Part shown: positions 1 to 64,000 of the stretch, one piece after another
How the letters are laid out: every line of letters begins with the position of its first letter
Numbering within the stretch: the first letter of the stretch is position 1
Program-made: the position numbers and the translations under genes
NCBI GenBank assembly: GCA_021651055.1
Contig: JAJHOH010000001.1
Location: 3,038,001 to 3,102,000, forward strand
Reading direction: 5' to 3'
Origin: Candidatus Manganitrophus morganii
Lineage (GTDB): Bacteria > Nitrospirota > Nitrospiria > SBBL01 > Manganitrophaceae
Length of the DNA stretch: 64,000 nt
Notes under the pieces: model-generated
Told to the model about the DNA's origin: nothing
Databases searched by the model: none
What the model saw: the letters and a program-made list of their open reading frames with translations, nothing else

Positions 1-2
1 GA

Positions 3-152
3 TCGATGGTCCACGAGAACTTCTACGGTCTGGAAGATGAATATGCATGGTTTTATCCGGGCTGGAGATGTGTTTACTGCGGTGAGATCGTGGACAAAGT
101 GATCCTATCTAACCGCAAGGTCGTCAGCCGTCCTCATCGACGGGCTGCCTAG
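3..152 (+). CDS. C-terminal part (or all) of a small zinc-ribbon-like protein
   Basis: An open frame runs from the window edge to a TAG stop at 150-152. It contains a CVYCG pair (CxxC) preceded by an aromatic-rich stretch (FYGLEDEYAWFYPGW) and a basic tail. An in-frame ATG at 6-8 would give a complete 48-residue protein, but the upstream sequence is not visible, so it may be only the 3' end of a longer gene. The CxxC suggests a one-knuckle zinc or iron site. I do not recognise a named family. Confidence 0.5.
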   Translation, partial: SMVHENFYGLEDEYAWFYPGWRCVYCGEIVDKVILSNRKVVSRPHRRAA

Positions 153-620
153 TCGTTCATTGAGCGAGCGGAGAGGAGAGAATGGACGCTCCTGTCAACG
201 AAAGCGCCATGATCCGCCATCCTCAATCGACGCCGATTCCCTGGGTCTTCAAGCTGATCTTGGGAAGCGGGGAGAGGGCTCTCGATCCATTATGAGGGCC
301 AAGGGGATGATCTTCCCCCTTATCCATAAAGCAGGCAAAAAAATGATTTCGCGACGAAGGAGAAGCGTCCGGATCGCGAAGTGGAACGGAACAACGGGTC
401 ATTTCTTGTAGATACTATCAAGTGAAACGCGGTCGTCGGCTGACCAATACACGATTGGTCCAGAGAACGCACACAAAAACGTATCGACGGAATGTATCGC
501 GGTGTTCAAAAACTTCTCCAAAAGGTATCAGCGTGCCATCGGCCCATCGTATCGTAGCCGCCTCTCAACAAAAACGAATCATCGCGATGACAGACCGGAT
601 CAATCGATTTCTCTTGTTGA
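153..620. other. Gene-poor stretch, probably degraded
   Basis: No convincing gene is visible. Short open frames occur on both strands, but none has a good ribosome site or a recognisable domain. A 35-codon frame from the ATG at 182 stops at 289. Another frame is open from 412 to about 656 but lacks a start codon. Because this stretch lies directly before a headless outer-membrane protein fragment, I infer that it is decayed or rearranged DNA. Confidence 0.4.
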
Positions 621-830
621 GAGTGTAAGGAGGCTTCGAATGAAAGGGTTTGGTTGAAGACAGAGAACGTGACTTTTAGTGTCGAGTATCACGCGACCTT
701 CTGGGACTTCAGGGAGAATATCGACAATGTCGCCGTACGCGCCGCCCTCCCCGATCTTGAGACGAACAACTACACGGTGCGCGGCGCGCTTACGTTCCTG
801 TTCCACCAATCACAAGGAGAAACACCATGA
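621..830 (+). pseudogene. Relic: C-terminal end of an outer-membrane beta-barrel protein
   Basis: After a TGA at 618-620 the frame is open to a TGA at 828-830. The translation has alternating polar and hydrophobic residues (VTFSVEYHATFWDF) and ends in a strand typical of barrel proteins (YTVRGALTFLFHQ) a few residues before the stop. No start codon with a ribosome site is present and the 5' part of any barrel is missing. The stop overlaps the ATG of the following BON lipoprotein gene (ATGA), which suggests an original operon with translational coupling. Reading it as a pseudogene is inference from the missing N-terminus. Confidence 0.5.
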
Positions 831-1234
831 AAGAGACACTCAGCAAGCTGTTGATTTTTATTCTGCTTATTGGAGCGACAACCGGTTGTGCCAGCTGGCG
901 GGACCACGATACGGAAAGCGCGCCGACCGATCGCGGCGCGGGGACTACGACCCAAACCGATGATGCGGCGTTGACCGCAAAGGTGAAGGCGAAGCTCCTC
1001 TCCGATGATGTTCTGAACGGGATGAATATCGACGTCGATACCCAAAATGGGGTTGTCTTCCTGAACGGGGTGGTTGATAGTCAGGACCAGAAGCGGAAGG
1101 CGATCGAGTTGGCCCAGAACACGGAAGGGGTCCGGGAGGTCGAAGACAATCTGAAGGTCGGTCGTTTCGAGGGCTCTTCTTCAGAAGAGTCTGGTACCAC
1201 GTTGCCTGTGAATCTACTGGAAGATCTAGGATAG
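827..1234 (+). CDS. BON-domain lipoprotein
   Basis: This 135-residue protein has a lipoprotein signal peptide with a lipobox ending at Cys21 (TTGC) and one BON domain at about residues 46-112, with the usual NGVVFLNG strand and a VEDNL end. BON proteins such as OsmY are periplasmic or outer-membrane attached and are linked to envelope stress and phospholipid binding. An AAGGAGA ribosome site precedes the ATG, which overlaps the stop of the barrel-protein relic. A strong stem-loop terminator follows. The next gene encodes a two-BON paralogue. Confidence 0.85.
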   Translation: MKETLSKLLIFILLIGATTGCASWRDHDTESAPTDRGAGTTTQTDDAALTAKVKAKLLSDDVLNGMNIDVDTQNGVVFLNGVVDSQDQKRKAIELAQNTEGVREVEDNLKVGRFEGSSSEESGTTLPVNLLEDLG

Positions 1235-1241
1235 TCCTTTG

Positions 1242-1277
1242 ACGCGGGGGCGGTCGTTTCGGCCGCCCCCGCGTTTT
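1242..1277 (+). terminator. Rho-independent terminator after the first BON gene
   Basis: A near-perfect GC-rich inverted repeat (left arm ACGCGGGGGCGG, right arm CCGCCCCCGCGT) with a short loop is followed by TTTT. It lies between the two BON lipoprotein genes and probably ends transcription of the first. Confidence 0.75.
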
Positions 1278-1307
1278 GATCCACATTTCCAATCTGGAGA
1301 AAAAAAG

Positions 1308-1838
1308 ATGCGGATGATTCATTATGCCTTATTGATGGCGCTCTGCATCGGAATGATCGGGTGTGCCTCCCATCTAAAGAAGGGGACGGAAGAACGGGTA
1401 GACGACACCGCCATCACCTCCCGGATCCGGGCGAAGTTGGCCAATGACGCAACCCTCCATCTCTTCCGGATCCATGTCGACAGCCGCCAAGGGGTCGTCA
1501 CCCTTTCCGGTATGCTCCCGTCGGAAGACCGGAAACGCCGGGCGGCGGAGATTGCGGCGGGGGTGACCGGCGTTCGGCAGGTTGAGAATCTCCTGCGGGT
1601 GGGGGAGACGAAGCGGGGAGATCGATTTGAGGATGCGGTGATCGCCTCCACGATCACATCGCGATTGATTCAAAATCCAATGACCCACGCGCTTGCCATC
1701 GACGTTGAGGCGGAAAAAGGGAAGGTGATCTTGTCCGGTCGCGTTCAGAGTGAACGGGAAAAGAAAGAAGCGGAACGGATTGCCCGGAATACAAGCGGGG
1801 TTCTTTCGGTTGAAAATCAGTTAGAGATCCTCGAATAG
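1308..1838 (+). CDS. Lipoprotein with two BON domains
   Basis: This 176-residue protein starts at the ATG at 1308, which follows CTGGAGAAAAAAAG. An upstream in-frame ATG at 1239 would place the terminator stem inside the gene and spoil the signal peptide. The lipobox ends at Cys19 (MIGC). Two BON domains follow at about residues 31-98 and 107-175, each with the GVVTLSG or GKVILSG strand. It is a paralogue of the preceding lipoprotein and is likely exported and membrane-anchored. The specific role is unknown. Confidence 0.85.
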   Translation: MRMIHYALLMALCIGMIGCASHLKKGTEERVDDTAITSRIRAKLANDATLHLFRIHVDSRQGVVTLSGMLPSEDRKRRAAEIAAGVTGVRQVENLLRVGETKRGDRFEDAVIASTITSRLIQNPMTHALAIDVEAEKGKVILSGRVQSEREKKEAERIARNTSGVLSVENQLEILE

Positions 1839-1858
1839 GAAAAATTTCGGATGCTCTC

Positions 1859-3307
1859 ATGAAACCGCGCTATCGAAGGGTTTTCTTTCTAGGGGCGCTC
1901 TTCTTATTTACGATCGTGGCCCCCGTGCTGATTCTCGGCGCGAGCGGATACCGGTATGATTTTCAGGGGCAGGCGCTGGTTCCGACGGGAACCCTTGTTT
2001 TGAAATCGTATCCGGAGGGGGCGAAAATACGCATCAACCAACGGGAAGGGACCGATCGGACGCCGGCTGAGATTCAGGGCCTGCTTCCCTCATGGTATGT
2101 CTTGGAGGTGAATTCGGAAGATTTCCGTCCCTGGCGAAAAGAGGTGGAGATTCAGGCGAATCGAATTACCGTCGAGGATCAGATTTTATTGATTCCGAAA
2201 CGGATCGCCTTTTCCTCCGTGTCGGCGAAAGAAATTCGGACCTTCGCCGTCTCGCCGGACGGTCGGAAGCTGATCTATGTCCACCGAAAAAGTGCGGAGG
2301 AGGCGGAGTCCCTCTGGCTCTTCGATTTGGACAGAGGAGAGGAGCGACTCCTTTTCCCGGATACCGATCAAACAGGGTCGCTCTCTGCCGAAGATTCCAT
2401 CGATCGCCTCCTTTGGCTGGCGGACGGCCGGGGGGTGGCCTTTTCCGTTTCGGGCTCTCGATCGAAACGATATTTTATCCTGGCCGTCAGGGAGGGTGAA
2501 GAACGGGAGAGGCCGTTTGAATGGACCCCGCCCGAACGAGGAGAGGTTGATCATTGGAAATGGACCCAAAGCGGACTTCATCTCTTCTTCATGCAAGGGA
2601 AATCGCTCTATCGGGCCGATTATGAAACAAGATCGATCGCTCAGGCGACCCCCGACCGTGTCCAAGGATATGCCCTTCTTGAAAATTACCTCTACTTTGT
2701 GACGGCCTCCCCGCCAGTTCTTTTCAGGCAAGATCTTGTGACTGGCGAGCGGACCCCGCTGGCGGAGCTTCCGATCGAACCGGTCGAAAGAAATAATCCC
2801 GAGCGCCTCGTCGTCTCGCCCCAAGGAAAAATCGCTTTGATCGATCGCCACCATATTCTCTGGCTCATCGACGACGTTCCCTCCGCGGTCCCTCTGCCGG
2901 TCGCGTCCGGGGTTCAAACGGTCCTCTTCAATGGAGACGGGAAACGCCTTCTCTATCAGACAAAACAGGGGATCTTTATTTATCACCTTGAGGAGGGAAA
3001 GACCTTGGGGGGGCGGGAAGCCGGTTCTTTTGAAACGGCCGTCCGGCGGAAAGGAACGGTCATTGCGCCGGTCTGGTATAGCGATCAATTCCACATTCTC
3101 TACGGTGTCGGGGATACCGTTTATATTACGGAGATCGGCGGACAAGCTCCTCCCAATACCTATCCGCTTTTCCGCATTCCCGGCGAAGCCCCCCAATTTG
3201 TTTATCACGATAACGATCAGGTCACCTTTCTCTTTCGAAAACGGCTTTACCAGGCGGATCTCTCCTTTGGAAGGCCCCGCTCGACGCTCCTGGGGAGCCG
3301 TCTCTAA
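1859..3307 (+). CDS. Membrane-anchored PEGA-domain / TolB-like propeller protein
   Basis: This 482-residue protein has an N-terminal membrane segment (about residues 8-30), then a PEGA-type domain (about 40-105, containing GTLVLKSYPEGAKIRIN), then repeated beta-propeller blades with FAVSPDGRKLIYVHR typical of TolB/WD40-like folds. PEGA and propeller domains are usually extracytoplasmic and bind cell wall, polysaccharide or protein partners. Its TAA stop overlaps the ATG of the glycosyltransferase gene (TAATG), so the two are translationally coupled. I infer an envelope role in a polysaccharide-related complex; no enzymatic motif is visible. Confidence 0.75.
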   Translation: MKPRYRRVFFLGALFLFTIVAPVLILGASGYRYDFQGQALVPTGTLVLKSYPEGAKIRINQREGTDRTPAEIQGLLPSWYVLEVNSEDFRPWRKEVEIQANRITVEDQILLIPKRIAFSSVSAKEIRTFAVSPDGRKLIYVHRKSAEEAESLWLFDLDRGEERLLFPDTDQTGSLSAEDSIDRLLWLADGRGVAFSVSGSRSKRYFILAVREGEERERPFEWTPPERGEVDHWKWTQSGLHLFFMQGKSLYRADYETRSIAQATPDRVQGYALLENYLYFVTASPPVLFRQDLVTGERTPLAELPIEPVERNNPERLVVSPQGKIALIDRHHILWLIDDVPSAVPLPVASGVQTVLFNGDGKRLLYQTKQGIFIYHLEEGKTLGGREAGSFETAVRRKGTVIAPVWYSDQFHILYGVGDTVYITEIGGQAPPNTYPLFRIPGEAPQFVYHDNDQVTFLFRKRLYQADLSFGRPRSTLLGSRL

Positions 3308-5049
3308 TGGGTGTTTTTCTTCCTTCTCCCCGCACGTCCCATCGAAGGGATGCGCTCCTGCAGCGCGCCTTTGAGATCGTTCCCGGCCTTCTTCTCTGGT
3401 CGACTTTTCTCGGCCTTTTTATTTTCTCCTTCTTTCAACCGGTCGCCGTCGCGATCTTCATCATCGCTTATGATCTTTATTGGCTGATCCGTGTGACCTA
3501 TTTTTCCATCTTCATGCTCCTCGCTTACCGGCGGGTGCGGATGGAGTGGGGAACCGATTGGCGGAGGCGATGTGAAAAAGCGTCCGGGGAGATTCCGGCC
3601 TATCGCCGGGAGATCGAGGAGGAGATGGCGCGTGCTGAAAGTGAAGGGGCTCCAAAACGGAGGCTTCAGAGCCTGCGTCTTCATCTGCAGGAAATCGAGC
3701 GGATCGAAGCGGAGAAGGTCGATGTCTGGGATTGGACGACGATCCGTCATCTAGTGATCTTCCCGACTTATCAGGAAGGGCTCGAAATCCTTCGCTCGTC
3801 ATTGAAGGCCCTCTTGCAGGCCGACTATCCGAATGAGCGGATGATCGTGGTGCTCGCCTTCGAGGAGCGGGAGGGGATTCCCGCCTACCGGAAGGCGAAG
3901 GCCCTTCGGCAGGAGTTTGGATCTTCCTTCGGCGCCTTCTTAACGACCTTTCATCCCGATGGAATTCCGGGGGAGGCGCGCGTCAAAGGGGCGAACATGG
4001 CCTGGGCGGCCCGCCAGGCCAAGCAATACCTTGATCAAGAGAAAATGGCTTATGACCGGGTGATCCTTTCCGCCTTTGACGCCGATACCTGTGTCGACCG
4101 GCAGTACTTCGGATGCCTTACTTACAACTACATCATCCAGCCGAAGCGGACACGGAGAAGCTACCAGCCTCTCCCGATGTACCATAACAACATCTGGGAT
4201 GCGCCGTCGTTCGCGCGGGTGGTCGCCAACAGCACCACTTTTTGGCATATGGTGCAGAGCATCCGGCCCGATCTTCTCATCACCTTCTCCAGCCATGCGA
4301 TGTCGTTTCAGGCGCTGGTGGAGGTCGGATATTGGCCGGTCGATGTCATCTCGGACGACTCGGTCATCTTCTACTCCTGCTACTTATATTATGGGGGGGA
4401 GTATGAGACGATCCCGCTCTATGTTCCCGTTTCGATGGATGCGAACCTGGCGGAGAGTTATTGGCGTACGCTGATTAACCAATATAAACAGATGCGGCGG
4501 TGGGCCTGGGGGATCGAGAAGTTCCCCTTGATGATGCGCGGGTTTCTGATCGATCGGGCCATTCCGCTTCGAAAGAAAATCAAACATGTCTTCCGAATGC
4601 TCGAGGGGAATTACAGTTGGGCGAGCGCCCCTTTTGTCATTCCGGTTTTCGGTAGCCTTCCCCTGCTGGTCGGCGGGAGAGAATTTTATCAGACGGTTCT
4701 CGCTTACAATTTTAACGCGACCACCCGGTCGATCTTATCGATGGCGCTGGTCGGCGTGCTCCTCTCGGTTTTTCTCTGCCATGCGCTTCTTCCCCCCCGC
4801 CCTGCGCGATACGGACGGTGGCGAACCGCTTCGATGACATTGCAATGGGCATTGGTTCCCTTCTCTTATATTTTCCTGGTCGGACTGCCCGCGGTCGATG
4901 CGCAGACCCGGCTGATGCTGGGGCGTTATCTTACCTTTTGGGTGACCGATAAGAAAAGGAAGGAAGGGGACGTCGCGTCCGGGAGTCCGGAACTCGGCCC
5001 CGTCGCAGGATTGGCGGAAGTTCCGGAGAAGCGGGAGGGGGTCGGATGA
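3307..5049 (+). CDS. Membrane family-2 glycosyltransferase (cellulose-synthase-like)
   Basis: This 580-residue protein has N-terminal membrane segments, a GT2-type cytoplasmic domain beginning at LVIFPTYQEG, a DxD-type metal/nucleotide-sugar site (DADTCVD, about residue 256), an acidic SDDSVIF motif, and a processive QxxRW signature (QMRRW, about residue 395). Several C-terminal membrane spans follow. These features match inner-membrane glycosyltransferases that polymerise or transfer sugars across the membrane. It is coupled by a 1-base overlap to the upstream PEGA gene and by a 4-base ATGA overlap to the next gene. The product sugar cannot be read from the sequence. Confidence 0.85.
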   Translation: MGVFLPSPRTSHRRDALLQRAFEIVPGLLLWSTFLGLFIFSFFQPVAVAIFIIAYDLYWLIRVTYFSIFMLLAYRRVRMEWGTDWRRRCEKASGEIPAYRREIEEEMARAESEGAPKRRLQSLRLHLQEIERIEAEKVDVWDWTTIRHLVIFPTYQEGLEILRSSLKALLQADYPNERMIVVLAFEEREGIPAYRKAKALRQEFGSSFGAFLTTFHPDGIPGEARVKGANMAWAARQAKQYLDQEKMAYDRVILSAFDADTCVDRQYFGCLTYNYIIQPKRTRRSYQPLPMYHNNIWDAPSFARVVANSTTFWHMVQSIRPDLLITFSSHAMSFQALVEVGYWPVDVISDDSVIFYSCYLYYGGEYETIPLYVPVSMDANLAESYWRTLINQYKQMRRWAWGIEKFPLMMRGFLIDRAIPLRKKIKHVFRMLEGNYSWASAPFVIPVFGSLPLLVGGREFYQTVLAYNFNATTRSILSMALVGVLLSVFLCHALLPPRPARYGRWRTASMTLQWALVPFSYIFLVGLPAVDAQTRLMLGRYLTFWVTDKKRKEGDVASGSPELGPVAGLAEVPEKREGVG

Positions 5050-5582
5050 GGCGCTTTATCTTGCCGATGTCGGGAATGATTCTTTTTTATCTCCTCTTCG
5101 AGAAATACGGCCAGCCGCTCTGGGTCAGCCACTGGCGCCTCTATCTTTTCCTGGAAGCGACCACCCATCTCTTTCTCGCCTTTTTTGTCTTGATTGTCCT
5201 CGAGGGGTTCTCCCCGATGATTTTCATTCGGGTCTTCACGACACTGATTCCCGACATCGACCATGTCATCTGGGCGCAATACCGGAGTTTCTTCCACACG
5301 CCGATCTTTATCCTGTCTCCCCTTCTCTTCCGCCGATATGGGGAGAAGGAGGCGCGCCTTCTCACCTTCATGTTCGCAACCCATTATCTCTTCGATACCC
5401 GCTCACAAATGGCCTGGTGGCTCAACTACGGCGTCTGGCTCCTCCCCCCGAAGGGGCTGCCGGTCCTCGTTCCCTGGATGCCGCTGGTCCTGCTGGTTGC
5501 GCTCGGCCTGCTCGCCGGCCTGGTGGGTCATTCCGGCCAGATCAAGGCCTACTTGACGGGGGAACGGATGTGGGTCTCTTAA
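5046..5582 (+). CDS. DUF457/YdjM-like integral membrane protein
   Basis: This 178-residue hydrophobic protein has about five membrane segments and a PDIDHV motif, followed by FFHTPIF and THYLFD. This pattern of Asp and His residues is typical of the DUF457 (YdjM) family of putative membrane metal-dependent hydrolases. The start overlaps the glycosyltransferase stop (ATGA) and the 3' end overlaps the next gene by 13 bases. The operon position suggests it modifies or helps export the product of the glycosyltransferase. The family match is by motif only. Confidence 0.65.
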   Translation: MRRFILPMSGMILFYLLFEKYGQPLWVSHWRLYLFLEATTHLFLAFFVLIVLEGFSPMIFIRVFTTLIPDIDHVIWAQYRSFFHTPIFILSPLLFRRYGEKEARLLTFMFATHYLFDTRSQMAWWLNYGVWLLPPKGLPVLVPWMPLVLLVALGLLAGLVGHSGQIKAYLTGERMWVS

Positions 5583-6169
5583 TCGGCTTGATCGGTTTCG
5601 TCCTCATTTCGATCTCCAACTTCGGGTTTGCTCAAGACGCCCCGCCGCGGGAGCCGCAATCGGCCGATGTCTTTCCCCGGATCCCTTCTCCTCGCTTTCT
5701 GGAATCGGGAGAGCGGCGGGTCATCGATATCGTCATTTCCAATCCGGGAGAAGAGATCAATTTTTACACCCTCAGCATCGAGCGAAAACCGGAAGGGTGG
5801 ATCGCCCGGGTTGATCCGCGCAATGTTGATTTAGCCCCGCATGAGGAGATGCCGATCCGTGTCACGCTCATCCCAAAACGGGGCCCTCCCACTTTTACCG
5901 AGCAGATGACCCAATACGATATTGTCATCAAGGCGGAAGATAAGGAGGCGAAACCCTTTATCGGAACCTTGCCGATCTACTTGAAACCGGGTTATCAGGA
6001 CCTTCTGACCTTCTTCGGAACCCCGACGCTAATCGGCTTTGCCGCCATCGGGATAGGAGAATGGCTCCGCCGTCATGACCACTTCAGGGTCGGGGGGCTT
6101 TTTGTGATGGGGGGAGGGATCTTGGCGGTGGTCTCGGTGACGGCGGTTCTGGGAATTCTGGTTTTGTAG
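5570..6169 (+). CDS. Secreted or anchored NEW3-like domain protein
   Basis: This 199-residue protein starts at the GTG at 5570, preceded by ACGGGGGAA; the start yields a clean signal sequence (LLIGLIGFVLISIS). A beta-sandwich region at about residues 40-130 (ISNPGEEINFYTLSI, VDLAPHEEMPIRVTL) resembles the alpha-galactosidase NEW3-type domain. Two C-terminal membrane segments end the protein. It is the last gene of the coupled four-gene operon, and the sandwich domain probably faces the periplasm. It could act as a carbohydrate-binding partner; this is inference. Confidence 0.65.
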   Translation: MGLLIGLIGFVLISISNFGFAQDAPPREPQSADVFPRIPSPRFLESGERRVIDIVISNPGEEINFYTLSIERKPEGWIARVDPRNVDLAPHEEMPIRVTLIPKRGPPTFTEQMTQYDIVIKAEDKEAKPFIGTLPIYLKPGYQDLLTFFGTPTLIGFAAIGIGEWLRRHDHFRVGGLFVMGGGILAVVSVTAVLGILVL

Positions 6170-6208
6170 AGAGAATCGGAAGGAAGAGTTTACGCGGGAT
6201 TTGGGGAT

Positions 6209-7390
6209 TTAGTTCTGCATCTGGTCGCGCAGGGTCTGAATCCGTTGGTCAACGATATGGATCTGCTGGGAGGCCCCCCCCTTCTGGAAGAGCTCTTTTG
6301 ATTTCTCGAGATGTTCGATCGCTTGGGGGAGATTCCCGAAGCTCTGGTGAATCGTTCCGATGGTCCCTTCGACATTGGCCATTCCGGGGAGATCATTCAT
6401 CTCCTCCCGGATCTTCAGCGCCTTTTCCGCCGACCCGATCGCTTTCTCCAACTCCCCCTGATCCTGATGGATCAGCGCCAGATTGATATGAGAGTTCGCC
6501 TGGGAGGAAAGGTCGTTTCCGGCTTGATGGATGGCGAGAGCGTCGGATTGGAACGAGAGCGCCTTCGCGAAATCTTTTCGGTCTTTATAGATGAAGCTGA
6601 GGCTGGTGAGGGAGACCGCCTCTCCGATCGGGTTTCCCAGCTCCCGATAAAGCTTGAGCGCCTTTTGTTGATAATCGAGGGCCGTTTCGTAGGACCGATC
6701 GAGGTAGTGGAGATTGCCGATCGACGCAAGCTGGCGCGCCATCAGCCGCCGGTCGGAGATCGACTCGGCGATCTTCAACGCTTCCATGTGCGCTTCCGAT
6801 CCCTTCGCGGTGTCTCCCGCTTGATAATAAAGGGTTCCCAAAAGGGCGAGGTCGGCTCCTTCGGCCTGCCGGTCGCCGGTCTGGCGGTCGATCGCCAGCG
6901 CCCGCTCGGTCCAGGTGATTCCCTCTTTCCAAACCCGCTTCGTAGAGAAGAGAAGACCGAAGTTCGCCAACGCGGCGGCCTGTTCCTGAGGGGTCTCGGC
7001 CTGGCGATAAGCCTGCTGATACGCCGCCGCGGCTTCCTCATGTTTTCCGAGGAAGGCCAGTGCGTTGCCGTGCAGGAGATGGAGGGGGGCATTTTTCCGA
7101 TCGTCCGAGAGGCTGACAATTTGATCCGAGACGGCTTGGAACTGATCATCGTCGTAAAGGGCCAGAAGCGAGGGGAGGGGCGAAGCAGGGTCGTTCAGGT
7201 TCCGTTCGGAGAGGCGAAACTGTCGCTTCGACTCTTCCAGCTTGGTCTTTTTCAGCATGTCAGGGTTGATTTCTCTCGGCTCGGTCTGCCGGGCCGACGA
7301 GGGGAGGGTAATCCGATGGCCGACCCCCCACACGACAAGGGCGGCCATGAGGGCAAACAGGAACGTTTTTTTGTATGAACGTGACTTCAT
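6209..7390 (-). CDS. TPR-repeat protein with N-terminal membrane anchor
   Basis: This 393-residue protein has a short basic N-terminus, one membrane segment (about residues 10-25), and then about six tetratricopeptide repeats in tandem (for example AAAAYQQAYRQAETPQEQAA and ALDYQQKALKLYRELGNP). Repeats of this length are of the Kinesin-light-chain/TPR_12 type and serve as protein-interaction scaffolds. It is convergent with the preceding operon and has its own well-formed promoter upstream. No catalytic domain is present. Confidence 0.8.
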   Translation of the reverse strand: MKSRSYKKTFLFALMAALVVWGVGHRITLPSSARQTEPREINPDMLKKTKLEESKRQFRLSERNLNDPASPLPSLLALYDDDQFQAVSDQIVSLSDDRKNAPLHLLHGNALAFLGKHEEAAAAYQQAYRQAETPQEQAAALANFGLLFSTKRVWKEGITWTERALAIDRQTGDRQAEGADLALLGTLYYQAGDTAKGSEAHMEALKIAESISDRRLMARQLASIGNLHYLDRSYETALDYQQKALKLYRELGNPIGEAVSLTSLSFIYKDRKDFAKALSFQSDALAIHQAGNDLSSQANSHINLALIHQDQGELEKAIGSAEKALKIREEMNDLPGMANVEGTIGTIHQSFGNLPQAIEHLEKSKELFQKGGASQQIHIVDQRIQTLRDQMQN

Positions 7391-7411
7391 CGCTTTTTCA
7401 AAATCGGCGAC

Positions 7412-7440
7412 ATCCTAACACAACCGGTTTCGAGAGTCAA
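7412..7440 (-). promoter_or_regulatory. Sigma-70 promoter of the TPR gene
   Basis: On the minus strand, TTGACT (7440-7435) and TAGGAT (7417-7412) are separated by exactly 17 bases. The TPR gene ATG lies about 20 bases downstream. Confidence 0.7.
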
Positions 7441-7514
7441 AACAGGGGAGGAGGTAGGCAGTGGGCGGAAAAAAGATGAAAAGAAATTTCCTTGGGCTGT
7501 GTTGAACCAGGGTG

Positions 7515-7796
7515 TTACGACGCTTTGTAATAAACCCAGGGCTCTCTCTCGGCGAGGTAGCGATCTTCTCTGAAGTTGACCCGCGTCCTCAACTCTGTGA
7601 ATCCTTTTTTTTGAAGTTTCTTGGTGAGATCGCTTAAAACTTCTTCGACCGTCGGATATTCACTTGTCTGGACCGTCAACCCTTCGTAGCTGCAGTGGCC
7701 GGTGTAGCCGTTCTCGCCGACGTTGACCCGAACGTTGCGGCTGAACATCCTTCCGGTCGGATCGAACCCTTCAATATGATGGATCTCAAAGACCAT
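7515..7796 (-). CDS. Small conserved-looking protein of unknown function
   Basis: I chose the ATG at 7796 (MVFEIHHIEG, 93 residues). It follows TTGGGAGAA, and the longer frame that opens at 7868 would begin inside the promoter at 7840-7868. The protein is soluble and mixed alpha/beta: a two-strand start, a GFTELRTRVNF strand and a tail ending in EPWVYYKAS. No known domain is recognised. It is monocistronic, behind its own promoter. Confidence 0.65.
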   Translation of the reverse strand: MVFEIHHIEGFDPTGRMFSRNVRVNVGENGYTGHCSYEGLTVQTSEYPTVEEVLSDLTKKLQKKGFTELRTRVNFREDRYLAEREPWVYYKAS

Positions 7797-7839
7797 TTGA
7801 AAATTTCTCCCAAATTTTTCTATGGACGAAGGCGAGCCG

Positions 7840-7868
7840 ATTATAACGAATTGAATCTCGTCGAGCAA
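7840..7868 (-). promoter_or_regulatory. Sigma-70 promoter of the 93-residue unknown gene
   Basis: On the minus strand, TTGCTC (7868-7863) and a consensus TATAAT (7845-7840) are 17 bases apart. The position supports translation starting at 7796 rather than 7868. Confidence 0.65.
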
Positions 7869-8067
7869 GGTTTTTTTATCAACGTTTATTTTTTATTTTG
7901 GAGATGAGATCGGCCGGATGTCGGAAACAATAACGATTCATTTCCCGTGCCGCGGGTTGCCTCCAATTTAGGCAAACTGCTCTCTCGCCTAGAGGGATCG
8001 GCCTTTTGTCGTGATGAAGAGGCGCTTATCCACAATCTTTCCACCCGAAGTGTTGAAAACTCCCCAT

Positions 8068-8096
8068 TTGACTTCGGCGCGCCCCACCTCTATAAT
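8068..8096 (+). promoter_or_regulatory. Sigma-70 promoter of the radical-SAM/DUF512 gene
   Basis: TTGACT (8068-8073) and TATAAT (8091-8096) have 17-base spacing, about 55 bases upstream of the GTG start. The rest of the 355-base interval between 7797 and 8151 shows only this promoter and the divergent one at 7840-7868. Confidence 0.75.
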
Positions 8097-8151
8097 CGAC
8101 GTTTCACTGGAGGTTGTTTTCCTCCGAAAGTAACCTGAGAGAAGGTGGTTT

Positions 8152-9507
8152 GTGGAACAAAAGGGAGTTCGTCTTTCAAAAAGTGCGGGATTGACGATCG
8201 AGAAGGTCGAGCCCGGCAGCATTGCGGAAGCGGTCGGGGTCGAGGCCGGCGATCGATTGATCAGCATGAACGGCAGAGAGATGAAAGATGTCCTCGATTA
8301 CCGTTTTGTCGAAGGAGACGAAGAACTCCTCCTGGAGCTGGCGAAGCCGAACGGCGAAGTGTGGGAGGTCGAGGTCGAAAAAGATCTCGATGAAGCGCTC
8401 GGAATCGACTTCCCGGAGATGAAGATCCGAAGTTGTCCGAACAAATGTTTCTTCTGTTTTGTCGATCAAATGCCGGAAGGACAGCGGGACACCCTCTATA
8501 TCCGCGATGAAGATTACCGGTTCTCTTTCCTCTTCGGCAACTACATCACCCTGACGAATTTGACTCGAAAAGACAAAGAGCGGATCTTCGAGCAGAAGAT
8601 GAGCCCCCTTTATATTTCGGTCCATACCACCGACCTGGAGCTGCGCCGCTTTATGCTGGTCAATCCGCGCGCGCGCGATATCCTGGCCGAAATACGCGAG
8701 ATGACCGAACATGGAATTGTCCTGCACACGCAGATCGTTCTCTGCCCGGGCATTAACGACGGCGACTATCTGGTTAAAAGTATCGAGGACCTGGTGAAGT
8801 TCTACCCCTCGGTCGGATCGCTGGCAATCGTCCCGATCGGCCTGACCCGGCATCGGCAGGGACTTCAAGAGCTTCGGGAGGTGAGCGTCGAGGGGGCGCG
8901 CGAGATGATCGAGTGGATCAAGCCGTGGCAGAGGCGGTTCCGAAAGGAGATTGGCTACCCGTTCGTCTTCCTGGCCGATGAATGGTATACCAAGGCGGGC
9001 CTTCCGTTCCCTCCCTTGGAAGAATATGCCGACCTTCCCCAACAAGGAAACGGCGTCGGAATTGTCCCCCTTTTCCTGAACGACTTCGAAGGGATGCTTC
9101 CTTTTTTACCGAAAAAGATCTCCGAGCCGGCCCAAATTCTCATGGCGACGGGGACCTCCTTTTCTCCTTTTTTAACGTCATGCCTGAAACGGGTTCGAAT
9201 CCGCGGCGCGGAGATGGAGGTGGTGACCGTCGTCAACGATTTCTTCGGCGATTCGGTGACGGTGGCCGGTCTCATGTCGGGCAGGGATATCGTCAAGGCG
9301 GTCCGACAGCGGATTTCGGATCGATTCGGAACCCGGATCCTTCTTCTTCCGTCGGTGGCCCTCAATGAGGATCGAAACCTCTTTCTCGATGGGATGACCC
9401 TGCAGGACCTTGAGAAGGAATTGGATCTCTCCGTTCAGGTTGTCTCCGCCGATGCCGAAGGGCTGATGGGGTTTCTCCAAAATATTCCGGTTTCCCAGTA
9501 CCGATAA
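8152..9507 (+). CDS. PDZ-like / radical SAM / DUF512 protein
   Basis: This 451-residue protein starts with GTG after AGAAGGTGG. Order of parts: a PDZ-like N-terminus (VEPGSIAEAVGVEAGDRLIS, residues about 20-40); a CxxxCxxC cluster at Cys95, Cys99 and Cys102 (CPNKCFFC), as in radical SAM [4Fe-4S] enzymes; a TIM-barrel middle; and a C-terminal DUF512 domain. The same architecture occurs in a widespread uncharacterised family annotated as a putative FeS oxidoreductase. The gene stands alone behind a strong promoter and upstream of aroE. Substrate unknown. Confidence 0.85.
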   Translation: MEQKGVRLSKSAGLTIEKVEPGSIAEAVGVEAGDRLISMNGREMKDVLDYRFVEGDEELLLELAKPNGEVWEVEVEKDLDEALGIDFPEMKIRSCPNKCFFCFVDQMPEGQRDTLYIRDEDYRFSFLFGNYITLTNLTRKDKERIFEQKMSPLYISVHTTDLELRRFMLVNPRARDILAEIREMTEHGIVLHTQIVLCPGINDGDYLVKSIEDLVKFYPSVGSLAIVPIGLTRHRQGLQELREVSVEGAREMIEWIKPWQRRFRKEIGYPFVFLADEWYTKAGLPFPPLEEYADLPQQGNGVGIVPLFLNDFEGMLPFLPKKISEPAQILMATGTSFSPFLTSCLKRVRIRGAEMEVVTVVNDFFGDSVTVAGLMSGRDIVKAVRQRISDRFGTRILLLPSVALNEDRNLFLDGMTLQDLEKELDLSVQVVSADAEGLMGFLQNIPVSQYR

Positions 9508-9562
9508 CGGTTTTCGAGAAAACAGCCCTCCAATCCTAGCGAGGGGAGCGGCACCGGACCGA

Positions 9563-10450
9563 ATGAGTGACTTGAAACCAATCACCGGCCAGACGAAAAT
9601 CTTTGGAATCTTCGGGCACCCGGTCGCCCACACCCTTTCCCCACTGATGCACAACGCGGCTTTCGACGCCCTCGGTCTTCCCTATCGCTATCTTCCCTTC
9701 GAGGTCCGTCCCGACCGGTTGGAAGGGGCGGTCAAGGGGATCCTCCCGCTGGGGATTCTAGGAGTGAATGTCACCCTTCCCCATAAGGAGACGATCCTCC
9801 CTTTTCTCGACGAGATCGATGAAGAGGCCGGGAAAGTCGGCGCGGTCAACACGATCGAAGTCGCCTCGGACCGTCTGATCGGCCGCAATACCGACGGGCG
9901 TGGTTTTCTGGAATCGCTTCGAGAGAGGAATGTCGATCTCTCCGGAAAAAGGGTGATTCTTCTGGGGGCGGGGGGGGCCGCGAAGGGGGTTGCGGTGGCG
10001 CTGGCGCAACAGCCGATCGCGGAGATGGTCATCGCGGCGCGGACGGCGTCGCGCGGGAAAACGCTGACCGATCGAGTCACCGCCGTCGCGCCCCGTTTAA
10101 AGACATCCATCATCGGGGTCGATTTCGGTCCCGGTTTTCCGGCCGATTCGGAGCGGCCGACCCTCTTGGTGAATACCACCCCCCTTGGAATGAAGCAAGG
10201 AGATCCCTCCCCCTTTCCCCCACATCTGCTCGATCCCCGATGGTCGGTCGCCGACCTGATCTACCGTCCTGAAGAGACCCCACTCCTCGCCGCGGCGAAA
10301 GAGGCGGGCGCGACGGTCATTCCGGGTCTCGGGATGCTCCTCCATCAAGGGGCCCTCGCCTTTGAAATCTGGACGAAGCAGAAAGCGCCCCTTTCCAAGA
10401 TGAGGCAAGCCCTTCAAGAGGCGCTTTCTCGCGGTCCTCTTCAACATTGA
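9563..10450 (+). CDS. aroE: Shikimate dehydrogenase
   Basis: This 295-residue enzyme reduces 3-dehydroshikimate to shikimate with NADPH in aromatic amino acid synthesis. Visible motifs: the substrate pocket GHPVAHTLSPLMHN near the N-terminus, the catalytic-lysine motif NVTLPHKE, NTDGRGF, the Rossmann loop LLGAGGAAKG, and NTTPLGM. Length and motif order are normal for the family. It follows the DUF512 gene by 55 bases with a GAGGGGAG ribosome site nearby, so co-transcription is possible. Confidence 0.95.
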   Translation: MSDLKPITGQTKIFGIFGHPVAHTLSPLMHNAAFDALGLPYRYLPFEVRPDRLEGAVKGILPLGILGVNVTLPHKETILPFLDEIDEEAGKVGAVNTIEVASDRLIGRNTDGRGFLESLRERNVDLSGKRVILLGAGGAAKGVAVALAQQPIAEMVIAARTASRGKTLTDRVTAVAPRLKTSIIGVDFGPGFPADSERPTLLVNTTPLGMKQGDPSPFPPHLLDPRWSVADLIYRPEETPLLAAAKEAGATVIPGLGMLLHQGALAFEIWTKQKAPLSKMRQALQEALSRGPLQH

Positions 10451-10523
10451 TTTTCGAAAAAAAGAGAGAATAAAGCCGATCCCAGAACGGTAGGCGCCAT
10501 TTTTTGTCTCATCCCCCGTTTCG

Positions 10524-10552
10524 TTGACAGAAATTGTAACTTGGGATAGACT
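10524..10552 (+). promoter_or_regulatory. Sigma-70 promoter of the pilB-pilR operon
   Basis: A consensus TTGACA (10524-10529) and TAGACT (10547-10552) are separated by 17 bases. It lies about 115 bases before the pilB start and no terminator intervenes. It probably drives pilB, pilT, pilC, pilS and pilR together, since the later gaps are only 10-30 bases. Confidence 0.8.
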
Positions 10553-10666
10553 TTCCTCAGCATTTTTGTGGTTTTCATGTCGGAAGCGTGGTCCGCCGAA
10601 CGGCTCTTGTCATTCCTCGTTCGGCCGGACCGATCCCAGGTTATCTGTTCATATCGAGGGGTTCCT

Positions 10667-12466
10667 TTGGTTTCAGAAAAACTTGGAAAGCTCATCGTGA
10701 ATGCGCAGTTGATTAACGATGAGCAGCTCCAAAAAGCCTTGCTGGTCCAAAAGAAAGAGGGGGGGCGGCTCGGGAGCATTCTGGTTCGCTTAGGATTTAT
10801 CGATGAGGCCAAACTGTTGAAATTCTTAAGCCAACAGTATGGTGTTCCGGCGGCGGACCTTACAAAAATAGAGATCGATCCTACGGTGGTCAAATTGGTT
10901 CCGGCCGAGGTGGTGAAGAAATATCTGGTTGTTCCCATCAAACGGATGGGGGCCACGCTGAGTCTCGCGATGGTCGATCCCTCCGATGTCTTCGCGATTG
11001 ATGATATCAAGTTCATGACCGGTTATAACGTCGAGCCGATCATCGCCGCGGAGTCTTCCGTGGTCGAATTAATCAATAAGTATTATGGCAAGGGGGCTTT
11101 GGCCGTCGTCGAAAAAACGATGACAATCGAAGCCAAAGACTATACCCTCGCGGAAGAAGATACACAAAATCCCTTCCAAGGCCAGGATGATGACAACGCC
11201 ATGGTCTCGGTCGATGACTTCGATACCGTGGTGGGAGATGCCCTGGAGAACATCGATGTCGTCGAGGAGCAGCAGGATGACGGGGGGATCAAAGATGTCG
11301 ATGCTCCTATTGTCAAACTGGTCAACGGCGTCTTGGTCAATGCGATCAAAGTAGGCGCCAGCGATATTCATGTGGAGCCTTTTGAAACCGTTTTTCGGGT
11401 CCGGTTCCGGATCGACGGTTCGATGAAGACGATCATGAATCTTCCGATCAAGATCAAAAATGCCGTCGTCTCCCGTCTGAAGATCATGTCGAAGCTCGAT
11501 ATCGCGGAGCGCCGTCTTCCCCAGGACGGACGGATAAAGCTGAAGCTCGGAAAGAAGAAAGAGGTCGATTTCCGTGTCTCCACCCTTCCCTGCCTCTTCG
11601 GGGAGAAGGTGGTGATGCGTATCCTCGATAAGGGAAACCTTTCCCTCGATTTGACCAAACTCGGTTTCGAGGTGGGCGCGCTGAAAGACTTTACGGAGGC
11701 GATCAACGCTCCGTATGGAATGGTGTTGGTGACCGGGCCGACCGGAAGCGGAAAGACGACCACCCTCTATTCCGCCCTGAGCACCATCAATACTACCGAA
11801 ATCAATATCATGACGGCGGAAGATCCGGTGGAGTATAACCTGATGGGGATCAATCAGGTTCAGATGAAAGATGAAATCGGTCTGAATTTCGCAGCGGCCC
11901 TCCGATCGTTTCTCCGGCAAGACCCCGATGTCGTCATGGTCGGAGAGATCCGGGATTATGAGACGGCCGAGATCGGCGTCAAAGCGGCCCTCACCGGCCA
12001 TCTCGTCTTATCGACCCTGCACACCAATGATGCCCCCGGTACGGTCAATCGTCTCCTCAATATGGGGATTGAGCCCTTTCTTGTTGCCTCTTCCGTTGTT
12101 CTTATCCTTGCGCAGCGGCTCGCCAGGAGAATTTGCGCCAAATGCAAGGAGCCCGATCCGCTCCCTCCCGACGCCCTTCTAAAGGCCGGGTTCAAACAGG
12201 AGGATCTGAAAGGATTGGTCGTCTATAAGGGGAAAGGTTGTGATGTTTGCAACAAAACCGGGTATAAAGGGCGGGTGGCGCTCTATGAAGTGATGCCGGT
12301 GAAAGAGGAAATGAGAGAATTGATCCTCCAAGGGGCTTCCGCGGATGAGCTCAAAAAAAAGGCGATCGCTCTTGGGATGAAAACCCTTCGGATGAGCGGC
12401 TTATCGAAGGTCAAAGAAGGAATGACCACGATCGAAGAGGTATTGGACAGCACGTTTGCGGATTAA
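10667..12466 (+). CDS. pilB: Type IV pilus extension ATPase PilB
   Basis: This roughly 600-residue hexameric ATPase powers pilus assembly. I chose the TTG at 10667: GAGGGG lies 5 bases upstream, and the resulting N-terminus (VSEKLGKLIVNAQLIND) is where MshEN-type PilB domains usually begin. An upstream ATG at 10568 gives an unlikely extension. Domains: MshEN (about 1-150), secretion ATPase with Walker A GPTGSGKTT at about residue 357, GEIRDYETAE Walker B region, and zinc-binding cysteine pairs at about 490/493 and 525/528. First gene of the pilB-pilT-pilC-pilS-pilR cluster. Confidence 0.93.
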   Translation: MVSEKLGKLIVNAQLINDEQLQKALLVQKKEGGRLGSILVRLGFIDEAKLLKFLSQQYGVPAADLTKIEIDPTVVKLVPAEVVKKYLVVPIKRMGATLSLAMVDPSDVFAIDDIKFMTGYNVEPIIAAESSVVELINKYYGKGALAVVEKTMTIEAKDYTLAEEDTQNPFQGQDDDNAMVSVDDFDTVVGDALENIDVVEEQQDDGGIKDVDAPIVKLVNGVLVNAIKVGASDIHVEPFETVFRVRFRIDGSMKTIMNLPIKIKNAVVSRLKIMSKLDIAERRLPQDGRIKLKLGKKKEVDFRVSTLPCLFGEKVVMRILDKGNLSLDLTKLGFEVGALKDFTEAINAPYGMVLVTGPTGSGKTTTLYSALSTINTTEINIMTAEDPVEYNLMGINQVQMKDEIGLNFAAALRSFLRQDPDVVMVGEIRDYETAEIGVKAALTGHLVLSTLHTNDAPGTVNRLLNMGIEPFLVASSVVLILAQRLARRICAKCKEPDPLPPDALLKAGFKQEDLKGLVVYKGKGCDVCNKTGYKGRVALYEVMPVKEEMRELILQGASADELKKKAIALGMKTLRMSGLSKVKEGMTTIEEVLDSTFAD

Positions 12467-12479
12467 GTAAGGAGCACGC

Positions 12480-13598
12480 ATGGCCAATTTGCATCAATTA
12501 CTTCAGATCATGATTGAAAAGGGGGCGTCGGATTTACATCTGACCACCGGCTCCGCCCCCCAGATTCGGGTCAACGGACATCTGATGCCGCTCGATCTCC
12601 CGCAGTTGACCCCGGCCGATACGAAGCAGCTGGTTTACAGTGTTCTGACCGATGCGCAAAAACATCGATTTGAAGAGGAAAACGAGCTCGACTTTTCGTT
12701 TGGATTGAAGGGCTTCAGCCGCTTCCGCGGCAATATTTTCATGCAGCGGGGCGCGGTCGGCGCGGCCATTCGGACCATCCCCTTCAAAATTAAAACCTTT
12801 GAAGAGTTAGGGCTTCCTCACGTCGTCCAGGAGTTGGTCAAGAAACCGCGAGGATTGGTCCTGGTGACCGGGCCGACCGGGAGCGGAAAATCGACCACGC
12901 TGGCCTCGATGGTCGATCGGATCAACTCGGAGCGCCACGATCATATCCTGACCATCGAAGACCCGATCGAGTTTCTTCATCCCCATAAAAAATCGGTGGT
13001 GAACCAGCGGGAGGTGACGACCGATACAAAGAGCTTCAAGGCTGCATTGAAATATATTCTTCGCCAGGATCCCGACGTCGTGTTGATCGGGGAGATGCGC
13101 GATTTGGAGACGATCGAGGCGGCACTCACCATCTCGGAAACAGGCCATCTGACCTTCGGGACTCTCCACACGAATTCCTGCGCGCAAACGGTCAATCGGA
13201 TCATCGATGTTTTCCCCCCCCACCAGCAGCCTCAGGTCCGGGCGCAGCTTTCGTTTGTGTTGGAGGGGATTATCTCGCAGCAGCTGATCGCGAAGTCGAA
13301 CGGCCAGGGGAGGGCGATGGCGATGGAAGTCCTGATCCCGACGCCGGCGATCCGGAACCTCATCCGCGAGGACAAAGTCCATCAGATTTACTCTTCCATG
13401 CAGACCGGTCAAGGGAAACATGGAATGCAGACGATGAACCAGTCGCTGTATGAGTTATACACAAAACGGATCATCTCTTATGAAGACGCGCTGGCAAGAT
13501 CGAGCAATGTCGAGGAGCTGATCAACATGGTCAATCGCGGCGGAGGGGCGGGTCCGGGTTCGGCCTCTCGCGATCCGGGGAAGATGGTTCGGAACTAA
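12480..13598 (+). CDS. pilT: Type IV pilus retraction ATPase PilT
   Basis: This 372-residue ATPase drives pilus depolymerisation and twitching. It has a short N-terminal PAS-like region (GASDLHLTTGSAPQIRVNG), Walker A GPTGSGKST starting at about residue 131, a GEMRDLET Walker B region, a His box (TFGTLHTNS) and the PilT-specific AIRNLIRE motif near the C-terminus that separates it from PilB. Normal length. It starts 13 bases after pilB with GTAAGGAG upstream. Confidence 0.95.
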   Translation: MANLHQLLQIMIEKGASDLHLTTGSAPQIRVNGHLMPLDLPQLTPADTKQLVYSVLTDAQKHRFEEENELDFSFGLKGFSRFRGNIFMQRGAVGAAIRTIPFKIKTFEELGLPHVVQELVKKPRGLVLVTGPTGSGKSTTLASMVDRINSERHDHILTIEDPIEFLHPHKKSVVNQREVTTDTKSFKAALKYILRQDPDVVLIGEMRDLETIEAALTISETGHLTFGTLHTNSCAQTVNRIIDVFPPHQQPQVRAQLSFVLEGIISQQLIAKSNGQGRAMAMEVLIPTPAIRNLIREDKVHQIYSSMQTGQGKHGMQTMNQSLYELYTKRIISYEDALARSSNVEELINMVNRGGGAGPGSASRDPGKMVRN

Positions 13599-13628
13599 AG
13601 ATGGCACCCAGTCATCAAGGAGTGATCC

Positions 13629-14834
13629 ATGGCGACGTTTGAATGGACGGGGAAGACCCGACAGGGGACGATTCAGAAGGGGCAGCTGGCGGCGAACAGC
13701 CGGGAGGAGGTCATCGCGCTTCTCAGAAAGGAAAATATCCTTGTCACCTCCGTTCAACAAAAGGCCAAAGATCTCAAGATCCCGGGATTTGGCGGAGGGA
13801 AGGTCAGCGATAAGGATATTGTGATCTTCACGCGGCAATTCGCCACAATGATCGATGCCGGGCTTCCGCTGGTGCAATGTCTTGAAATTTTATCGGCTCA
13901 ATGCGAGAATCCAGTGTTGGCAAAGGCGGTCGGAGAGGTCCGGGGCGATGTGGAGGGAGGATCGACCTATGCCGATGCCCTGAGAAAACACCCCAAAGTC
14001 TTCGATGATCTCTACGTGAACATGGTCGCCGCCGGGGAGGCGGGGGGTATTCTCGATACGATTTTGAATCGGTTGGCGAAGCACATTGAAAAATCGATGA
14101 AGTTGAAAAAGCAGATCAAGTCGGCGATGGTCTATCCCTCCACCATCATGGGGGTGGCGGGGATCGTGATTGTGGTCTTGCTCGTCTTCGTGATTCCGAT
14201 CTTTGCGCAGATGTTTACCGATTTCGGCGGCACCCTCCCGGCGCTGACTCAATTTGTCATCGATGTGAGCCATTTTATGCAATCGAATATCCTCATCATT
14301 GCAGGGGCCGTCGGCGCGGCCGTTTATGGTTTCAAAAAATATTACCGGACGCCGAATGGAAGGAAGACGGTCGACAAGATTGCCTTAAAGCTCCCGGTGC
14401 TTGGTGATTTGATCCGGAAGGCCGCCGTTGCGAAGTTTACACGGACCTTAGGGACGTTGATCGCCAGCGGTGTGCCGATTCTCGAGGGGCTGGGGATCGT
14501 TGCGAAGACGGCAGGAAACAAAGTCATCGAGCAGGCGCTCATGAACGCCCGTCAAAGCATCAGCGAAGGGAAAACCATTTCAGATCCGCTCGGGAAAGAG
14601 AAGGTTTTTCCTCCGATGGTGGTCCAGATGATCGCCGTCGGAGAGACGACCGGGGCGCTCGACGCCATGTTGAGCAAGATCGCCGATTTTTACGACGACG
14701 AGGTCGATTCTGCGGTCGGCGCCCTCACCTCGTTGTTGGAGCCGATGCTGATGGTCTTCCTCGGTGTGACCATCGGAACGATCGTAATCGCCATGTACCT
14801 TCCAATCTTTAAATTGGCTGCGGTGGTGGGATAA
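13629..14834 (+). CDS. pilC: Type IV pilus inner-membrane platform protein PilC
   Basis: This 401-residue GspF-family protein recruits the PilB and PilT motors to the inner membrane. Two T2SSF domains are visible (about residues 65-190 and 270-393), each with the GLPLVQCLEIL / GVPILEGLGIV type of motif, and three hydrophobic spans (about 170-195, 220-240, 375-395). It begins 30 bases after pilT behind CAAGGAG. A second, divergent member of the same family lies at 32.0-33.3 kb. Confidence 0.93.
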   Translation: MATFEWTGKTRQGTIQKGQLAANSREEVIALLRKENILVTSVQQKAKDLKIPGFGGGKVSDKDIVIFTRQFATMIDAGLPLVQCLEILSAQCENPVLAKAVGEVRGDVEGGSTYADALRKHPKVFDDLYVNMVAAGEAGGILDTILNRLAKHIEKSMKLKKQIKSAMVYPSTIMGVAGIVIVVLLVFVIPIFAQMFTDFGGTLPALTQFVIDVSHFMQSNILIIAGAVGAAVYGFKKYYRTPNGRKTVDKIALKLPVLGDLIRKAAVAKFTRTLGTLIASGVPILEGLGIVAKTAGNKVIEQALMNARQSISEGKTISDPLGKEKVFPPMVVQMIAVGETTGALDAMLSKIADFYDDEVDSAVGALTSLLEPMLMVFLGVTIGTIVIAMYLPIFKLAAVVG

Positions 14835-14862
14835 ACCGATTGCGATGCGATAGGATAGGTCG

Positions 14863-16614
14863 ATGAAAAGAGAAGACGAGATCGTTCTGGGGAGGATCAA
14901 GTGGCTGATGGCCCTCCGGATCTTCCTGGTGACCTCTCTTCTCGGCATCCCTCTTCTGCTGGAGCTCAATTATCTCAAAAACCCATGGTCGATCACCACC
15001 TTTTATTTCCTGATCGGGTCGACCTATTTCCTCACCCTTGTTTATGCCCTCTTCATCTCGCGGACGCGGTATCCCCTCTTTTTCGTCTCCGTTCAGTTGG
15101 GGATCGACCTTTTGTTTGAAACGGCCCTGATCGTGGTGACAGGGGGGATTCAGAGTCCCTTTTCTTTTCTTTACGTGATTACGATCGTTTCGGCCTGCAT
15201 CTTCTTCCACCGCAAGGGGGGGGTGCTGACCGCGGCTGCGGCGACGTTTTTGTTCGGCACCGTCGTCAATCTACAATATGCCCACATTCCTCCTTTTAAT
15301 TCCCCCAGTCTGCTCGGTGAGAAGGAGGTGTTTTATATGCTCTTTCTTTATATGATCACCTTCTTTACCGTCGGCAGCCTCAGCGGAAGGCTCTCGGAAC
15401 GATTGCATGAGAAAGAGGTCGGGTTTTCGAAGCTGCGCGTTTTCACGGAAGATATCGTGGAAAGCATCTCAAGCGGTCTCGTGACGACCGATCTCTCCGG
15501 AAAGATCACCTCGTTTAACCGATCGGCCTCCGAGATGACCGGTTTTCGGGCGGAAGAGGCGGTCGGATCGATCTGGTGGGAGCTCTTTTCCTGGGGGGAG
15601 ATTCGGGACCGCTACCGAGACCTTGCGATCACCGGCGTTCCGCAGCGGTTCGACGGAGAAATTTATACGAAGCAGGGAGAGCGCTGCCTGCTCGGCGTGA
15701 CGATCTCGCCCCTTCGGAATGAGCACGGGGGGCAGATCGGGATTATCGGGACGTTCCAGGATTTGACCCAGCTAAAAAGCCTCGAAGAGGAGATGCAAAA
15801 GAAGGAGCGTCTGGCGACCATCGGAGAGATGGCGGCGGGAATGGCGCATGAGATCCGAAACCCGCTTGCTTCGCTCAGCGGTTCGATCGAGGTGCTCAAG
15901 GGGGATCTCAGCCTCCGCGATGAACATCTCAAATTGATGGAGATTGCCGTCAGAGAAGCGGATCGGCTCAACTCGATTATCACGCAATTCCTTCTCTATG
16001 CGAAGCCGCTGCCGCCCCGGCGGAGGCCGACCGATCTCCACGCCCTTTTGTGGGAAACGGTTCAGCTTCTTCGGAATAATCCCGAGTATCACGACCGGAT
16101 CAAGGTTTCCCTGCTGATTCCGTCCGAGCCGCTGATGATTCTGATCGATCCCGACCAGATCCGGCAAGTTTTCTGGAATCTCGCGATAAACGCCTTTCAA
16201 GCGATGCCGGAAGAGGGGGTGTTGACGATTTCGACGCGACGGAGCCGTCCTAAAAAGGGGAAAGGAGCGGCGGTCCCCGACGAGCGGATCGAGGTCTTCT
16301 TCGCCGACACGGGAGGGGGGATCCAAAAAGGAGATCTCCCGAAAATCTTTTATCCCTTCTTCACGACAAAAAGCTCCGGATCGGGTTTGGGTCTGTCGAT
16401 CGTCCAGCGGATCATCGAAGAACATGCGGGAGAAATTCGCGTCGAGAGCTCTCCCAAGGGAACCACCTTTTTTATCACCCTTCCGCTGGATGAGTTGACA
16501 AGGAGCGAACGGTTGGATATCGAAGATTCCCGTCCGGAGGGGTCTCCCGGGGTCGGTCGGCCGTCCGATCTTTTTCAATCTGCAGAGAGCCGGTTGAAGT
16601 CGTTATCGGTATAG
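14863..16614 (+). CDS. pilS: Sensor histidine kinase PilS
   Basis: This 583-residue protein has about six N-terminal membrane segments (residues 1-185), a PAS domain (about 200-310), the HisKA dimerisation domain with the phospho-acceptor His329 in MAHEIRNPLA, and an HATPase domain with N box NAFQAM, DTGGGI and SGLGLSIV. In the PilS-PilR pair it phosphorylates PilR to control pilin transcription through sigma-54. It lies between pilC and pilR in the same operon. Confidence 0.9.
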   Translation: MKREDEIVLGRIKWLMALRIFLVTSLLGIPLLLELNYLKNPWSITTFYFLIGSTYFLTLVYALFISRTRYPLFFVSVQLGIDLLFETALIVVTGGIQSPFSFLYVITIVSACIFFHRKGGVLTAAAATFLFGTVVNLQYAHIPPFNSPSLLGEKEVFYMLFLYMITFFTVGSLSGRLSERLHEKEVGFSKLRVFTEDIVESISSGLVTTDLSGKITSFNRSASEMTGFRAEEAVGSIWWELFSWGEIRDRYRDLAITGVPQRFDGEIYTKQGERCLLGVTISPLRNEHGGQIGIIGTFQDLTQLKSLEEEMQKKERLATIGEMAAGMAHEIRNPLASLSGSIEVLKGDLSLRDEHLKLMEIAVREADRLNSIITQFLLYAKPLPPRRRPTDLHALLWETVQLLRNNPEYHDRIKVSLLIPSEPLMILIDPDQIRQVFWNLAINAFQAMPEEGVLTISTRRSRPKKGKGAAVPDERIEVFFADTGGGIQKGDLPKIFYPFFTTKSSGSGLGLSIVQRIIEEHAGEIRVESSPKGTTFFITLPLDELTRSERLDIEDSRPEGSPGVGRPSDLFQSAESRLKSLSV

Positions 16615-16623
16615 GAAAGAGAG

Positions 16624-18060
16624 ATGGAGAAAGTACTGGTCGTTGACAATGAAAAGAGCATGCGGGACTTCCTGTCGATTGTCCTCAAGAAAGAGGGCTA
16701 TTTCGTCGAGACGGCAGAAGACGGCGATCAGGCCTTGAAGGTATTGGAGAAGGACATCTTCGATCTGGTCCTGACCGACATGAAGATGCCCCGTATGAGC
16801 GGCCTCGATCTCTTAAAGGGGCTGAAGGAGCTTTCTCCCGAGACGATCGTGATCATGATGACCGCCTATGCCTCCGCCGAAACGGCCGTCGAAGCGATGA
16901 AAGAAGGGGCCTATGATTATTTGACCAAGCCGTTCCAGATCGATGAGGTCAAGTTGATCATCAAGAATGCTCTGGAGCGGAGAAAGCTGCGCCAGGAGAA
17001 TACCCAGCTTCGCCGCGAGTTGAAGGGCCAGGCGACCTTCACCCAGATTATCGGAAGAAGCGAGAAGATGAAGCGGGTGCTCGATCTGGTCCGGAAAGTC
17101 GCCGACAGCAAGAGCAACGTCTTGATCTACGGGGAATCGGGAACGGGGAAGGAGCTGATTGCGCGGGCGATTCATTTCAACAGCGCCAGGCGCGATCGAT
17201 CCTTCGTCACCGTCAACTGCAGCGCGCTTCCGGAAGCGCTGCTGGAAAGCGAGCTCTTCGGTCATATGAAGGGCTCTTTCACGGGGGCGATCGGAAACAA
17301 AGAAGGGCTTTTTGAAATTGCTCACGAAGGGAGCATTTTCCTCGACGAAATCGGGGAGACCTCCCTGTCGATCCAGGTCAAGCTCTTGAGGGTCCTCCAG
17401 GAGAAAGAGTTCCGCCGCGTCGGCGGAACAAAAGATTTGAAGGTCGATGTTCGGATCATCGCGGCGACCAATCGCGATCTTGAGAAGATGGTGGCGGAAG
17501 GGAAATTCCGCGAAGATCTCTACTATCGTTTGGATGTGATCCCAATCGACCTTCCTCCCTTGCGGGAGCGGCCGGAAGATATTCCGATGCTCGCCGATTT
17601 CTTTCTGCGCAAGTTCAATCAGAGCCTTGGAAAAGAAATCGAGGGGATTGAACCGGAGGCGATGCGTGTCTTGATGAACCACGAGTGGAAGGGAAATGTG
17701 CGAGAGCTCGAGAACGTGGTCGAGCGCGCCGTCGCGCTGGCCTCCCATAAAATGCTGACCCTGGCCGATTTTAACCAAGGTTTTCTTAAACCGGAGGAGA
17801 GCTTTCCGATTCCGGCCGCCATCCCCGAAGACGGGCTCCATTTGGAAGATCTGATCGGGAAGATCGAAAAGGAGCTTCTCCTGAAGGCCTTACAGGAGAC
17901 AAATTGGGTCAAGAAAGAGGCGGCCAAGCTCCTTCACCTCAACTTTCGCTCCTTCCGTTACCGGCTCGACAAATACGGCATCAAGAAGCTGAAAAACGGG
18001 GAGGTCGATCCGGACCTTGAAGACGACGCTGACGACAACCCCGACGATCCCCTTGCCTAG
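16624..18060 (+). CDS. pilR: Sigma-54-dependent response regulator PilR
   Basis: This 478-residue NtrC-family activator has a receiver domain with phospho-acceptor Asp52 (LTDMKMP), an AAA+ domain with Walker A GESGTGKE, and a Fis-type helix-turn-helix at the C-terminus. The sigma-54 contact loop reads GSFTGA (from about residue 217) instead of the usual GAFTGA, and the receiver acidic pair reads DNE rather than DDE. The start is 9 bases after the pilS stop, behind GAAAGAGAG. No sigma-54 promoter or pilin target is obvious in this window. Confidence 0.92.
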   Translation: MEKVLVVDNEKSMRDFLSIVLKKEGYFVETAEDGDQALKVLEKDIFDLVLTDMKMPRMSGLDLLKGLKELSPETIVIMMTAYASAETAVEAMKEGAYDYLTKPFQIDEVKLIIKNALERRKLRQENTQLRRELKGQATFTQIIGRSEKMKRVLDLVRKVADSKSNVLIYGESGTGKELIARAIHFNSARRDRSFVTVNCSALPEALLESELFGHMKGSFTGAIGNKEGLFEIAHEGSIFLDEIGETSLSIQVKLLRVLQEKEFRRVGGTKDLKVDVRIIAATNRDLEKMVAEGKFREDLYYRLDVIPIDLPPLRERPEDIPMLADFFLRKFNQSLGKEIEGIEPEAMRVLMNHEWKGNVRELENVVERAVALASHKMLTLADFNQGFLKPEESFPIPAAIPEDGLHLEDLIGKIEKELLLKALQETNWVKKEAAKLLHLNFRSFRYRLDKYGIKKLKNGEVDPDLEDDADDNPDDPLA

Positions 18061-18146
18061 CAAAAAATTCCGCCCCGCTCGCCTTTTGCGCCGGAATATC
18101 GTACAATCCCCCCTCTGAATAACCTCATCATACTGACATCGATCAA

Positions 18147-19040
18147 ATGAAAAAAACCGTTTTGGTGAAGGCCCCCGCCAAGGTCAATCTTTATTTAAAG
18201 GTTCTCGGGCGGAGAGAAGACGGCTACCATGAAATCCTATCGCTGATGCAGATGGTCGGCCTTTATGATTTCGTCGCCCTCCGGGAAGAGCCATCCGATG
18301 TTCGCTTAACGATTGTAAATGGATCTTCCCTTCCGGTCGATCGCTCCAACCTCGTCTTTCGGGCGGCGGAAGCGCTCCAAAAGGCCGCTTTCCAGGGGGA
18401 GGCGCGATCGAAGGGGGTTTCCATCCGGCTTACCAAGAACATTCCGATTGCAGCGGGGCTGGGAGGGGGAAGCAGCGATGCGGCGGCGACGTTGGTCGGT
18501 CTGAACCGCCTCTGGGGTCTCCGTTGGTCGCGTGAGCGGTTGGCCCGCCTCGGCGCCACGCTCGGAAGCGATGTCCCTTTCTTCCTCTATGGTCCGACCG
18601 CTTGGGCGACGGGAAGGGGGGATGAGGTTGAGCCGGCGACGGCGAACGGAGCGGGATGGATGGTGCTGGTCAACCCCGGAATCGCCGTCTCGACCGCTTG
18701 GGTTTATCAGGCGTTTTCGCGAAAATTAGGGTTGACAAAAAGCGACCGGGAGATTACTATAAACAAATTTATTGCGCACAGACCGTCTTTAAGGGAGATC
18801 TATCACCGCCCTCATAACGACTTGGAAGCGGTCACGTTAGAGGCCTTTCCGCAACTCACCCAAATCAAGAAGGAACTCCTCGGCTTGGGAGGAAAAGGTG
18901 TCATGATGTCGGGTAGTGGTCCGACCCTTTTTGCCTGCTTCAGCGACTATTCTTCGGCCAAACAGGCCGCCGCCGCCTTCGAAAAGAAGGACTTGGTAAA
19001 GGTGTGGATCGCCCGAATATTGAGAAGGTCGCCGGTATAG
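18147..19040 (+). CDS. ispE: 4-diphosphocytidyl-2-C-methyl-D-erythritol kinase
   Basis: This 297-residue GHMP kinase phosphorylates CDP-methylerythritol in the MEP isoprenoid pathway. Motifs: PAKVNLYLKVLGRREDGYHE at the N-terminus, the ATP-binding GLGGGSSDAAA at about residues 100-112, and the C-terminal MSGSGPTLFA loop. Length is normal. It is followed 10 bases later by a tRNA gene and then prs, the order seen in many bacteria. Confidence 0.95.
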   Translation: MKKTVLVKAPAKVNLYLKVLGRREDGYHEILSLMQMVGLYDFVALREEPSDVRLTIVNGSSLPVDRSNLVFRAAEALQKAAFQGEARSKGVSIRLTKNIPIAAGLGGGSSDAAATLVGLNRLWGLRWSRERLARLGATLGSDVPFFLYGPTAWATGRGDEVEPATANGAGWMVLVNPGIAVSTAWVYQAFSRKLGLTKSDREITINKFIAHRPSLREIYHRPHNDLEAVTLEAFPQLTQIKKELLGLGGKGVMMSGSGPTLFACFSDYSSAKQAAAAFEKKDLVKVWIARILRRSPV

Positions 19041-19050
19041 TTTTTATTAT

Positions 19051-19125
19051 TGGGGCGTCGACTAGCTGGCAGGTCACGAGATTTTGGATCTCGCAGCCCA
19101 GGTTCGATCCCTGGCGCCCCAGCCA
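19051..19125 (+). tRNA. tRNA-Gln (anticodon TTG)
   Basis: The acceptor arms TGGGGCG and CGCCCCA pair over 7 bases. The anticodon stem CGAGA/TCTCG encloses a 7-base loop TTTTGGA, giving anticodon TTG (reads CAA, Gln). The T arm is CCAGG TTCGATC CCTGG and the D arm GAC...GTC. The discriminator base is G at 19122, and the 3' CCA (19123-19125) is encoded. It lies between ispE and prs. Confidence 0.95.
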
Positions 19126-19206
19126 AACCACCCCAAAACAGTCTGTTGACGCGGAAACGGAGCGCATCAGAACTGTCTGCGGGGCTTATGATGAGGATCG
19201 CTTTCC

Positions 19207-20145
19207 ATGCGACGGTTGAAGCTTTTTTCGGGTAATTCAAATCCAGTCCTCACCAAAGAGATCTGTGATTACCTCGGTATCTCGCTCGGACATGCCGTCG
19301 TCTCCACGTTCAGTGATGGAGAAATCTTCATCAAGATCGACGAGAATGTTCGCGGCAGCGATGTCTTTGTCGTTCAATCGACTTCGGAACCGGTGAATAA
19401 TCATATCATGGAACTGCTGATCCTGATCGATGCCCTCCGGCGCGCCTCGGCAGAGAAGATCACGGCGGTCATCCCCTATTACGGATATGCGCGGCAGGAC
19501 CGGAAAGACCAACCCCGGGTGCCGATCACGGCGAAGGTCGTGGCCGATCTGATCGCAACGGCGGGGGCCGATCGGGTTTTGACGATCGACCTTCATGCCG
19601 GACAGATCCAAGGCTTTTTCAACATCCCGGTCGATCATCTTTATGCGACGCCGGTTTTGCTCGACTATTTCAGGAAGAAGAAGTTTAACGATCTTGTCGT
19701 GGTCTCCCCCGATGCGGGGGGGGTGGAGCGGGCGCGGGCCTTCGCCAAGAGATTGAATGTCGGTTTGGCTATTATCGATAAACGGCGGGAGGGACCCAAC
19801 CGGACGAAGATTATGAATATTATCGGTGATGTCGTCGGGCGGGATATCCTGATCCTCGACGACATGATCGATACGGCGGGGACCATCGCACAGGCGGCGG
19901 CGGCGATTAAAGCGAAGGGAGCGGCCCGGATCGTTGCCGGGTGCACGCACCCGGTCCTATCGGGTCCGGCCTTGCAGCGGCTCTCCGAAGCCCCCATTGA
20001 TGAGATCGTGGTGACGAATACGATCCCGCTGAAGGGGAAAGAGCAGGTCTGTAAGAAAATTACCGTTTTGTCGATCGCTTCCCTCATCGGTGAAGCGATT
20101 AAGCGGATTCACGAAGAGGCGTCGGTCAGCTCTCTCTTCGTATAA
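19207..20145 (+). CDS. prs: Ribose-phosphate pyrophosphokinase
   Basis: This 312-residue enzyme makes PRPP from ribose 5-phosphate and ATP for nucleotide, His and Trp synthesis. Motifs: the N-terminal [10 protein letters not shown], the flexible-loop region [23 protein letters not shown], and the PRPP loop DDMIDTAGT. Length is typical of class I enzymes. The ATG follows GATGAGGATCG. It precedes rplY by 58 bases. Confidence 0.96.
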
Positions 20146-20203
20146 AGAATGATAGGCTAGATCAGAATCGGGACCGGGAGGTCCCTCCCACAAGAGAGGT
20201 TTT

Positions 20204-20953
20204 ATGCAAAAGATTGAGATTCAAAGTGAATTTCGAAAAGAGGCCGGCAAGGGTGTCGCCCGGCAGCTGAGAATGCGCGGAAAAATCCCGGCGGTGCTCT
20301 ACGGCGCCGGCGCTTCCACCCTGCTGACCATGGACCCCAAAGATATCAACAAGGTGCTCCATTCGGCCTCGGGAGAAAATACGCTGATTACCCTCCAAAT
20401 CACGGGGGGATCGGGCGAGGAATCCCGTGTGGCGATCTTGCGTGACTTTCAGCGGGACCCGATCACCGGAAAGGTCTTGCATGCCGATCTCTTCGAGATC
20501 AATATGAATGAGCCGATCGTGGTCAAGGTGCCGGTCGAGGTCACCGGGACGGTGTCGGTCGGGGTGAAAGAGGGAGGGGTGCTTCAGCACAACCTCCGCG
20601 AGATGGAGATTCGCTGTCTCCCTTCGCTGATTCCGGATCATATTCAGGTGGATGCCTCCGCGTTGGCGATCGGGGAATCGGTTCATGCAAAGGATATCCG
20701 ATTGGCGGAAGGGATCGAAGTGATGACCGATCCCGACCAGGTGGTCGTCTCCGTCGCCGCCCCGATTTCCGAGGCGAAGCTGGAAGAGCTCTTGACCGCG
20801 CCCAAGGAGATCAAGGAGCCGGAGGTCCTCACCAAAAAGGAGGGAGAGGAAGCTCCGAAGGCCGAGGGGGGGAAGGGAGAGGCCAAAGCGGGAGAGGCCA
20901 AAGCGAAACCCGAGGCGAAGGGGAAGGAAGAGAAAAAAGAGACCAAGAAGTAA
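20204..20953 (+). CDS. rplY: 50S ribosomal protein L25 (CTC form)
   Basis: This 249-residue protein has the L25 5S-rRNA-binding domain (about 1-90, starting IQSEFRKEAGKG), followed by the TL5/CTC beta domain (about 95-190) and a long Lys/Glu/Ala-rich tail. The two-domain CTC form is usual outside gamma-proteobacteria. ATG after AAGAGAGG. It is followed by pth, a common pairing. Confidence 0.93.
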   Translation: MQKIEIQSEFRKEAGKGVARQLRMRGKIPAVLYGAGASTLLTMDPKDINKVLHSASGENTLITLQITGGSGEESRVAILRDFQRDPITGKVLHADLFEINMNEPIVVKVPVEVTGTVSVGVKEGGVLQHNLREMEIRCLPSLIPDHIQVDASALAIGESVHAKDIRLAEGIEVMTDPDQVVVSVAAPISEAKLEELLTAPKEIKEPEVLTKKEGEEAPKAEGGKGEAKAGEAKAKPEAKGKEEKKETKK

Positions 20954-21043
20954 GTTTCTAAAACAGGGAGTGGGGTTTGGAAAAATGATTTTAACTGCCC
21001 CCTACACCCTATTCCCTACCCCCTGTTTTTTGGGAAGCGGATC

Positions 21044-21610
21044 GTGAAAATGATCGTCGGGCTGGGGAACCCCGGTCCGGAGTATGAGGAGACCAAACAT
21101 AACGTCGGTTTTTGGCTGATCGATTCTTTCGCAAAAGACCACGGTATTTCTCTCTCCGAAAAGAAGGGTGAAGCCAGGGTAGGACAGGGCCGATTGGCCG
21201 TCCCCTCCGGGCAGATCGATTTGGTTCTGGTGAAGCCGCAGACTTTCATGAACCGAAGCGGCCGGTCGATTCAGTATCTTCTTCAGGTTTTCGGTCTCTC
21301 CCCCTCCGAAATGATTGTGGTGTATGATGATCTCGACCTCCCGTGCGGCCGGATTCGAGTTCGGACCAAAGGGGGTGCCGGCGGCCATCGTGGGGTGGCG
21401 TCGATCATCGATGCAATTGGAACCAATGAATTTATTCGTCTCCGCGTTGGAATCGGTCGCGACCCAAGCCAAGATCCGGCCGATTATGTCCTGACCCCCT
21501 TTCGATCGGAAGAATTGAAGCAGGTGGAAGGATCGATCGACAAAGGGGTCGAGGCGCTTCCGCTTCTTTTAGAGGGACGAATTACCGAGGCGATGAATCG
21601 GTACCATTAA
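21044..21610 (+). CDS. pth: Peptidyl-tRNA hydrolase
   Basis: This 188-residue enzyme releases tRNA from prematurely dropped peptidyl-tRNA. The N-terminal GLGNPGPEYEETKHNVGF contains the catalytic His region, and KPQTFMNRSG and YDDLDLP are present. I take the GTG at 21044, preceded by GGGAAGCGG; an ATG two codons later is an alternative. Length is normal. Confidence 0.95.
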   Translation: MKMIVGLGNPGPEYEETKHNVGFWLIDSFAKDHGISLSEKKGEARVGQGRLAVPSGQIDLVLVKPQTFMNRSGRSIQYLLQVFGLSPSEMIVVYDDLDLPCGRIRVRTKGGAGGHRGVASIIDAIGTNEFIRLRVGIGRDPSQDPADYVLTPFRSEELKQVEGSIDKGVEALPLLLEGRITEAMNRYH

Positions 21611-21615
21611 GGCGT

Positions 21616-21654
21616 TGAGGCGTGAGGGGAGAGGGCTCACGCCTCACGTGTTTT
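21616..21654 (+). terminator. Stem-loop between pth and ychF
   Basis: An 11-base perfect inverted repeat (TGAGGCGTGAG at 21616-21626 and its complement at 21636-21646) is followed by GTGTTTT. It is a plausible terminator for the upstream ribosomal gene group, though ychF begins only about 20 bases later, so read-through may occur. Confidence 0.55.
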
Positions 21655-21663
21655 AGGAAAAAT

Positions 21664-22758
21664 ATGGCAGTCAATTGTGGAATTATCGGGCTTCCGAATG
21701 TCGGAAAGTCGACCATTTTTAATGCGCTGACCCGCGCCAACGCGGCGGTCGCGAACTATCCTTTCTGTACCGTCGAGCCGAACGTCGGGATCGTGGAAGT
21801 CCCGGATGAACGGATCACGCGGCTGTCGGAGATCTATCGGCCGAAGAAGCGGACGCCGACGAATATGGAATTTGTCGATATCGCCGGCTTGGTCGAAGGG
21901 GCCAGCAAGGGGGAAGGGCTCGGAAATCAATTTCTGGGCCATATCCGCGAGGTCGATGCGCTAGTCCACATCGTCCGCTGCTTCGACGATCCGGAGATCG
22001 TCCATGTCAACGGGGCGGTCAACCCGAAGCGCGATGTGGAGATCATCGATACCGAGCTGATTCTGAAAGATTTGGATTCGATCGATAAGCGGCTTCTCCG
22101 GGTCGAGAAGAAGGCGAAGTCGGGCGATAAAGAATCGGTGCGGGAGGCGACTCTCCTGACCCGTCTGAAAGAGGCCCTCTCGGAAGGAAAATCGGCGAGA
22201 CAGGTTCCGTTCTCGGAAGAAGAGGCGCCGGTCATGAAGGAGCTGGCCCTTTTGACGGGAAAGCCGATTCTCTACGTGGCGAACGTGCCGGAAGGGGATG
22301 TCGAGAAGGGGAACGCCTACTCCGACCGCGTCATTGAGATCGCCCGGCAGGAGGGGACCGAGTGCATCATCATCAGCGGAAAGATCGAGTCGGAGATCGC
22401 CGTCCTTTCCCCCGAGGAGGGAGCGGTCTTCTTGAAGGAGTTGGGGCTGACCGAACCGGGGCTCGCCCGGCTGATCCGCGCCTCGTATCGTCTTCTGGGA
22501 CTGATCACCTTTTTTACCGTCGGTGAGGATGAGGTCAAAGGGTGGACGATCTCGAAGGGGACCCCGGCGGTGCAGGCGGCGGGAAAGATCCATTCCGACA
22601 TCGAACGGGGTTTCATCCGGGCCGAAATCTTCCGCTACGACGATTTGATCCGTCTCGGCAGCGCGCAAGCGATCAAGGAAAAGGGACTGCTCCGCTTGGA
22701 AGGGAAGGAGTATCTCGTCCAAGACGGCGACTGCGTCTATTTCCGGTTCAATGTTTAG
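21664..22758 (+). CDS. ychF: Ribosome-binding ATPase YchF (OLA1 type)
   Basis: This 364-residue Obg-family P-loop protein prefers ATP over GTP and binds ribosomes. The ATG at 21664 gives the usual MAVNCGIIGLPNVGKST start; an upstream in-frame GTG would add an unlikely tail through the preceding hairpin. P-loop GLPNVGKST at about residues 8-16, DIAGLVEGASKGEGLG switch II, and a C-terminal TGS domain (about 280-364, WTISKGTPAVQAAGKIH). Normal length. Confidence 0.95.
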   Translation: MAVNCGIIGLPNVGKSTIFNALTRANAAVANYPFCTVEPNVGIVEVPDERITRLSEIYRPKKRTPTNMEFVDIAGLVEGASKGEGLGNQFLGHIREVDALVHIVRCFDDPEIVHVNGAVNPKRDVEIIDTELILKDLDSIDKRLLRVEKKAKSGDKESVREATLLTRLKEALSEGKSARQVPFSEEEAPVMKELALLTGKPILYVANVPEGDVEKGNAYSDRVIEIARQEGTECIIISGKIESEIAVLSPEEGAVFLKELGLTEPGLARLIRASYRLLGLITFFTVGEDEVKGWTISKGTPAVQAAGKIHSDIERGFIRAEIFRYDDLIRLGSAQAIKEKGLLRLEGKEYLVQDGDCVYFRFNV

Positions 22759-22832
22759 GTGCGCCGGATGGGAACGGTCCAAATTGACTCGGAAAATCGG
22801 ATATGTTAAAAAATGTGGCGTTGAACTTGAGT

Positions 22833-22935
22833 GAACACGCACGCGCGTCGCATTCCTCGCAGCTTGCTGCGGGGAGCTTCAATGCCTGGAAGGGGATTTT
22901 CTTTCAGCAGCGCAAAGCGGACGGAGAGCCGTCCG
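22833..22935. repeat. Intergenic palindromic repeat, compact copy
   Basis: Bases 22833-22871 (39 bases) occur again as an exact reverse complement at 24982-25020. Bases 22858-22880 match the reverse complement of 24902-24924. A short hairpin (CGGACGG, loop AGAG, CCGTCCG, 22918-22935) follows. It lies between ychF and rpsF, has no coding capacity, and contains the GC-rich CGCAGCTTGCTGCG inverted repeat. Confidence 0.8.
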
Positions 22936-23033
22936 AAATCGCGGCAGGGTGGTGCGGTTGCACTACAAATGCCTTTATAAACATCCTCGCTCTAAACCTG
23001 TTTTAGGGCTTGATTAACCGTGAGGGAGAATTC

Positions 23034-23402
23034 ATGAACGGATATGAGACGATTTTCATCGTCAAACCGTCCCTTTCCGATGAAGAGGTCGCCAAGATCA
23101 CTGAAAAGATCAAAGGGGTGATCCAGAAAGCGGGAGGGGAAGTGGTCGTCACCGAGAATTGGGGCAAAAAGAAGCTCGCCTACGAAGTGCGGAAGGAAAA
23201 GAAAGGGACCTATCTGATCGCCCATTTCAAGGGAACCGGGACGACGGTCTCCGAACTGGAACGGAGCTATCGACTCGACGAGTCGATCATCAAGTTCATC
23301 ACCATCAAAATCCAGGATGAGCAGCTTGGAAAAACCCTTCCCGCACGCGATGAAAAGCCGGTCTCATCGTTCCGTGATCGGGAATCGGTCGGAGGGAGAT
23401 AA
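23034..23402 (+). CDS. rpsF: 30S ribosomal protein S6
   Basis: This 122-residue protein starts at the ATG at 23034 (MNGYETIFIVKP), after TGAGGGAGAA. A start eight codons upstream lacks a ribosome site. It has the S6 alpha/beta fold pattern with ENWGKKKLAYEV and SIIKFITIKI. First gene of the conserved rpsF-ssb-rpsR group. Confidence 0.95.
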   Translation: MNGYETIFIVKPSLSDEEVAKITEKIKGVIQKAGGEVVVTENWGKKKLAYEVRKEKKGTYLIAHFKGTGTTVSELERSYRLDESIIKFITIKIQDEQLGKTLPARDEKPVSSFRDRESVGGR

Positions 23403-23480
23403 TATCAACTTGAGAGTTCCGCGGTCGTTTTCGTCTTTTTTGACAGAAAGGTGCTTATCTGCGGAACGAGGAGTGAGAAA

Positions 23481-23882
23481 ATGGTCAGCTTTAACAAAGT
23501 CATTTTGATTGGAAACCTTACCAAGGATCCGGAGATCCGTTACACGCCGAGCGGAACGGCCGTCGCCAGTTTCGGGCTGGCCGTCAACCACCGCTACAAG
23601 CAGGGAGAAGAAACCAAAGATGAAGTCTGCTTCATCGATATCGTGGTCTTTGGAAAACAGGCGGAGAACAGCGGACAGTATCTTTCCAAGGGCCAGGGGG
23701 TCATCGTCGACGGGAGACTTCAGCAGCGTCGATGGGAGACGGAAGACGGTCAGAAGCGGAACAAGCATGAAGTTGTCGCCCAGACGATCCGGTTTCTGCC
23801 CAAGCGTCAAGACGGCTCCTCGGAGGGGCCTTCCCGCAGCGACCTGCCCGGTGACGAGGGGATGGATGAGGTTCCATTTTAA
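23481..23882 (+). CDS. ssb: Single-stranded DNA-binding protein
   Basis: This 133-residue protein has an OB fold beginning FNKVILIGNLTKDPEIRYTP and an acidic C-terminal tip (DEGMDEVPF) that docks partner enzymes. The ATG at 23481 follows GAGGAGTGAG; a start 10 codons upstream is disfavoured because it lacks a ribosome site. The linker is shorter than in enteric SSB. It sits between rpsF and rpsR, the usual order. Confidence 0.95.
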   Translation: MVSFNKVILIGNLTKDPEIRYTPSGTAVASFGLAVNHRYKQGEETKDEVCFIDIVVFGKQAENSGQYLSKGQGVIVDGRLQQRRWETEDGQKRNKHEVVAQTIRFLPKRQDGSSEGPSRSDLPGDEGMDEVPF

Positions 23883-23883
23883 T

Positions 23884-23909
23884 TAGGGGCGTATTGCAAT
23901 ACGCCCCTA
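23884..23909. terminator. Perfect palindrome after ssb (TAGGGGCG family)
   Basis: A 26-base perfect palindrome runs from 23884 to 23909, beginning TAGGGGCG and ending CGCCCCTA. Hairpins beginning with the same TAGGGGCG also follow genes at about 46270 and 50752. It may act as a terminator or RNA-stabilising hairpin between ssb and rpsR. Confidence 0.6.
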
Positions 23910-23947
23910 CGATGCGTGTTCAGGAATAAGAACAAAACGGAGGAGTT

Positions 23948-24175
23948 GTGGAGAAGAAATATTTTCAACGGAGGCGCGTCTGCCGTTTTTGCACTGAAAA
24001 GAAAGAGACGGTCGATTACAAGGAGATCCAGGTTTTAAAGGGATTTCTCACCGAGCGGGGGAAGATCATCCCACGGCGGATTTCCGGAAACTGCGCCGCG
24101 CACCAGCGGCATCTGACCGCCGCGATCAAGCGCGCCCGGAATATCGCCTTCTTGGCTTTTGCGGAAGAGCGATAG
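23948..24175 (+). CDS. rpsR: 30S ribosomal protein S18
   Basis: This 75-residue protein starts with GTG at 23948 after GGAGGAGTT. It carries CRFC and a later GNCAAHQ, the zinc-ribbon (C+) form, plus the conserved [11 protein letters not shown] and QRHL motifs. It ends the rpsF-ssb-rpsR set. The usual next gene, rplI, is absent here and a strong terminator follows instead. Confidence 0.95.
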
Positions 24176-24191
24176 ACACGATCGACTAGGG

Positions 24192-24227
24192 GTTCTTCCT
24201 TCGCCCGCCATCGGGCGAAGGAAGAAC
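24192..24227 (+). terminator. Terminator after rpsR
   Basis: A perfect 16-base inverted repeat with a 4-base loop (arms GTTCTTCCTTCGCCCG and its complement). The stem is strong; no long T run follows, so its exact efficiency is uncertain. Confidence 0.65.
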
Positions 24228-24267
24228 ATCGGCGCAGCAACGGGACGCCCCGCGTCGCTGAATTTGA

Positions 24268-24296
24268 TTGACGGATCTCCCCAAAATTGATATAGT
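24268..24296 (+). promoter_or_regulatory. Sigma-70 promoter of the PilZ gene
   Basis: TTGACG (24268-24273) and TATAGT (24291-24296) are exactly 17 bases apart. The ATG is 36 bases past the -10 element. Confidence 0.75.
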
Positions 24297-24331
24297 CAGC
24301 CTCATCTTTCTACTTTGATTGAGGGGGGGAT

Positions 24332-24706
24332 ATGCTGACTTCTGAACGGAAACCAAAGGTCAACCGGCGGGAATCCACCAGGGTCCCGTTCATCGTTCTC
24401 GAGGTCAAGGGAAAGTACTCCAACAAGGTCTTCCTGGCGTATGCCGAGAATATCAGCCAAGGAGGGCTCTTCCTCTCCTCGGCGCAGACGCTGAAGGTCG
24501 GAGATCGTTTTCCCATCGAGTTTATCCTTCCCGACAACAAAACGAAGGTTCGCTGCACCTGCGAGGTCACCTGGAAGAAGAAATACGACCACAACGGAAT
24601 TATTTCCGAAGGGGTCGGCGTTCGCTTTATCGACCTTCCGGCGAGTCAAAAGAAGATCATCAGCGGCTGGATCGATAAGGAAGAGAAGAAAAAACGTGGT
24701 TCATGA
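24332..24706 (+). CDS. PilZ-domain protein (c-di-GMP receptor)
   Basis: This 124-residue single-domain protein has the c-di-GMP signature of an N-terminal RxxxR (RRESTR, about residue 11) followed by NISQGG (about residue 43) and a beta barrel ending in GVGVRFIDL. The ATG follows GAGGGGGGATA. Single PilZ proteins act as adaptors that report c-di-GMP to pili, polysaccharide synthases or motility. Which target it serves here is unknown; pilus and glycosyltransferase genes are nearby. Confidence 0.85.
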   Translation: MLTSERKPKVNRRESTRVPFIVLEVKGKYSNKVFLAYAENISQGGLFLSSAQTLKVGDRFPIEFILPDNKTKVRCTCEVTWKKKYDHNGIISEGVGVRFIDLPASQKKIISGWIDKEEKKKRGS

Positions 24707-24901
24707 GCAAGCCCCCGTCTGAAGCAATCCTCGCCCGTTCCTCAAAACATCGCTTTCGCGTTTTGCTTTTCATTTTTCTTCCCGGCAATTTATTTTTTCC
24801 TCCTCTTGCGCCGGGTTCGGGAAGGGGGCTTCTCGCTCGCGGATGAAGTCACGGAATGTCGGCGCAAGCCTAGGTTTTTGCAGGAATGATTTTCAGGAAT
24901 T

Positions 24902-25026
24902 GAAGCTCCCCGCAGCAAGCTGCGGGGAGCTTCGACCCGAAAGGATGGAAAGACTCTATTTGTATTCGCGCGTCTAACCTTCGCAGCAAGCTGCGAGGAA
25001 TGCGACGCGCGTGCGTGTTCAAAATC
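24902..25026. repeat. Intergenic palindromic repeat, extended copy
   Basis: Two linked parts are present. Bases 24902-24933 form a perfect palindrome with 15-base arms and a 2-base loop. Bases 24982-25020 are the exact reverse complement of 22833-22871. The motif CGCAGCAAGCTGCG occurs at 24911-24924 and again at 24982-24995, so this copy resembles the compact one with about 71 bases added between two copies of that motif. The 380-base gap 24707-25086 contains nothing else that I recognise. Confidence 0.8.
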
Positions 25027-25086
25027 GTCGGGGAACGACGCGTCACGCGTTCGATCGACTGATATAGACTGATTGAGAAGGGGACG

Positions 25087-25656
25087 ATGGAAGTTCCGAT
25101 TCCGAACTTTTACTTCATGGGGATTCAATTCATTCACCTGCTGGCCCTTTCCATTTGGGTCGGCGGAATCGTGGCGATCGGTTTAATCGTCGCCCCCATT
25201 CTTTTCCGGCGGATCAAATCGCGGCGCACCGCGGGCGAGTTGATGGGGGAGATTTTGAGGAAGTTCGATCTTCTCTCCCTTTTTTGCATCGCGGCGCTGA
25301 TGATCACCGGAATCATCAAATATTGGACCTGGGAGAATCTCACCCCCTGGAATCTTACGCGGTATCTTGCCATCCTGGTGATGTCGGCGGGGGGGCTTTA
25401 CTCGGCCCTGGTCGTCTCGCCGAAACTTCGCAGCTGGATGGCCTCCCAGTCGTCGGCCAAAGTGGCCGCCGTCGCCCGAGAGGGGGCGTTGCGCCCCGCG
25501 ATGGTTCTGGCCTCTTCCGGTTCGGCCGCCGTCCAAACGGTGGAAGAGGTGGAAACCGGGGAGAATCCCCCCGACTTCAATCGGCTTCATCATCTATCGG
25601 TTCGCCTGATGAGCATTAATCTGATTTGCGGCGTGGTAGCCCTTCTGATGGCATGA
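25087..25656 (+). CDS. Four-span membrane protein, DUF4149/TMEM205-like
   Basis: This 189-residue protein has four membrane segments: about residues 9-32 (FIHLLALSIWVGGIVAIG), 58-75, 92-110 and 170-188. The short HLLALSIWVGG start, with a His inside the first span, matches the DUF4149-type family found next to cytochrome or copper-resistance genes in other bacteria. Function is unknown. ATG after GAGAAGGGG. Its 3' neighbour is a short Arg-rich zinc-ribbon gene. Confidence 0.65.
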   Translation: MEVPIPNFYFMGIQFIHLLALSIWVGGIVAIGLIVAPILFRRIKSRRTAGELMGEILRKFDLLSLFCIAALMITGIIKYWTWENLTPWNLTRYLAILVMSAGGLYSALVVSPKLRSWMASQSSAKVAAVAREGALRPAMVLASSGSAAVQTVEEVETGENPPDFNRLHHLSVRLMSINLICGVVALLMA

Positions 25657-25687
25657 AGTCGGGCTGCTTGCGCTTCTTTAGGGAGGA

Positions 25688-25906
25688 GTGACCGAAGTGA
25701 TTGACTCTCAAGAGAGACGCGCCGGAGAACGGCGGGATGAAACGGAAGACCGCCGCCAAGGAGATCGGCGGCAGGCAGATCGGCGGCAGGGGGCGCGCCG
25801 GGCGATTGAGCGACGCAAAGAATCGTGTCCCGTCTGCGCCAGCGAGCTGACCCCCAAACTTTTTTGCCCCTCCTGCAAGATGAGGGTGATCAAGATTAGA
25901 AATTAA
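25688..25906 (+). CDS. Arginine-rich small zinc-ribbon protein
   Basis: This 72-residue protein starts with GTG after AGGGAGGAG. The first half is a string of short Arg/Asp/Gln units (ERR, DRRQ repeated); the second half has two CxxC pairs (CPVCASEL and CPSCKM), a likely zinc ribbon. Such a strongly charged repeat next to a zinc knuckle suggests nucleic-acid or protein binding. No named family is recognised. Confidence 0.65.
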   Translation: MTEVIDSQERRAGERRDETEDRRQGDRRQADRRQGARRAIERRKESCPVCASELTPKLFCPSCKMRVIKIRN

Positions 25907-26098
25907 TCCGGTTCGCCGGGCAAAATCGCTTTCAATCCAAAAGGCTTTTCAGCCGGGCGATAATCTTCTTTCCAACGGTCTTTCCATCTTCGCTGGAAAA
26001 AAAGGGCAGAGCGGTTCGATCCCTGTTCGGGAGGATGGAGAAGACGTCGGCGCGACCCCAAAGGGGGATCCGCCTTCCACTCCCGCGAATCGACGGCC

Positions 26099-26788
26099 AT
26101 GTCTTTGACGATTAACACAAAGCGCTTCTTTCCAACCTCTTTTCCTCATTCTCTCTCTATTCATCTCGTTATTCTGGTCGGACTCCTTGCGTTCAGCGGG
26201 TGCGCCGGCTCCCCCCGCAAGGCCGATTATGACCTCGGCTACCGGGAGACCGGCCGGGCTTCTTGGTATGGAAAAGATTTCCATGGAAGGCCGACCAGCA
26301 GCGGCGAAATTTATAATATGTTCGACCTTTCCGCAGCGCACCAGACCCTTCCTTTCGGGACCCAACTTCGCGTAACGAAACTGGACAGCGGACGGAGCGT
26401 TCGGGTGAAAGTGAACGATCGGGGACCGTTCGTGGGCGATCGGATTCTCGATCTTTCCTACGAGGCGGCCAGAAAATTGGGAATGATTCAAGCGGGAACG
26501 GCCGACGTTGAAATCGAGATCGTCGGTTTTGAGAAAATGCGCGGCCACGGCGATTTTTTCATTCAGGTCGGCTCCTTTCAATCCAAGGAGAATGCCGCTC
26601 GGATCAAGGAAAAGCTGGGGGGGCAGGGTCAAGCGGTCCGCATGGAGACGATTGAAACGGGAGACGGACCCGCCCACCGGGTTCGGGTCGGACCGTTTCG
26701 CTCCGAGAAGGCGGCCCGCGCAGCCGTCCGGCGGCTCCGAAAGCAGCTCGCGTCGGAGTCGCTGAAACCGATTATACTAAGAGAGTAA
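26099..26788 (+). CDS. rlpA: RlpA: septal-ring lytic transglycosylase-like lipoprotein with SPOR domain
   Basis: This 229-residue protein has a lipobox ending at Cys35 (FSGC), a double-psi beta-barrel domain (about 50-140) with RASWYGKDFHGRPTSSG, the catalytic-region Asp in VNDRGPF and the His in AAHQTLPFG, and a C-terminal SPOR domain (about 152-225) that binds denuded septal glycan. RlpA cleaves peptidoglycan strands at the septum and cell poles. No strong ribosome site lies before the ATG at 26099. Confidence 0.9.
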   Translation: MSLTINTKRFFPTSFPHSLSIHLVILVGLLAFSGCAGSPRKADYDLGYRETGRASWYGKDFHGRPTSSGEIYNMFDLSAAHQTLPFGTQLRVTKLDSGRSVRVKVNDRGPFVGDRILDLSYEAARKLGMIQAGTADVEIEIVGFEKMRGHGDFFIQVGSFQSKENAARIKEKLGGQGQAVRMETIETGDGPAHRVRVGPFRSEKAARAAVRRLRKQLASESLKPIILRE

Positions 26789-26849
26789 TTGAACGTTCGA
26801 TTAGGCATGTGACAATTCGGAATGACGAATCAGGTAAATAAGGGGAAGC

Positions 26850-27260
26850 GTGGAACGGATTCATAGTCTTTTAAAAAAAATAAGGCGGGGGGGGGAGAAG
26901 GGATTTACCCTCATCGAATTGATGGTCGTGGTGGCGATCGTCGGCATCCTCGTCACCCTCGCCGAGCCGTCGTATCGCATCGCCACGATCAAAGCCAAAG
27001 AGGCGGCGCTCAAGAAAGATCTCTATGTCATGCGCGATGTCATCGATCAGTACCACGCGGATCAGGGGAGCTATCCCGCCGCCCTCCCCGACCTCGTCGA
27101 AAAGGGATACCTGCGGGCCATTCCGGTCGATCCTTTCACCGGAACCACCGAGACGTGGGTTGAGATTTTTGTCTCCGAAGGGGATGAATCCGGAATTTAC
27201 GACGTCCACTCCGGCAGCGATATCATCGGGACCAACGGGACTTCTTACAACGAGTGGTAG
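26850..27260 (+). CDS. GspG-like pseudopilin
   Basis: This 136-residue protein has a basic leader, a prepilin peptidase site G18/F19 (GFTLIELMVVVAIV) with Glu at position +5, and a hydrophobic helix. Then comes a GspG-type globular part with repeated aromatic residues (DQYHADQGSYPAALPDLV) and an NGTSYNEW tail. GTG start after AAGGGGAAGC. It could be the major pseudopilin of the secretion-like machine encoded at 32.0-37.6 kb. No prepilin peptidase or other pilin gene is visible. Confidence 0.85.
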   Translation: MERIHSLLKKIRRGGEKGFTLIELMVVVAIVGILVTLAEPSYRIATIKAKEAALKKDLYVMRDVIDQYHADQGSYPAALPDLVEKGYLRAIPVDPFTGTTETWVEIFVSEGDESGIYDVHSGSDIIGTNGTSYNEW

Positions 27261-27720
27261 CGGTTCACTTGTTTGAGACCGGAGCTTTCCGGATCCTCTT
27301 TCTTCGGCTAAGCTGATCTCCACCTCTCCTCATCAGACTTTCTTCCCACTCCAAAAAGTCTATAAGATAAACCCATCTAAACGATACGGGGCGCCATTTA
27401 TTTGTTTCAGTTGGATGACTTTCCGAACTTGATCGAGGAGCTTTTTCGGTTGAGGAGCGGAGGGCTGCACATGGGTCAGAAGAGGGGGATTCATGTTTTG
27501 ACCGATCAATCCTTCACGGCGGGTTTACACATACTGTATTGATTTTAGAAATTCCATGTGATATACCACCGTCGTCCATAATTTTAGAGCACAAAATTTT
27601 CTGCCTATCTCCGGTTTGGTCTTTGACTACATTATATTTTCAATATGTTAGGAATGATCAACAAGAGATAGACAGAAAAAATTCCGTAAAATAAGGCAGA
27701 AAAATTTCTGTCTATTATAT
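27261..27720. other. Non-coding transition into the AT-rich cassette region
   Basis: No gene is visible. From about 27510 the sequence becomes clearly AT-rich. Bases 27594-27610 (ending TTCTGCCTATCT) are nearly the reverse complement of AGATAGACAGAAAA starting at 27666, and a GGCAGAAAAATTTCTGTC palindrome lies near 27696. No integron integrase gene and no full attC pair could be found here; the last bases adjoin a GTTGGGC box at 27721. Confidence 0.5.
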
Positions 27721-28288
27721 GTTGGGCATCACCGTGACGCAGCCCAGTGGAGTCAGCAGGCGTATTCAACAGTGTATTGAACGCTTGCAATCAAGAGACT
27801 ACGAGGGTGCTCTGGTCAATCTGTTTCCTGCAATCGACAAGACCGCCAAGAAACGAAGACCAAAGGAAGGCGTCGGCTCACGGATACGAGCGTTTTTAGA
27901 AGACGAAGAAGCGCTCATTTCGGCCGTCGCTACAGGTAATGTACTTACGCGCATCTCGGTTAACGGCGTGAGTATTACAGACGCACTCTATAAATTTGGT
28001 CGCACGCCCATTGCTCATGAAGGTGAACTCGATCCACGCCTTCAGTTCAATGATGCGGGCTCAGTCGAGATCGGAGCGGTGCGCTGGAACCTGCCATCCG
28101 GTTACATAGTAGGTATGACCGTGGCTGTAGTCGTTGCTCCTGAGAACAAAGCAGAACGAGTCAGTGACGACCTCGGCATCACTCTGTTCGGAAAGCAGTT
28201 TCGAATAAATGAGCTGTGGGGGGAAAGACTGGTCCATGGCCTCATCTGCGAGAAATTCCGCAATCCGCGGCTATTCGAGAGAGCATGA
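27719..28288 (+). CDS. Cassette 1: unknown soluble protein
   Basis: The open frame encodes 189 residues. The ATG at 27719 overlaps the GTTGGGC box where the cassette begins, so a downstream GTG at 27734 may be the real start. Local features: LQSRDYEGALVNLFPAIDKTAKKRRP, a hydrophobic GYIVGMTVAVVVAP strand, and LWGERLVHGLICEKF near the end. No known domain is recognised. The stop lies 1 base before the 5' box of the first attC site, as expected for an integron cassette. Confidence 0.6.
   Translation: MLGITVTQPSGVSRRIQQCIERLQSRDYEGALVNLFPAIDKTAKKRRPKEGVGSRIRAFLEDEEALISAVATGNVLTRISVNGVSITDALYKFGRTPIAHEGELDPRLQFNDAGSVEIGAVRWNLPSGYIVGMTVAVVVAPENKAERVSDDLGITLFGKQFRINELWGERLVHGLICEKFRNPRLFERA
27721..27727 (+). 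other. Cassette boundary box (GTTGGGC)
   Basis: A GTTRRRY core sequence, identical to the 3' box of the first attC site (28339-28345). It marks the 5' junction of the first cassette. A matching upstream box was not found, so it may be the end of a lost attC or an attI-like site. Confidence 0.45.
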
Positions 28289-28289
28289 T

Positions 28290-28345
28290 GCCCAACACTT
28301 CCACGCGACTCGCGAAACGCTCGCGCGTGAAGCACAACGTTGGGC
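28290..28345 (+). repeat. attC site 1
   Basis: GCCCAAC (28290-28296) and GTTGGGC (28339-28345) are perfectly complementary RYYYAAC / GTTRRRY boxes. Between them lies a stem (CTTC...ACGCG...TCGCG, a short AAA turn, then CGC...CGCGT...GAAG) with an unpaired base, as in folded attC sites. Total 56 bases. The preceding gene ends 2 bases before it and the next gene starts 26 bases after it. Confidence 0.8.
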
Positions 28346-28370
28346 TCGATAACGTTGGAGGTCTACCATT

Positions 28371-28805
28371 ATGATTGGTCGTCTAGCGGGCTGGCCTGTG
28401 GTCTTTGCGGTTCTTACAGGTGGTTGCGCCATAATGCAGATTGATAATACTGTGCAGAGGATTGATAGTTCTGTCGGTCTTTACTGGGCGGCAGCGGCTT
28501 CAGTGAAACTCGGCGACTCCAAAGAGCATGTTCTTACAACCCTCGCACCGACCCAGACCTCCTTATCGCCCAAAGAACGCAAGCAGTCGGATACCTTTAG
28601 GCAAGGTGACTCCATCATTGAAATCCAGTACTTTCGGAGCGGACGACAACCCGATGGTCTCACGACAGACGACGAGTTCACCCCTTACGTATTCACTGAT
28701 GGCGTTCTGACATCGATCGGGTGGACATCGCTTGGTGGCCCACGGTCTCGTGGTCAGGCAATCCAGCCGCCGCCGATAATTAACCAAAAGGTCATCGTCA
28801 AGTAA
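28371..28805 (+). CDS. Cassette 2: small lipoprotein of unknown function
   Basis: This 144-residue protein has a lipobox ending at Cys19 (LTGGC) and a region DSKEHVLTTLAPTQ that resembles the SmpA/BamE or DUF3192 small-lipoprotein pattern. No firm match. ATG after GTTGGAGG. It lies between attC site 1 and a degenerate attC-like stretch, so it is probably a mobile cassette encoding an envelope protein. Confidence 0.7.
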   Translation: MIGRLAGWPVVFAVLTGGCAIMQIDNTVQRIDSSVGLYWAAAASVKLGDSKEHVLTTLAPTQTSLSPKERKQSDTFRQGDSIIEIQYFRSGRQPDGLTTDDEFTPYVFTDGVLTSIGWTSLGGPRSRGQAIQPPPIINQKVIVK

Positions 28806-28892
28806 CAGTGTCATGTCACTGGAGCCGACCGCTCAACAGCGCGAGTGCTCATCATGCTCTCGTAGCCCGCGAGTGGCGGCTCGGTACCAGGT
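28797..28892 (+). repeat. Degenerate attC-like site 2
   Basis: The stretch contains GGAGCCGACC (28821-28830), GCTCAAC (28831-28837, an exact RYYYAAC) and GCGGCTCGGT (28876-28885), the arrangement of attC inner boxes. No exact GTTRRRY box follows. It sits at the expected place between two cassette genes and overlaps the upstream stop. I regard it as a decayed or atypical attC. Confidence 0.4.
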
Positions 28893-28905
28893 AATTCGAA
28901 TCAAA

Positions 28906-29598
28906 ATGGCAAACAAAGACACAGCTATTTCCAAGATAGATCAGGTCAACACCGCTTTTTCAACTTCGCCTATTGTCAAGGGTCTGATCGACGGTGGATT
29001 ATCCCTTATTCCCTTCCTCGGGCAAGCGATTACCTCCGCACTAGATACGCGAGCATTTCAACTTTTTGAACAAAATTCGAAGAGTTTTGCGGAAGAAGTA
29101 AAAAAACTGATGGACAAAGTTGACGAGAGTAAAGTTGATAAACGCTTCATTCATTCTACCGAATTTGTTTCTCTTCTAATCGATATACTAGCCCGAAATG
29201 CCCACACTCATGAAGAAGAAAAAATTAATCTCTATGCAAAGCTCTTTGTCAATTTCACAAAGCATGGAAATTCAGAAACTCCATATAAGGAAGGACTAAT
29301 CCGGATAATAGATGAACTCGGTGTAGAACACATCCGAATTTTGGCTTTCATCAAAGAAAAGGATAAAATTTCTACTCCCAAGGATGGTAAGTCATCAACC
29401 ACTGATGTCCAATTACATGAGATCGCGCAGGCCACCGGCATACCTAAATCTCGTGTCCAAGCGTATTGTGATCAGATGATACGATTTGGTTTGCTTCAAG
29501 ATGCAGCTATAGGTTATTTCGGCTATGAGCCCGGCTCATATGCTATAACTGAATACGGGTACGAATTGACGAGATTTCTAACAGAACAGGTTTCGTGA
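28906..29598 (+). CDS. Cassette 3: unknown protein with C-terminal winged-helix-like region
   Basis: I take the ATG at 28906 (MANKDTAIS, 230 residues); an upstream ATG at 28813 lies inside the attC-like stretch. N-terminal part: a Gly-rich hydrophobic segment (GLSLIPFLGQAITS), then long helices (EKINLYAKLFVNFTKH). C-terminal part: LHEIAQATGIPKSRVQAYC, a typical helix-turn-helix, and a YAITEYGYELTRFL end as in MarR/PadR-type wings. The helical middle resembles some abortive-infection proteins only in style. The gene is AT-rich relative to its neighbours. Confidence 0.65.
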   Translation: MANKDTAISKIDQVNTAFSTSPIVKGLIDGGLSLIPFLGQAITSALDTRAFQLFEQNSKSFAEEVKKLMDKVDESKVDKRFIHSTEFVSLLIDILARNAHTHEEEKINLYAKLFVNFTKHGNSETPYKEGLIRIIDELGVEHIRILAFIKEKDKISTPKDGKSSTTDVQLHEIAQATGIPKSRVQAYCDQMIRFGLLQDAAIGYFGYEPGSYAITEYGYELTRFLTEQVS

Positions 29599-29607
29599 TG
29601 CCGACTT

Positions 29608-29696
29608 GCCCAACCAGGCGCTGGAGCCCGACCGCTAAAGAGCCCGCATTATTTTGGTGAGGGTCGTTCAGCGGCGGCTCACCTTTAACGTTAGGG
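29608..29696 (+). repeat. attC site 3
   Basis: GCCCAAC (29608-29614) and GTTAGGG (29690-29696) bracket 89 bases. Inner boxes GGCGCTGGAGCCCGACC and GCGGCGGCTC match the classical arrangement. The last base of the 3' box deviates from GTTRRRY. It follows the stop of cassette 3 by 9 bases. Confidence 0.75.
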
Positions 29697-29704
29697 GTCA
29701 GATC

Positions 29705-29764
29705 ATGAGCAAGGAATTGCGTCACGAGCTTATCGCTGCCGCTCTCCAGTACAAACAAACAGCG
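29705..29764 (+). pseudogene. Truncated cassette gene start
   Basis: An ATG 8 bases after attC site 3 opens a 19-codon frame (MSKELRHELIAAALQYKQTA) that ends at a TAA shortly before a REP-like hairpin at 29776-29833. I infer that the first gene of this cassette was cut short when the hairpin element or a rearrangement entered. Confidence 0.4.
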
Positions 29765-29775
29765 TAAAACAAACA

Positions 29776-29833
29776 GGGCCAGGTCTACAAATTTGACTAT
29801 AGGACTCTAATACACAATTTGTAGACCTGGCCC
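29776..29833. repeat. REP-like hairpin (18-base arms)
   Basis: Perfect inverted arms at 29776-29793 (starting GGGCCAGGTCTACAAATT) and 29816-29833 with a 22-base loop. GGCCAGGTCT arms of this type are common in dispersed REP/RAYT-associated elements. It lies inside the fourth cassette, between a truncated gene start and the reductase gene. Confidence 0.65.
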
Positions 29834-29953
29834 CGACCGACAACGATTCAATTTCCGTGGTAGGCGACACAGGGTGAGCACCTCGCGAATTGGGCTCGTG
29901 CCCTTGGAGCCAGACGGCGGGCGGCTCGTCGCGTATCTCGAACGGAGGACACC

Positions 29954-30511
29954 ATGGGACTCTTGACCTTCAGTATCAACGTCACCCTGGACGGCTGTGT
30001 CGACCACCGGGAGGGAATCGCCGACGACGAGACACACGCCTTCTTCACCCGCCTCATGGACGAGGGCGGGGCGATGCTGTGGGGCCGCGTCACCTACGAG
30101 ATGATGGAGAGCTACTGGCCGGCGGTCGCCCGCGGCGAGGTGGAGGCACCGCCGGCGATGCGCGAGTGGGCGGTCAAGTTGGAGGCCAAGCCGAAGTACG
30201 TCGTGTCCTCGACGCGAAGGAACTTCCCGTGGACCAACAGCCACCATATCGCCGGCGACCTGCGCACGGGTGTGCAGAAGCTGAAGGACGCGACCCCGGC
30301 CGGCGTGCTCCTCGGTAGCGGCAAGCTTGCGACCGAGCTGGACCGGCTGGATCTGATCGACGAGTACAAGTTCCTCGTCCACCCCAGGATCGCCGGCCAC
30401 GGCCCGACCCTGTACGAGAGTGGGCTGCCCAGCACCCGACGGCTCGAGTTGATCTCGGCGAAGCCGCTCCGCAACGGCGCGGTCGCCATGCACTACCGGC
30501 GCGCGCGCTGA
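29954..30511 (+). CDS. Cassette 4: RibD_C/dihydrofolate-reductase-like protein
   Basis: This 185-residue protein starts with ATG after GAACGGAGG. It shows the RibD C-terminal fold pattern: FSINVTLDGCVD at the N-terminus, MLWGRVTYEMME, KYVVSSTRRNF, LLGSGKLATELDRLDLIDEY and HPRIAGHGPTL. Members reduce pterin or pyrimidine substrates with NADPH, but many are uncharacterised. It is very GC-rich compared with the preceding cassettes. It ends 19 bases before attC site 4. Confidence 0.8.
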   Translation: MGLLTFSINVTLDGCVDHREGIADDETHAFFTRLMDEGGAMLWGRVTYEMMESYWPAVARGEVEAPPAMREWAVKLEAKPKYVVSSTRRNFPWTNSHHIAGDLRTGVQKLKDATPAGVLLGSGKLATELDRLDLIDEYKFLVHPRIAGHGPTLYESGLPSTRRLELISAKPLRNGAVAMHYRRAR

Positions 30512-30530
30512 CTCGGAGATGGGTCATGTC

Positions 30531-30598
30531 GCCTAACAACGCGCTGCACTCGGACGGCCTCGCGTTGCTCGGCCCGCCGGTGAGCGCGGGCGTTAGGC
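30531..30598 (+). repeat. attC site 4
   Basis: GCCTAAC (30531-30537) and GTTAGGC (30592-30598) are perfect complements flanking 68 bases with GC-rich inner arms (GCGCTGCACTCGGACGGC and GTGAGCGCGGGC). It is the clearest attC in the window. Confidence 0.88.
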
Positions 30599-30618
30599 CA
30601 GAAAGAAGGAACGATACG

Positions 30619-30960
30619 ATGCCTCGGTACTTGATTTCGTTTGATGACGGCTCGATGGACCATATTCCTGATGAAGATTGGCCGTCGGTGGGCGAGGCAT
30701 CACATAATGTGGTTCGGGAAGCAAAGGCCGCAGGGGTTTGGATCTTCGGCGGCGGTGTCCAGCGCCAGCAATCGACCATTGTTGCGACAGACGGGACCAT
30801 CTCGGCCGGACCAGTGCCGGAGACAAAGGCAGTTATCGGCGGGTTTTCAATCATCGAGGTTTCTTCACGTGAGGAGGCACTCGTTTGGGCTGCCCGGCTC
30901 GCCGCTGGGTGTCGCTGCGCGCAGGAGGTTCGCGAGATCATGTTCGACCCGGAGTCCTGA
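30619..30960 (+). CDS. Cassette 5: YCII-family protein
   Basis: This 113-residue protein starts at the ATG at 30619 (MPRYLISFDDG); an earlier in-frame start would lie inside attC site 4. Pattern: two beta strands, a helix, GVWIFGGGVQ, FSIIEVSSREEALVWAARL. This is the ferredoxin-like YCII/DGPF fold found in small dehydratase-like or unknown-function proteins. ATG preceded by GAAGGAACG. Confidence 0.8.
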   Translation: MPRYLISFDDGSMDHIPDEDWPSVGEASHNVVREAKAAGVWIFGGGVQRQQSTIVATDGTISAGPVPETKAVIGGFSIIEVSSREEALVWAARLAAGCRCAQEVREIMFDPES

Positions 30961-30982
30961 TAGGAGTTTGCTGGACCGTGTG

Positions 30983-31069
30983 GCCTAATTTTAAAAACCG
31001 GGACACATCCCAATTTAAAGACCGCTGATGCTGGGTGATTCTCATGCCACGGTGAGCGCGTGCGGTTGC
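30983..31069 (+). repeat. Broken attC remnant at the array end
   Basis: GCCTAAT (30983-30989) resembles an attC 5' box. Further on, CACGGTGAGCGCGTGCGGTT (about 31050-31069) matches the 3' half of attC site 4. Between them is unrelated sequence containing an ACCGGGACAC/ATCCC stretch. I infer an interrupted last attC; the array seems to end here, before mazG. Confidence 0.4.
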
Positions 31070-31151
31070 AATCGGTTACCCTCACCATTCAAAAGGAAAT
31101 AGTCGGCAAGAAATTTCATCCCATCCATTCAGTGAACCAACCGGTTCCCCC

Positions 31152-31179
31152 TTGCATCTCTCCTCAAAGCTTGTATAAT
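31152..31179 (+). promoter_or_regulatory. Sigma-70 promoter of mazG
   Basis: TTGCAT (31152-31157) and consensus TATAAT (31174-31179) with a 16-base spacer, followed by a short leader carrying AAGGAGAAG and the mazG ATG. Confidence 0.75.
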
Positions 31180-31201
31180 AGTCGGGTTTATAAGGAGAAG
31201 T

Positions 31202-32002
31202 ATGTCGAAATCATTCGATCAGCTCGTCGCGCTGATGGAACGGCTGCGCGCGGAAGGGGGATGTCCGTGGGACCTCGCGCAGACCCCCGAATCGCTGAAG
31301 CCCTTTTTAATCGAAGAAGCGTATGAAGTCCTCGAAGCGATCGAAGCGGGAAAGGCCGAGCCGCTCTGCGAGGAGCTCGGCGACCTTCTCTTCCAGGTTC
31401 TCTTCTATGCGCAAATCGCGAAGGAGCGAAGCCAGTTCGATATCGAAGCGGTCGTGAAGACCTCGTTGGAAAAGATGACCCGCCGGCATCCGCACGTCTT
31501 CTCCCCGGAGCAATCGGAGGCCCCTCCCCTCGATCAGCAAGCGGTCTTATCCCGATGGGAGGAGATGAAGAAAAAAGAAGATCGAAATCAATCCCGCAAA
31601 TCGGCATTAGACGGAATTCCGCGACAGCTTCCGGCGCTTTTGCGAGCGCACCAGATCCAGGCGAGGGCGGCCCGGGTCGGATTTGATTGGAAGACGATTG
31701 AGCCGGTCTTTGGTAAAATTGAGGAAGAATTTCAGGAGGTTCGAATCGCGGCGGCGGAAGGCGTTCCCGCTCGGATTGAAGCGGAGGTCGGAGATCTCCT
31801 CTTCACGGTGGTGAATGCGGCCCGCTTCCTAAAGGTGAACCCGGAAGATGCGCTTCGCGGGACGATTCAACGTTTCACCGACCGGTTTCAAATAATGGAG
31901 TCGGAAGCAAAACAGCGGGGGGTGTCGCTCGACACGCTCTCTCTGGAGGAAATGGATGCCCTCTGGGAAAAAGCGAAGAAAGATGAAACACGGGAGGCGT
32001 GA
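31202..32002 (+). CDS. mazG: Nucleoside triphosphate pyrophosphohydrolase MazG
   Basis: This 266-residue protein carries two MazG all-alpha pyrophosphohydrolase domains, at about residues 10-115 (GGCPWDLAQTPESLKPFLIE, EELGDLLFQ) and 140-255 (EEFQEVRIAA, EVGDLLFT). EExxE and ExxD metal-binding sets are visible in both halves. It removes pyrophosphate from NTPs, limiting aberrant nucleotides. First gene after the cassette array; the stop overlaps a stem-loop. Confidence 0.93.
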   Translation: MSKSFDQLVALMERLRAEGGCPWDLAQTPESLKPFLIEEAYEVLEAIEAGKAEPLCEELGDLLFQVLFYAQIAKERSQFDIEAVVKTSLEKMTRRHPHVFSPEQSEAPPLDQQAVLSRWEEMKKKEDRNQSRKSALDGIPRQLPALLRAHQIQARAARVGFDWKTIEPVFGKIEEEFQEVRIAAAEGVPARIEAEVGDLLFTVVNAARFLKVNPEDALRGTIQRFTDRFQIMESEAKQRGVSLDTLSLEEMDALWEKAKKDETREA

Positions 32003-32029
32003 GGCGTTCGGCGCCTCTCCCCTCCCGTC
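31989..32029 (+). terminator. Stem-loop after mazG
   Basis: Nested inverted repeats: outer ACGGGAG/CTCCCGT-type arms (31990-32029) and an inner GAGGCG/CGCCTC stem around TTCGG. It overlaps the mazG stop and precedes the pilus-like operon. Only a short T run follows, so it may be an attenuating hairpin. Confidence 0.4.
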
Positions 32030-32041
32030 TTCTCGGTTTTA

Positions 32042-33250
32042 ATGATGGCTCTCTTTTCATATCGTGTCGCCAAAGGGGACGGAACAATCGTCACTCAACA
32101 GGAAGAGGCCGAAAGTGAATCGCTCCTTCGAAGCCGCCTGGAAGAGCAGGGATATCTGGTCCTCTCCATTTCCAAGACGATCGGCCTCTCCCTCCCGACC
32201 CTTTCCATGCAGAGACGGCTTCCTCCGCGCGATTTTCTGGTCTTTAATCAGGAGCTGATGGCCCTCTTGAAGGCCGGTCTTCCGATCATGAAGATCTTCG
32301 ATGTCCTCGTCGATCGGGGGAGCCAGCCCGGGTTTGTGGAGGCGCTCAAGACGGTACAACAGGATATTCGAAGCGGCAGCGCGATGTCCGACGCCATGGC
32401 GAAACATCCCGGCTACTTTTCGGATCTCTATGTCTCCTCCCTCCGGGCGGGGGAGAAGAGCGGGAACCTGGTCGAGGTCATCGGTCGCTTTATGGATTAT
32501 CAAAAGAAGATCTTGGAGGTGAAGAAAAAGGTCGTCGGGGCGTTGGCCTATCCTTCTTTTCTTTTGGCGATCGGGTTCGGCGTGCTTGGCTTTCTGCTGA
32601 TCTACGTAATGCCTTCTTTCACCGAAATCTATGAGGGATCACAGGTCGATCTTCCCCTTTTCACAAAGGTCTTGCTTGGACTCGTCCACTTTATTCAGGG
32701 GAATCTTTTCTTGCTGTCGGTGGCCGCCGCCGGTCTCGGGGCGCTTCTCTGGAGCCTCTACCAAAGCGGATGGGGACGGGCGCAGGCCGACCGGCTTTCT
32801 CTCTCTTTCCCCTTTATCAAGCCGATTGTCCGGCGGCATCACTTGATCCGGATCAGCCGGACCTTATCGACGATCCTGAAGAGCGGCATCCCGCTGGTGG
32901 AGGCGATCCGGATGGTGGCGTCGTCGATGACCAATCGGGTGGTCCGTGATGACGTCGGGCGGGCCGGGGAGGCGGTGAAGACGGGAATCGGGATCTCGGC
33001 CGCCCTCTCTCAGATCGATCTCTTTCCGAAGATCTCGATCGAGATGATCGCCGTCGGGGAATCGACCGGCTCGCTGGAGGAGATGCTCAACGAGGTGGCC
33101 AATTTCCATGAGGAGGAGCTGGATCTCTACCTCTCGCGGGTGACGACCTGGGTCGAGCCGGTCCTTCTTTTGACGATCGGCTCCCTGGTGGCGATGATCT
33201 TGATCGCCATGTATCTTCCCATTTTCCATCTTGCAGGAACGATCCGATGA
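32042..33250 (+). CDS. GspF/PilC-family platform protein (second copy)
   Basis: This 402-residue inner-membrane protein has two T2SSF domains (about 65-190 and 268-392; QELMALLKAGLPIMKIFDVL and ISRTLSTILKSGIPLVEA) and the usual three spans. It is a distant paralogue of pilC at 13.6 kb. Its stop overlaps the ATG of the ATPase gene (ATGA). The platform-ATPase pair opens a six-gene operon resembling MSHA-pilus or type II secretion assembly sets. Confidence 0.9.
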   Translation: MMALFSYRVAKGDGTIVTQQEEAESESLLRSRLEEQGYLVLSISKTIGLSLPTLSMQRRLPPRDFLVFNQELMALLKAGLPIMKIFDVLVDRGSQPGFVEALKTVQQDIRSGSAMSDAMAKHPGYFSDLYVSSLRAGEKSGNLVEVIGRFMDYQKKILEVKKKVVGALAYPSFLLAIGFGVLGFLLIYVMPSFTEIYEGSQVDLPLFTKVLLGLVHFIQGNLFLLSVAAAGLGALLWSLYQSGWGRAQADRLSLSFPFIKPIVRRHHLIRISRTLSTILKSGIPLVEAIRMVASSMTNRVVRDDVGRAGEAVKTGIGISAALSQIDLFPKISIEMIAVGESTGSLEEMLNEVANFHEEELDLYLSRVTTWVEPVLLLTIGSLVAMILIAMYLPIFHLAGTIR

Positions 33251-34968
33251 AGCCTTTCACAAAAAGAATACCGATCGGCGCCCTCCTGGTCAAAAGGGGA
33301 AAGGTGACCCTGGAGGTGATCGATCAGGTCCTCGAAGAGTACAGCGGGAAGGGGATGCGTCTCGGCGAGGCGTTGATCGAGAAGGGGTTCATCACGGAGG
33401 AAGATCTCGCCCAGACGCTCGCAGAGCAGTATCACCTTCCGTATTATCCGCTCGATCATTTCAAGATCGATTCCGCTTACTTCAAGAAAATTCCGGTCGA
33501 GTTGATGTATCGTTATCCCTTCGTTCCTTACGGAGAAGCGGAAGGGAAGATCCTCATTCTCATCTCCGATCCGACCAAGCTTGCGGCGATGGATGAGCTG
33601 GCGCTGATTCTGAAAGAGAAGATTACCTTCGGCGTCAGCGGCCGGACCGCCCTCCTCGAGACGTTGAAGCGGAGCGAGGGATCGGGCCAGGTGCTTCAGC
33701 AGATTCAGGCCGATTTCAGACCGGTTCTGATCAAAGAGGATGAGAAGGGGGAGGAGATCCTCTCGATCGAGAAGGTCAGCAAGGATACCAGCCCGGTCAT
33801 CAAGCTCCTCGATACCCTGATCCTCAACGCCCTTCATAAGCGGGCGAGCGACATCCATATTGAAGCGAGCGAGACGCAGGTGCTGATGAAATACCGGATC
33901 GACGGGGTGCTCTACCGCGCGATGGATCCCCTCGATATTAAATTCCATCCGGCGCTGATCACCCGGATCAAAGTCCTCTCCGAGCTCGATATCGCCGAGA
34001 AGCGGGTTCCGCAAGACGGCCGCTTCAAGATGCGGCTGGAAGAGCGAAAGGTCGATTTCCGGGTTTCGATTCTTCCGAGCGTCTTCGGCGAAGATGTCGT
34101 GATCCGGATTTTGGACAAAGAGTACATTACGGCGGAGCTCAATGAGCTTCGCCTCGACCGGCTCGGTTTTAACGAGGGGGATCTGCGAAAATTCCGAAAA
34201 GCGATCATGGAGCCGTATGGCATGGTCCTGGTGACCGGGCCGACCGGAAGCGGCAAGACGACGACCCTCTATGCGGCGCTCACCGAGATCAACACGCGCG
34301 AGGACAAGATCATCACCATCGAAGATCCGGTCGAATACCAACTGCAGGACGTGGTCCAGATCCCGGTCAATGAAAAGAAGGGGCTGACCTTCGCCAGGGG
34401 GCTCCGCTCCATCTTGCGGCACGATCCCGATAAGATTCTGGTCGGGGAGATCCGGGATGCGGAGACGGCCCACATCGCCATTCAGTCGGCGTTGACGGGG
34501 CACCTTGTTTTTACCACCGTCCACGCCAATAATGCGTTTGATGTCATCGGGCGTTTCGTGAACATGGGAATCGAGCCGTATAATTTCGTCTCCTCCCTCA
34601 ATTGCATTTTGGCGCAGCGGCTGGTTCGGGGTCTCTGTGTGGTCTGTAAACAAGAGGCGACCCTCCCTGAAGATCTCTTGGAGATTTCGGGGCTCAAGCC
34701 GGCGGAGCATAAAGATCGGCTCTTTGCCCTTCCGAAGGGGTGCCCGGAGTGCAATGGGACCGGGTTCAAGGGGAGGGCCGCGATCACCGAGTTCCTCAAT
34801 CTCTCCGATACGATCCGTGAGATGATCCTGTCGCGCCGCCCGACCTCCGAAGTCCGCCGCGCGGCGCTAGCAGAGGGGATGACGACGCTGCGCCAAGCGG
34901 GGCTGGAGAAAGTATTCAAAGGGGAGACGACCCTCAAGGAGATCAATCGGGTCACGTTTATTCAATAA
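33247..34968 (+). CDS. GspE/PilB-family secretion ATPase (second copy)
   Basis: This 573-residue motor protein has an MshEN domain (about 1-150; PIGALLVKRGKVTLEVIDQV), Walker A GPTGSGKTTT at about residue 331, a GEIRDAETA Walker B region and the cysteine pairs CVVC and CPEC of the zinc domain. It differs from pilB at 10.7 kb and would power assembly of a pseudopilus or a second pilus. Translationally coupled to the platform gene upstream; the PilM-like gene follows 27 bases later. Confidence 0.9.
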   Translation: MKPFTKRIPIGALLVKRGKVTLEVIDQVLEEYSGKGMRLGEALIEKGFITEEDLAQTLAEQYHLPYYPLDHFKIDSAYFKKIPVELMYRYPFVPYGEAEGKILILISDPTKLAAMDELALILKEKITFGVSGRTALLETLKRSEGSGQVLQQIQADFRPVLIKEDEKGEEILSIEKVSKDTSPVIKLLDTLILNALHKRASDIHIEASETQVLMKYRIDGVLYRAMDPLDIKFHPALITRIKVLSELDIAEKRVPQDGRFKMRLEERKVDFRVSILPSVFGEDVVIRILDKEYITAELNELRLDRLGFNEGDLRKFRKAIMEPYGMVLVTGPTGSGKTTTLYAALTEINTREDKIITIEDPVEYQLQDVVQIPVNEKKGLTFARGLRSILRHDPDKILVGEIRDAETAHIAIQSALTGHLVFTTVHANNAFDVIGRFVNMGIEPYNFVSSLNCILAQRLVRGLCVVCKQEATLPEDLLEISGLKPAEHKDRLFALPKGCPECNGTGFKGRAAITEFLNLSDTIREMILSRRPTSEVRRAALAEGMTTLRQAGLEKVFKGETTLKEINRVTFIQ

Positions 34969-34995
34969 GATAAAGCACGTTATGTGGGTCTTTAA

Positions 34996-35943
34996 ATGGG
35001 TTTTTTGAAGCAAGATCATGTCGGTCTCTCCATCGGGCCGACCCATCTCTCGATCGCTTCCGCGGCGCAGCGGGGGGATTCGATCGACATACGGCATTGC
35101 GCCGTTGAGGCGTTGGAAGAAGGGGTCTGCCGTCCCTCTCCGGTTGAAAAAAATATTCTTCAGATCGACCGGTGGAAAAAATCGGTCGGTTCGATGTTGG
35201 ATCGCTTTCCCCGCGTTCGCCACTTGACGCTGGCCCTTCCCGATTCGGCGGTTCGGATGCTGTTACTCGACCTGCAGCAGCTCCCAACGGGCCGGAAGGA
35301 CTTCGAAAAATTGATCCAGTGGCACATGGAGAAGACCTTCCTCTATCCGTTGGGCGAGTCTCGGTTTTCGTATCAGGTGCTTTTCCATGAAGGGGGCCGG
35401 ACGAAGATCCTTGCAACGGCGGTCAAGAAAGAGGTGATCGAGCAGTATGAATCGCTCGATGAAGCGCGCCCGATCGAGGCGCGGCGTATTTCTCCTACTT
35501 CGTTTTATCTCTTCAACCTGTTCCGGCCCCTCATCACTCGGACCGTAGGGGAGACGGGCCACTTCGTTTTTGTCTGTCTGATCGACCGAAATTTCACCGT
35601 CTTGGTCTTTGAGCAAGGACATGTCCGTTTCATCCGGGTGAAGGAGGTTCCCCACACGGGAGAAGATGCGGAACGCTCGACCGACTTTCTCTTGGAGGAG
35701 CTGGGGAATTCCCTCTCTTTTTACGATGAGGGGGGCAACCGCCTTCAAACGCTGACCCATCTCTTCCTCCTGCTCGAAAATAGCGCTCCCGAAATGGAAG
35801 CCCGTTTTCAGGAGATATTTCATATCACTCCTGTTTTCTTGAACCCGTCTCAAGTCATCCGGTCGGTTCCGTCTTCGCTTCCCGAATCTTCCGAATGGAC
35901 CCTGCGGATGATCTCTGCGGCGGCGGCCGCGGTCGGAGGATAA
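34996..35943 (+). CDS. PilM/GspL-like actin-fold assembly protein
   Basis: This 315-residue protein starts MGFLKQDHVGLSIGPTHLS, the typical beginning of PilM-type actin-like proteins (phosphate-binding GLSIGPTHLSIA). It has the DKLIQWHMEK-type helix and an FSYQVLF strand, and no membrane span. PilM binds the N-terminus of PilN on the cytoplasmic side. Position after a GspE-like gene and before PilN- and PilO-like genes supports the assignment; sequence identity to classical PilM appears low. Confidence 0.75.
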   Translation: MGFLKQDHVGLSIGPTHLSIASAAQRGDSIDIRHCAVEALEEGVCRPSPVEKNILQIDRWKKSVGSMLDRFPRVRHLTLALPDSAVRMLLLDLQQLPTGRKDFEKLIQWHMEKTFLYPLGESRFSYQVLFHEGGRTKILATAVKKEVIEQYESLDEARPIEARRISPTSFYLFNLFRPLITRTVGETGHFVFVCLIDRNFTVLVFEQGHVRFIRVKEVPHTGEDAERSTDFLLEELGNSLSFYDEGGNRLQTLTHLFLLLENSAPEMEARFQEIFHITPVFLNPSQVIRSVPSSLPESSEWTLRMISAAAAAVGG

Positions 35944-35947
35944 CCCG

Positions 35948-36517
35948 TTGGATCGGTTTGATATCAATCTCTCGTCGGGAGACTACCTCAAGCGAAGGGT
36001 CATTCTGCTCACCCTTTATCTCGCGATGGTCGTGATGGTCGTGTTGATCGGAATCGATCTGATGAAGCTCAATGAGATGAAAGAGAGTAAGGTCGCCTTT
36101 GATGCGCGGATCGGCCGCGTGATGAATGAACAGCGGGAGCTCCAGGAAGAAATCGGAAAGATGGGGCGGAGGGTTTCAGACGACGCGGTCAAAGCGATGC
36201 AGAATGAGATCCAACTGATCAACCAGCTCCTCCGCCAAAAGAGTTTCTCCTGGACCGCCTTTCTATCCGATCTGGAAGAGCGTGTTCCCGTCAAACTCTC
36301 CGTCGCCCGGATTCAGCCCGACTTCAACACCGGCCAGGTGATCCTGGGAGGGTCCGCCCCTTCTTTAAAAGAGGTCACCGAATTGATCGGTCGTCTCCAG
36401 GAACCTCCTTTCGAGGAGGCCTTTTTAATGCAGCAGGAGGAGTCGGAGAGGGAGGGGAAAAAGGAGGTGAATTTCTCCATCCGATTTAAGTACAATGCGA
36501 GGGGAGGAGGGATATGA
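35948..36517 (+). CDS. PilN-like inner-membrane protein
   Basis: This 189-residue protein starts with TTG at 35948 after GGAGGATAACCCG. The N-terminus DRFDINLSSGDYLKRR resembles the PilN INL motif that docks PilM. One membrane span (about 18-36) is followed by a coiled coil and a ferredoxin-like domain (VPVKLSVARIQPDFNTGQVI). Its stop overlaps the ATG of the PilO-like gene. Confidence 0.75.
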   Translation: MDRFDINLSSGDYLKRRVILLTLYLAMVVMVVLIGIDLMKLNEMKESKVAFDARIGRVMNEQRELQEEIGKMGRRVSDDAVKAMQNEIQLINQLLRQKSFSWTAFLSDLEERVPVKLSVARIQPDFNTGQVILGGSAPSLKEVTELIGRLQEPPFEEAFLMQQEESEREGKKEVNFSIRFKYNARGGGI

Positions 36518-37047
36518 TCCTCTCCGTAAAGGGGTTCCTCGCCCGGTTTGGCCGGCCGCTTTTTTTGTTCCTCCTCTTGGCGGGGCTCCTTCTCTTTGTG
36601 CACGCCGGAAGGGTCGTTCCGCTTCAGAAAGAGATCATTGCCAGGGAAACCAAATGGCAATCGGAGCGGCCGAAAATCGGTCAACTCACCACGCTCAAAA
36701 CGGCGCAGCAAGAGTTGATTCTCTTCCACCAGCGCCTTCCCGAGGAGACGGCGCTTTCGGAAGTGGTCTCGTTTGTTTCCGATTCGGCCGCGGCCCATCG
36801 CCTCTCGATTCCGGCGATTTCGTATCAGCCGGAAAACGTCAGCGCGCCGGGGCTGATGAAGGTGCTGATTTCATTCAGCGTCAAAGGGAACTATCGGGAT
36901 ATTCGGAATTTGATTTATCGTTTGGAGCAGTCGGGCTATTTCCTCGTTCTGGAGAATCTGGTGCTTGCCTCCTCCAGCAGAGAAGGGGAAGCGATCCAGC
37001 TTCAACTTCGGATCGCAGCCTATTTCCGAGAAGGAAAGGGTTCGTAG
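36514..37047 (+). CDS. PilO-like inner-membrane protein
   Basis: This 177-residue protein has one N-terminal span (about 11-30), a coiled-coil stretch and a C-terminal ferredoxin-like domain (LMKVLISFSVKGNYRDIRNL). PilO pairs with PilN in the periplasm to align the machine with the secretin. ATGA overlap with the upstream gene. Confidence 0.75.
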   Translation: MILSVKGFLARFGRPLFLFLLLAGLLLFVHAGRVVPLQKEIIARETKWQSERPKIGQLTTLKTAQQELILFHQRLPEETALSEVVSFVSDSAAAHRLSIPAISYQPENVSAPGLMKVLISFSVKGNYRDIRNLIYRLEQSGYFLVLENLVLASSSREGEAIQLQLRIAAYFREGKGS

Positions 37048-37054
37048 AGGACGG

Positions 37055-37645
37055 ATGGATCAGAAAAAACTCTTAATCGGCTTGTTGGTGTTCTGGGGAG
37101 CGCTTCTCTCGTATCGGGCCCTTTTTAGTGAAGGCCCCCAGCGAGCCCCGTTGAAATATGTAAAGGGGGCGGTCCAGACCGCCACGAAAAAGGAGAGCAG
37201 CTCCCCGATTAAAATCCAAACGGAGCTCTTGAGCCAAGCGCCTCCTCCGCTGCCGGCAGAGGTCAAAAATATCTTCGCGCCGATTCCGGCCCCCAAGCCC
37301 CCGCCGCCGCGGGCGGTTGCTCCACGTCCGGTTCCCCCTCCTTCCGCCGAGCCGGCGTTTCCCCCGCCGCCGGTAATCACGGGGCCGACCGCAGAGGAGC
37401 TGGCCCTGGCGCGGGCGAGAGCCGAATTGGGGGAGATTCGCTATCTCGGTTTCCTGGACCGGGGGAATGGAAAACAGGAGGGTTTTTTCTCAAGAAGGCA
37501 GGAGACGGTGATCGGTGAGAAGGGAGGACTCCTCTTCAGCCGTTTTCTCATCCGGGAGTTATCGAGCTCCATCGCCGTCCTGGCCGACAAAGACACCCAA
37601 GCTGAGGTGACGCTTCAGCTCTCCGAAGGAAGAAATCAACAATGA
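37055..37645 (+). CDS. PilP/GspC-like periplasmic connector
   Basis: This 196-residue protein starts at the ATG at 37055 (MDQKKLLIGLLVFWGALLSY) after GTAGAGGAC; the frame extends upstream but a start there would overlap the PilO-like gene by about 80 bases. One N-terminal span is followed by a proline-rich linker with runs of Pro (about 75-120) and an HR-like beta domain (IRYLGFLDRGNG, GFFSRRQETVIGEKG). This is the layout of GspC/PilP proteins that touch the secretin. Its 3' end overlaps the cytochrome gene. Confidence 0.7.
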   Translation: MDQKKLLIGLLVFWGALLSYRALFSEGPQRAPLKYVKGAVQTATKKESSSPIKIQTELLSQAPPPLPAEVKNIFAPIPAPKPPPPRAVAPRPVPPPSAEPAFPPPPVITGPTAEELALARARAELGEIRYLGFLDRGNGKQEGFFSRRQETVIGEKGGLLFSRFLIRELSSSIAVLADKDTQAEVTLQLSEGRNQQ

Positions 37646-38124
37646 ACCCAATTCGCATCTTTTTGATCCTGGGATCGATCATCCTTCTCTTCTCGGGTTT
37701 GATTCATATGATGACCAGCCTCTTTGTGACGACCGACACCGATCCGATGGTGTCGGCCTTTGATATGAGCCGCCCGCGCGCTCCCTCCGATGCGAGAAAG
37801 CTTAAGAACCCGATTCCACTTTCCGGGGATGCGATCTCGAACGGCAAGGCTCTGTATGAGGGAAAGGGGAACTGCTTCGTCTGCCACGGAATGAATGGGC
37901 ATGGCGACGGAGAAGCCGGGGTGATGCTCAGTCCTCCCCCGCGCAATTTCACCGATGTCCAATTCCAGAGGCTGCGGGCCGATGGGGAGCTCTTCTGGAC
38001 CATTCGATATGGCATTCCGGATACGGCCATGTTCGCTTTTGTTCCCCGGCACCTGACCGAGGAAGAGGTGTGGATGATCGTCCACTATCTTCGGACGATG
38101 TGGAAAGAGGAAGAGCCGATGTAG
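37642..38124 (+). CDS. Membrane-anchored monoheme cytochrome c
   Basis: This 160-residue protein has an N-terminal membrane segment (about 8-30) that may serve as an uncleaved anchor, one CxxCH heme site at Cys78-Cys81-His82 (CFVCHG), and a probable Met ligand at Met130 (GIPDTAMFAF). Class I cytochromes of this size carry electrons in the periplasm. Its ATG overlaps the stop of the PilP-like gene (ATGA), so it is translated with the pilus-like operon. No oxidase or reductase partner lies next to it. Confidence 0.85.
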   Translation: MNPIRIFLILGSIILLFSGLIHMMTSLFVTTDTDPMVSAFDMSRPRAPSDARKLKNPIPLSGDAISNGKALYEGKGNCFVCHGMNGHGDGEAGVMLSPPPRNFTDVQFQRLRADGELFWTIRYGIPDTAMFAFVPRHLTEEEVWMIVHYLRTMWKEEEPM

Positions 38125-38231
38125 ACAGATCTAATCATCACCCATCGACTTTTAAGTCCCCTTAATATTAAAATTAATTAACATCAGTATTTCTTCATGC
38201 CGGATTAATTTCCTGCGTTTAAGGGGCAGCA

Positions 38232-38753
38232 ATGAAAAAAAAATTATATTCCAAAATGCCGGCGGTACTCCTCCTTTTCCTTTCTTCTTTGATATTTTCC
38301 TCCTGTGGTCAGAAGGTGATCCCCGAGGATCTGGAACGCAAAGTGGAGAAAGAGATTTCATTTCAGGAAGTGAAAAAAAATCCTGAGTCGTACAAGGGGA
38401 AGAGAATCCTGGTCGGCGGGGAGATTATCGAGATCCGCAATCTGCAAAATAAAACCGAGATTGAAATTCTCCAGAAACCGCTCGGACGAGATCGCGCTCC
38501 GATCACCGTGGATGAATCGGGTGGACGGTTTGTCCTCATTCATCCCTCTTTTTTGGATCCTTCGGTCTTCCGCAGCGGACGGAGATTGACGGCGGTCGGA
38601 TTAGTGGAGGGAGGGCGTTCGGAGCAGGTCGGAGAGGCGGAGATGGTCCAGCCGGTCCTGCAGAGCGAGCATATCCATCTTTGGCCGCCGGGAGAGGGAG
38701 GCCGATCGGAGCCTTCGATCGGAATCGGGCTCGGTTTCGGGTTCAGCTTTTAG
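38232..38753 (+). CDS. Slp-family outer-membrane lipoprotein
   Basis: This 173-residue protein has a lipobox ending at Cys25 (FSSC). The following VIPEDLERKVEKEISFQEV and RILVGGEIIEIRNLQNKTEI match the Slp/YeaY starvation-inducible lipoprotein family. The C-terminus is Gly-rich. ATG after AAGGGGCAGC; the 107-base gap upstream is AT-rich and may hold the promoter. Convergent with the FIST gene, with only a 4-base overlap of coding ends. Confidence 0.85.
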   Translation: MKKKLYSKMPAVLLLFLSSLIFSSCGQKVIPEDLERKVEKEISFQEVKKNPESYKGKRILVGGEIIEIRNLQNKTEIEILQKPLGRDRAPITVDESGGRFVLIHPSFLDPSVFRSGRRLTAVGLVEGGRSEQVGEAEMVQPVLQSEHIHLWPPGEGGRSEPSIGIGLGFGFSF

Positions 38754-39946
38754 CCGTTGGAAGAAGGGGTCGAAGCGGGTTTGAAGATACCGAAACAGCT
38801 TGTATACCCGTGCAGGAATGTCGTCCCGCCGACGGCGCCGATTTCTCCGTTGCAGAAGAATCCCCCCAGGGGGAGCGGGCCGAACCGGGTGTGAAAGAGC
38901 TCGCTGTCGTGGTTCGGCTCGCCGTAAAGATGCTCGCCGCGCCCCATGCAGGAGAAGAGAAGGGCCCCTTTTGCGGATCGGGCTTTTCCTTCTATCTGGT
39001 ACTCCGTCAGGTACCACTTCAGATCTTCCGTCGAGGTTTCGGCGTCCCGCAGATGGAACTGAACCAGCTGGCCTTCGCGAAGGAAAGCCCCCACCGCAAG
39101 GCTCCCCGTTTTTGAATCCATGCCGATGAGGTTTCGAATCAGGAAATCACCTCTCTTCAGGGTCTCTTTGAAAGGGGTCATCGCCAGCCCGAGGAAAAGA
39201 GAGTGCTGCATCAACTTTTGATCTTCCTCCGTTAATTGCTTGTAGACTTCTTGAAGCACCTCCAGAGGGGGTTTGTGGTCGAGCTCGGTGAGGAGGTTCC
39301 GGTTGCATTTTGTAATCGGAAAGGGGGCGCCGATCGGCCGGCAACCCTGCGCTACGATTGTATCGACCTCGATGTTTCCGCTCAACGCTACGCCGACCAT
39401 CCCGGAGCGATAGATCTTTTGGTTGAGAAAAAGGGCGTTTTCGCCGGGGTTGTTCCCGCCGCTGACAAGACCGCCGACCTTGACCGCCCTCGGATAGGCG
39501 AAGTCGAGCCCCATCAGCCCCTTCTCGGCTTCGAACGTGAGCGGATCGGCGAAGAGGACGAACTGAGACTTCTGCTCTGCATCGACCTGAAAAGAGTCCT
39601 GCCATTTTTTGGGGCTTGCATCGAGATCGGGAAGATCCGACGAATCCAAATGGAACAGGGTGATCTCCACCTCCGGGAGCCGGGCCGCCATCAGCGCCGC
39701 CGCCGGCAAGTGTTCGATTTCCCGTCCCCCTCCGATGATCCCCCCGCCGGAGCAGCCGACCAGGGTTCTGCAGCCGATTGATTCCATCACGGCGGCCGGT
39801 ATCTTGTCACTGAGAAGCGCCGGGGAGACAAAGAGAAAGGCGATGTCGATCGGTTCGTCTCCCATCTGGGTCCGGATTGCTTCCGTCAATTCTGCGATCA
39901 CTTCCGGGGTGGACTTCCCTTCGCTGAGTGCGGATGCCCATTTCAT
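38750..39946 (-). CDS. FIST-domain sensory protein
   Basis: This 398-residue protein has the FIST N-terminal domain (about 30-230; LVGCSGGGIIGGG is the conserved small-residue loop, and GGLVSGGNN follows) and the FIST_C domain (about 235-380; FFCNGEIGAVGGTTFLHGYT). FIST domains bind small ligands, often amino acids, and usually feed two-component or chemotaxis systems. No kinase is adjacent here. The ATG follows TGAGGAGATC. Confidence 0.88.
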   Translation of the reverse strand: MKWASALSEGKSTPEVIAELTEAIRTQMGDEPIDIAFLFVSPALLSDKIPAAVMESIGCRTLVGCSGGGIIGGGREIEHLPAAALMAARLPEVEITLFHLDSSDLPDLDASPKKWQDSFQVDAEQKSQFVLFADPLTFEAEKGLMGLDFAYPRAVKVGGLVSGGNNPGENALFLNQKIYRSGMVGVALSGNIEVDTIVAQGCRPIGAPFPITKCNRNLLTELDHKPPLEVLQEVYKQLTEEDQKLMQHSLFLGLAMTPFKETLKRGDFLIRNLIGMDSKTGSLAVGAFLREGQLVQFHLRDAETSTEDLKWYLTEYQIEGKARSAKGALLFSCMGRGEHLYGEPNHDSELFHTRFGPLPLGGFFCNGEIGAVGGTTFLHGYTSCFGIFKPASTPSSNG

Positions 39947-39985
39947 CGAATGATCTCCTCAATAGTTGATAGCATGTAACGCAAC

Positions 39986-40015
39986 ATCATACCTTTATTG
40001 AAACCCGTCTGTCGA
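39986..40015 (-). promoter_or_regulatory. Probable promoter of the FIST gene
   Basis: On the minus strand, TCGACA (40015-40010) and TATGAT (39991-39986) with an 18-base spacer, about 40 bases before the FIST start. Confidence 0.5.
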
Positions 40016-40162
40016 GGGGGATCGCGTCCTCTCGTTTTTTCACACTGGAAAAAGGGAGCGAATTCAGGTAAAAAGGGGTGTGGATCTTCAGAAAAACCCC
40101 GGCATAGAAAGTGAGTAAGCAATGGCTTTCAAACGAATTTCGTTAGAATATCGGTCCTGTCG

Positions 40163-40729
40163 ATGAATTCGGTACTGGTTTGTCCCAACTGCAGAACCCC
40201 CACCGAATACCAAGGCTCCGGGCAGCCGGCGTGCAGCGCCTGCGGAACGAAGCTTTCGGCGCATGCCGACGCGGCCGGTAACCAAGCGGCGGAGAGACAG
40301 CGTCCCCTTCTTCTGTTGATGTTGATGGTTTTTCTTGCGTCCCTTGCGACGATCGGGCTCATCATTACTTTCATGACGGTGACCGTGCCGGGAAATGAAG
40401 ATTATATCGTCGATAATCGGCTCGCTACCCAAAGCGATTTTCTGATCAAAATGTTCCCGTTCATTCTGCTCTATCTTGCAGCGGCGCCGATTGCCTACGG
40501 TCTCTGGAAGGAACGGCCATGGACCCGGCCGCTCCTCGTTGCGTTCTTCGCGATTCCCGAGTTCGGAAAATATCTCACCCCCCGTTGGAGTGAGGCGCCG
40601 GCCCACGCGTTCATTCCACGGTTCATCCTCTCCGCGATCCTCATCGGCTTACTGAGCTGGTATCTCTATAAAAAAAGAAACGTCGTCCGCTATTACAACG
40701 CCCTCTCCGGGTTGAAATCGGATTCCTGA
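40163..40729 (+). CDS. Zinc-ribbon membrane protein, unknown function
   Basis: This 188-residue protein begins with a two-CxxC zinc ribbon (CPNC at about residue 8 and CSAC at about 24) followed by four membrane segments (about 48-75, 95-115, 122-140, 150-170) and a short basic tail. The zinc-ribbon plus four-span layout is common among uncharacterised bacterial membrane proteins. No clear ribosome site precedes the ATG at 40163, so the start is uncertain. Confidence 0.6.
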   Translation: MNSVLVCPNCRTPTEYQGSGQPACSACGTKLSAHADAAGNQAAERQRPLLLLMLMVFLASLATIGLIITFMTVTVPGNEDYIVDNRLATQSDFLIKMFPFILLYLAAAPIAYGLWKERPWTRPLLVAFFAIPEFGKYLTPRWSEAPAHAFIPRFILSAILIGLLSWYLYKKRNVVRYYNALSGLKSDS

Positions 40730-40806
40730 TGTCGCCCGATTGACTCAAGATCTTGTCCGGTTCTATCGTCTTACGTTGTGAGATCAATGACAAATGGAGG
40801 AGAGTC

Positions 40807-41805
40807 ATGATGAGGTGGAATCACGCAGTAAGAATCGTTGTCGCAATTTTTACAGTGGTTCTGTTGGTCGCTGGAGGCGCGCCTGTATTCGCCAAGTCGG
40901 GATCGGGCGGCGGCAAGCCGAACGGTCCGGGCCACGACCCGGAGGAGACCGTTGTTTTCACCCTTGACCCGTCTACGCACGGCAACCCGGAGGGGGTGGC
41001 GTTCGATAAGCGCAGCGGTGCATTCTTCGTCGGCGCGGTCGGTGACGGCGCCCTCTACCGGGGAATGTTGAATGATCCCACCGTAACGGAGTTTATCCCC
41101 GGCGAGAGCGGCAAATCGGCGGTTGGAATGAAAGTCGCAAAGGGGAAATTGTACGTGGCCGGCGGGAACACCGGAACGCTCTCGGTTTATGACATCGCGA
41201 CCAAGGAACGCGTCGCGTCATTCGAGACCGGCGGAGGCGGTTTTCTCAATGATCTCGTCGTCACGAGAGAGGGGGATGTCTTCATCACCGATTCGTTTCG
41301 CCCCACCCTCTGGCGTGTGACGGCCGAGCAGGTCGAGGCGGGGAGCGGCCTGCCGGAAGGGATTCCGATGGGGCCGGAGGTTGAATACGAAGCGGGGGCG
41401 TTCAACCTCAACGGGATTGTTTCGCTTCGAGGGGGCAAGCGGCTCATCGTGGTGCAGTCGAACAACGGAAAACTCTTCCTGATCGACTTGAAGGACAAGG
41501 CGCCGGACGGCCGCAAAATCCATCCGATCGACGTCGAGCCGCTGGTCGGGGGGGACGGCCTTTTGCTCGACCGGGGCCGATTGATCGTCGTCCAGGGTGC
41601 TCCGCCGACGCTGACATTCGTCCAACTCGGCCATGGCCGGTTGCGCTGGAAGGTCCTTGAGCGGAGGACCGACCCGACCCTCCGCGGGCCGTCGACCATC
41701 GCCCGGGCGTGGCACCTCTATCTGGTCGTCAACGCCGACTTCGCTACGAGCAACACGCCGTTCACGGTGTCGGGTATTCCGCGCGAAGAAGAGGAGGATG
41801 AATAG
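40807..41805 (+). CDS. Secreted SMP-30/NHL-like propeller protein
   Basis: This 332-residue protein starts at the ATG at 40807 after GGAGGAGAGTC; a signal peptide covers about residues 1-29 (VVAIFTVVLLVAGGAPVFA). The mature part has propeller blades with PEGVAFDKRSGAFFVGAVGD and FLNDLVVTREGDVFITDS, as in SMP-30/gluconolactonase or NHL proteins. Likely periplasmic. Enzymatic activity is unproven; several blades bear the usual metal-proximal Glu and Asp. Confidence 0.75.
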   Translation: MMRWNHAVRIVVAIFTVVLLVAGGAPVFAKSGSGGGKPNGPGHDPEETVVFTLDPSTHGNPEGVAFDKRSGAFFVGAVGDGALYRGMLNDPTVTEFIPGESGKSAVGMKVAKGKLYVAGGNTGTLSVYDIATKERVASFETGGGGFLNDLVVTREGDVFITDSFRPTLWRVTAEQVEAGSGLPEGIPMGPEVEYEAGAFNLNGIVSLRGGKRLIVVQSNNGKLFLIDLKDKAPDGRKIHPIDVEPLVGGDGLLLDRGRLIVVQGAPPTLTFVQLGHGRLRWKVLERRTDPTLRGPSTIARAWHLYLVVNADFATSNTPFTVSGIPREEEEDE

Positions 41806-41826
41806 CGGTCTTGTTAGAACGGAAGA

Positions 41827-42333
41827 TTAAAACTGTGGAAAATGCGCCGACATTCCCATGAAGAGGAGCATCGGAAAGGAGAGATAGAAGTTTGTTCTTG
41901 AGGCGAGGTAGGCGATCCTGGCGTGTTTGGCCATCTGAGGGGGCGGGGGCGTCTTGGTGGCGGTGGCGTCTCCGGTCATCTGGATGACCTTTTTCTGGTT
42001 CGGCCAGATGAGGACCCAGACATTAAAGAGCATAATCAGACCGAGGGTGCCGCCGATCATAATCGACGTGTTGACGATTCGCCCGACCATTAATAATAAA
42101 ATCCCCGCCAAGACGGTCACCAGCGCCGACCAGCGAAACCACCAGAGGGCGCGCGGCACCAGCCGCAGCACCACCCCGCTTTTCGTCGCCGCATCGGTCT
42201 CTTTCATGAAGGGGACCTGAACGAGGTTAAAGTAGTAGAGCAGGCCGATCCAGGTGATCCCGGCGACGAAGTGAATCCAGCGAAGTAATAATGGTAGAAC
42301 GGTTTCCGAACTGACCATCTGCTCAAGCTCCAT
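41827..42333 (-). CDS. PuuD-like four-span membrane protein (copy 1)
   Basis: This 168-residue protein contains LLRWIHFVAGITWIGLLYYFNL and a later LIMLFNVWVLIWPNQKK, the pattern of the urate hydroxylase PuuD membrane domain. Four to five spans; the C-terminal cytochrome of full PuuD is missing. The frame begins at 42333, but the Met five codons in (42318) has GGAG upstream and may be the true start. It is a paralogue of the next gene and lies 81 bases downstream of it. Confidence 0.7.
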   Translation of the reverse strand: MELEQMVSSETVLPLLLRWIHFVAGITWIGLLYYFNLVQVPFMKETDAATKSGVVLRLVPRALWWFRWSALVTVLAGILLLMVGRIVNTSIMIGGTLGLIMLFNVWVLIWPNQKKVIQMTGDATATKTPPPPQMAKHARIAYLASRTNFYLSFPMLLFMGMSAHFPQF

Positions 42334-42414
42334 GGCGTGCCCGACGAGCTGAACCCAAAAAGCGGTATCCCTTCCCCTCGGACCGGTCCCTCTCTCGATG
42401 AAAGGCGATGATCC

Positions 42415-42903
42415 TTAGAAGAGACCGGCCGGTGCGTGGCTGGAACTCGCCATGAAGAAGAGCATTGGGATCGACAGCATTGTGTTGGTGCGCGACGCGA
42501 GGAAGGCGATCCGGGCCGCTTTGGTCTTCTCTTCCGCCGTCGCCTGAACGATGCCGAGCACCTTCTGCTGGTTCGGCCAGATGATCACCCAGACGTTAAA
42601 GAGCATGATCGTGCCGAGCCAGGCGCCCATTCCAATGACGGCGGCCGCTCCTTGGAGGAGGAACGCTTCGAAGAGAATGCCCCGGACCATCAGGATCAAT
42701 GCGCCGAAGATCCAGGTAAAGGCGGCCGCCCAGCGGAACCACCAGAGGGCGCGCGGAACCAGGTGCTTGGAAACATCGGCCTTTCCCTCGGGACTGGCCG
42801 CTTTCATGAACGCGCCTTGGATGAAGTTGAAGTAGTAGAGGAGGCCGATCCACATAATCCCGGCCAGAAAGTGCCCCCATCTAAAAATGAGCTCAATGGT
42901 CAT
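42415..42903 (-). CDS. PuuD-like four-span membrane protein (copy 2)
   Basis: This 162-residue protein contains RWGHFLAGIMWIGLLYYFNF and LFNVWVIIWPNQQKV, matching the previous gene. It is the same urate hydroxylase-like membrane domain without a cytochrome domain. The ATG follows AGGAAGGAAAAACC on the minus strand. Histidines in the first span and WP motifs suggest heme or cofactor contact, but this is inference. Co-directional with the small peptide gene and copy 1. Confidence 0.72.
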   Translation of the reverse strand: MTIELIFRWGHFLAGIMWIGLLYYFNFIQGAFMKAASPEGKADVSKHLVPRALWWFRWAAAFTWIFGALILMVRGILFEAFLLQGAAAVIGMGAWLGTIMLFNVWVIIWPNQQKVLGIVQATAEEKTKAARIAFLASRTNTMLSIPMLFFMASSSHAPAGLF

Positions 42904-42952
42904 GGTTTTTCCTTCCTAGTTAGTAGAGAGGTATTTTGCCGATCGACAGGGG

Positions 42953-43045
42953 TTATGCCAATGCCCTGACAACGAAAAAGAGAATGAGCGTCAACACAAA
43001 ACCGGCCGTCACTGTGCCACCAATCGTATCAAGCGGATTTTTCAT
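42953..43045 (-). CDS. 30-residue single-span membrane peptide
   Basis: On the minus strand an ATG at 43045 opens a 30-codon frame ending at 42953: MKNPLDTIGG, then a hydrophobic span TAGFVLTLILFFVVRALA. A very good ribosome site (AAGGAGAGAAG) stands just before the ATG. It resembles small subunits that accompany membrane heme proteins. It lies 49 bases upstream of the PuuD-like copy 2 and may be co-transcribed. Confidence 0.6.
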   Translation of the reverse strand: MKNPLDTIGGTVTAGFVLTLILFFVVRALA

Positions 43046-43329
43046 ATCTTCTCTCCTTGGTCAAGGAATCACGATGAGACTGAGATGTAAAGCTGCACGT
43101 CCTTCCGAGCGATGCGGGCAGGCTGTCTCAACCGTTTTGTAATGAATAGGGATGAACTAGAGGTGAGGATACACAACCGGGGGATTGTTCGTCAATATAA
43201 AAATATGGAGAGGCGAGTGATATTGCGGAGTTCGGATTTAAGAGGGCGGCGTGTAAAGATGAAGAGAAGGTCCTGTTTCCCCGTCTTTGCCACGCCGCTC
43301 TCCGCATTCCATCCTCTGAAAGATCCTTC

Positions 43330-43959
43330 TCAGGCGGCTTTCCGCAGGGAAGTCCGGTACTGAGCGAGGGGATAACGGTTCAACATTTGAGCGGCGAAGT
43401 TCCAGCTCATGTTCGGGAGAAAGCCCTCTTCGACATAGCTTTTCACCGAGGCGCCGTAGTCGATGTAGTAGGCATGTTCGTACATGTCCAGGATCATCAA
43501 CGGGATGATGTTCCACGCGCCGATGGAGTGGTTGTCGGTCAAGACATTAAAAATCCGGCCGCTGTCGAGATCGAAACCGCAGATCGACCAGCCCCGCGCC
43601 GAGAGGCCGCACGCTTTGAACTCTTGCTTCCAGTTGTCGTAGGAGCCGAAGTCCTCTGAGAGCATCTGTTTGAGAATGTCGGGCGGATCGCTCCTGCCGG
43701 AGAGGCATTGCCAGAAGGCCTCATGGAGCTTGATCGAGTTGTGGCAGTAGAGCCGCTCGACGAGCAACTCGCGCGTCTGACTGTAGTTGGGATTCGCCTT
43801 CTGTTTGTCGGCTTCTTTCAATTTGTTCTGGATCTCGTTGAATTTGGTGATGTAGCCTTTGTACTTTACATCGAAATGATCGTCGATCTGCCGGTCCGTA
43901 AGTCCCGGCACCGGCCTCGGCTTAAGGTCCTCTTTGAATTTGGCCTGGAATTCAATCAT
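43330..43959 (-). CDS. Superoxide dismutase, divergent Fe/Mn type
   Basis: This 209-residue enzyme keeps the expected metal ligands at His28 (DDHFD), His79 (KLHEAFW), Asp158 and His162 (LDMYEHAYYIDYG), plus the gateway Tyr at residue 36. Departures from the canonical family: the second-sphere HHxKHH stretch is absent (HFDVKYKGY instead), and the Trp in the DVWEH-type motif is Tyr. Likely still a metal-dependent dismutase. ATG after GGAGGAAGCGC. Confidence 0.85.
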   Translation of the reverse strand: MIEFQAKFKEDLKPRPVPGLTDRQIDDHFDVKYKGYITKFNEIQNKLKEADKQKANPNYSQTRELLVERLYCHNSIKLHEAFWQCLSGRSDPPDILKQMLSEDFGSYDNWKQEFKACGLSARGWSICGFDLDSGRIFNVLTDNHSIGAWNIIPLMILDMYEHAYYIDYGASVKSYVEEGFLPNMSWNFAAQMLNRYPLAQYRTSLRKAA

Positions 43960-44122
43960 CGCGCTTCCTCCAGTTGGTTTTTAACGGAGAAAATTTGCAA
44001 GATCAAGACCGCGACCTTAGCCGCACGATGAGGAGATCGTTCGGTTCTAGTGACAGTTTTTATCTGATCTTGTGTGCACTTCTTTTACAAGCCGCGGGAC
44101 GAAATCGGGGTCGGCAGAGAGG

Positions 44123-44881
44123 CTAAGACACGAGACCGATGCGATGAAGAAACGCCGTGATCATGTCGAAGAGGTAATCTTTTTGTTGGCTGAGGCGATG
44201 ATCCCCCCCGCCGATGAGGACCAGATCGAGCGGGCGGGCCGCGGCGCGGCGGAGAAAGTCGAAGCTTCCTTCCGGGGGAACGGTCGCATCGGCCGTCCCA
44301 TGAAGAATCAGCGTCGGGGTCAGATAGGTGGGAAGAATTTTCTCAATGTCGTACCCCTTCGCGTCTTCGATCATCTCGCGTCCGACCGTTACATCGATCC
44401 ACTCGTTTTTGATCCGCATCTCCCCCTCTTGGTTCAGGCGCCGGAGTCCCCCCTCTCCCAGATCGCGCAGCCGGTTCTGGTAGAAAGAGAAAGAGGGGGC
44501 GATCAGGACGGCGGCGGCGATCCGGTTCGGGTTCCAGGCCGCGGTCCAGACCGCGAGTTGCCCTCCCATCGAGGAGCCGATCAGAACGATTTTCCGGAAG
44601 GGAGCGGCGGGGCCGGCGAGGATGGCGGAGAGGTCCTCCAGCCCGCGGGTGAGGGTCAACTCCCGGATCGTTCCGCTCGAGTCGCCGTGTCCCCGCAGAT
44701 CGAAAGTCAAGTAGGCCATCCCCCGCTCGACCGCGCGATCCCGGAAATAAATCGCCTTCTCTCCCCCTTGGTGCGAGGCGAACCCGTGGATGTAGACGAA
44801 GAGAATCTCGGCCGGCCGGGAGGGGGGGAGGGTCAGCGTGTAATCGAGGTGATCATGATTTGAAAGTGTCAGTCGCGCCAT
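44123..44881 (-). CDS. Alpha/beta hydrolase, serine type
   Basis: This 252-residue protein (start MARLTLSN at 44881, chosen over a longer frame that opens at 44926) has the catalytic nucleophile in GSSMGG, an oxyanion HG in VYIHGFASHQGG, an Asp in LILHGTADATVPP and a His in GGGDHRLS. This matches the serine-aminopeptidase/BEM46-like hydrolase class. No lipase lid is apparent. Substrate unknown. Confidence 0.8.
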   Translation of the reverse strand: MARLTLSNHDHLDYTLTLPPSRPAEILFVYIHGFASHQGGEKAIYFRDRAVERGMAYLTFDLRGHGDSSGTIRELTLTRGLEDLSAILAGPAAPFRKIVLIGSSMGGQLAVWTAAWNPNRIAAAVLIAPSFSFYQNRLRDLGEGGLRRLNQEGEMRIKNEWIDVTVGREMIEDAKGYDIEKILPTYLTPTLILHGTADATVPPEGSFDFLRRAAARPLDLVLIGGGDHRLSQQKDYLFDMITAFLHRIGLVS

Positions 44882-45011
44882 ATCGGATCGATTCAATTCG
44901 AGATCAACAAGCAACCTTGGCATCATATGAGAAGGGAGCGGCCGAGGTCAATGACAATTCCCTCCTTGAAGAATCGACACGTTGCCATTACAATGAAAAG
45001 ACGCTCATTTT

Positions 45012-46250
45012 ATTGAAAGGAAAATCGCCATCGAAACGAAGCCTTCCGACCTCTCCCGTCTCAAGATCGATTGGAAAAATACCGGAGCCGGATCGGCCCC
45101 CCGTCGAAGCCGTAAAGGGCTCTGGATTGTTCTCTTGCTGATCACGGCGATGGGGGTTGTGATCGGGCTTCGCGCCTTCAGCGGCGCGGCGAAATCGGTT
45201 GAAGTGGCGACCGTCTCCTCCCTCGATCCGTCTCAGTCGGTTCCGTTCCTCAACGCCAGTGGTTACGTGGTCGCCCAGCGGCGCGCCGCGGTCGCCTCCA
45301 AGGGGACCGGCCGGCTGGTCGAATTGCGGGTGCGCGAAGGGGACTTGGTCAAAAAAGGAGAACTCATCGGCCGGCTGGAGAGCGACGACATGGAAGCGGC
45401 CTTGGCCCGCGCCAGGGCGAATCTCAACGTCGCCCGCTCGGCGTATGATCAGGCGAAAGCGGCGCTCGACAACGCGACCTCCGATTACGAACGGAAGAAA
45501 AGTCTGCTGGAGGAGGGGCTTGTTCCTCGGGCCGATTTCGACGCAGCGGAGGCGCAATACCGCGGGTCGAAGGCGGCGCTCGCCTCGGCCGCGGCGGGGG
45601 TGAAAGCGGCCGAGGCAGCGGTCCGTTCCGCCGAAGTCGAGGTGGAGAATACCGTCATCCGAGCGCCGTTCGACGGGACGGTCCTGACGAAGAACGCCGA
45701 GGTCGGGGAAGTCGTCGCCCCCTTCGGCACATCGACGCAGGTGAAGGCGGCGGTGGTGACGATGGCCGACATGTCGTCGCTTCAGGTGGAGGCCGACGTC
45801 TCCGAATCGAATATCGAAAAGGTCCGGGTCGGCCAAGCGGCCGAAATCGCCCTCGACGCCTATCCGGAAACGAAATACGAGGGGGTCGTTCAGACAATCG
45901 TCCCGACCGCCGACCGGGCCAAGGCGACGGTTTTGACCAAGATTCGTTTTCTCAACCTCGACGACCGGGTCCTTCCCGAGATGAGCGCCAAGGTCGCCTT
46001 CCTCTCCGAGCCTAAGGCCGATCAAGGAGGCGCGCCGATTGTCACGGTGAACCCCAGTGCGATCGTCACCCGGGAAGATCAAAAAGTGGCCTTTCGCATC
46101 AAGGAAGACCAGGTAGAGATGGTTCCGGTGGAGACAGGCGGCTCGGTCGGAAGCCAGGTCGAGGTCAAACAAGGGCTGAAGCCGGGCGACCGGGTGGTGC
46201 TCAATCCTCCTGAGAATCTGGCGGCTGGAGATCGGGTTCAGATTCAATAA
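45012..46250 (+). CDS. HlyD/MacA-type periplasmic adaptor, non-ATG start
   Basis: The frame is open from just after a TGA at 44994-44996. The first in-frame AUG-like codons are ATT at 45012, ATC at 45024 and ATC at 45030; no ATG, GTG, TTG or CTG occurs until TTG at 45135, which would remove most of the membrane anchor. A natural N-terminus begins near ATC 45030 (ETKPSDLSRLKIDW) and has a basic RRSRKG stretch before the span LWIVLLLITAMGVVIGL. The lipoyl/coiled-coil hairpin and barrel follow (YVVAQRRAAVASKG, GTVLTKNAEVGEVV). About 400 residues. It is the first gene of a MacAB-like exporter; the exact start is uncertain. Confidence 0.75.
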   Translation: MERKIAIETKPSDLSRLKIDWKNTGAGSAPRRSRKGLWIVLLLITAMGVVIGLRAFSGAAKSVEVATVSSLDPSQSVPFLNASGYVVAQRRAAVASKGTGRLVELRVREGDLVKKGELIGRLESDDMEAALARARANLNVARSAYDQAKAALDNATSDYERKKSLLEEGLVPRADFDAAEAQYRGSKAALASAAAGVKAAEAAVRSAEVEVENTVIRAPFDGTVLTKNAEVGEVVAPFGTSTQVKAAVVTMADMSSLQVEADVSESNIEKVRVGQAAEIALDAYPETKYEGVVQTIVPTADRAKATVLTKIRFLNLDDRVLPEMSAKVAFLSEPKADQGGAPIVTVNPSAIVTREDQKVAFRIKEDQVEMVPVETGGSVGSQVEVKQGLKPGDRVVLNPPENLAAGDRVQIQ

Positions 46251-46272
46251 ATTGTTTCCTGAAGCAAAGTAG

Positions 46273-46292
46273 GGGCGACGCATGCGTCGCCC
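46273..46292. terminator. Palindrome after the adaptor gene (TAGGGGCG family)
   Basis: A 20-base perfect palindrome (arms GGGCGACGCA and TGCGTCGCCC) preceded by TAG, so the stretch reads TAGGGGCGACG. It lies 23 bases after the adaptor stop and before the ATPase gene; it may be a partial terminator or an mRNA-stabilising hairpin. Confidence 0.5.
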
Positions 46293-46315
46293 TTTACAAT
46301 TAGAAAGGCAACGTT

Positions 46316-46990
46316 TTGGCAGACCCTCTCATCGAACTAATCGACGTTTTCAAGTCGTATCGCCGGGACACGCTGGAGATTCCGGTACTCCAAAACATCT
46401 CGATGACGGTGCCGGAGGGAGAGTTCCTTGCGCTGATGGGGCCGTCGGGCTCCGGAAAAACGACCCTGCTGAATCTGATCGCCGGAATCGATCGGCCGAC
46501 GCGCGGCCTCCTTCGTGTGGCCGGGACCGAGCTCGGCCGGTTGACCGAATCGGAATTGGCCCGGTGGCGGTCGCGGACGATCGGTTTTATCTTCCAGTTC
46601 TACAACCTCCTGCCGGTCCTCACGGCGCTGGAAAACGTCGAGCTCCCTCTTCTTCTGACCCCGCTTGCGAAGCAGGAGCGGCGGGAGCATGCCGCCGTGG
46701 CGCTGGAGCTGGTCGGCCTGGCCGACCGGATTCATCACTATCCCAAGCAGCTCTCCGGCGGTCAGGAGCAGCGGGTAGCGATTGCTCGGGCGATCGTGAC
46801 CGATCCGCCGTTGTTGGTCGCCGACGAGCCGACGGGCGATCTCGATCGGATCTCCGCCGAAGAGATCATGAACCTTCTCGGCCGGCTGAATGCGGAATAC
46901 GGAAAGACGATCGTCATGGTGACCCATGATCCCCGCGCGGCCGAACGTGCGAAGGCGGTGCGAAATTTAGACAAGGGGTCCTTCGCCTGA
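46316..46990 (+). CDS. ABC exporter ATPase, MacB/LolD type
   Basis: This 224-residue ATPase starts with TTG at 46316 ([17 protein letters not shown]). Walker A GPSGSGKT at residues 42-49, signature [12 protein letters not shown], and Walker [11 protein letters not shown]. The LolD/MacB subfamily works with FtsX-type permeases. Its stop overlaps the next permease ATG (TGATGG), and the adaptor gene lies just upstream. Confidence 0.92.
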
Positions 46991-48162
46991 TGGAATTATT
47001 CCGCCTCATCTTGAAAAACACCCTGCGCCATCCGCTCCGGTCGATTTTGACCGTCTTCGGAATCGCCATCGCCATCAGCGCCTTCGGCTTGATCCGGACG
47101 GTGATCGGCGCCTGGTACTCCGGGGTCGATGCCTCGGCGCCGAACCGGCTGATCACCCGCAATGCCGTTTCGCTCGGGTTTTCGTTGCCGCTCTCTTATC
47201 GGGAGGCGATCCGGGGAATCCCCGGGGTGGCCGACGTGTCGTACGCCAGCTGGTTCGGCGGGATTTACATCGACGAGAAACATTCGCAGTTTCCCCAGTT
47301 TGCCGTCGATGCGACCACCTGGTACGAAATTTACCCCGAGTTCCAGCTCCCCCCCGAGCAGGAGGCGGTGTTCAAGCAGCAGCGGAACGCCGCGGTGGCG
47401 GGGCGGAAGCTGGCGGAGCGCTTCAGCTGGAAGGTCGGCGATACGATCCAGATGCGCGGGATGATCTTTCCGGGAGAGTGGGAGTTTGTCATCCGGGGGA
47501 TCTACACCGGGGAGCGGAAGTCGACCGATGAGACGCAGTTTCACTTCCACTACCAATATCTCGACGAGAAGCTCCGCCAGACGGCGCCGTTTCAGGCGGG
47601 GAATGTCGGCTGGTATGTCGTGAAAGTTCAGAACCCGAAGCAGGCGGCGGAGGTGGCGGAGGCGATCGACCGGCGGTTCAAGAATTCGCTCGCGGAAACG
47701 CTCACCGAAACGGAGCGGGCCTTCGTCCTCGGCTTCATTTCGATGAGCGAGACGATTTTAGTGGCGCTTCGGATCATTTCGATGGTGATCATCGGGGTGA
47801 TTCTTTTGGTCCTCTCGAACACCATGGCGATGACGGCGCGCGAGCGTCTCTCGGAGTATGCGGTCCTCAAGACCCTCGGCTTCGGGGCGCGGCATCTGAT
47901 TGTTCTCATCATCGGAGAGTCGCTCCTCATCGCCCTGACGGGCGGTCTTTTGGGAATACTGATCACCTATCCTGCGGCGAACGGTTTCGAGCGGGCGATG
48001 GGGGATGCGATGGGGGCGATCTTCCCGGCGTTCGATGTGGCGACGAGCACACAAATCATCTGCGCCCTGATGGCGGTCATCGTCGGCCTCGCCGCCAGCG
48101 CCTTTCCCACCTGGCGGGCGGTGCAGGTGCGGATTGTGGATGGGTTGCGGCGGGTGGGATGA
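46990..48162 (+). CDS. FtsX-type ABC permease 1
   Basis: This 390-residue permease has the N-terminal span (about 15-40), a large periplasmic MacB-PCD domain and three C-terminal spans (about 250-275, 300-325, 345-370). It begins [20 protein letters not shown], typical of MacB/FtsX permeases. Overlaps both neighbours by a few bases, so the exporter genes are tightly coupled. Confidence 0.92.
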
Positions 48163-49325
48163 TTATTCCTCTCAACTACAGTTTTCGTAATCTCTGGACG
48201 CGGCGGCTGACGACCTTCCTGACGGCGGGAGGAATTGCGCTGGTGATCTTCGTTTTCTCGGCGGTGTTGATGCTGGCGAACGGGCTGGAGAAGACACTCG
48301 TGGGGACCGGGTCGGATAAAAACGCCATCATCGTCCGCCAAGGGGCCGAATCGGAATTCATGAGCATGCTCGATCGGAATGCGGTCAACATCGTCAAGAG
48401 CCAACCGGAGATCGCCGTCGGTCCGGAGGGGAATCGCCTGGCGGCCTCCGAAGTCGTTGTTCTGATCAATCTCCCCAAGCGGGGGAGCAGCAATCCGTCC
48501 CACGTCCAGATCCGGGGGGTGGCCCCCGAGTCGCTCACGATGCGTCCGCAGGTGAAAGTGGTGGAGGGTCGCCGCTGGCGGCCGGGGCTCTCAGAGGTGA
48601 TCGTCGGGCGCCCCGTCGCGGAGGGCTTTCAGGGGGCCGGGCTGGGGGAGACGATCCGGTTCGGCATGCGGGACTGGACCGTCGTCGGTGTATTCGATGC
48701 GGAGGGGGCGGGGTTTGAATCGGAGATCTGGGTCGATGCCGAGCAGCTGGTTCAGGCCTTCCGCCGGCCGGTCTTCTCATCGATCACCGCGCAGCTCTCA
48801 AGCGCCGGTGATTTTTCCTCCCTCAAATCGCGCCTGGAGTCCGACCCCCGGCTGACGGTAGAGGTGGCGCGGGAGAAGCAATATTACGCCGAGCAGTCGG
48901 AGATGATGGCGACCTTTATCCGGGTGCTGGGGCTCTTCGTCACCGTGATCTTCAGCCTGGGGGCGATGATCGGGGCGATGATCACGATGTACGCCTCGGT
49001 CGCCAACCGGACGACCGAGATCGGGACGATGCGGGCCCTCGGTTTTCCCCGGCGGAGCATTCTCGGCGCTTTTCTTTTTGAATCGCTCCTGCTTGCTTCG
49101 ATCGGCGGGGGGCTCGGGATCCTCCTCGCCTCGTTCCTCCAGTTCGTCACCGTCTCAACGACCAACTTCGCCACCTTTTCCGAGCTGGCTTTCCGCTTTA
49201 TTCTCTCGCCGGCGATTGTCGTCCAGTCGCTTACCTTTGCGCTCGCGATGGGCTTCCTCGGCGGCTTCCTCCCGGCGGTCCGCGCCTCCAGACAAAAAAT
49301 CGTCGAAGCCTTCCGGGCTTCCTGA
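48159..49325 (+). CDS. FtsX-type ABC permease 2
   Basis: This 388-residue permease has the same fold as the upstream one: FRNLWTRRLTTFLTAGGIAL N-terminus, a MacB-PCD domain, and four predicted spans with a C-terminal LGGFLPAVRASRQ. The two permeases differ in sequence, so the transporter is probably a heterodimer with the single ATPase and the adaptor. ATGA overlap with permease 1. Confidence 0.92.
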   Translation: MIIPLNYSFRNLWTRRLTTFLTAGGIALVIFVFSAVLMLANGLEKTLVGTGSDKNAIIVRQGAESEFMSMLDRNAVNIVKSQPEIAVGPEGNRLAASEVVVLINLPKRGSSNPSHVQIRGVAPESLTMRPQVKVVEGRRWRPGLSEVIVGRPVAEGFQGAGLGETIRFGMRDWTVVGVFDAEGAGFESEIWVDAEQLVQAFRRPVFSSITAQLSSAGDFSSLKSRLESDPRLTVEVAREKQYYAEQSEMMATFIRVLGLFVTVIFSLGAMIGAMITMYASVANRTTEIGTMRALGFPRRSILGAFLFESLLLASIGGGLGILLASFLQFVTVSTTNFATFSELAFRFILSPAIVVQSLTFALAMGFLGGFLPAVRASRQKIVEAFRAS

Positions 49326-49380
49326 CGATCCAAACCGCGTTGTTGAGAACAAGACGAAAGTGAGGTATCATAATCGCGGC

Positions 49381-50754
49381 ATGAAAACATTCGATGTCAT
49401 GGTGATCGGGGCCGGAAGCGCGGGGCGGTATGGGGCCAAGGCGGCGGCGAAGCTGGGGGCGAAGGTCGGTCTGGTCGAGACCGGTCCCTTCGGCGGGCTC
49501 TGCATCCTCAAGGGATGTATGCCGACGAAAGCTTACCTCCGCTCTTCGGAATTGATCGGATTGCTTAAGAAAGCGCCCGAGGTGGGGATCTATCCGGGGA
49601 AACATGTCGGCATCCGTTTCGATCAGATCAAACAGCGCAAAGATAAATTGATCGCCGAGATGGCCGACGATGCGTACCAGGGGGTCCTCCGGCATCCGAA
49701 TATCACCCTGCTTTCGGGGCGGGCGCGGTTTCTCTCCGGGAAAGAGGTTCAGGTCGGCGAGGAGTCGTACGCCGCCGAGCGGTTCCTCATCGCCACCGGA
49801 TCGCGGGCGATGATCCCGCCGATTCCCGGCCTGGAAGAGGCCGGCTACATCACGAGCGATGAGGCGCTGGAGATGGAATCGCTTCCGGAGTCGATGGTGA
49901 TCATCGGCGGTGGGGTCGAGGGGACCGAGTTCGGTCAGTTCTTCGCCCGGATGGGGGTGAAGGTGACCCTGCTGCAGCGGAGCGAGCGAATCTTAAGCCA
50001 CGAAGACGAAGATGTCAGCGAGGCGCTTGCCGAGATTCTGCGGAACGACGGCATCGACCTCCGGACCGGGGTCCGAGAGGTCGTCATCGAAAGAGATCCG
50101 CAGGGCGAGTGGATCTGTTTTGAAGAGAAAGAACGGGTTCAGAGGGTCGCGGCCGAGGTGATCATGATCGCGACCGGACGAACCGGGAATATCGACGGGC
50201 TCCATCTTGCGGCCGCCGGCGTGGAGACCCACCCGCTCGGGATCGTTGCGAACGATTTCCTTCAAACGAGCAATCCGAATATCTACGCGGCGGGGGATGT
50301 GACCGGGGGGGCCCAAATCGTCAACATGGCGACCTACGAGGGAGAGATCGCCGGGACGAACCTGGTGAAGGGGCCGGTCCAAAAGGCCGACTACCGGGTC
50401 TTTCCTCGCGCGGTCTTTTGCGATCCGGAGTTCGCGCGGGTCGGCCTCTCCGAATGCGACGCGCGGGAGCGGGGGATTGCTGTCCGTGTCGGAAAGTTTC
50501 CTTTCAGCGATCTCGGAAAAGCGATTATCACCGATCGAACGGAAGGGTTTATCAAGATCGTCGCCGATGCGCAGCGGGGAGAGATTTTGGGCGCCGCCAT
50601 TGTCGGGGCCGAAGCGTCGATTCTCATTCACCAGGCGGCGGTCGCGATGCATTTCCGGTCGACGGTGGAGGAGTATGCGAAGATCAGCCACATCCATCCG
50701 TCGCTGGCGGAGATCATGCTTTATCTGGCCGATGAGATGGTCGGAAAAGAGTAG
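49381..50754 (+). CDS. Pyridine-nucleotide-disulfide oxidoreductase (Lpd/MerA-like)
   Basis: This 458-residue FAD enzyme starts at the ATG at 49381 (MKTFDVMVIGAGSAG); the frame is open further upstream inside the permease gene. It has the FAD loop GAGSAG (10-15), redox cysteines Cys41 and Cys46 (CILKGC), the NAD motif IGGGVEGTEFG, and the C-terminal HIHPSLAE with the active-site His. This is the layout of dihydrolipoamide dehydrogenase or mercuric reductase. No lipoyl-enzyme genes are nearby, so the substrate is unknown. Confidence 0.9.
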   Translation: MKTFDVMVIGAGSAGRYGAKAAAKLGAKVGLVETGPFGGLCILKGCMPTKAYLRSSELIGLLKKAPEVGIYPGKHVGIRFDQIKQRKDKLIAEMADDAYQGVLRHPNITLLSGRARFLSGKEVQVGEESYAAERFLIATGSRAMIPPIPGLEEAGYITSDEALEMESLPESMVIIGGGVEGTEFGQFFARMGVKVTLLQRSERILSHEDEDVSEALAEILRNDGIDLRTGVREVVIERDPQGEWICFEEKERVQRVAAEVIMIATGRTGNIDGLHLAAAGVETHPLGIVANDFLQTSNPNIYAAGDVTGGAQIVNMATYEGEIAGTNLVKGPVQKADYRVFPRAVFCDPEFARVGLSECDARERGIAVRVGKFPFSDLGKAIITDRTEGFIKIVADAQRGEILGAAIVGAEASILIHQAAVAMHFRSTVEEYAKISHIHPSLAEIMLYLADEMVGKE

Positions 50755-50776
50755 GGGCGAACCTGCGTGTTCGCCC
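50752..50776. terminator. Stem-loop after the flavoprotein (TAGGGGCG family)
   Basis: GGGCGAAC (50755-50762) and GTTCGCCC (50769-50776) form an 8-base stem with a 6-base loop. The stop codon TAG is part of the TAGGGGCGA start. A plausible terminator, one of three in this window sharing that start. Confidence 0.6.
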
Positions 50777-50855
50777 GCACTTTATCGATCAGGTAAAAGA
50801 TCGTAAAATAAAAAAAGGCGCACACATCGGCGCGCCCCCTACCCTGGAAGGTCCT

Positions 50856-51611
50856 TTAATGTACCGAAGATCGCCCTGTTGAATATTCGGACAGCTCCTC
50901 GGTGATGATCGATCCGGTCGGATTGCTTCCGTCCGGGGAGGGGAATTCGGTCTTCTCGATTCCCTTTACCATGCCGACATCAGGCGCGAACCAATTGGTC
51001 GTCTTGTCGGTCATGAGAAGGACCTTCCCATTGCTGGAGAGGGTGATGAAAATCTTCATCCGTCCTTCCAATTTCAGGGAATCCTTAAACACCCCCGCCG
51101 GCACGGAGACCGTTTCGAATCCCAAAGCGACGATTTCCGCTTGGACCACCGCCACTTCTTCCGTTCCATCTTCGTCCAAATCGCGGCCGAAGGAGATCGA
51201 TTTGTCGATTTGGGAAAAAGGTTTGTTGAGGACCAGCGGGAATCGAATGACCCGATAGGGGACGAGTTGGCTTTCGAAAGGGGTCGTCGGCTGGCCGCCG
51301 AAGTAGGAGATCCCTTCTGGATCTCTGACGAAGTAGCTCTCGGCGGGTCCTTCATCGGCCTGATTGCTCTCCGTAAAGATCTTCACTTGTGCTCCCTTTT
51401 TCTGCGCGGTTCCCTTGACGGCGGCGGTGTTGATATAAGCCCCGACGCGTTGAACGTCATCCACGACCGATCCCCGGTAGCTCCAGGACATTCCCACCTC
51501 ATCCGGAAAGTAGCGCTCCACCTGGGGAATGGGCGTCTCTTCCGCCTGCGCCCAGCCGGCGCAAAAAAACAGGATTAAAAGAAAAGCGAATGTCCGCGTG
51601 ATCTGATTCAT
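50856..51611 (-). CDS. Secreted protein of unknown function
   Basis: This 251-residue protein has a signal peptide (about 1-22, FAFLLILFFCAGWAQA). The mature part is beta-rich, with DEVGMSWSYRGS near the start and a later PDVGMVKGIEKTEF. That pairing resembles uncharacterised periplasmic proteins, but no named domain is recognised. The ATG follows AAGGAGAGAGC, behind its own promoter. Its 3' end is near the flavoprotein gene. Confidence 0.7.
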   Translation of the reverse strand: MNQITRTFAFLLILFFCAGWAQAEETPIPQVERYFPDEVGMSWSYRGSVVDDVQRVGAYINTAAVKGTAQKKGAQVKIFTESNQADEGPAESYFVRDPEGISYFGGQPTTPFESQLVPYRVIRFPLVLNKPFSQIDKSISFGRDLDEDGTEEVAVVQAEIVALGFETVSVPAGVFKDSLKLEGRMKIFITLSSNGKVLLMTDKTTNWFAPDVGMVKGIEKTEFPSPDGSNPTGSIITEELSEYSTGRSSVH

Positions 51612-51631
51612 TGCTCTCTCCTTTGCTTTCT

Positions 51632-51660
51632 ATCATAGCGGGATTCGGCGACCCAGTCAA
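51632..51660 (-). promoter_or_regulatory. Sigma-70 promoter of the secreted unknown
   Basis: On the minus strand, TTGACT (51660-51655) and TATGAT (51637-51632) with a 17-base spacer, about 20 bases before the start. Confidence 0.75.
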
Positions 51661-52064
51661 TTGACATTCTTGCCATTCGGTCGGGAATGTGTTAAGAAGG
51701 GGTAACCGAATGAGCCAACCCTCTCCCCTTTATGATAATTTCATCCACTCTCCGCTCGGGATAATCCTCCACCCGGAGAGCCTTTCTTCTCTCTGCCGGT
51801 GCCGGTCCGAATCCGATCTCCTCGACAAGATCGATCGATATCGGTTGCATCCGCAGAGGAACCCTCGACGGCTCGAACGTTCGTATCGTCCACTCGATCA
51901 TTTTGAATGAACCGATCCTTTTGAGGGTGGGATCTTTCTTCAGCCACGCATTGGGAAAGAAGGAAAATATCTGTTATATCTGCGCGTCGAACCTTCTCTC
52001 TTCTAGAGGAGAAGGGGCAATGCACGGGCGTGTTCAAAAACATTCAAAAACAAAGGAGGCATGA
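51661..52064. other. Intergenic stretch with a diverged palindromic repeat
   Basis: No convincing gene. Short open frames on both strands overlap one another and lack ribosome sites and domains. At 51975-52040 the sequence TGCGCGTCGAACCTT, a CCTTCTC/GAGAAGG hairpin, and GGGCGTGTTCAAAA resemble the ends of the repeat at 24.96-25.03 kb, with a different central palindrome. AAAGGAGG at the right end is the ribosome site of the next gene. Confidence 0.55.
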
Positions 52065-52889
52065 ATGGCCGATATTTACGAGATGAAAGTTCCGCGAGGG
52101 TTTTCAAACTTGCCCCGGTTGATCATCATCGGGGGGATCGTACTGTTTTTGTTGATTGTTCTCTTCAGCTCCTTTCAGGTGGTCGGGGCCGGGCAGCGGG
52201 GGGTCGTTTTCAGCAAGCTGAGCGGGATCAGGGATGTAACGCTGGGGGAAGGGCTTCACTTCAAGATTCCCTTTATCGAAGATGTCGTCCTGATCGATGT
52301 GAGGGTGCATAAGTCGCAAACCGCCGCGCCGGCGGCTTCGAAAGATTTGCAGAATGTCTCCTCGACCATCGCGGTGAATTTTCATATCGACCCAAGCAGC
52401 GCGCAGAAGGTTTACCAGGAGATCGGCCTTAGCTACAAGGAGCGGGTGATCGACCCCGCGGTTCAGGAAGCGGTCAAGGCGGTGACGGCGCATTTTACGG
52501 CGGAAGAGCTGATCACCCGGCGGGGCGAGGTCAAGGATGCGATCAAAGCGAATTTGACTGAACGGCTGGTCCAGTTTAATATTCTTGTAGACGAGTTTTC
52601 GATCGTCGATTTTTCGTTCTCCGAGGAATTCAATCGGGCGATCGAGGCGAAACAGACCGCCGAGCAGTCGGCATTAAAAGCAAAGCGGGATCTGGACCGG
52701 ATCAGGATCGAGGCGGAACAGCGGGTCACTCAGGCACGGGCCGAAGCAGACGGCCAACGGCTACAGCGAGAGACCCTCACCCCGATTTTGCTCCAACTTC
52801 GCGCAATCGAAAAATGGGACGGCAAGCTTCCTCAGGTCTCCGGTGGGGCGACCCCTTTTATTGATGTGAACACACTTAAAGTAAAGTAG
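52065..52889 (+). CDS. Prohibitin-like SPFH/Band 7 membrane protein
   Basis: This 274-residue protein has an N-terminal span (about 20-40), then an SPFH domain (about 45-215; GAGQRGVVFSKLSGIRDVTL, the prohibitin motif), a coiled coil (AIEAKQTAEQSALKAKRDLD) and an ending TPILLQLRAIEKWDGKLP. This is typical of bacterial prohibitin homologues that form membrane rings near FtsH-type proteases. A perfect AAAGGAGG lies before the ATG. No NfeD or FtsH gene is adjacent. Confidence 0.9.
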   Translation: MADIYEMKVPRGFSNLPRLIIIGGIVLFLLIVLFSSFQVVGAGQRGVVFSKLSGIRDVTLGEGLHFKIPFIEDVVLIDVRVHKSQTAAPAASKDLQNVSSTIAVNFHIDPSSAQKVYQEIGLSYKERVIDPAVQEAVKAVTAHFTAEELITRRGEVKDAIKANLTERLVQFNILVDEFSIVDFSFSEEFNRAIEAKQTAEQSALKAKRDLDRIRIEAEQRVTQARAEADGQRLQRETLTPILLQLRAIEKWDGKLPQVSGGATPFIDVNTLKVK

Positions 52890-52996
52890 GGACCGGAGGA
52901 GGAAAAGCGGAATCATGAGAACGGATCTGTTCTCTCACATCGATTCCGAACGCCGCGCGCTCAATTTTTAAGCGCGCATGATTCAGAGGTTTGTTC

Positions 52997-54427
52997 GTGG
53001 TTTTTCCCAGCGCCAGCCGCAGCGTAACGCTGCGGCTTAACTTCAAAAATAAAATCGGCATGCTCGGCCAGATCACGTCGGCGATCGGAGGGGCCGGCGG
53101 GGATATCGGCGCGATCGATATCGTCAGCGTCGATCGGGGGGTGATCACCCGGGATATCACCGTCAGCACACGGGATGAAGCGCACACGGCACGGATTGTC
53201 GAGGCGGTCAAGCGGATTCCGGGGGTCAATGTGGTTCACCTCTCCGACCGGACCTTCTTGCTTCATCTCGGGGGGAAAATCGAGATTGCAAATCGAATTC
53301 CGATCAAAACCCGCGATGATCTCTCACGCGTCTACACGCCGGGGGTGGCGCAGGTTTGTATGGCGATTCAGGAGGATAAGAACAAGGCCTTTGCCCTGAC
53401 CATCAAGAAGAACAGCGTGGCCGTAGTGACCGACGGCTCGGCGGTCTTGGGGCTGGGCAACATCGGACCGGAGGCGGCGTTGCCGGTGATGGAAGGGAAG
53501 GCGATGCTCTTCAAAGAGTTCGCCGGGATCGACGCCTATCCGATCTGTCTTACCACGCAAGATCCGGACGAAATCGTCGAGACGGTCCAGCGGATTGCCA
53601 CCGGCTTCGGCGGGATTAATTTGGAAGATATTTCTTCGCCCCGTTGCTTCGAAATCGAGCGGCGTCTGAAGAAGACGCTCGATATCCCGGTTTTTCACGA
53701 TGATCAGCATGGGACCGCCGTGGTGGTTTTGGCCGCGTTGTTGAACGCCGTGAGGATCGTAAAAAAGAAGCTGGAGGATCTCAAAGTCGTCGTGAACGGC
53801 GTGGGGGCCGCGGGCACCGCGATCATCGACATGCTTCTTTCTTCCGGGGTAAAGCGGATCATCGGCTGCGATCGGGACGGCATCCTCTGTGCCGGCCGAA
53901 GAGTCGAGATGAACCCGGTGATGCGCCGGTATGCGAAGCGAACCAATCCGGAGCGGGTAAAAGGGAAACTGGAGGATGCGCTCGTCGGGGCCGACGTCTT
54001 CATCGGTGTTTCGGTCGCCGGCGTCCTCCACGCCGCCGCGGTGAAGAAGATGGCGCGCGATCCGATCGTTTTCGCCCTGGCCAATCCGTCCCCCGAGATC
54101 ATGCCGGAGGAGGCGGAGGGGATCGTCCGGATCATGGCGACGGGACGATCAGACTATCCCAACCAGATCAACAACGTCCTCGCCTTTCCCGGGATTTTCC
54201 GGGGCGCCTTGGATGTCCGCGCCTCCGAGATCAACGACGCGATGAATCTCGCCGCGGCGGAGGCGATCGCCTCCGTGATTCGAAAAGACGAGCTCTCCGA
54301 AGATTATATTGTTCCCGGCGTCTTTAACCGAAAGGTCGCAAAGGTGGTTGCGCAGGCGGTCTCGAAAGCGGCCACCGAAACCGGCGTCGCCCGCCGGGAA
54401 AAGAAGATCACGAACAATCAAGAATAA
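52997..54427 (+). CDS. NAD-dependent malic enzyme with N-terminal ACT domain
   Basis: This 476-residue enzyme starts at the GTG at 52997, which has AGAGG 7 bases upstream; a TTG at 52991 is an alternative. An ACT-like region (about 5-80, VTLRLNFKNKIGMLGQITSA) suggests ligand control. The malic domain has SRVYTPGVAQ, the Lys-containing VTDGSAVLGLGNIGPEA, and FHDDQHGTA; the NAD domain has NGVGAAGTA. It converts malate to pyruvate plus CO2. A 23-base palindrome (53012-53034) lies in the first codons. Confidence 0.92.
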   Translation: MVFPSASRSVTLRLNFKNKIGMLGQITSAIGGAGGDIGAIDIVSVDRGVITRDITVSTRDEAHTARIVEAVKRIPGVNVVHLSDRTFLLHLGGKIEIANRIPIKTRDDLSRVYTPGVAQVCMAIQEDKNKAFALTIKKNSVAVVTDGSAVLGLGNIGPEAALPVMEGKAMLFKEFAGIDAYPICLTTQDPDEIVETVQRIATGFGGINLEDISSPRCFEIERRLKKTLDIPVFHDDQHGTAVVVLAALLNAVRIVKKKLEDLKVVVNGVGAAGTAIIDMLLSSGVKRIIGCDRDGILCAGRRVEMNPVMRRYAKRTNPERVKGKLEDALVGADVFIGVSVAGVLHAAAVKKMARDPIVFALANPSPEIMPEEAEGIVRIMATGRSDYPNQINNVLAFPGIFRGALDVRASEINDAMNLAAAEAIASVIRKDELSEDYIVPGVFNRKVAKVVAQAVSKAATETGVARREKKITNNQE

Positions 54428-54510
54428 ACCGAGATCGGTTCTCCGGATGTTGAGAATCGACCTGCCGTCCGTTGCGGAACCCAATCCAGCCCGTTAAAAT
54501 CGACCCTTCC

Positions 54511-54539
54511 TTGACAAGATCGGCACCGTGCGATTTACT
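54511..54539 (+). promoter_or_regulatory. Sigma-70 promoter of the kinase-HDOD-GAF gene
   Basis: TTGACA (54511-54516) and TTTACT (54534-54539) with a 17-base spacer, about 80 bases before the GTG start. Confidence 0.6.
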
Positions 54540-54619
54540 TGTTTACGGGTCTTCTTCCCTCTTTTTCCTCAATGCTTCAATAAAGCATATCCCGACCATC
54601 ACGATAGGGGCGACCGGAA

Positions 54620-57289
<2,670 letters not shown>

Positions 57290-57335
57290 GGTAGAAATGA
57301 GACTGTCGGGCGGGCGGCCGTCGCGGTGGAGCTGT

Positions 57336-58181
57336 TTACTCCGGGATTTTTTCCGCCGATTCCTTGCGAAACGCGCTCCGCCGCCGCTTCGGTGAAAAGA
57401 GGACCGAGAGGAAGAAGAAGAGCGTTGCCAGGAGAACGATCGTCGATCCGGAGGGGAGGTCGAACCAGTAAGAGAGAATCACCCCCGCCCAGGAAGAAGA
57501 GATGCCGATGAAGATGGAGATGATCATCATCGTTCTCATCTTGGTCGCCCACTGCTGGGCCGCGGCGGCCGGGATGACTAACAGTGCGAAGACCAAAATC
57601 GCCCCGACCGCTTGAAGCGAAATGACGATCGTCAGCGAAATCAGATTCAGCAGCAGAAAAAAGAGATTGCGGGCCGGAATGCCGCTCGCCTCGGCCATCT
57701 CCTGGTCGAACGAGATAAAGTGGAACTCCTTGAAGAAGAGGAAGATCGTCAGGAGGATGCCGAGGGAGAGAAGGAGAATCACCTTCAAATCCGACGGGGT
57801 GACCGAGAGGATGCTTCCGAAGAGGTAGCCGTAGACCTCCGGATTGTACGCCTTCATCAGGCCGATAAAGAGAATGGCCAGCGCCATCGTCAAGGTGTAG
57901 AAGATCCCGATCGAGACATCCGGCTTCATCTTTCCGGTCTGTTGCAGGTAGCCGGTGATCCAGACGGTGGAGAGGCCGAAGAGAACGGCCATCAAGAGAG
58001 GGTTCGCCCCGATCAGGAAGGCGAGCGCCACCCCCGCAAAAGCGGCATGCGCCGTCCCCGCCCCGATAAAGGAAAGCCCCTTCAAGACGACGAAGACCCC
58101 GATGACCGAGCAGACCAGCCCGATTAAGAAAGAGGCGAGCAGCGCCCGCTGCATGAAACCGTATGACAGCATTTCAAGCAT
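57336..58181 (-). CDS. znuB: Zinc/manganese ABC transporter permease
   Basis: This 281-residue permease of the ABC-3 family has eight or nine spans, starting with MLEMLSYGFMQRALLASFLIGL and GTAHAAFAGVALAF in the middle. It is the last gene of a minus-strand znuA-znuC-znuB operon, one base after the ATPase gene. The metal could be Zn or Mn; the sequence cannot decide. Confidence 0.9.
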   Translation of the reverse strand: MLEMLSYGFMQRALLASFLIGLVCSVIGVFVVLKGLSFIGAGTAHAAFAGVALAFLIGANPLLMAVLFGLSTVWITGYLQQTGKMKPDVSIGIFYTLTMALAILFIGLMKAYNPEVYGYLFGSILSVTPSDLKVILLLSLGILLTIFLFFKEFHFISFDQEMAEASGIPARNLFFLLLNLISLTIVISLQAVGAILVFALLVIPAAAAQQWATKMRTMMIISIFIGISSSWAGVILSYWFDLPSGSTIVLLATLFFFLSVLFSPKRRRSAFRKESAEKIPE

Positions 58182-58182
58182 A

Positions 58183-59013
58183 TCAGTGATGATGGTGGTC
58201 GCTCATGATGACGTAGGGTCCCTTCTCCCGTTCGGCGAGGATGGTCTCTTTGCCGTATACGCTGGAGAGAATCTCCTGCTTTAAAATTTCGCGGGGAGGC
58301 CCCTTCCCGTAGAGCCGGGTTTTTAAGAGAATCAGAGAGTCGACGACAGGGCTGATGATGTTGATGTCGTGCGTCACGAAAACAATCGTCAGGCCGTAGT
58401 TCTGATGCAGGCTCCGAATCAGATCGATCAGATGATGCTGCGCGGTGGCGTCGATCCCGGTGGTCGGCTCGTCCAGCAAAAGGATCTGGGGACGTTGGGC
58501 CAGCGCCCGCGCGATGAGGACGCGCTGTTGCTGTCCGCCGGAGAGACTGCCGAAGGGGAGATCCTTCAACGGTTCGACGCCGACCGCTTGCAGCGACTCG
58601 AAGACGATTTCCCGGTCTGCCTTCGAAGGGCGGCGAAAGAGCCCAATCGCGGCATAGCGGCCCATCATCACTACTTCCCACGCGGTGATCGGGTAATGGG
58701 GGTCGATCAGTTCCTTTTGGGGGAGATATCCGATGCGGGCGCGATGCTCGCAGCGCAAGGCATGGCATTCGCAATCAAAGATCTGGACGCTTCCTGAAAC
58801 CGGATGGACAAGGCCGAGGACCGCTTTGAGGAAGGTGGTCTTTCCGGAGCCGTTCGGCCCGATGACGCCGGCAAACTCCCCTTCCATGATATCCAGGGTG
58901 ATCTCTTCCAGGGCAACCCGGTTTGCAAAGGCGAATGTGGCATGGACAAAATGGATGATCGGTTTGGCGGCGGTTTGCGGCGTCGGAACCGCTTTCAAGA
59001 CGGGATGGGCCAT
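58183..59013 (-). CDS. znuC: Zinc/manganese ABC transporter ATPase
   Basis: This 276-residue ATPase has Walker A GPNGSGKT at residues 52-59, signature LSGGQQQRV and Walker B LLLDEPTTGID. The last residues are SDHHHH, a natural His-rich tail that could bind metal. Its start overlaps the stop of the binding-protein gene. A standard partner of the ABC-3 permease downstream. Confidence 0.92.
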   Translation of the reverse strand: MAHPVLKAVPTPQTAAKPIIHFVHATFAFANRVALEEITLDIMEGEFAGVIGPNGSGKTTFLKAVLGLVHPVSGSVQIFDCECHALRCEHRARIGYLPQKELIDPHYPITAWEVVMMGRYAAIGLFRRPSKADREIVFESLQAVGVEPLKDLPFGSLSGGQQQRVLIARALAQRPQILLLDEPTTGIDATAQHHLIDLIRSLHQNYGLTIVFVTHDINIISPVVDSLILLKTRLYGKGPPREILKQEILSSVYGKETILAEREKGPYVIMSDHHHH

Positions 59014-59969
59014 TAAGATCCTCCCAATGCCTTGATCAAGGTCTCGGTGTTATAACGGATCAGGTCGACATAACTCTCGGTTCCCGGAAGGGCGCCCGTC
59101 AATGGGGAGAGAACGACCACCTTGGCCCCCGTCTCCTGGGAGAGGGTTTGGGGAACCTTCGGGTTGAGCTGTGGCTCCGAGACGATCACTTTCACCTTCT
59201 CCCGCTTTATCAACTTGATCAATTGGCCGAGATGTTTGGCCGACGGCTCGGTGCCGACCTGGGTCAGAATATCTCCTTTGATGACAAAGCCGAACCGCCG
59301 GGCATAGTAGGGCCACGCCGGATGATGGGTGACGATGTTTCGGTTCGGCAGGCGGTTCACCTTTTTCTTCAGCTCCGCTTCGAGCGATTCCAGTTCCATG
59401 ATGTAGCGCGACTGATTTTTCAGGTATTCGCCGCGGTGGGCCGGATCGAGGCGGATCAACTCATCCGTAATGTGCCTGATCATTATTTTAACATTTTCCG
59501 GATCGAGCCAGATATGAGGATTCCCCATCGTATGTTGTTCTTTGAAGGCATGCTGCGGGTCGATGGTTTTGTCCCGGTGCTCTCGTTCGGGCCGTTCGGC
59601 GTGATCGCGGATGAGTCCCACCCCGTCGGAGGTGGTGACGATCCTCAAATCGGGGCGGTCGGCATTTTTGATCAGGGCGTTGACCCAGATCTCTAAACCC
59701 AATCCGATCTTGACCAGCAGTTTCGCTTCTTTAACGGCAAGGAGGTCGCTCGGCTTGGGGGTGTAGGTATGCTCGCTTTCCATGCCGGTGATCAGCGACT
59801 TGACCGCGACACGGGAACCGCCGATCTGTTCCGTGAAATCTTTAAGGACCGGGAGGGTCACCACGATCGGGATCTTATCTTCCGCATGGAGTCCGGTCGC
59901 AAAGAGAAGGCTTCCCAGGAGGAGAACCGCTTGGAAGGACAACTTTTTATGCTGTCGGCCGAAAAGCAT
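59013..59969 (-). CDS. znuA: Zinc/manganese ABC transporter substrate-binding protein
   Basis: This 318-residue protein has a signal peptide (about 1-29) and the metal ligands expected in cluster A-I proteins: His in SEHTYTP, NPHIWLDPENV, HHPAWPY and a late acidic residue. A short His-containing loop (EHRDKTIDPQHAFKEQH) precedes NPHIW, smaller than in many ZnuA. First gene of the operon; its promoter overlaps the leader. Confidence 0.9.
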   Translation of the reverse strand: MLFGRQHKKLSFQAVLLLGSLLFATGLHAEDKIPIVVTLPVLKDFTEQIGGSRVAVKSLITGMESEHTYTPKPSDLLAVKEAKLLVKIGLGLEIWVNALIKNADRPDLRIVTTSDGVGLIRDHAERPEREHRDKTIDPQHAFKEQHTMGNPHIWLDPENVKIMIRHITDELIRLDPAHRGEYLKNQSRYIMELESLEAELKKKVNRLPNRNIVTHHPAWPYYARRFGFVIKGDILTQVGTEPSAKHLGQLIKLIKREKVKVIVSEPQLNPKVPQTLSQETGAKVVVLSPLTGALPGTESYVDLIRYNTETLIKALGGS

Positions 59970-59975
59970 CGCGAA

Positions 59976-60004
59976 AAAATAACACCATGTGAGGAATAAG
60001 TCAA
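59976..60004 (-). promoter_or_regulatory. Promoter of the znuA operon
   Basis: On the minus strand, TTGACT (60004-59999) and TATTTT (59981-59976) with a 17-base spacer. The ATG follows only about 7 bases after the -10, so the message may be almost leaderless. No clear Zur or MntR box was recognised. Confidence 0.55.
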
Positions 60005-60047
60005 ATCGAATTCCGATAGAGGATGATCGACAATCCGGCCGATCGCC

Positions 60048-60389
60048 TTACAGTTTTTCCCGCTCTTGATCGGCCTTGGCCGCCCAGACAAAGTCGCTCT
60101 CGGTCAGGCCGTTGATTTTATGCGTCCAGATGATCAATTTGACCTTTCCCCAGGCCAGATAGATGTCGGGGTGATGGAACTGCGCCTCGGCCAGCTCGCC
60201 GACCCGAATCGTAAAATCGAGCGCCTGCCGAAAATTGGGGAAGGTGTACTCCTTTTCGAGATGATGTTCGTCGATCACTTTCCAGCCGTTTCCGAGTTTT
60301 TCCAGGAGATTGGATAGCTCTTTCCCCTTCAGCGGAGGAATGCCTCCCTTACAGGGGATACATTCTTTCTGCGCCAATTCACTCGCCAT
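60048..60389 (-). CDS. phhB: 4a-hydroxytetrahydrobiopterin dehydratase (PCD/DCoH)
   Basis: This 113-residue protein has the PCD signature EKEYTFPNFRQALDF, then AEAQFHHPDIYLAWGKV and WTHKINGLTESD, with the catalytic HHP His pair. It recycles pterin cofactor; in bacteria without aromatic hydroxylases it may serve molybdopterin-related or other roles. No hydroxylase gene is visible. ATG after GGAGGTCATC. Confidence 0.92.
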   Translation of the reverse strand: MASELAQKECIPCKGGIPPLKGKELSNLLEKLGNGWKVIDEHHLEKEYTFPNFRQALDFTIRVGELAEAQFHHPDIYLAWGKVKLIIWTHKINGLTESDFVWAAKADQEREKL

Positions 60390-60531
60390 GATGACCTCCT
60401 CTGTCCACCTTACGGTAGAGGCGTCCCGCCGGGGATGTCTCTACGACCACGATCACGATAACATGCCGTCTCTTTCCGGAGCAAGTCATTCCTCTTGACC
60501 TTTCCGGTTAAATTCGGTAGCCTTCCGCCTT

Positions 60532-61701
60532 GTGAAGGTCATCGGCCTCATATCGGGAACTTCTTCGGACGGCATCGATGCCGCTCTGGTCGATATCCGA
60601 AAAAATCGAGGGCGGGTTCAATTGGACCTGATCGCCTTCGAGGTTTATCCCTATCCGAAATCTCTCCCGCGGCAATTAATCGATCTGGCCTCCGGTTTCC
60701 CTCAATCGATTGCGAACGTCTGCCATCTGAATTTTTACGTCGGCGAGCTCTTCGCCGAGGCGGCGCGGGAGATTGCCCGGAAGGGGCGGGTGCGTCTTGG
60801 CAAAATTGAATTGATCGGATCGCATGGACAGACGGTTCATCATCTTCCGGTGCCGAAGCGGGAAGGCAAGCGTGCGATCCGCTCCACCCTCCAGATCGGG
60901 GAGCCGTCTGTGATCGCCGAGCGGACGGGAATTACCACCATCGCCGACTTTCGCCCCCGCGATATGGCCGCAGGAGGCGAGGGGGCGCCGCTGACCCCCT
61001 ATCTTCATTTCCTTCTCCTTTCCAATCCAAAACGGTCGCGCGCCGTCGTGAACATTGGGGGGATCAGCAATGTCACCTATCTGAAGGCGGGCGCGGCTCT
61101 TGATAAGACGGTGGCCTTCGATATGGGGCCGGGGAACATGGTGATCGACGGGTTGGTCCGGACCCTCACCGGGAAGGAGTTCGACGAAGGGGGGAAGATG
61201 GCGCGCCGGGGAAAAGCGGACGCGGCCCTTTTGTCGGAATTGATGCGCCATCCTTTTATCCGAAGAAAGCCGCCGAAGAGCACCGGCCGCGAGGTCTTCG
61301 GGGCGTCGATGGTGGCGTCGATTCTCCAATCGACCCGGATGCGCCGTCTCCCGCCGGAAGATCTGGTGGCGACGGCGACCGCATTTACCGCTTCGGCGAT
61401 CTCCGAGAACATTCGCCGGTTCATCTTAAAACGGGGAAGCCTTCACGAGGTGATCGTCGGGGGGGGCGGGGTGCGGAATCCGGTCCTGATGGAGCGCCTT
61501 TCCGAGCTGCTCGCTCCCATCCCCGTTCAACCGTTCGAGGCGTTCGGCCACGAAAGCCGCGCCATCGAAGCGATGACCTTCGCCCTCTTTGCCTATCAAA
61601 CATTCCACGGCCAACCGACGAACATCCCCTCCGTGACCGGGGCGCGACGGCCCGTCCTTTTGGGAAAAATTGTTCCGGGAGCTTCTTTCAATCTGAAATA
61701 A
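60532..61701 (+). CDS. anmK: Anhydro-N-acetylmuramic acid kinase
   Basis: This 389-residue kinase starts with GTG at 60532 (MKVIGLISGTSSDGIDAALV). Motifs: the ATP-binding GTSSDGID at the N-terminus, the anhydroMurNAc-binding ADFRPRDMAAGGEGAPLTPY, NIGGISNVT, and the C-terminal GGGGVRNP. It phosphorylates anhydroMurNAc during cell-wall recycling. A weak promoter (TTGACC 60495, TAGCCT 60518) lies upstream. Confidence 0.95.
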   Translation: MKVIGLISGTSSDGIDAALVDIRKNRGRVQLDLIAFEVYPYPKSLPRQLIDLASGFPQSIANVCHLNFYVGELFAEAAREIARKGRVRLGKIELIGSHGQTVHHLPVPKREGKRAIRSTLQIGEPSVIAERTGITTIADFRPRDMAAGGEGAPLTPYLHFLLLSNPKRSRAVVNIGGISNVTYLKAGAALDKTVAFDMGPGNMVIDGLVRTLTGKEFDEGGKMARRGKADAALLSELMRHPFIRRKPPKSTGREVFGASMVASILQSTRMRRLPPEDLVATATAFTASAISENIRRFILKRGSLHEVIVGGGGVRNPVLMERLSELLAPIPVQPFEAFGHESRAIEAMTFALFAYQTFHGQPTNIPSVTGARRPVLLGKIVPGASFNLK

Positions 61702-61709
61702 TCCACTGA

Positions 61710-61744
61710 GCCGCCGCCGCTTCCATTTCGAAAGCGGCAGCGGC
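61710..61744. terminator. Bidirectional stem-loop between convergent genes
   Basis: GCCGCCGCCGCTT and AAGCGGCAGCGGC form a 13-base stem with one mismatch around CCATTTCG-like loop bases. It lies between anmK and the convergent ferritin-like gene and could end transcription in both directions. Confidence 0.5.
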
Positions 61745-61780
61745 CTTCAATGATAAAGCCCTGACTGATAAACGGGACAA

Positions 61781-63076
61781 TTACGCCGCCCGCGCCCCGT
61801 ATTGCGGCTTCACCTCCTCGGCCCGCTCCGGCGCCGTGTTGGGGGCTTTCTCGGCGTCGAGTGATCTCAGGCGGATCTCGGCGGTCCGCTTCGCTAATGC
61901 TTCGCTTGCCCGGACGAGCTCCTGTCCGGCCGACTCCATTCTCAGTCGAACGACCTCCTCAGAAGGGGCTCCGGACGCGTTGACGATCCGTTGATAGGCG
62001 TAGCTCGGCCAGTTGCTCGGAAGCGCGTCGATTCGCGCGAACGCGCCGTCGGGCATCAATCGTTTGTTGACCGTGTTGAAGAGGACATCGGCGACATACG
62101 CTTTGTTTTCCTCAAACGTGCCGGGGGTCGGAAGGGTTGTTCCGACGATCTCTTCCGGATCGCGTTTGTCGTACTTCTTGAGCATCTCGCCGGAGATCCT
62201 CAAATGTTCCAATTCGTAGCCGAGGAACATCTCCCAGATCTGCTTCAGCTTCGGATCGACTTCCGTCGTGTAGCAGGCATAATAATTGGCGCACTCCACA
62301 AATTCATGGCAGACCCATTTCTCATGCCAGGTTTCGTTGGGATCCATCAGCGATTCATACTGCGTGACATGCTCCTCTTCGACCTCCGAAATTTCGGCGT
62401 ACAGCTCCCTTAAATCGGGACTCCCATACTCAAACCCATGTTCTTTATAGAAGAGGGCGGTCTGCTGCTCCGCCGAGAGGAGGGTGAGGATGTTCGCTTT
62501 CGAGATCGGATTCGCCTGGTTCTTCTCGTAGTGTTTTCGCAGGCGAAGGATCGGATCGTTGTGATGATCCTGTGTGGGCCTGCCGGGAAAAACATCCGTT
62601 TTTCCTTGAAGGATTTCGTCCGGATCTTTCCCCTCGATCAGGTCGAGCATCTGGGCGAAACGAAATAGATGATCGAAATCTTCAAGAAGTCCGAAATCGA
62701 ACACTTCCTTTACGTAAGGATCGGGCTCGGTGCGGGCCAAGTAGGCGGTGAGATCGATCGCCACCTGCTCGTAGGCGATGCTCGTCTCCAAAATTGTCTG
62801 GTCCGGCGGGTTGAGCCAGTTGATCGTGACCTGCTGCTGGTGCTCCACCCGCCGCGTTTCGGCGAGGCGCGCCTGAATCTCCTTATTGTCGGTGTTTCGG
62901 GCGAAGGAATGTTTGAAGAACCACCCTTCGTTCTCGATTCCGTTCATGAGGATAATCCGGGTGCGGGTATAGGCATCGACCTGCTGTTTTCGATAGGGGA
63001 GCAGGGCGATCTGCTTCCAGTTTCGGATCTGTTTTTCCAGAGGGATCCCTCTCTCTTTGAATGGGTTCATCGCCAT
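61781..63076 (-). CDS. Large ferritin-like putative di-iron protein
   Basis: This 431-residue protein is almost all helical. The C-terminal half has two ExxH motifs, EEEH (233-236) and ELEH (288-291), with extra candidate ligands Glu203 and Glu261 on intervening helices, as in ferritin-like four-helix di-iron sites. The N-terminal half has similar but weaker motifs (VEHQQQ at about 77-82, EDFDH 132-136), suggesting an internal duplication. I know no named family of this exact form. ATG after GAAGGAGTGAG on the minus strand. Confidence 0.7.
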   Translation of the reverse strand: MAMNPFKERGIPLEKQIRNWKQIALLPYRKQQVDAYTRTRIILMNGIENEGWFFKHSFARNTDNKEIQARLAETRRVEHQQQVTINWLNPPDQTILETSIAYEQVAIDLTAYLARTEPDPYVKEVFDFGLLEDFDHLFRFAQMLDLIEGKDPDEILQGKTDVFPGRPTQDHHNDPILRLRKHYEKNQANPISKANILTLLSAEQQTALFYKEHGFEYGSPDLRELYAEISEVEEEHVTQYESLMDPNETWHEKWVCHEFVECANYYACYTTEVDPKLKQIWEMFLGYELEHLRISGEMLKKYDKRDPEEIVGTTLPTPGTFEENKAYVADVLFNTVNKRLMPDGAFARIDALPSNWPSYAYQRIVNASGAPSEEVVRLRMESAGQELVRASEALAKRTAEIRLRSLDAEKAPNTAPERAEEVKPQYGARAA

Positions 63077-63299
63077 TTCTCACTCCTTCGGTTAGAGGTT
63101 GTTTTATTGGATTGAGGTTTTAGAAGAAAGCGCACTGCTCGACGTGTCTGGTGAAACAGCAAAATGAGTGCCAGTAGAAATGAGGTGAGGAGAGATGCTC
63201 TTTTGTTTTTTTATCGGAGTGGAATGGCAATGAATTCGGAAGTGAGAAGAAATGAATCGGTTCGATCTTTCTTGAGTGGGGCGGGTGATCAGAAAAGGA
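63077..63299. other. Intergenic stretch, no feature seen
   Basis: The 223 bases between the ferritin-like and TenA-like genes show no convincing gene, repeat or terminator. The ribosome site of the ferritin-like gene is at its left end. Confidence 0.5.
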
Positions 63300-63998
63300 T
63301 CAAGCGCCGAAGACCGCCCGGTGGAGCCCGTCCCAGAAGGTTTTCCGGTAGGCGAGCGATTGCAGGGCGCCGTTGCGGAGGCGCTTTTGGCCCTCTTCGG
63401 TTTCGACGTGGCGGGAGATCAGCTTGTTGAAGACGACGGCGTGCTCGACATCTTCGACGATATGAAGCGAGAAGTACTCGACATCTTCATCGGTCAGGCT
63501 CGTGTTCTTCTTGAGCCCTTCAATTAAATAGGCGAACATCGTCGGGATGGAAAACTCGTGTCCGGGGCCGATGGCGCCGAGGGCGAAGAGGAAATCCTTT
63601 CCTCGGGTCATCTCCTTGTGGCCCTCGATGAAGCGGGATGTCTCCGGGAGGATCCTCACCCTGCCCCAGGCTTCGTCGGGGAGACCGAGCGCCTTCAGGA
63701 AATTTCGATAAAGGGCGGGGTGGCTTCGGAAGATGGTGTGCTGGCCGAACTCGTCGTCGAAGACGGTCCGGAAAAGATCGGCGGCGTCTTTGTCCGGAAT
63801 CTTCGGCAGCAGGTTGGTCATGTAGTTGACGAAGACCTTGACCAGCTGATAATGCTGCAGGCCGAAGGTCTGGATCTGCTCGACCGTCAGCTTCTCGGAG
63901 GCGAAGCGCTTGAGGAAGGGATGATGCACCGCTTCATGATGCAGGATCTCTTCCTCAAGGGAGTGGATAAACGTTTGGGCGTCCATCGTCGTCGACAT
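63300..63998 (-). CDS. TenA/PqqC-fold iron-dependent oxidase-like protein
   Basis: This 232-residue helical protein (start MSTTMD at 63998, at the window edge; the ATG at 63986 is an alternative) has HHEAVHHPF (20-28), DDEFGQH with Glu83 and His87, GHEFS (His147) and VEDVEHAVV with Glu182 and His186. This matches the heme-oxygenase-like di-metal family, which includes CADD and PqqC/TenA proteins. Many members are oxygen-using enzymes of unknown substrate. It lies in the same orientation as the ferritin-like gene. Confidence 0.82.
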   Translation of the reverse strand: MSTTMDAQTFIHSLEEEILHHEAVHHPFLKRFASEKLTVEQIQTFGLQHYQLVKVFVNYMTNLLPKIPDKDAADLFRTVFDDEFGQHTIFRSHPALYRNFLKALGLPDEAWGRVRILPETSRFIEGHKEMTRGKDFLFALGAIGPGHEFSIPTMFAYLIEGLKKNTSLTDEDVEYFSLHIVEDVEHAVVFNKLISRHVETEEGQKRLRNGALQSLAYRKTFWDGLHRAVFGA

Positions 63999-64000
63999 GG

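Follow-up and report, generated by a model that had tools for sequence, protein, structure and literature searches.

Positions 27403–31069 of the window, the 64-kb stretch of DNA analysed here (G000:C1:3038001-3102000), are best read as a chromosomal integron whose integrase gene, intI, was truncated in place. Formally the array is a CALIN, and its cassettes may have been loaded by an integrase acting in trans. We place the probability of this reading at roughly 0.85; the identification as an integron is secure, and the trans step is what we infer from comparison of related genomes. The array consists of an intI stub of 31 codons, an attI that looks intact, and five cassettes; three of the attC sites are good, one is degenerate and one is broken. 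The initial annotation placed a cluster of integron cassettes and attC sites between a pseudopilin gene and mazG; the observation is confirmed, and its interpretation is partly supported. Six genomes of the genus, Ca. Manganitrophus, were compared (G000–G005); G000, the source of the window, is a complete single-contig chromosome of 4.287 Mb, and most of the others are drafts. The features, in window positions, are as follows.

26850–27260, plus strand: pseudopilin-like gene, left array flank (Pfam N_methyl, 2e-8; orthologous and syntenic in G004, G002, G003 and G005)
27261–27402, no strand: ancestral intergenic DNA 3′ of the pseudopilin gene, outside intI (present in G000, G004, G002 and partly G003)
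27403–27494, minus strand: intI relic, truncated, first ~31 codons, MNPPLLTHVQPSAPQPKKLLDQVRKVIQLKQ (IntI N-terminal HMM, E 2.4e-4)
27518–27727, plus strand: attI element, core GTTGGGC at 27721–27727 (nine copies in the genus)
27539–27567, plus strand: promoter-like block, candidate Pc, facing the cassettes (TTGATT-17-TATACC, preceded by TG; conserved in 9/9 attI copies)
27719–28288, plus strand: cassette gene 1, no family match (open reading frame; ATG spans the attI/cassette junction)
28290–28345, plus strand: attC of cassette 1 (30.3 bits, E 2.8e-5; strict scan)
28371–28805, plus strand: cassette gene 2, lipoprotein-like, weak DUF3192 (Pfam 27.1 bits against a cut-off of 26.9)
28810–28892, plus strand: plausible degenerate attC of cassette 2 (14.4 bits, E 0.22; position and L boxes fit)
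28906–29598, plus strand: cassette gene 3, distantly Abi_alpha-like with a winged-helix end (Abi_alpha E 3.6e-4, below cut-off)
29608–29696, plus strand: attC of cassette 3 (20.4 bits, E 0.0076)
29776–29833, no strand: REP-like long hairpin, inserted 3′ of attC3 and ahead of cassette gene 4 (folds into a long stem)
29954–30511, plus strand: cassette gene 4, RibD_C reductase family (Pfam RibD_C, 7e-14)
30531–30598, plus strand: attC of cassette 4 (39.1 bits, E 2e-7)
30619–30960, plus strand: cassette gene 5, YCII family (Pfam YCII, 6.5e-7)
30983–31069, plus strand: broken attC of cassette 5, with a GCCTAA left half, a REP-like insert and a CGGTGAGCGCGTGCGGTT right half (no match to the model)
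31202–32002, plus strand: mazG, right array flank (Pfam MazG, 6.6e-38; genus-wide synteny)

A T2SSF gene (Pfam) also lies on the right flank, on the mazG side, and an Rfam search of the window returned tRNA only.

attC sites were scored with a covariance model trained on 20 sites, of which 12 belong to class 1 cassettes on plasmids and 8 to Nitrospirota; the genus and the window contributed none. The three highest-scoring positions in the window were 30531–30598, 28290–28345 and 29608–29696, which are the two sites originally called clear and the one called near-clear, and all three scored as attC. A strict scan for R″/L″/L′/R′ boxes on both strands of the 64 kb returned 28290–28345 and 30531–30598 only, both as exact matches. 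For these two sites the bottom strand scored 30.3 bits versus 8.2 on the top strand, and 39.1 versus 10.7, respectively. The four best sites of the array share one orientation. Judged by complementary R″/R′ boxes (RYYYAAC..GTTRRRY), L″/L′ boxes, spacing and the bottom strand, two sites are clear and one is moderate. The site at 28810–28892 ranked fourth at noise level, with an unrelated stretch at 36735–36816 scoring 14.3 bits, and is a plausible attC by its position only. At 30983–31069 the model gave no match; the two halves of attC5 are split by a REP-like insert that is common to G004, and G002 carries a different insert. The lesser sites of the initial annotation thus stand as one degenerate site indistinguishable from noise by score and one site broken by an insert and unscored. 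A copy of the cassette 3 attC, 83.5% identical, is present in the array of G002.

Cassette genes end 2–23 bases before their attC sites, in line with the few bases first noted, and their strongly differing composition was confirmed by measurement, with GC contents of 0.52, 0.53, 0.43, 0.67 and 0.58 for genes 1 to 5 (a span of 0.43–0.67) against 0.56 for the window. Searches of cassette gene 1 against Pfam, NCBIfam, PADLOC and plasmids gave no match, and the gene was not present in the other genus arrays examined. For cassette gene 3, the listed open reading frame starts at 28813 and overlaps attC2; the ATG at 28906 is the more likely start. This gene was found in G000 alone among 117 genomes. 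Cassette gene 4 is common to G000 and G004 (96%), and cassette gene 5 to G000, G004 and G002 (98% at the nucleotide level). At 27719–27721 the end of attI reads ATG, the G of which is the core G; an in-frame cassette gains a start codon from attI, and both cassette gene 1 and the first G004 cassette open from this ATG.

Several repeats accompany the array. The REP-like hairpin at 29776–29833 recurs as the same element in locus 2 of G004 (see below). REP-like palindromes (..AAAACCGGGACA.., ..GGGCCAGGTCTA..) occur in or beside attC at least four times in the genus, at 30983–31026 and 29776–29833, in L050, in L089 near 10800 (reverse complement) and in L047; such elements may prefer attC hairpins. 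A repeated MITE-like element of ~125 bp with strong hairpins lies at 24899–25022, a 98% identical copy adjoins mazG in G002, and others are present in G004 and G001.

The initial annotation described the cluster as lacking an integrase. It was correct that the window holds no tyrosine recombinase gene, but a relic of the intI N-terminus at 27403–27494 had been missed. Upstream of cassette 1, a minus-strand frame reads MNPPLLTHVQPSAPQPKKLLDQVRKVIQLKQ, after which similarity is lost. With an N-terminal HMM built from intact IntI proteins of relatives in the order and class, this frame ranked first among 1635 six-frame fragments from the window (E 2.4e-4); the G004 copy, searched for within a smaller set, scored E 3e-6, and a paralogous, less decayed copy in G005, which runs on to KKLLDQVREIIRLKHYSIRTD, scored E 1.5e-11. 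The first rank of the frame and the longer G005 copy show that the locus once held the start of a true intI, now truncated after ~31 codons, the relic itself being short; NCBIfam and Pfam alone did not recognise the 44-aa relic open reading frame. The junction of the relic with the pseudopilin intergenic region is common to G000, G004 and G002. An extension of the relic back to the pseudopilin stop was considered and rejected, as comparison with G003 and G002 shows 27261–27402 to be older intergenic DNA.

A genome-wide search for intI, which had been suggested as a check, found no intact copy in the G000 chromosome or in any of the remaining five genomes of the genus, mostly drafts (TIGR02249 over cut-off); in the same search TIGR02249 exceeded its cut-off in 12/58 relatives of the same order and class. 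TIGR02249 matches in G000 are Xer-like, with no IntI-specific stretch, and were rejected as integron integrases. A functional intI with the IntI-specific domain is thus absent from G000–G005, with only the 31-codon stub at locus 1, the array in the window. Two other rearranged copies were observed. On another contig of G002 (L119 6504–6738; G002:C9:26504-26738), an internally deleted intI joins residues about 1–50 to 278–314; in G005 (L092 7560–11621), an intI stub and attI lie mid-array with attC on both sides, as if two arrays had fused.

Between the relic and the first cassette lies the attI element, ~205 bp long (27518–27722), which recurs at nine places in 5/6 genus genomes. All nine copies end at a core GTT (GCT in one, GTC in another), and different DNA follows each. 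Conservation is strongest in the last ~65 bases and in the promoter-like block, whose sequence TTGNTTTTA..TGTGRTATACC is kept in 9/9 copies; a strict sigma-70 scan did not call the candidate Pc block at 27539–27567. The element holds direct and inverted copies of TAGACAGAAA, as would be expected of putative integrase binding sites, and crossover is expected between 27721 and 27722. The layout is that of an integron, with the intI relic on the minus strand, attI between, cassettes on the plus strand and the boundary at the G|TT core. Outside the genus, the relatives searched showed nothing of attI except a 23-base stretch. When GTDB genomes were scanned with the attI pattern, a single match fell outside the genus, in Undibacterium, and a scan of viral contigs gave none. 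The Undibacterium match was discarded, since its 8 kb shows no integrase similarity and it looks like a terminator.

The second attI copy of G000 is at 1713394–1713558, 3′ of a GNAT gene, and heads a second array (locus 2) with attC sites at 1714128–1714190, 1714540–1714601 and 1715013–1715078. No trace of intI was detected at locus 2 of G000. The six best attC matches of the G000 chromosome all lie near one of the two attI copies. A duplication of the GNAT gene's 3′ end brackets the locus 2 array (L088 7210–7310 and 9687–9798; L089). A unit with an AbiU2-like HEPN gene and the attI unit are swapped in order between G000 and G004, as if they were separate islands inserting at the end of the GNAT gene.

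Comparison between species showed that arrays differ immediately past attI. At locus 1, G000 and G004 match mostly at 95–100%, with dips, up to the core, and at 97–100% over the attI element. Past the core, G000 carries cassettes 1–3 and G004 four others (X1–X4), and the two rejoin at cassettes 4 and 5 and mazG. In G002, cassette 5 is the only one kept. The genes are thus not in one fixed order in close relatives, as G004 and G002 carry different cassettes. The locus 2 left flank is alike in G000, G004 and G002 as far as the core, past which the three differ completely. The first locus 2 cassette of G000 is 98.3% identical over 636 bp, core to core, to a cassette in mid-array in G001; the two sequences are alike from one core site to the next, and elsewhere that G001 contig resembles the G000 stretches compared in one short repeat only. 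Chromosomal genes of G000 and G001 are about 74–86% identical, which argues that the shared cassette was transferred well after the two lineages diverged, with a locus that lacks an integrase gene as either its destination or its source. At both loci, cassettes vary between close relatives behind a shared attI, a pattern that, together with the cassette shared core to core with G001, fits entry at attI.

These observations suggest a mechanism in which the resident intI was lost in place, and attI, the candidate promoter and the cassettes stayed. An integrase supplied in trans, by a mobile element or by a strain still having one, would load cassettes into the intI-less attI through ordinary attI × attC recombination, and the cassettes would be expressed from the promoter-like block beside attI. 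No IntI that could act in trans is now present elsewhere in the G000 chromosome or in the genus genomes, and we infer its action to be past; the attI platforms would have been used recently. We give about even odds to the broader proposal that the genus keeps several dispersed attI platforms (attI and promoter, no integrase) in each genome, with a transient trans-acting integrase keeping capture going.

A rather unlikely alternative, although one with several observations in its favour, is that intI has long been dead, that no later integrase acted, and that deletions, REP-like insertions and exchange with other strains by homologous recombination account for all present differences between species. 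The stretch that spans attI and the intI relic is mosaic, which is also the chief caution on the mechanism with an integrase in trans: identity between G000 and G002 falls from 95% to 30–80% near 27440, and between G000 and G004 it dips to 80% at 27381–27440. Homologous recombination has therefore moved attI alleles, perhaps with their arrays, and differing cassettes are not in themselves proof that an integrase acted once intI had been lost. Broken and degenerate attC sites with REP-like inserts, the fixed distal positions of cassettes 4 and 5, and the usually identical arrays of Xanthomonas strains that share an intI lesion (PMC12444791) point the same way. However, G000 and G004 share the same lesion and a near-identical attI, yet differ in their attI-proximal cassettes, and the 98.3% G001-like cassette ends exactly at cores in an intI-less locus, between genomes that differ by 14–26%. 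That single cassette is the only observation that homologous recombination does not easily explain.

It is very improbable that the array was never an integron in place and arose when cassettes were inserted off target, at a secondary site hit by chance. Such insertion is among the origins proposed for CALINs (PMC8618304), and G000 has no intact intI, but the idea is contradicted by the insertion point, a 205-bp conserved attI beside a divergent intI start. Chance inverted repeats between ordinary chromosomal genes can be dismissed: two of the five sites do not rise above noise, but the best two reach E 2e-7 and 2.8e-5 with a model built elsewhere, orientation and gene spacing are correct, nothing comparable is matched elsewhere in the window, and a second attC cluster lies at the second attI.

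Loading in trans, if it occurs, bears on how integrons are surveyed. Whether an integron counts as active or dead is usually decided by the intactness of intI. Arrays behind an intI-less attI differ in sister species and one cassette has moved recently between species; turnover may therefore have continued here after the resident integrase was lost. CALINs and orphan attI would then be live docking points, and surveys keyed to intI would under-count integron activity. None of the papers searched describes integrons in Ca. Manganitrophus, and the literature yielded nothing useful on orphan attI.

The Manganitrophus array can be compared with three known systems. It shares its attC architecture (R″, L″ with an extrahelical base, L′ and R′) with the cassettes of class 1 plasmid integrons, which formed part of the model training; unlike those, it has no recognised resistance genes, no mobile backbone and a different attI. 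CALIN is the IntegronFinder term for attC clusters lacking an integron integrase. The initial reading as a CALIN holds in that there are at least two attC sites and no intI within reach, but this is not a bare cluster: attI, the promoter-like block and the intI stub are kept, and its origin, loss in place, is therefore readable. Proposed origins of CALINs include intI loss, off-target insertion and rearrangement (PMC8618304), and CALINs are in principle mobilisable in trans (PMC12444791, PMC8618304). The closest likeness is to the sedentary chromosomal integrons of Xanthomonas downstream of ilvD, which also occupy a fixed chromosomal site, where intI has repeatedly been lost or truncated in place and the attC array kept (PMC12444791). 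Whereas the same intI lesion in Xanthomonas usually goes with identical arrays, the same truncation junction in Manganitrophus is followed by different attI-proximal cassettes, and G000 differs further in having two dispersed attI elements, neither with an intact intI.
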